Source of the DNA: Candidatus Latescibacterota bacterium
Lineage (GTDB): Bacteria > JAAXHH01 > JACQVL01
Reading direction: 5' to 3'
Assembly (NCBI GenBank): GCA_016209865.1
Contig: JACQVL010000311.1
Location: 1 to 15,600 of the forward strand
DNA length: 15,600 bases
The notes beneath the pieces are model-generated. The model was given only the letters and a program-made list of their open reading frames with translations. It made no database searches and was not told the DNA's origin. Below, piece after piece: positions 1 through 15,600 of the stretch. Each line of letters begins with the position of its first letter. Positions within the stretch are counted from its first letter, which is position 1. The translations under genes were made by a program, and so were the position numbers.

Positions 1-114
1 ACCGACCCCTACATCACACAGTTCGTCAACTGGGAGATAGGAGGACTGCTCGATGGAAGCGAAAAAAACGGTTACCTGGAAAGACTTGAAGGTCGGGTTG
101 CTGGCCGCCAGTAG
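1..114 (+). CDS. Partial ABC transporter ATP-binding protein, MlaF-like C-terminus
   Basis: The first frame is open from the window edge to TAG at 112-114 and encodes only the last 37 residues of a protein whose body lies upstream. It begins TDPYITQFVNWEIGG, which resembles the usual end of MlaF-type ATPases (a DP-x-x-x-QF segment followed by a short Gly-rich tail). The next gene is mlaD-like, and mlaF, mlaE and mlaD are commonly adjacent in MCE lipid-transport loci, so the ATPase of that importer is the best guess. The reading frame overlaps the mlaD-like gene by 62 bases. The two other forward frames fit less well; one stops at 38-40. No Walker or signature motif is inside the window, so the call rests on a short tail and on context. 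Confidence 0.55.
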   Translation, partial: TDPYITQFVNWEIGGLLDGSEKNGYLERLEGRVAGRQ

Positions 115-1063
115 CCTGGTCATCGTGACGATCACCATCCTGCTGATGGGTGGGGGGAAAATCGAGTTGTTTAAAGACAAAATCCCCTACAGGACGTTCT
201 TCCCCGACGCGAACGGCCTGAAGGCCGGGTCGGAGGTATGGCTGGCGGGCGTAGAGATCGGTCAGGTCAAATTCGTCCGGTTCTCCGACACACGGGGCCG
301 CAACGCGATCGAGGTCGTCCTTGAAGTGGATGTGACGGCCCGGAACCGCATCCGGACGGACTCCGTCGCCAGTCTCCGCACGATCGGGCTGCTCGGCGAC
401 AAGTACGTGGAACTGACGCCAGGAACCCTGGACGTGCCCACCATCCCGCCGGGCGGCATCATCAAAGGACTGTCGCTCAGCCCGTTCGACGAGTTGATCG
501 GGGTGGGCAAGAACACCGCGCAGGGGTTTAACGACCTGATGGTGCAGCTCCAGCAACTCGCCACGAACGCCACCCAGGGGGAAGGCTCGATCGGGAAGCT
601 CATCCAGGACCCGGAACTCTACCGGAACCTCAACACGTCCGCCCAGCAGACGTCGAAGCTGATCGAGACGGCCCAGAGCGGGCCGGGGACGATGGGACAG
701 TTGATGTCCAACCCTGCCCTCTACGATAACCTGATGACGTCGTCATCGACGCTGCGGGAAACAGTCACCGCGGGCCGGAGGACGGTCGCGTCGACGGATT
801 CGCTCATCCGGGAACTCCGGCGGGCCGAAGGGACGATCGGGAAGCTGGCCACCGACCCGGCGCTGTACAACCAGATGGAAACGACCTTGCTGCGCCTGGA
901 TGGACTCCTCAGAAAGATGGAGCGCGGCGAGGGCACGGTCGGCCGACTGACCCAGAAAGACGCGATCGCTCAAGAAGCCGAAGGACTGTTGATCGACCTC
1001 CGTTCGCTCGTCAATGACATCAAGCAGAACCCCAAACGGTATATTAAGGTGAGTGTGTTTTAA
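53..1063 (+). CDS. mlaD: MlaD/MCE family lipid-transport substrate-binding protein
   Basis: This 336-residue protein is the membrane-anchored, periplasmic MCE component of an Mla-type phospholipid transporter, which moves lipids between the inner and outer membranes with an ABC ATPase and permease. One N-terminal membrane helix lies at about residues 13-33. The MCE domain follows (about 45-121), with the family signature around YRTFFPDANGLKAGSEV and the V-x-L-x-GV-x-IG-x-V turn. From about 145 to the end the chain is helical and carries four copies of a short motif (G-E-G-T/S-I/M/V-G-K/Q/R-L) at about 176, 210, 258 and 292; the first three continue into D/N-P-x-L-Y. The end (DIKQNPKRYIKVSVF) is typical of MlaD in FCB-type bacteria. 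AGGAGG at 39-44 sits 8 bases before this ATG and supports the start. It overlaps the preceding ATPase tail, as expected for translational coupling. Confidence 0.9.
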   Translation: MEAKKTVTWKDLKVGLLAASSLVIVTITILLMGGGKIELFKDKIPYRTFFPDANGLKAGSEVWLAGVEIGQVKFVRFSDTRGRNAIEVVLEVDVTARNRIRTDSVASLRTIGLLGDKYVELTPGTLDVPTIPPGGIIKGLSLSPFDELIGVGKNTAQGFNDLMVQLQQLATNATQGEGSIGKLIQDPELYRNLNTSAQQTSKLIETAQSGPGTMGQLMSNPALYDNLMTSSSTLRETVTAGRRTVASTDSLIRELRRAEGTIGKLATDPALYNQMETTLLRLDGLLRKMERGEGTVGRLTQKDAIAQEAEGLLIDLRSLVNDIKQNPKRYIKVSVF

Positions 1064-1067
1064 AGGC

Positions 1068-1218
1068 AGTGACGAGTGACAAGTGACGAGTAAAAAATAA
1101 AAGAAGGCTCAGGTTGAGGTTTAGGTTGAGGAATGACCAAAAGTTTTGAACCTCAGCCTTAATCTCAACCTTCTGTTTACTCGTCATTTGTCACTCGTCA
1201 CTCGTCACTCGTCACTAC
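1068..1218. repeat. Large nested inverted repeat built of 7- and 6-base units
   Basis: The whole gap between the mlaD-like gene and the peptidase gene is a palindrome. The outer arms, 1068-1094 and 1176-1202, match at 26 of 27 positions as reverse complements and consist of an AGTGACG heptamer. The right arm continues with more TCACTCG units to 1218. The inner arms, 1102-1131 and 1151-1174, consist of a GGTTGA-like hexamer and pair less well: six-base AGAAGG outer match, then 15 of 18 after one extra left-hand hexamer. The loop holds CAAAAGTTTTG. No T-run follows the right arm, so it does not look like a standard intrinsic terminator on the plus strand. RNA from here could fold into a long hairpin before the peptidase ribosome binding site at 1221-1227. 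Its origin is unknown. Confidence 0.85.
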
Positions 1219-1231
1219 TTAGAGGAGTCCT

Positions 1232-3253
1232 ATGTCCCATCGCCCTATCGTTCCCCAAGACCTCTTCCGCCTCCGGTTCGTCTCCGACCCGCAGATGAGC
1301 CCGGACGGGCGGATGATCGCGTTCGTCGTCAAAGCGGCGAATGAGGAGAAGAACAAATATTATTCCCATCTTTGGGTCGTTCCGGCTGACGGGGAAGACG
1401 TGCGCCCGTTTACGACGGGAGAGCAGCAAGACTCGTCCCCGCGCTGGTCGCCCGACGGCCGGCAGATCGTGTTCATCTCGGACCGGAAGAAGCCCGGTCT
1501 GCAGCTCTTCCGCATCCGGCTGGACGGCGGAGAGGCGCAGCCCCTGACCGCCCTCGACGAAGGGACGATCTCCGACCCGGTCTGGTCGCCCGACGGGTCG
1601 CGGGTTGTGTTCGTCTACCGGCCGGCGCCGGAGGGCTTCCGGAAGAACGATGAAGAGGAACGCAAGGAGTCCGGCAAATCGACCCCGCCCCGCCTGATCA
1701 CCCGTCTGCGGCACCGGGAGGAAGGAGTCGGGTACTTCGGGCCTGAACGGACGCACCTCTGGGTGGTGACCGTGGCGGACGGGACGGCGACGCCGATCAC
1801 CTCTGGCTCTTACGATGACCGGGCTCCCTGCTGGTCGCCGGATGGGCAGCTCATCGCGTTCGTCTCCAACCGCTCGGAGGACGCCGACCGGCGACCGAAT
1901 GCCGAGGACATCTACCTGGTGTCTGCGCACGGTGGGCACGTCCGGAAACTCCACGCGCCGCAGGGGCCGAAGGCCAGCCTCGCCTGGTCGCCCGATGGAC
2001 GGCTGATCGCGTACATCGGCCACGATCGTCCGGATGAGGTCTGGGGCGTCAGCAACGCGCACGTCTGGGTCGCTCCGGTGGCCGGGGGAGACGCGGCCGA
2101 CCTCACCGCCGACCTCGACCGGCCGGTGGGCGACACCATCCTGAGCGACACGGTCGCGTTCGGCGGCGGCTGGCCGGGCCCGGTCTGGACGGACGACAGC
2201 CAGTCTCTCTCGTTCATCGTGAGCGATCAAGGGAGCGTCCATCTGTACACAGCGTCGCTCGACGGCGGCGCTACGACCCCGCGCACGGCCGGCCCGATCG
2301 AGGTCGCCGCGGTCACCGGCGACCGGACGGGCCGCCGGCTGGCGCTGCTCATCGGGAACGCGACCGAGCCGGTCGAGGTACACACCCTGTCTCTCGATGG
2401 ACAGCCCGCCGCGCCCGTCCGCCTGACCGACCTGCACCGGGCGTTCCTGGACGAGGTGCATGTCGCCGCTCCCGAAGAAGTTTGGTTTACGGCTGACGAT
2501 GGCGTTCGAGTCCAGGGATGGCTGCTCGTCCCGCCCGAGTTCGACCCGGCGCGCTCGTACCCGCTCATCCTCGAAATCCACGGCGGGCCGCACTCGCAGT
2601 ACGGCCAGGCGTTCTTCCATGAATTCCAGGTGCTGGCCGGACGCGGCTACTTCGTCTTCTACACCAACCCGCGCGGGAGTAAGGGCTACGGAGAAATGTT
2701 CACAGGGGCGATTCGGGGGCACTGGGGCGAGCGGGATTATCAGGACTTGATGAAGGGGATGGATGATCTCCTCGCCACGCGCCCGTACATCGACACGACG
2801 CGTCTGGGGGTGACGGGCGGGAGCTATGGCGGGTTCATGACCAACTGGATCGTCGGCCACACCGGGCGATTCCGGGCCGCCGTCACCCAGCGGAGCGTCG
2901 TTAACCTCCACAGCATGGCCGGGACGTGCGATTTTCCGCTCCTGCAGGACAAGGAATACTTCGACGCCAACGCCTGGGACGCGCCGGGTGAGTTCTTGCG
3001 GCAGTCCCCGCTCACGTATGCGGCTCACATCCGGACACCGCTGCTCATCCTCCACAGCGAGGGGGACCTCCGGTGCCCGATCGAACAGGCGGAGCAACTG
3101 TTCACCGCGCTGTCCGTGCTTAAGCGGGAGGTGACGTTCGTCCGGTACCCGCGCGAGGCGAACCACGGCCTGTCCCGCTCCGGCCCGCCCGACCTACGGC
3201 TCGACCGGCTGGAGCGGATCGTGGGATGGATGGAGCAGTATTTGAAGAGTTGA
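1232..3253 (+). CDS. S9 family serine peptidase (prolyl oligopeptidase / acylaminoacyl-peptidase type)
   Basis: This 673-residue enzyme has the two-part layout of the S9 family: an N-terminal beta-propeller with repeated WSPDG blades (roughly residues 15-400) that restricts access to short peptides, and a C-terminal alpha/beta-hydrolase domain (about 410-673). The nucleophile motif GGSYGG places the catalytic serine at Ser531; Asp612 (HSEGDLR) and His645 (EANHGLS) complete the triad with the usual spacing. The oxyanion-side motif HGGPH is present near residue 450. No signal peptide or membrane helix is visible, so a cytoplasmic role in peptide turnover is most likely. The start is supported by AGAGGAG at 1221-1227. 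It is followed after 21 bases by the aldo/keto reductase on the same strand. Family assignment is firm; the exact subfamily and substrate are not determined. Confidence 0.93.
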   Translation: MSHRPIVPQDLFRLRFVSDPQMSPDGRMIAFVVKAANEEKNKYYSHLWVVPADGEDVRPFTTGEQQDSSPRWSPDGRQIVFISDRKKPGLQLFRIRLDGGEAQPLTALDEGTISDPVWSPDGSRVVFVYRPAPEGFRKNDEEERKESGKSTPPRLITRLRHREEGVGYFGPERTHLWVVTVADGTATPITSGSYDDRAPCWSPDGQLIAFVSNRSEDADRRPNAEDIYLVSAHGGHVRKLHAPQGPKASLAWSPDGRLIAYIGHDRPDEVWGVSNAHVWVAPVAGGDAADLTADLDRPVGDTILSDTVAFGGGWPGPVWTDDSQSLSFIVSDQGSVHLYTASLDGGATTPRTAGPIEVAAVTGDRTGRRLALLIGNATEPVEVHTLSLDGQPAAPVRLTDLHRAFLDEVHVAAPEEVWFTADDGVRVQGWLLVPPEFDPARSYPLILEIHGGPHSQYGQAFFHEFQVLAGRGYFVFYTNPRGSKGYGEMFTGAIRGHWGERDYQDLMKGMDDLLATRPYIDTTRLGVTGGSYGGFMTNWIVGHTGRFRAAVTQRSVVNLHSMAGTCDFPLLQDKEYFDANAWDAPGEFLRQSPLTYAAHIRTPLLILHSEGDLRCPIEQAEQLFTALSVLKREVTFVRYPREANHGLSRSGPPDLRLDRLERIVGWMEQYLKS

Positions 3254-3265
3254 TGACACCTCAAT

Positions 3266-3272
3266 AGGGAGG
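3266..3272 (+). promoter_or_regulatory. Ribosome binding site deciding the aldo/keto reductase start
   Basis: AGGGAGG lies 2 bases before the ATG at 3275 but 8 bases before the in-frame ATG at 3281. Eight bases is a normal spacing and two is too close, so translation most likely starts at 3281. Confidence 0.6.
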
Positions 3273-3280
3273 CAATGACG

Positions 3281-4210
3281 ATGCAATACCGCTTACTCGG
3301 CAAGACCGGCCTTGAGGTCTCCACGATCAGCATGGGGTGTTGGGGCATCGGCGGCCAGTGGGGGCCGGTGGAGGAATCGCAAGCCCTTCAGACCATCCGG
3401 CGCGCGGTCGAAGTGGGGATCACGCTGTTCGACACGGCGGACGCGTACGGAATGGAACCGGGGTACAGTGAGGAGGTCGTCGGCAAAGCGCTTCACGAAA
3501 TCCGCGGTCGCGTGCTGATCGCCACGAAGGTCGGCAACTTCGCCCGCCGGTTCGGCCATCCGCTCCCGTACACTACCCCTCACCATATCTACCTCTGCTG
3601 TGACGCCAGCCTCTACCGGCTGCGCCGGGATGTCATCGACCTGTACCAGTGCCACATCGGCGGCCTGGAAGACCCGACCCTGTTCCTGGAGGCGTTCGAG
3701 CGGCTGAAGGAGCGCGGGAAAATCCGGGCGTACGGCATCTCCACGAACGACCTCGACGCCCTCCGCCGGTTCAACCAGCAGGACACCTGCGGAGCCTGTC
3801 AGCTCGACTACAGCCTGCTCAACCGGACTCCGGAGCAGGACATCCTCCCGTACTGCCAGGAGCAGAACATCGGGACGCTCATCCGAGGGCCGCTCGGCAT
3901 GGGCGTGTTGACTGGGAAATTCACCCCTCAGACGGTGTTCACGGATGAAGTCCGGCAGGGCTGGAACGACGGGGAAGGCCGGGAGCGATTCCTCAAGCGT
4001 CTCTCCTACGCGGAGCGGGTGCGGTTCGTCGAGCGGCCGGGACGGACGCTCGCCCAGGCGGCGCTTCAGTTCGTCCTCGCCCATCCGGCGGTCTCCTGCG
4101 CGATCCCCGGCGCGAAGAGCCCGGAGCAGGCAGAAGCCAACGCGAAGGCAGCAGACGGCTCGTTCACGGCGGAGGAGATGGAGCGGATCAATCGAACCGG
4201 GACAATGTAA
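3281..4210 (+). CDS. Aldo/keto reductase
   Basis: This is an NADPH-dependent aldo/keto reductase of 309 residues that folds as a TIM barrel and reduces aldehydes or ketones; the substrate cannot be read from sequence. The N-terminus MQYRLLGKTGLEVSTISMG is characteristic. The catalytic tetrad is complete, numbering from the ATG at 3281: Asp51 and Tyr56 in FDTADAYG, Lys83 in ATKVG, and His125 in YQCHIGG. The C-terminal cofactor segment (CAIPGAKSPEQAEANAKA) is also present. An ATG at 3275 would add two residues but is too close to the ribosome binding site. The gene sits 27 bases after the peptidase and 16 bases before the radical SAM gene, consistent with one transcript. Nothing in the protein links it directly to the neighbouring functions. 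Confidence 0.93.
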   Translation: MQYRLLGKTGLEVSTISMGCWGIGGQWGPVEESQALQTIRRAVEVGITLFDTADAYGMEPGYSEEVVGKALHEIRGRVLIATKVGNFARRFGHPLPYTTPHHIYLCCDASLYRLRRDVIDLYQCHIGGLEDPTLFLEAFERLKERGKIRAYGISTNDLDALRRFNQQDTCGACQLDYSLLNRTPEQDILPYCQEQNIGTLIRGPLGMGVLTGKFTPQTVFTDEVRQGWNDGEGRERFLKRLSYAERVRFVERPGRTLAQAALQFVLAHPAVSCAIPGAKSPEQAEANAKAADGSFTAEEMERINRTGTM

Positions 4211-4214
4211 GGAC

Positions 4215-4220
4215 GAAGGA
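4215..4220 (+). promoter_or_regulatory. Ribosome binding site supporting a GTG start for the radical SAM gene
   Basis: GAAGGA ends 6 bases before GTG at 4227. The open frame extends upstream to 3945, but that part overlaps the aldo/keto reductase and encodes an Arg/Ser-rich low-complexity stretch typical of an out-of-frame shadow, so the GTG is the better start. Confidence 0.6.
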
Positions 4221-4226
4221 CGAACA

Positions 4227-5120
4227 GTGAGTCAATCATCGCAGCAGACGACCGACGCCGTCCGGGCGGCGGTGACGAAACATCCCCGGCTGTACGAGGA
4301 CAACCGGTACGTCTACCCGGTCCTCTCCCGCCGGTCGAAGGGGATTTCGGTCGGGATCAACCTCAACCCGGACAAGGTGTGCAACTTCGATTGCATCTAC
4401 TGTCAGGTGGATCGAACCGTCCCGCCGGTCTACCGCAAGGTCAACCTCGACATCCTCGAGCGCGAGCTCCGGCAGTTGCTCGCGTGGGTGGACGACGGTA
4501 CGCTGTTCCGCCGCCCACCGTTCACGAACATCCCCGACCGGCTGAAGCGCGTGAACGACATCGCGTTCTCCGGGGACGGGGAGCCGACGTCGTACCCGCG
4601 TTTTCTGGAGGTCGTCGAACTGGCCGGCCGCGTCCGCGACGAATTCGAGCTGAGCGACGTGAAGCTGATCGTCATCACGAACTGCACGCTGTTCCACCGG
4701 CCCCACGTCAAACGGGCGCTCGCGTTCCTCGACCAGCACAACGGGGAAATCTGGGCGAAGTTAGACGCGGGCACAGCGGCGTACTACCATCTGATCGACC
4801 GCACGCGCATCCCGTTCGACCGGGTCGTCCGGAACATCGTCGATGCGGCAAAGGCGCGCCCGGTCGTCATCCAGAGCCTGTTCATGCGGGTGCACGGCGA
4901 GCCGCCATCCCATGCTGAGATTGAGGCGTACTGCGGCATCTTGAACGACGTGCTGACATCTGGCGGTGGGCTGAAGCTCATCCAGCTCTATACGATCGCC
5001 CGCCGGCCGACAGAGCCGTACGTGACCCCGTTGAGCGATGCCGAGATGGATGCGTTAGGCGAGCAGGTCGGGCAGGCGGTCGATGCGCCGGTGGAGGTAT
5101 ATTATGGGGTGAGCGGGTAA
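4227..5120 (+). CDS. Radical SAM protein, COG0731/TYW1-like
   Basis: This 297-residue radical SAM enzyme starts at a GTG. The cluster-binding motif C-x3-C-x2-C (CNFDCIYC) is at Cys52, Cys56 and Cys59 and would hold a 4Fe-4S cluster that cleaves S-adenosylmethionine. It is preceded by SRRSKGISVGINLNPDK and followed by a GEPT motif (FSGDGEPTSYPRF), a layout shared with COG0731 proteins, the group related to the archaeal wyosine enzyme TYW1. There is no N-terminal flavodoxin domain. Bacteria do not generally make wyosine, and COG0731 members in bacteria mostly lack a known reaction, so no substrate is proposed. It lies 16 bases after the aldo/keto reductase and 14 bases before hicB. The radical SAM assignment is firm, the subgroup moderately so. 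Confidence 0.88.
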   Translation: MSQSSQQTTDAVRAAVTKHPRLYEDNRYVYPVLSRRSKGISVGINLNPDKVCNFDCIYCQVDRTVPPVYRKVNLDILERELRQLLAWVDDGTLFRRPPFTNIPDRLKRVNDIAFSGDGEPTSYPRFLEVVELAGRVRDEFELSDVKLIVITNCTLFHRPHVKRALAFLDQHNGEIWAKLDAGTAAYYHLIDRTRIPFDRVVRNIVDAAKARPVVIQSLFMRVHGEPPSHAEIEAYCGILNDVLTSGGGLKLIQLYTIARRPTEPYVTPLSDAEMDALGEQVGQAVDAPVEVYYGVSG

Positions 5121-5134
5121 GTAAAGGGGAAAGG

Positions 5135-5371
5135 ATGAAAACCTATATCTTCGAGGCTTCAATAGAGCAGGAAGAAGACGGTCGGTGGAGCGCCTGGATC
5201 GAGGCGCTCCCAGGGTGTGCGACATGGGGATACACCAAAGAGGAGGCACTCGAAGCCCTCCGGGAGGCAACCCAGGCCTACATCGAGGTTCTGCTGGAAA
5301 AAGGACATCGGATTCCTCATACCAAAGGCGTTAAGATCCTCGACGTTCCCGCGGTCACGGTGATGGTATGA
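5135..5371 (+). CDS. hicB: HicB-like type II antitoxin
   Basis: This 78-residue protein has the partial RNase H-like HicB fold: a first strand (KTYIFEASIEQEEDGRWSAWI), the conserved LPGCATWG turn, a helix rich in EEALEALREA, and a closing strand. In HicAB modules HicB binds and neutralises the mRNA interferase HicA. This is the short form with no added C-terminal DNA-binding domain, so it probably does not autoregulate through a ribbon-helix-helix. AAAGGGGA at 5123-5130 is the likely ribosome binding site. It ends in an ATGA overlap with the start of a hicA-like frame that is cut short, so it may be an orphan antitoxin. It could instead belong to the solitary HicB-like proteins of unknown role. 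Confidence 0.82.
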   Translation: MKTYIFEASIEQEEDGRWSAWIEALPGCATWGYTKEEALEALREATQAYIEVLLEKGHRIPHTKGVKILDVPAVTVMV

Positions 5372-5535
5372 TTGATCGGGAAAACCTGGTCCATCACCTC
5401 CGCAACACGCCGGTACGGAAACTCATCAATAGATACTCACTTCTCTTTCTCCACATCCATCACCCACAGGTCGCCAATTTCTTCCTCCCATGTGAAGTAG
5501 AGATAATGGCCATCCGTGGCAAGGGCATACCCTAA
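5368..5535 (+). pseudogene. Truncated hicA-like toxin remnant
   Basis: ATG at 5368 overlaps the hicB stop as ATGA, the usual coupling in hicBA operons. The first residues (MIDRENLVHHLRNTPVRKLI) could be a HicA start, in which a helix ending in RKLI normally continues into ALEKDGF and then a Lys/Arg-GSH catalytic segment. Here, after Asn22 the frame turns into LLFLHIHHPQ, which is simply the antisense of the kinase 3' end (that gene stops at 5437). The frame ends at TAA 5533-5535, giving 55 residues without the catalytic histidine. The real remnant is therefore about 5368-5430. The hicA identity rests on position, coupling and a short helix, and is moderate. Confidence 0.5.
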
Positions 5536-8064
5536 ACTGCCAGTCTTGCCCACTAAATCCGTCATCGGCTGCTCAATACGGCCTTCGAGCGAGACCATCC
5601 AGAGATTTCTTCTTCGCTCTCCGGCTCCGATGAAATAGACTGTCTTCCCATCGGGCGACCATCGTGAATACAATATGGAACCTTCCGTCAACTGTTCTGG
5701 ATCGCCTCCCATCGCCGACACCCGCCACAGACAACCCTCTCTTGTTCTAGCTGAGCGGAAGGCGAGCCATTTCCCATCCGGCGACCACTGGGGGAAAAGA
5801 TCATCCGTGGGATGCACTGTTATTCCCCGTGTTTCACCACCATCCGACGGAATGACCCGGATATCAAAGTTCCCACTCTGGATTGAATGAAACACGATCT
5901 GCCTTCCATCCGGAGACCAGTCAGGGGCGCCCTCATACGCCTCATGCTGCGTGATCGGTCGTGCTCGCCTACCATCCGCCAACATCACCCACAGATCGTA
6001 GTTCCCGTTCCGATTCGAGTTAAAAACAATCTTCTGTCCATCCGGAGACCAAGACGACATCCAGTCCGACGCGGGATCTGTTGTGAGCTGCTGAGGTTTT
6101 CTGTCGTTGACCGGCATCACCCACAGGTCCTGGTTTCCGCTTCGATCCCAACTGAAGAGCAAGCGACGTCCATCCGGTGACACATCCACAAACTCGATGA
6201 ACGCCTCCTCAAATGTCAATTGTTCAGCATCTTCCCACGTCGCCGTGCGACCTTTAAAAATCGGGATGCGCCACAGATTCGATACTTTCCGACCTTTTGA
6301 ATACGCCAGCTTTGTACCATCTCGCGAAAAGATCGCGGACCGGATGCCAATTCCTGTCGTCACCGACTGGGGCTGTCCTACCGGTTTACCATCATTCCCG
6401 ATTCTCTGCTGCCAGAGGTCCATGCTCCCTCCACGATTCGAGACGAAGTAGAGGTATCGTCCATTGTTCGACCAGGTCGGGCTTCGGTCATTAAATCGCC
6501 CATCTGTCACAGGAAAACCCTTCCCATCCGCGGCTCGCATCACCCATATTTGCGCAGCCTGCACTAAGGTCCCCACAGTTTCTACATAGGTAAAGTAGCG
6601 TCCATCTGGACTCCAATTCAGGTCGAATCGGCTGGTTCCTCGTCCCGGGAGCAGTAACCTTTGGGATTGACCGGTACGAAGGGACAGAATTTCGACAAAT
6701 AATCCGGTGGTATCGCGGACCACACAGGCTAGCTTCTCCCCATCTCCCGACCACTGTGGAGGATTTTTGCCCCCACCCGTTATCACTCCAGGTATCATTT
6801 TACGCGGACTTCCCCCTAATGCCGATACGACATAGTACCCTCCATCATCCCGATCCGACCAAAACGCAATCTCACGTCCATCGGGTGACCAGCTGGGCAA
6901 GACGTCAGTTCCTGTGTAATCCGCCGTCAAGTTCAAAGCTGATCCACCACCTACCTGTGTCACCCAGATGTCCACGTTCCCACTCTGATCCGACTGGTAC
7001 GCCAGTCGCCCTCCGTCTGACGACCAGGTGGGCGCGTCTTCTACCCCGATGGTTGCAGTGAGCTGGGTGGGACGAGTCAGACGAGGCACCGTCTCGCCCG
7101 GTCGCAAGAACAGATATCCGAAGATCGCCGCCACGATCACGAACGCCGCTACTCCCGCGAGAAGCCAGCTCTTAGACCACCACGTCGCCCGCACCGGCGA
7201 CTGGCCCGGACGCGCCGGCATCGTCACCGTGCTCTTCTCGCTGTCCTCCGATTCCCGCTGCACCCGCCGCACTTCTGAGAGCAGATCGGCCACGGTCTGG
7301 TAGCGGTCGTCCGTCCTCTTCGCCAGCGCCCGCGCCACGATCCGTTCCAGCACCAGCGGCACCCCGGTCCGCAGGCCCGACATCGGCACCGGGTCGGCGT
7401 TGGCGATGGCGGCCAGCAGCGCCTGGTCGTGCTCCCCCCGGAAGGGCAACAGACCGGTGATCATCTCGTACAGCACCACCCCCAAGGCCCAGATGTCCGT
7501 CCGGTGATCCACCTCCTCCGCCCGCGCCTGCTCCGGGGACATGTACGCCACCGTCCCTAAGGTCGTCCCGACACGGGTCAGCTTCGGCTGTCCGGCCAAT
7601 TTCGCCAGCCCGAAGTCGACAATCTTCACCAGACGGTCGGTCGTGAACATCACGTTGGCCGGTTTGATGTCTCGGTGAACGATGTGCGCCTCGTGCGCCT
7701 TGGCCAGGCCCTGGGCGATCTGGACGGCGATGTCGAGCGCGTCATCGACGGACAGCGGCCCGCGGGCGATCGTCTTCTTCAGCGTCTCGCCCGGATAATA
7801 GGCCATGACGATGAACAGGTGGCCGTCGCTCGTCTCGTCGATCTCGTGGATCGTGCAGATGTTGGGGTGATCCAGGGCGGACGCGGCTTTAGCTTCCTGC
7901 ATGAAGCGTTGCTTGGCGTCAGAGTCGCGGGTCAGCTCCGGGGGGAGAAACTTGAGGGCGACGAAGCGGTCGAGGCGAAGGTCGCGGGCCTTATAGACGA
8001 TGCCCATGCCGCCCCCGCCGAGGTGTTCAGTGATCCGGTAGTGAGAGATCGTCTGACCGACCAT
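5437..8064 (-). CDS. Transmembrane Ser/Thr protein kinase with PD40 beta-propeller
   Basis: This 875-residue receptor-type kinase has a complete N-terminal cytoplasmic kinase domain (about residues 9-265): glycine loop GGGGMG at 16-21, ATP-binding Lys38, helix-C Glu57, HRDIKPAN with catalytic Asp132, DFG at Asp150, and SPE at 176-178. A single membrane helix lies at about 300-320. The rest, about 335-875, is extracytoplasmic and built of PD40/WD40-like blades with about eleven WSPDG-type motifs, as in TolB and related sensor kinases. It probably senses an extracytoplasmic ligand and phosphorylates cytoplasmic targets. The frame is open upstream to 8253, but that part translates a dispersed repeat, so MVGQTISHYRI at 8064 is chosen. 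The propeller half is visibly less GC-rich than the kinase half. The gene converges with hicB and the hicA remnant without any gap. Confidence 0.93.
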   Translation of the reverse strand: MVGQTISHYRITEHLGGGGMGIVYKARDLRLDRFVALKFLPPELTRDSDAKQRFMQEAKAASALDHPNICTIHEIDETSDGHLFIVMAYYPGETLKKTIARGPLSVDDALDIAVQIAQGLAKAHEAHIVHRDIKPANVMFTTDRLVKIVDFGLAKLAGQPKLTRVGTTLGTVAYMSPEQARAEEVDHRTDIWALGVVLYEMITGLLPFRGEHDQALLAAIANADPVPMSGLRTGVPLVLERIVARALAKRTDDRYQTVADLLSEVRRVQRESEDSEKSTVTMPARPGQSPVRATWWSKSWLLAGVAAFVIVAAIFGYLFLRPGETVPRLTRPTQLTATIGVEDAPTWSSDGGRLAYQSDQSGNVDIWVTQVGGGSALNLTADYTGTDVLPSWSPDGREIAFWSDRDDGGYYVVSALGGSPRKMIPGVITGGGKNPPQWSGDGEKLACVVRDTTGLFVEILSLRTGQSQRLLLPGRGTSRFDLNWSPDGRYFTYVETVGTLVQAAQIWVMRAADGKGFPVTDGRFNDRSPTWSNNGRYLYFVSNRGGSMDLWQQRIGNDGKPVGQPQSVTTGIGIRSAIFSRDGTKLAYSKGRKVSNLWRIPIFKGRTATWEDAEQLTFEEAFIEFVDVSPDGRRLLFSWDRSGNQDLWVMPVNDRKPQQLTTDPASDWMSSWSPDGQKIVFNSNRNGNYDLWVMLADGRRARPITQHEAYEGAPDWSPDGRQIVFHSIQSGNFDIRVIPSDGGETRGITVHPTDDLFPQWSPDGKWLAFRSARTREGCLWRVSAMGGDPEQLTEGSILYSRWSPDGKTVYFIGAGERRRNLWMVSLEGRIEQPMTDLVGKTGSLGYALATDGHYLYFTWEEEIGDLWVMDVEKEK

Positions 8065-8124
8065 GGCTCGGCTCTCCGGGGAGGCGGCCGCCCCGATCAG
8101 AGGCGTGGGAAACAAAACCAAGCC

Positions 8125-8151
8125 TGGATTCCCGCCTTCGCGGGAATGACA
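8125..8151. repeat. dRS3-like dispersed repeat, copy 1
   Basis: Perfect 8-base arms ATTCCCGC (8128-8135) and GCGGGAAT (8140-8147) flank a CTTC loop, with TGG before and GACA after. This matches the widespread ATTCCC…GGGAAT repeat known as dRS3 in Neisseria and seen in many other genomes. A second copy lies at 11063-11090 in the same orientation. It falls in the presumed leader of the kinase transcript. Its translation on the minus strand gives the familiar spurious HSREGGNPG peptide. Confidence 0.85.
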
Positions 8152-8189
8152 ACAGGGAGATCGTGCGTCACGTGAGTGAACGTGAGAGC

Positions 8190-8219
8190 AGGATACGCCA
8201 GGAGGGGGAAGGTTGTCAA
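8190..8219 (-). promoter_or_regulatory. Candidate sigma-70 promoter for the kinase gene
   Basis: On the minus strand, TTGACA (complement of 8214-8219) is followed after 18 bases by TATCCT (complement of 8190-8195). The -35 box is perfect and the -10 box matches 4 of 6. It would give a leader of roughly 115-120 bases before the kinase ATG at 8064. It lies inside the upstream open frame, which argues further against a start at 8253. Found by eye only. Confidence 0.4.
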
Positions 8220-8251
8220 CCGGAAAATGTACGCGGGGATTCATGGCCCCC

Positions 8252-8355
8252 ATCCCCCGGCCCCTTCCCCCACAAGGGGGGAAGGGAAGACAACCGTTCT
8301 CCAGGCTACTCCCCCTTTCTCGCCCCTCGTGGGAGAGAAAGGGGGCCGGGGGGAT
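8252..8355. repeat. GC-rich three-stem (cruciform-like) intergenic element
   Basis: Outer arms ATCCCCCGGCCCC (8252-8264) and GGGGGCCGGGGGGAT (8341-8355) pair with one bulged base. Inside are two perfect hairpins: CCCTTCCCCC (8262-8271) with GGGGGAAGGG (8277-8286), and CCCCCTTTCTC (8311-8321) with GAGAAAGGGGG (8335-8345). The outer and inner stems share a few bases, so they would compete at the edges. The element resembles the common repeat whose translation reads PSPTRGEG or PHKGGRE in many genomes. It begins 13 bases beyond the DUF5916 stop and may limit read-through towards the kinase, but no clear T-run follows it. Confidence 0.75.
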
Positions 8356-8368
8356 AGTGAGAGCCAGA

Positions 8369-10804
8369 TCAGTTATTCAGGAAATAATTCACCTTCAACA
8401 TAAACACATTTGGCCCGTCGTCCTTGAAGCTCCTGCCCAGATTTTGAAACCGGAACGTCGGGTCGTTGGAGAACGCGCTCCGCGACTGCGACCAGACGAG
8501 GAACAGGGTGCTGCCCGGCCGGTACTCCCACCGGAAGACCAGGTTGCTCCGGAGGGAGCGAGAGTTGAAATCCGGGTTGAAATCGAGGCCGGAGTAGGGG
8601 GTGAACTCATAGGATGAGGGGCGTGCCAGTTCTTTGAAATTCTTGTAATCGCCCACCGCGACGAACGGCTGCAAGTACAGTTGCAAGCTGATGTCCCGCG
8701 TGAAGAGCACGTCTGCTCGCGTCGTGAAATCCAGGACTTTACTGTTCAACTCCCCGTACACATAGTGCGTCTGGCCGCCGCTCTGGACGTTCGTCACCCA
8801 CTGCGCGTTGTCGAAGTTCCAACTGTAATTGGGACGGATTCTGAGCTCGATACGGGCAGATGGCCGGATCGTCAGGCCGGGCCCGATCGAACGATAGCGA
8901 CTGCCTCCGGCATCGGAGCTCAAATTAGTGAAGATCCAGCCGCTGATCGGTTTGCTGTAGTTGCTTTCGATCTCAGCAAAGAAGCTGACGCCGGCCGGGT
9001 TCACGATGGGCGGACCGCCTCGGGTGTCCAGGTCGTCGAGCGACTCGAATCGACGTGTGAGACCACCGCCCATCCACCAGAAACTCTTGAGTTGATGCCA
9101 GGTATTGAAGTTCAGCTCATCCTGGAGATGGACTCTGGCATAATTCCAGCTATCCCACTTGTTCACGTTAAACTGATTCCGGAGGAAAGGGCCCCAGGGC
9201 CGGGTCTTTTGCATGCCCAGCCACGCAGAAGTATTCATCCGGTTGACCCGCCGGATGAACCCCAGGTCGTTGGCGTTAAACCCTGGTGAGAGGGCATCGA
9301 AGTAGACTTCCCCCAGGAGCCAGCCGCCTTGCTTGGAGAATCTGGCCTGGCTCGCATAGCCACGCTGGTATGTAAGATGCCCGACCTGGCTACCGGCTAT
9401 CTGGCCAGACGCCGCATAGGTGTTGTTGTGCCACTTCAAGTTCCAGTCAACTCCGCCGGTGTAGGCTGATGCCGCATCCTTCCGGTTGACCGCCGTCATC
9501 AACAGTCCCACGGTCGAATTGCCGCTCAAGATATCTTGCTGCACCCGCCCGACCCAATAGTTGGTCAACGGCTCGATGCGCGCAGTCTGTCGGACTCCGT
9601 TCTGGAGGATCGTCGCATCCTCAGAGGACGTGATGGCATCGAGCATTCCAAACGTCGTCTTGTGGGCGGTCTTCCCCGTAATCTTGGCCGCACTCAAGAT
9701 CGTCGTATTATCAGGCCGCTCGATAGTAGAGCTTCCCGACGGGGTCGATAAATACCCCGGCCGGCGGCCGATCCGGCGGGAGTAGAAGAGCTGGAACGGG
9801 GTGCGGAACGTCTGTCCCCCCTCGACGAAGAACGGCCGCCGCTCTTCGAAGAACGTCTCGAACACCGACAAGTTCAACACCGCCGGGTCCGCATCCACCT
9901 GGCCAAAGTCCGGGTTGAACGTGGCGTTGAGGGAGACGTTGGAGGTGATGCCGTAGCGCAGGTCGCCGCCCAGGTTGGAGAAAAACTCCCGGCCCTTCGG
10001 ATCGGTCACGCTTTTAGGTGCGGGTCGGAACGTCGAGCGAGCAACGGTATACGGGAGCACCTCCAGGGACGTCGGCGGCTTGATCCCCCGGATTCCTTCG
10101 AGATGGCCGAATCGGGAGACCCAGCCGTTGTCACTCCGGCGCTTCAGGACCCATTGCGTCCATTCTTGCTTCCGGCTCATATACCGGGTGACTTGAAAGC
10201 CCCAGACATAGTCATCCTTGGGGCTAAAGCGAAGGATGTGATACGGGATTTTGTACTCCGCACTCCAGCCGCGCTCGTGGATCGTCGCCCGGGCCTCCCA
10301 CACTCCGTCCCAGGTCCCGTCTCTCCAGGTATCGTTGTAGAGATAGGAATCCTGCAGTGAGCCTGCAGCATTGATCGCAAACAGGTACCCGGTCTGATGA
10401 TCGAGGTAGGGATCGAAGTAAACATTCACCAGGTCGGCTTCGGCCCATTGATCCCGTCGGGCCAATCGCGCCGTGATCTTGTCCGGCTCGTGGTCATAGA
10501 GCGTAATCCCAACATAGATCGCTTCATCGTCGTAGACAACCTGGACGGTGGTGGACTCCGTCGGTGCGGCTCCTTCGATCGGTTCCACTTGAGTGAATCC
10601 ACCCGAGACCGGCGCGTGCTGCCAGACCTCGTCGTCCAGCACCCCATCAATTTTCGGGGAGCCGGGGTTGACCCGCGCCGCCGTGATCGTCCGCTCAGGA
10701 TGGGGTCGCGCGGTTCCCGTTGCCTGAGCCAGAAGCAGGCTGGGCAAGCTCAGGACGGAGAGCGAAATCATCAATAGAAATACTCGGCAAGACACCGTCA
10801 TCAT
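8369..10804 (-). CDS. CBM9-like/DUF5916 outer-membrane beta-barrel protein
   Basis: This 811-residue protein begins with a signal peptide (hydrophobic residues about 8-26, cleavage probably after LLAQA). A carbohydrate-binding-module-9-like domain follows at about 39-220, recognised by the KIDGVLDDEVW opening and by DDEAIYVGITLYD and the W/Y-rich GVWEARATIHERGWSAEYKIPY segment. From about 235 to the end the sequence is the DUF5916 region, rich in alternating polar/aromatic strands (FNPDFGQVDADPAVLNLS, FFEERRPFFVEG) and ending in a beta-strand, as expected for an outer-membrane barrel. DUF5916 proteins have no established substrate; the CBM9-like part suggests a glycan or other bulky ligand at the surface. 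GGAGGA (complement of 10812-10817) lies 7 bases before the ATG. It is transcribed alone or together with the downstream kinase. Confidence 0.88.
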   Translation of the reverse strand: MMTVSCRVFLLMISLSVLSLPSLLLAQATGTARPHPERTITAARVNPGSPKIDGVLDDEVWQHAPVSGGFTQVEPIEGAAPTESTTVQVVYDDEAIYVGITLYDHEPDKITARLARRDQWAEADLVNVYFDPYLDHQTGYLFAINAAGSLQDSYLYNDTWRDGTWDGVWEARATIHERGWSAEYKIPYHILRFSPKDDYVWGFQVTRYMSRKQEWTQWVLKRRSDNGWVSRFGHLEGIRGIKPPTSLEVLPYTVARSTFRPAPKSVTDPKGREFFSNLGGDLRYGITSNVSLNATFNPDFGQVDADPAVLNLSVFETFFEERRPFFVEGGQTFRTPFQLFYSRRIGRRPGYLSTPSGSSTIERPDNTTILSAAKITGKTAHKTTFGMLDAITSSEDATILQNGVRQTARIEPLTNYWVGRVQQDILSGNSTVGLLMTAVNRKDAASAYTGGVDWNLKWHNNTYAASGQIAGSQVGHLTYQRGYASQARFSKQGGWLLGEVYFDALSPGFNANDLGFIRRVNRMNTSAWLGMQKTRPWGPFLRNQFNVNKWDSWNYARVHLQDELNFNTWHQLKSFWWMGGGLTRRFESLDDLDTRGGPPIVNPAGVSFFAEIESNYSKPISGWIFTNLSSDAGGSRYRSIGPGLTIRPSARIELRIRPNYSWNFDNAQWVTNVQSGGQTHYVYGELNSKVLDFTTRADVLFTRDISLQLYLQPFVAVGDYKNFKELARPSSYEFTPYSGLDFNPDFNSRSLRSNLVFRWEYRPGSTLFLVWSQSRSAFSNDPTFRFQNLGRSFKDDGPNVFMLKVNYFLNN

Positions 10805-10894
10805 ACAGAAATCCTCCAGGGGAGATCATTCCTCATAGGTATTGAAGATGCACACACTATCATTCGAGATGAGCGACTATCACTAAGACGTAGT

Positions 10895-10924
10895 ATTGTA
10901 CAAAAAGGTTGTATTCCTCTTCAA
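10895..10924 (-). promoter_or_regulatory. Candidate sigma-70 promoter for the DUF5916 gene
   Basis: On the minus strand, TTGAAG (complement of 10919-10924) and TACAAT (complement of 10895-10900) are separated by 18 bases. They match the consensus at 4 of 6 and 5 of 6 positions. The site lies in an AT-rich patch about 90 bases before the ATG at 10804. Found by eye only. Confidence 0.4.
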
Positions 10925-11012
10925 AAAAAGCCTGACTTTTCTGTAGCCTCTTTCTCTCTGTACACCTCTACAGACGCTCCGGCAACGGCGACCGTTAACA
11001 GGCGCCCCCAAC

Positions 11013-11044
11013 AAAAAGGGGCACGGCACATCAGGCCATGCCCC
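11013..11044 (-). terminator. Intrinsic terminator after the dehydratase gene
   Basis: Read on the minus strand, a 10-base stem GGGGCATGGC / GCCGTGCCCC (one G·T-type mismatch) with a 7-base loop is followed directly by TTTTTGTT. The arms are 11035-11044 and 11018-11027 and the T-run is 11013-11017. It lies about 70 bases beyond the dehydratase stop, which is the right place to end the oxidoreductase-dehydratase transcript. Confidence 0.72.
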
Positions 11045-11062
11045 ATCTTCGCGTTGTGATGA

Positions 11063-11090
11063 TGGATTCCCGCTTGCGCGGGAATGACAG
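11063..11090. repeat. dRS3-like dispersed repeat, copy 2
   Basis: Perfect 8-base arms ATTCCCGC (11066-11073) and GCGGGAAT (11078-11085) flank a TTGC loop, with the same TGG and GACA flanks as the copy at 8125-8151. It sits between the dehydratase stop and the terminator. Confidence 0.85.
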
Positions 11091-11114
11091 GATGAAAACA
11101 ATGAGGATGAAACC

Positions 11115-12251
11115 TTACACGTCCACCACGCTGCCGTCCGCGCCCCAGGCGCCTCTCGGGATGCCCGCCGGCCGCGCCGGACTCGCCGTCAGCGCGTCTT
11201 CATCCAACTCAACGCCCAGCCCAGGACGGTCGGGCACCTCAAGGTGGCCGTCCCGCACGACCCAGGCCTCTCTGAGCACGCGGTCACGGTAGGGAGCAGA
11301 GCGCACGAACTCGAGGATATGGAAGTTGGGGATGGCCATCGCCAGATGTGCGGCGGCAGCGGTCGAGACCGGCCCCTGCGGGCTGTGCGGGGCGACCTGG
11401 ACGTAATACGCCTCCGCCATCGCGGCGATCTTCTTGCACTCCGTGAGACCACCCGCGTGACAGAGGTCGGGCTGGATGACGTCAACTAACCGCTGTTCGA
11501 GCAGGGGGGCGAAATCCCACTTCGAAAACAACCGTTCCCCTGTCGCCAGGTCCATCCGCGGCCCGGCGGCGCGCACGCGGGCCAGCCCTTCGAGGTCGTC
11601 CGGCTGGGTCGGCTCCTCTAACCAGAACAATCGGTGCGGCTGGAGCGCCTCCATCAGCCGTACGGCGGTCGACGGCCGGCTGCGACCGTGGTTGTCGATC
11701 ATGATGTCAACAGCCGGACCGACCGTCTTCCGCAGCCGGGCGACGCGATCCGCGAACGCCCCGATCATCTCCTCCTCCGGCAGCGCTGAATCCCCCGCCC
11801 AGGCGCCCGTCTTGACGGCGGTGAACCCGTCCGCGATGTCCTGTTGCGCATCGGCCTCTAATTGACTCGGATCATAAATCCCGACATGGGTGTACAGCCG
11901 GATGCGCTGCCGGGTCGGGCCGCCCAACAGCCGGTAGACCGGCACGCCCCACGCTTTTCCCCGGATGTCCCACAACGCCTGATCGAGCGCGGCCAACGCT
12001 GAATTCAACACGACCCCGCCGCGCCAGAACCCGTGCCGGTAGAGCGCCTGCCAGTGGTGCTCGACCGACAGCGGGTCCTTGTTGATTAACATCTGGCCGA
12101 CCTCATGGACGCAGGCGCGTACCGTCTCTTCTTTCCCTTCCAGCGTCGCTTCCCCCCATCCGTGGAGACCGTGATCGGTGATGACTTTGACGAACACCCA
12201 GTTGCGTGGTTCTCCCCAAGTGATGTATGTCTTGATCTCGCGTACAGTCAT
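11115..12251 (-). CDS. Enolase-superfamily sugar-acid dehydratase, D-galactonate dehydratase-like
   Basis: This 378-residue enzyme belongs to the mandelate racemase/muconate lactonizing group of the enolase superfamily, which abstracts the proton next to a carboxylate with a Mg2+ ion. It resembles E. coli DgoD (D-galactonate to 2-keto-3-deoxygalactonate): the DxH motif at Asp186-His188 (IMIDNHGR), WLEEP with Glu212/213, ATGER with Glu239, QPDLCHAGGLTECKKIAAMAEAY, and the second catalytic histidine His289 in VAPHSPQGP. The N-terminal capping domain includes WGEATLEGK. All expected metal ligands and both histidines are present, so it should be active. The exact sugar acid is uncertain because related enzymes act on gluconate, mannonate, arabinonate or others. 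Its ATG overlaps the oxidoreductase stop as ATGA, and an intrinsic terminator follows about 70 bases downstream. Confidence 0.88.
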   Translation of the reverse strand: MTVREIKTYITWGEPRNWVFVKVITDHGLHGWGEATLEGKEETVRACVHEVGQMLINKDPLSVEHHWQALYRHGFWRGGVVLNSALAALDQALWDIRGKAWGVPVYRLLGGPTRQRIRLYTHVGIYDPSQLEADAQQDIADGFTAVKTGAWAGDSALPEEEMIGAFADRVARLRKTVGPAVDIMIDNHGRSRPSTAVRLMEALQPHRLFWLEEPTQPDDLEGLARVRAAGPRMDLATGERLFSKWDFAPLLEQRLVDVIQPDLCHAGGLTECKKIAAMAEAYYVQVAPHSPQGPVSTAAAAHLAMAIPNFHILEFVRSAPYRDRVLREAWVVRDGHLEVPDRPGLGVELDEDALTASPARPAGIPRGAWGADGSVVDV

Positions 12252-13300
12252 TGTGCCACCTCTTTCATCATCAGTTCGACATCGACCGCACGGTTCGTGC
12301 GGGAGGCTTCGATCGCCGCGAAGACGACCGCCACGCTTTTCATATTATCATCCAACACCGTATCGGGCGTGCGGCCGCCGTCGAGCCATGTCAGGAACTC
12401 GTCGATCAGCCAGGTGTGCCCATCGTACTCCGGCCGGATGAGCGGCACTTCCTCCGTCTTCAGTCCCTTGCCTGCGGTATACTCGTAGATGCGGACGACG
12501 CTGTCCCGGCCGATGGCGACCGCCCCGCCCTCGCACTCCGCCCGGTAGTACTCCTGGTGCCAGCTATTCTGAGGACTGGCCGCGACGCAGGAGCCTTCGT
12601 AGCAGCCTTTCACCCCGTTCGTCATGTCGAGGACGTACAGGCCGCAGCACTCCCCTTGAAAGCTGCTCCACGGCGTGTTCCATTCCCATCCGGCGATCGT
12701 CTTACAGTCGGCCCCGGACAGGTTCCGCAGCATGTCGAAATGATGGACGGCGCCCTCGATCAGGAGGCTATGGGGGATCTCGTGACGGAATGCCCCCCAC
12801 GCGCCGTAGACCCGGTAGTCGGCCGCGAACCGTCCGACGATGTAGTTGATCCGTCCGAGCCGGCCGTCCCGCAGCACCTGCCGTATCGTCAGCATCCGCG
12901 GGGAGTACCGGTAGTTCTGGATGACGAGCATCTTCACCCCCGCCTGCCTGACCGCCCGGTAGATGTCGACGCACGCCTCCCAGGTGTCCGCGATCGGTTT
13001 TTCGCTCAGGATGTCCATCTGCTTCTCGACGGCGAGCATGACCGCGTCCTTGTGGACGGCGGGCGGGATGACGATCGTGCAGTAGTCGGCCTCGACCGCG
13101 TCGAACGCCGCCCGCATGTCCGTGAACCGCCGATTGGCGGGCAGTCCGAGGAAATCGCCCGCGCTGTTCAGGATATCCTCTTTGATGTCCACCAGCCCGA
13201 CGATCTCGTTCCGCTGGTCGAATCGTGAGTAAAAATTCCGAATCCATCCGCCGGCCATTCCGCCAGCGCCGATCATCAAACACCGCTTCTTAGTTGCCAT
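12248..13300 (-). CDS. Gfo/Idh/MocA family NAD(P)-dependent oxidoreductase
   Basis: This 350-residue protein is a two-domain sugar oxidoreductase. The N-terminal Rossmann fold (1-125) has the dinucleotide loop GAGGMAG at 11-17 and an acidic residue at the end of strand 2 (LVDIK), which favours NAD. The EKP motif (Glu100-Lys101-Pro102) contains the conserved active-site lysine, and GAVHHFD provides the likely catalytic histidine at His186. The C-terminal part (about 130-340) is the substrate-binding domain. Members oxidise or reduce inositols, amino sugars and other carbohydrates. Coupling to a DgoD-like dehydratase suggests oxidation of a sugar to a lactone or acid, or of a keto intermediate. 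AAGGAG (complement of 13308-13313) lies 7 bases before the ATG. The upstream secreted-protein gene ends 74 bases away without a visible terminator. Confidence 0.92.
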   Translation of the reverse strand: MATKKRCLMIGAGGMAGGWIRNFYSRFDQRNEIVGLVDIKEDILNSAGDFLGLPANRRFTDMRAAFDAVEADYCTIVIPPAVHKDAVMLAVEKQMDILSEKPIADTWEACVDIYRAVRQAGVKMLVIQNYRYSPRMLTIRQVLRDGRLGRINYIVGRFAADYRVYGAWGAFRHEIPHSLLIEGAVHHFDMLRNLSGADCKTIAGWEWNTPWSSFQGECCGLYVLDMTNGVKGCYEGSCVAASPQNSWHQEYYRAECEGGAVAIGRDSVVRIYEYTAGKGLKTEEVPLIRPEYDGHTWLIDEFLTWLDGGRTPDTVLDDNMKSVAVVFAAIEASRTNRAVDVELMMKEVAQ

Positions 13301-13374
13301 GCAGCGACTCCTTAACAGTGGTCAGTGGACGTGCGCAGACGCTGAACTTACACGCAAACGCGCCGGTGATCAGG

Positions 13375-15600
13375 TCACTTCAGCAGGGTCATCCGCTGCG
13401 TATTGGTGAAACCGGCGTTCGTGGTCATGCGGTACAGATACACGCCGCTGGCCACGCCGTGTCCGTTCCGGTTGCGCCCATGCCAGATCATCGTGTAGCG
13501 TCCCGGCTGTTTCACTCCATCGACCAGGCGCGCTACTTCTTGTCCGAGTATGTTGTAGACAATGAGCCGCACATGCGCCTGCTGCGGCACCTCGTAGGCA
13601 ATCGTGGTGTTCGGGTTGAACGGATTCGGTCGGTTGGATTTCAACGCGAAGACGGTGGGCAGCGGCGCAATATGAACGCGGTCGTTCGTGACCGTCGTGG
13701 ACACGGGATTGGCGCGGACATCGGCGACGACGGCGTGGGAGAGCCTCACCATGCCTTCATTCCGGACGTCGCTTTGCAGAGTAACTGGCAGATAGAACAA
13801 TGCACCAGCGCCCGGCCGTATACTGCGTCCCTCCGTGCTGTATACCAGTATCCTGAGCGTACCCCCGGTGTTGTCAGACTCGAACGTCATGCCCGCGATC
13901 TGGTCCGTGGGTTCCGGCTCTCCGATGTGCAGCGCGGCAGGGTCGTACGCCAACGTAAGCTGGATACCCGCGACCGCGTCGCCGAAGTCGACCTCGACCG
14001 GCACCACCTGCTGTTTGTTTTCACGCCCCTGGATTTCACCGAGATAAATCAACGCCGGGGCACCCACACCCGCGACCGCGGGCTTGCCGGGCGGCGGTCC
14101 CAGAATGACGTTCACCAGCGTCACGATGTCCAGGATGTTGATGTCGCCGTCTTCATTGACGTCCGCGAGCGCACGGGGTTCGGACTCCGGCGCAGGCGCC
14201 GGAGATTGGCCGAGGAGAATGCGGACCAGCGCGATGATGTCCACGATGTTGAGATCCCCGGAGCGGTTCAAATCGCCGCGCGGGATGCCGATGCCGCTGA
14301 GGATGACGGTGAACGTCGGGTTGAGTGGATCGTTGCTGAGGATGGAGAGCTCGTCCTCGATCAGATCGGTCGTTTCAGGCATGAATCCGATCTCGACCAT
14401 GTGAGCATTACCGGGCGCCACCGTAAACGCGGTGTCGGAGACCACGAAGAACGGGTCGTTGATGTCCGACACATGCAGATGATCCGCGCCTTCGTTCGCG
14501 ACCGTAAGAAACCGGCTCACCGTCTGCCCAACGGTGATCCGGCCGAATGCGAGCGACTCAGGGTCGACGGCGATCGCCGGCTCCAGATCGGATTCCACGA
14601 GGACGGTGACGATCGCGTCATCCGAATTCCTGCTCGACAACGCGGTATACGTAAAGCTGTCCGTCCCGTGAAAATCGAGGCTGGGGGTATACGTTACCGT
14701 GATATCGCCGGGATCTATAGCCACGGTTCCGTGCGCGCCCTGGGTCACGCCGGTAATCGTGAGCGCGTCCTGGTCCGGGTCCTGGTCGTTGGCGAGCACG
14801 GCGATGGTGACCGGGGTGTCTTCCAGCGTGGTGGCCTCATCGTCGATCGCCACGAACTGTATCGTCCAGATGACGACGAACCCACCGGAGGTGGTCGTGT
14901 TGGCGCTGCCGTCCGCCGGCTGGGCGTTGGCGATGGTCAGCATGGCGGGCGTGGCGGGACCGTTTGTATCGTTGGCGACGATATAGTGGCCGGAGGTGGG
15001 CGCGACCAGGAAGTTCAGTCCGACGAAGATGACGTCCAGGGCGGGGTGGTTGATGGTGAACTGGTTGGCGGTCGGCGCGTAGTTCTGGAACGTGACGTTG
15101 TCGAACTGGTCGATATCGCCGTTGTTGACGGTGATAGCCACGTTGTCCAGGATCAGCCCGTCCACATCGAGGCCACCGTTGACGGTGAGCGTGTTGCCGT
15201 TGCCCACAAGCGTCGAGGTGACGCCGGGAGGCGATTGCAACTGGCCGGTCAGGACGACCGGGCTGTTCAGGAAGACGGTCGCCAGCGATATGTTTTCGAT
15301 GCTGAGATCGTGAAACCGGGAAAACGAGACGCTGGGGTTGCTGAAAGCGATCGATTGGGAGCCCTCGCCATCGCAGACGACTCTGGTGCCGGTGGAGACG
15401 AAGCTCTTCTGGCTGGCGAGGGCGCCGTTGCGGGTCTGGGTGAAGCCACCACGCAGCCGCAGCAGCCCGGCGGTGAACTGGCCCTGGCTATCGGCCGAGC
15501 CATGATTGGTCACGGTGGTGAACGTGGCGGCACCCTCGACGGTGACCACATCGTTGGGGGCGGTCATCATCAGCCCGTCGGGATTGGTGTTGCTGATCGT
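13375..15600 (-). CDS. Partial secreted multidomain protein with dockerin, cohesin-like and T9SS-type sorting domains
   Basis: The reading frame enters from the right edge of the window, so the N-terminus and signal peptide are missing; at least 741 residues are visible. Numbering from the Met at 15570, there is a beta-rich repetitive part (to about 240), then a cadherin-like Big_9 domain (241-328, with EDTPVTIAVLANDQDPDQDALT), then an ASH/HYDIN-like choice-of-anchor domain (331-428, AFGRITVGQTVSRFLTV). A two-motif dockerin type I follows (433-490, DLNRSGDLNIVDI and DVNEDGDINILDI, each with calcium-loop Asp/Asn positions). Next is a cohesin-like domain (about 510-635, VVPVEVDFGDAVAGIQLTLAYDPAAL) and a C-terminal FlgD-like/type IX sorting module (641-731, NRPNPFNPNTTIAYEVP … ASGVYLYRM). 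It is probably exported and anchored at the cell surface. No enzyme domain is visible in this part. Confidence 0.88.
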   Translation of the reverse strand, partial: TISNTNPDGLMMTAPNDVVTVEGAATFTTVTNHGSADSQGQFTAGLLRLRGGFTQTRNGALASQKSFVSTGTRVVCDGEGSQSIAFSNPSVSFSRFHDLSIENISLATVFLNSPVVLTGQLQSPPGVTSTLVGNGNTLTVNGGLDVDGLILDNVAITVNNGDIDQFDNVTFQNYAPTANQFTINHPALDVIFVGLNFLVAPTSGHYIVANDTNGPATPAMLTIANAQPADGSANTTTSGGFVVIWTIQFVAIDDEATTLEDTPVTIAVLANDQDPDQDALTITGVTQGAHGTVAIDPGDITVTYTPSLDFHGTDSFTYTALSSRNSDDAIVTVLVESDLEPAIAVDPESLAFGRITVGQTVSRFLTVANEGADHLHVSDINDPFFVVSDTAFTVAPGNAHMVEIGFMPETTDLIEDELSILSNDPLNPTFTVILSGIGIPRGDLNRSGDLNIVDIIALVRILLGQSPAPAPESEPRALADVNEDGDINILDIVTLVNVILGPPPGKPAVAGVGAPALIYLGEIQGRENKQQVVPVEVDFGDAVAGIQLTLAYDPAALHIGEPEPTDQIAGMTFESDNTGGTLRILVYSTEGRSIRPGAGALFYLPVTLQSDVRNEGMVRLSHAVVADVRANPVSTTVTNDRVHIAPLPTVFALKSNRPNPFNPNTTIAYEVPQQAHVRLIVYNILGQEVARLVDGVKQPGRYTMIWHGRNRNGHGVASGVYLYRMTTNAGFTNTQRMTLLK
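14100..14274 (-). other. Dockerin type I domain inside the secreted protein
   Basis: Two repeats about 37 residues apart each carry a D-x-N-x-x-G-D-x-N/D-I-x-D-I calcium loop followed by a hydrophobic helix ending in ILLG or VILG. This is the canonical dockerin layout, which binds cohesins in cellulosomes but also occurs outside them. Both loops look intact. Confidence 0.85.

Follow-up and report, generated by a model that had tools for sequence, protein, structure and literature searches.

What kind of sequence occupies the gap between two genes as a palindrome whose outer and inner arms are built from short tandem repeats of different lengths, and does it serve the genes around it, arise on the spot, or represent one copy of something dispersed? 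The question is raised by a locus in a Candidatus Latescibacterota bacterium, within a stretch of 15,600 nt that was analysed as a whole and is called the window here. The structure is a strong nested palindrome at 1068-1216, which occupies the gap at 1064-1231.

Structure of the palindrome

The gap and its edges contain the following features:

1061..1063, + strand: stop codon of the MlaD-domain gene (53-1063), left edge of the gap
1068..1094, + strand: left outer arm, AGTGACG AGTGACA AGTGACG AGTAAA, with its AGTGAC end 5 nt past the stop codon
1111..1131, + strand: left inner arm, hexamer AGGTTG x3.5
1138..1148, no strand: central palindrome CAAAAGTTTTG, near the centre of the element
1151..1171, - strand: right inner arm, a degenerate reverse complement (18/21)
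1176..1216, - strand: right outer arm, the reverse complement of the left array plus two heptamers, with its AGTGAC end toward the downstream gene start
1232..1234, + strand: start codon of the S9 peptidase gene (1232-3253), right edge of the gap

The outer arms (1068-1094 and 1176-1202) match at 26 of 27 positions, and the right side extends two heptamers past the match to reach 1216; as arrays of period 7, they comprise 3.4 copies on the left (1068-1091) and 5.4 on the right (1179-1216). The palindrome begins 5 nt past the stop codon of the MlaD-domain gene and ends 15 nt ahead of the peptidase start, with the GAGGAG-like ribosome-binding site of the peptidase gene immediately outside it. 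The first-pass annotation, made from the sequence alone, had correctly described the nearly perfect outer arms of AGTGACG, the small palindrome at the centre and a gap filled from end to end. It had also described hexamer inner arms; these are clear on one side only because, opposite the period-6 array of 3.5 AGGTTG copies on the left (1111-1131), the right arm (1151-1171) is degenerate and matches at 18 of 21 positions. The palindrome is far above chance expectation, with an inverted-repeat score of 24 against a maximum of 11 among 500 shuffles, and folding it as RNA, as had been proposed, gave a very strong structure (-85 kcal/mol, shuffled mean -39.7, z -11.1). The hexamer of its core is rare, with 11 overlapping matches at six places in its own genome, including one inverted pair (on C349), and no match in three other carrier genomes.

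Elsewhere in the window, a heptamer array of AAGGACG (4209-4224, 2.3 copies) fills another gap, flanked by ORFs that we named by eye as aldo/keto reductase-like and radical-SAM-like; AAGGACG also makes full palindromes in other parts of this genome. At about 8130-8175, a minus-strand kinase/PD40 ORF carries an N-terminal extension, HSREGGNPG, that looks like a translated ATTCCCGC..GCGGGAAT palindrome, and the real start of this ORF is probably near 8064. Palindromes of this type, which we take to resemble the dRS3 of Neisseria, number 18 in 245 kb of the same genome (stretches L009-L028), and for 10 of these an AGTGAC array lies no more than 150 bp away.

Dispersal within the genome

The first-pass annotation suggested a dispersed element and named the lack of any other copy, together with no conservation in close relatives, as what would argue for a chance local duplication. 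Other copies do exist: the genome, of 3.75 Mb, contains 472 exact sites of the 12-mer AGTGACGAGTGA, as compared with 0 for the reversed control. Copies were examined over 245 kb of stretches picked for containing AGTGACG; rates from this sample are therefore biased, and unselected rates were taken from a Pyrinomonadaceae genome, G049. The sample holds 53 arrays of 2-5 units with a common consensus and fixed ends, in which AGTGACGAGTGAC(A/G/C)AGTGACGAG is preceded by [GT]C and followed by (T)AAAA; in short form, AGTGACG...GACGAG lies between these same borders. Nearly all of them (51/53) are intergenic by our gene calls or overlap the end of a gene. Some arrays are single and others form inverted pairs that bracket the entire gap; in several gaps they are nested with a second heptamer (GGTCGGT/ACCGACC or AGGGGTC/GACCCCT) and with a CATTCCCGC..GCGGGAATCC palindrome that occupies the centre. 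Since interiors vary among copies and many arrays are single, what moves in this genome may be the array alone instead of the complete palindrome. The order of AGTGACX variants agreed only moderately from arm to arm (0.67 vs 0.50, p=0.003, a comparison biased by the choice of arms), and arm identities across elements, being affected by register, were set aside.

Polarity and position at gene edges

The arrays have a polarity with respect to genes: the AGTGAC end abuts a gene edge, either a stop or a start, and the opposite end points toward the gap. This was seen in three independent sets, with 28 of 35 arrays in the window's genome, 82 of 91 in Pyrinomonadaceae (p=7e-16) and 62 of 79 at loci of other phyla (p=4e-7). 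Arrays of at least three units contain TGA in all three frames, and the neighbouring gene terminates within the array in 11 of 25 same-strand cases from the window's genome. In gaps with period-7 palindromes, the outer end of the palindrome lies at a median of 2 nt from a stop codon and 18 nt from a start codon; array-to-gene distances are approximate because the genes were called with our own simple caller. Palindromes are somewhat rarer between divergent genes (2/21 vs 34/160, small numbers). This positional bias may come from short operon gaps being the sole place that tolerates insertions.

Distribution across phyla

The exact 23-base pattern AGTGACGAGTGACNAGTGACGAG, with a chance expectation that we estimate at about 0.03 in random sequence, matches at least 114 stretches of GTDB reference genomes, spread over more than 12 phyla. 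Among the matches listed, carriers belong to Chloroflexota, Acidobacteriota, Nitrospirota, Verrucomicrobiota, Bacteroidota, Kapabacteria and others. A 20-base pattern yielded 491 and 458 matches in two Pyrinomonadaceae and from 2 to 400 in other carriers. With hundreds of copies in its own genome and kin in so many phyla, dispersal far exceeds what had been suggested. Relatives from the order of the window's species, to which the search for arrays was also to extend, lack AGTGACG or hold at most one site, and the distribution is therefore patchy. In IMG/VR, AGTGACG had 24 matches and permuted-heptamer controls 5 and 2, so viral contigs are truly, though moderately, enriched in it. AGTGACN arrays in Ignavibacteria, Kapabacteria and Chloroflexota (L065, L093, L118, L061) are long, with 10-29 units, and do not share the fixed start that arrays have in the window's genome.

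A period of seven in intergenic gaps

Tandem tracts in the gaps of the window's genome and of Pyrinomonadaceae occur at lags 7, 14 and 21 and at few others, with coding and shuffled controls near zero, and the dominance of these lags persists after AGTGAC is masked. With the same masking, loci of other phyla contained 85 tracts of period 7, versus 4 of period 6 and 16 of period 8. Altogether, 91 heptamer classes were found over 168 loci. In 300 kb of G049, a stretch picked regardless of heptamer word, lag 7 was detected in 45 of 152 gaps, and 34 of those 45 were palindromic (Fisher 4e-13). Lag-7 gaps numbered 0/20 in E. coli and, among relatives from the window's order, 0/58 in G002 and 11/73 in G013, a third relative (G001) being without usable gaps. 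In 2007, Mrazek et al. (cited through PMC4679880) noted that, of the longer simple repeats in bacteria, heptamers are the most frequent.

Turnover at orthologous gaps

Turnover of the word was observed in a phylum other than that of the window's species, among three congeneric Pyrinomonadaceae (G039, G040 and G049) that are syntenic over 114 kb and share about 86-96% identity (G039 vs G040 ~95%, G049 ~86%). At the same junctions, these genomes have palindromes of different heptamers, or none:

Gap 67830: AGTGACG in G039 and G040; AACGATG in G049
Gap 94496: AGTGACG in G039 and G040; AACGATG in G049
Gap 98608: GGAAACA in G039; GGAATGC in G040
Gap 111060: AGTGATG in G039; TTGTCCG in G040
Gap 112913: no gap in G039; GTTTCAA palindromes in G040 and G049
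Gap 32420: TTGTCAG in G039 and G040; a 24-bp gap in G049

Swaps were read from the sequences and not from counts, because the automatic 'same class' counts split variants of one word, such as AAGTGAC and ACGAGTG. Two gaps of G039 (103531 and 112913) are clean and empty; in each case one species of the three lacks the palindrome, and a deletion may be the reason. At site 6386 of G039 (C10), an AACGATG palindrome encloses a TTGTCAG one, and in G049 the AACGATG palindrome stands by itself; the inner boundary TTTTCAGTTCATCG is kept at this site, and the younger palindrome therefore sits in the loop of the older one, a single case of nesting. One genome uses at least eight words. By eye, Pyrinomonadaceae copies with the same word share loop sequence (for example, TTAAAGAAC in GTTTCAA elements and TAAAGACAA in AACGATG elements), and an A-rich, AAAGA-like inner boundary is common to several words. 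The first-pass annotation had raised a possible recombination or replication hotspot; the high rate of change at orthologous gaps is compatible with instability in a general sense.

A repeat of ~130 bp, partly palindromic (L224:19679-19809, in G039 C10), is present at dozens of places in the three congeners and is apparently an AATCGTG-type heptamer palindrome.

Origin of the palindromes

Could such palindromes be born where they stand? Slippage with a preferred step of 7 nt would build an array, and template switching templated by a hairpin would copy the other arm, with mobility unneeded. The persistence of period 7 through about 90 words fits a mechanism that gauges length and not sequence, the two arms tend toward a common variant order, and, according to PMC4679880, Mrazek et al. 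(2007) proposed a 7-nt polymerase contact. However, hundreds of sites carry the same word with fixed end points, the identical 23-mer occurs in many phyla, loops are specific to each family and both arms have switched to another word at orthologous gaps, so that we regard local birth as possible but doubtful. Slippage had been put forward as the way in which the repeats grow; a change in array length is plausible, given the 2-5 units per array, but slippage alone is insufficient, as it leaves unexplained the fixed array ends, the gene-edge polarity, the conserved loops and the heptamer swaps. A role in RNA, with an intercistronic hairpin terminating, stabilising or gating transcripts (as a terminator, a REP-like 3' end or a peptidase leader), would suit the very strong fold, the position of palindromes right at stop codons and their scarcity, on small numbers, between divergent genes. 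Selection at the RNA level should nevertheless favour G-U mismatches, and the arms in co-directional gaps have 146 G-U versus 162 A-C (p=0.39), hence no sign of RNA-level stem selection; moreover, an Rfam search of the window gave no match to any structured RNA family, and the presence of palindromes varies between congeners whose genes are intact. The structured leader first suggested is disfavoured by this lack of a G-U excess and by the occurrence of the same palindromes between genes of all orientations, and we consider any RNA function unlikely. An intrinsic terminator was not supported: the pooled arms have no G-U excess, and the window palindrome is followed by ACTTAGAGG, with no T run.

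The likeness of word and polarity in unrelated phyla would be expected if a protein common to those phyla recognised AGTGACN repeats near gene edges and selection made or kept them. Nonetheless, the word is entirely different between congeners at the same orthologous gap, at least eight words occur within one genome and sister taxa in the window's order are virtually without AGTGACG, which leaves conserved binding sites with very little probability. Hardly more probable is a classical MITE or REP, that is, terminal inverted repeats moved by a DDE transposase or a RAYT. It would explain inverted ends, dispersal and intergenic position, but many arrays are unpaired, the arms are tandem heptamers of many unrelated words and no target-site duplication was seen by eye in about nine pairs of copies from the window's genome. 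Y1_Tnp (RAYT, PF01797) was found neither in that genome (83% complete) nor in G039 and G040, and this absence from three carriers weakens the RAYT version.

Copying into gene junctions accounts best for the full set of facts. We thus propose, with a probability of roughly 0.55, that the window contains one of the copies of a palindromic, non-coding DNA element that is dispersed over the genome, is copied into gene junctions, nests and turns over. The arms of the element would be arrays of a 7-base word, here AGTGACG, and at the junction it would reach from the stop codon of one gene, where its outer end lies, to just before the ribosome-binding site of the next. A putative agent acting in trans would make copies of a palindrome or array, and each new element would come from the insertion of such a copy; new palindromes could land in the loops of older ones, producing concentric arms with different words, like the hexamer core in the window. 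Slippage would lengthen and shorten the arms, and old arms would decay or be deleted, so that the word at a gap would change and position and architecture would stay. We infer insertion as the copying step, the trans-acting agent and slippage; neither an insertion event nor a target-site duplication nor a mobilising gene turned up for these palindromes. A tolerated DNA parasite or by-product is a likelier description of the element than a regulatory RNA. More speculatively, and improbably in our judgement, heptamer-armed hairpins might form a widespread, exchangeable class, produced in many phyla by one shared machinery that gauges a length of 7 nt irrespective of the word, writes the palindromes at the stop codons of genes and exchanges one word for another at a given junction.

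Period 7 is almost the sole tandem period of gaps in two unrelated lineages, where it is linked to palindromes at stop codons. The word swaps between congeners offer a natural time series for following the birth, nesting and loss of elements, which makes the question of slippage or mobility testable. With repeats in ~30% of the sampled intergenic gaps of one genome, these elements are also relevant to annotation, promoter prediction and assembly.

Relation to known repeats

The window feature belongs to a known kind, the intergenic heptameric repeats, with a new word and a very wide distribution. REP, BIME and REPIN sequences are short intergenic palindromes with hundreds of copies, often near stop codons and linked to RAYTs; the elements described here are likewise short intergenic palindromes in hundreds, but differ in their tandem-heptamer arms, their many words and the absence of RAYT from three carriers. 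The STRR of heterocystous cyanobacteria are tandem heptamers dispersed between genes, as are our arrays, with other words. Searched for the array sequences, the open-licence literature yielded no paper. Nesting and the swap of words between congeners appear to be undescribed among such papers, to which the search was confined, so their novelty is not proven.

TAACTGA direct repeats of Beggiatoaceae, Cyanobacteria and Bacteroidetes are intergenic heptamers of 2-6 units, mostly just upstream of start codons and in forward orientation, with only one indirect repeat (MacGregor 2015, PMC4679880). Our arrays share with them the heptamer, the few units, the intergenic position, the scatter over phyla and stops in three frames in one orientation, but have a different word and form palindromes. 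A close likeness is also found in Xanthomonas (GGGAATC) and Nostoc (GGGGA(C/T)T), written jointly as GGGNATC, whose intergenic heptamer arrays clearly prefer four units, occur as inverted pairs (70-75 per genome in Xanthomonas) and lie closer to the 5' neighbouring ORF regardless of its orientation (Rehm et al. 2015, PMC4692102). The AGTGACG arrays are also tandem 7-nt units in few copies, over-represented between genes, nearer the 5' neighbouring ORF whatever the strand and found as convergent inverted pairs, with the same polarity. A G-quadruplex repeat was rejected for AGTGACG, which is a different word without a run of at least three G. Finally, the type of repeat at a gap was usually kept between two Xanthomonas compared (PMC4692102), whereas the Pyrinomonadaceae congeners swap the word itself.
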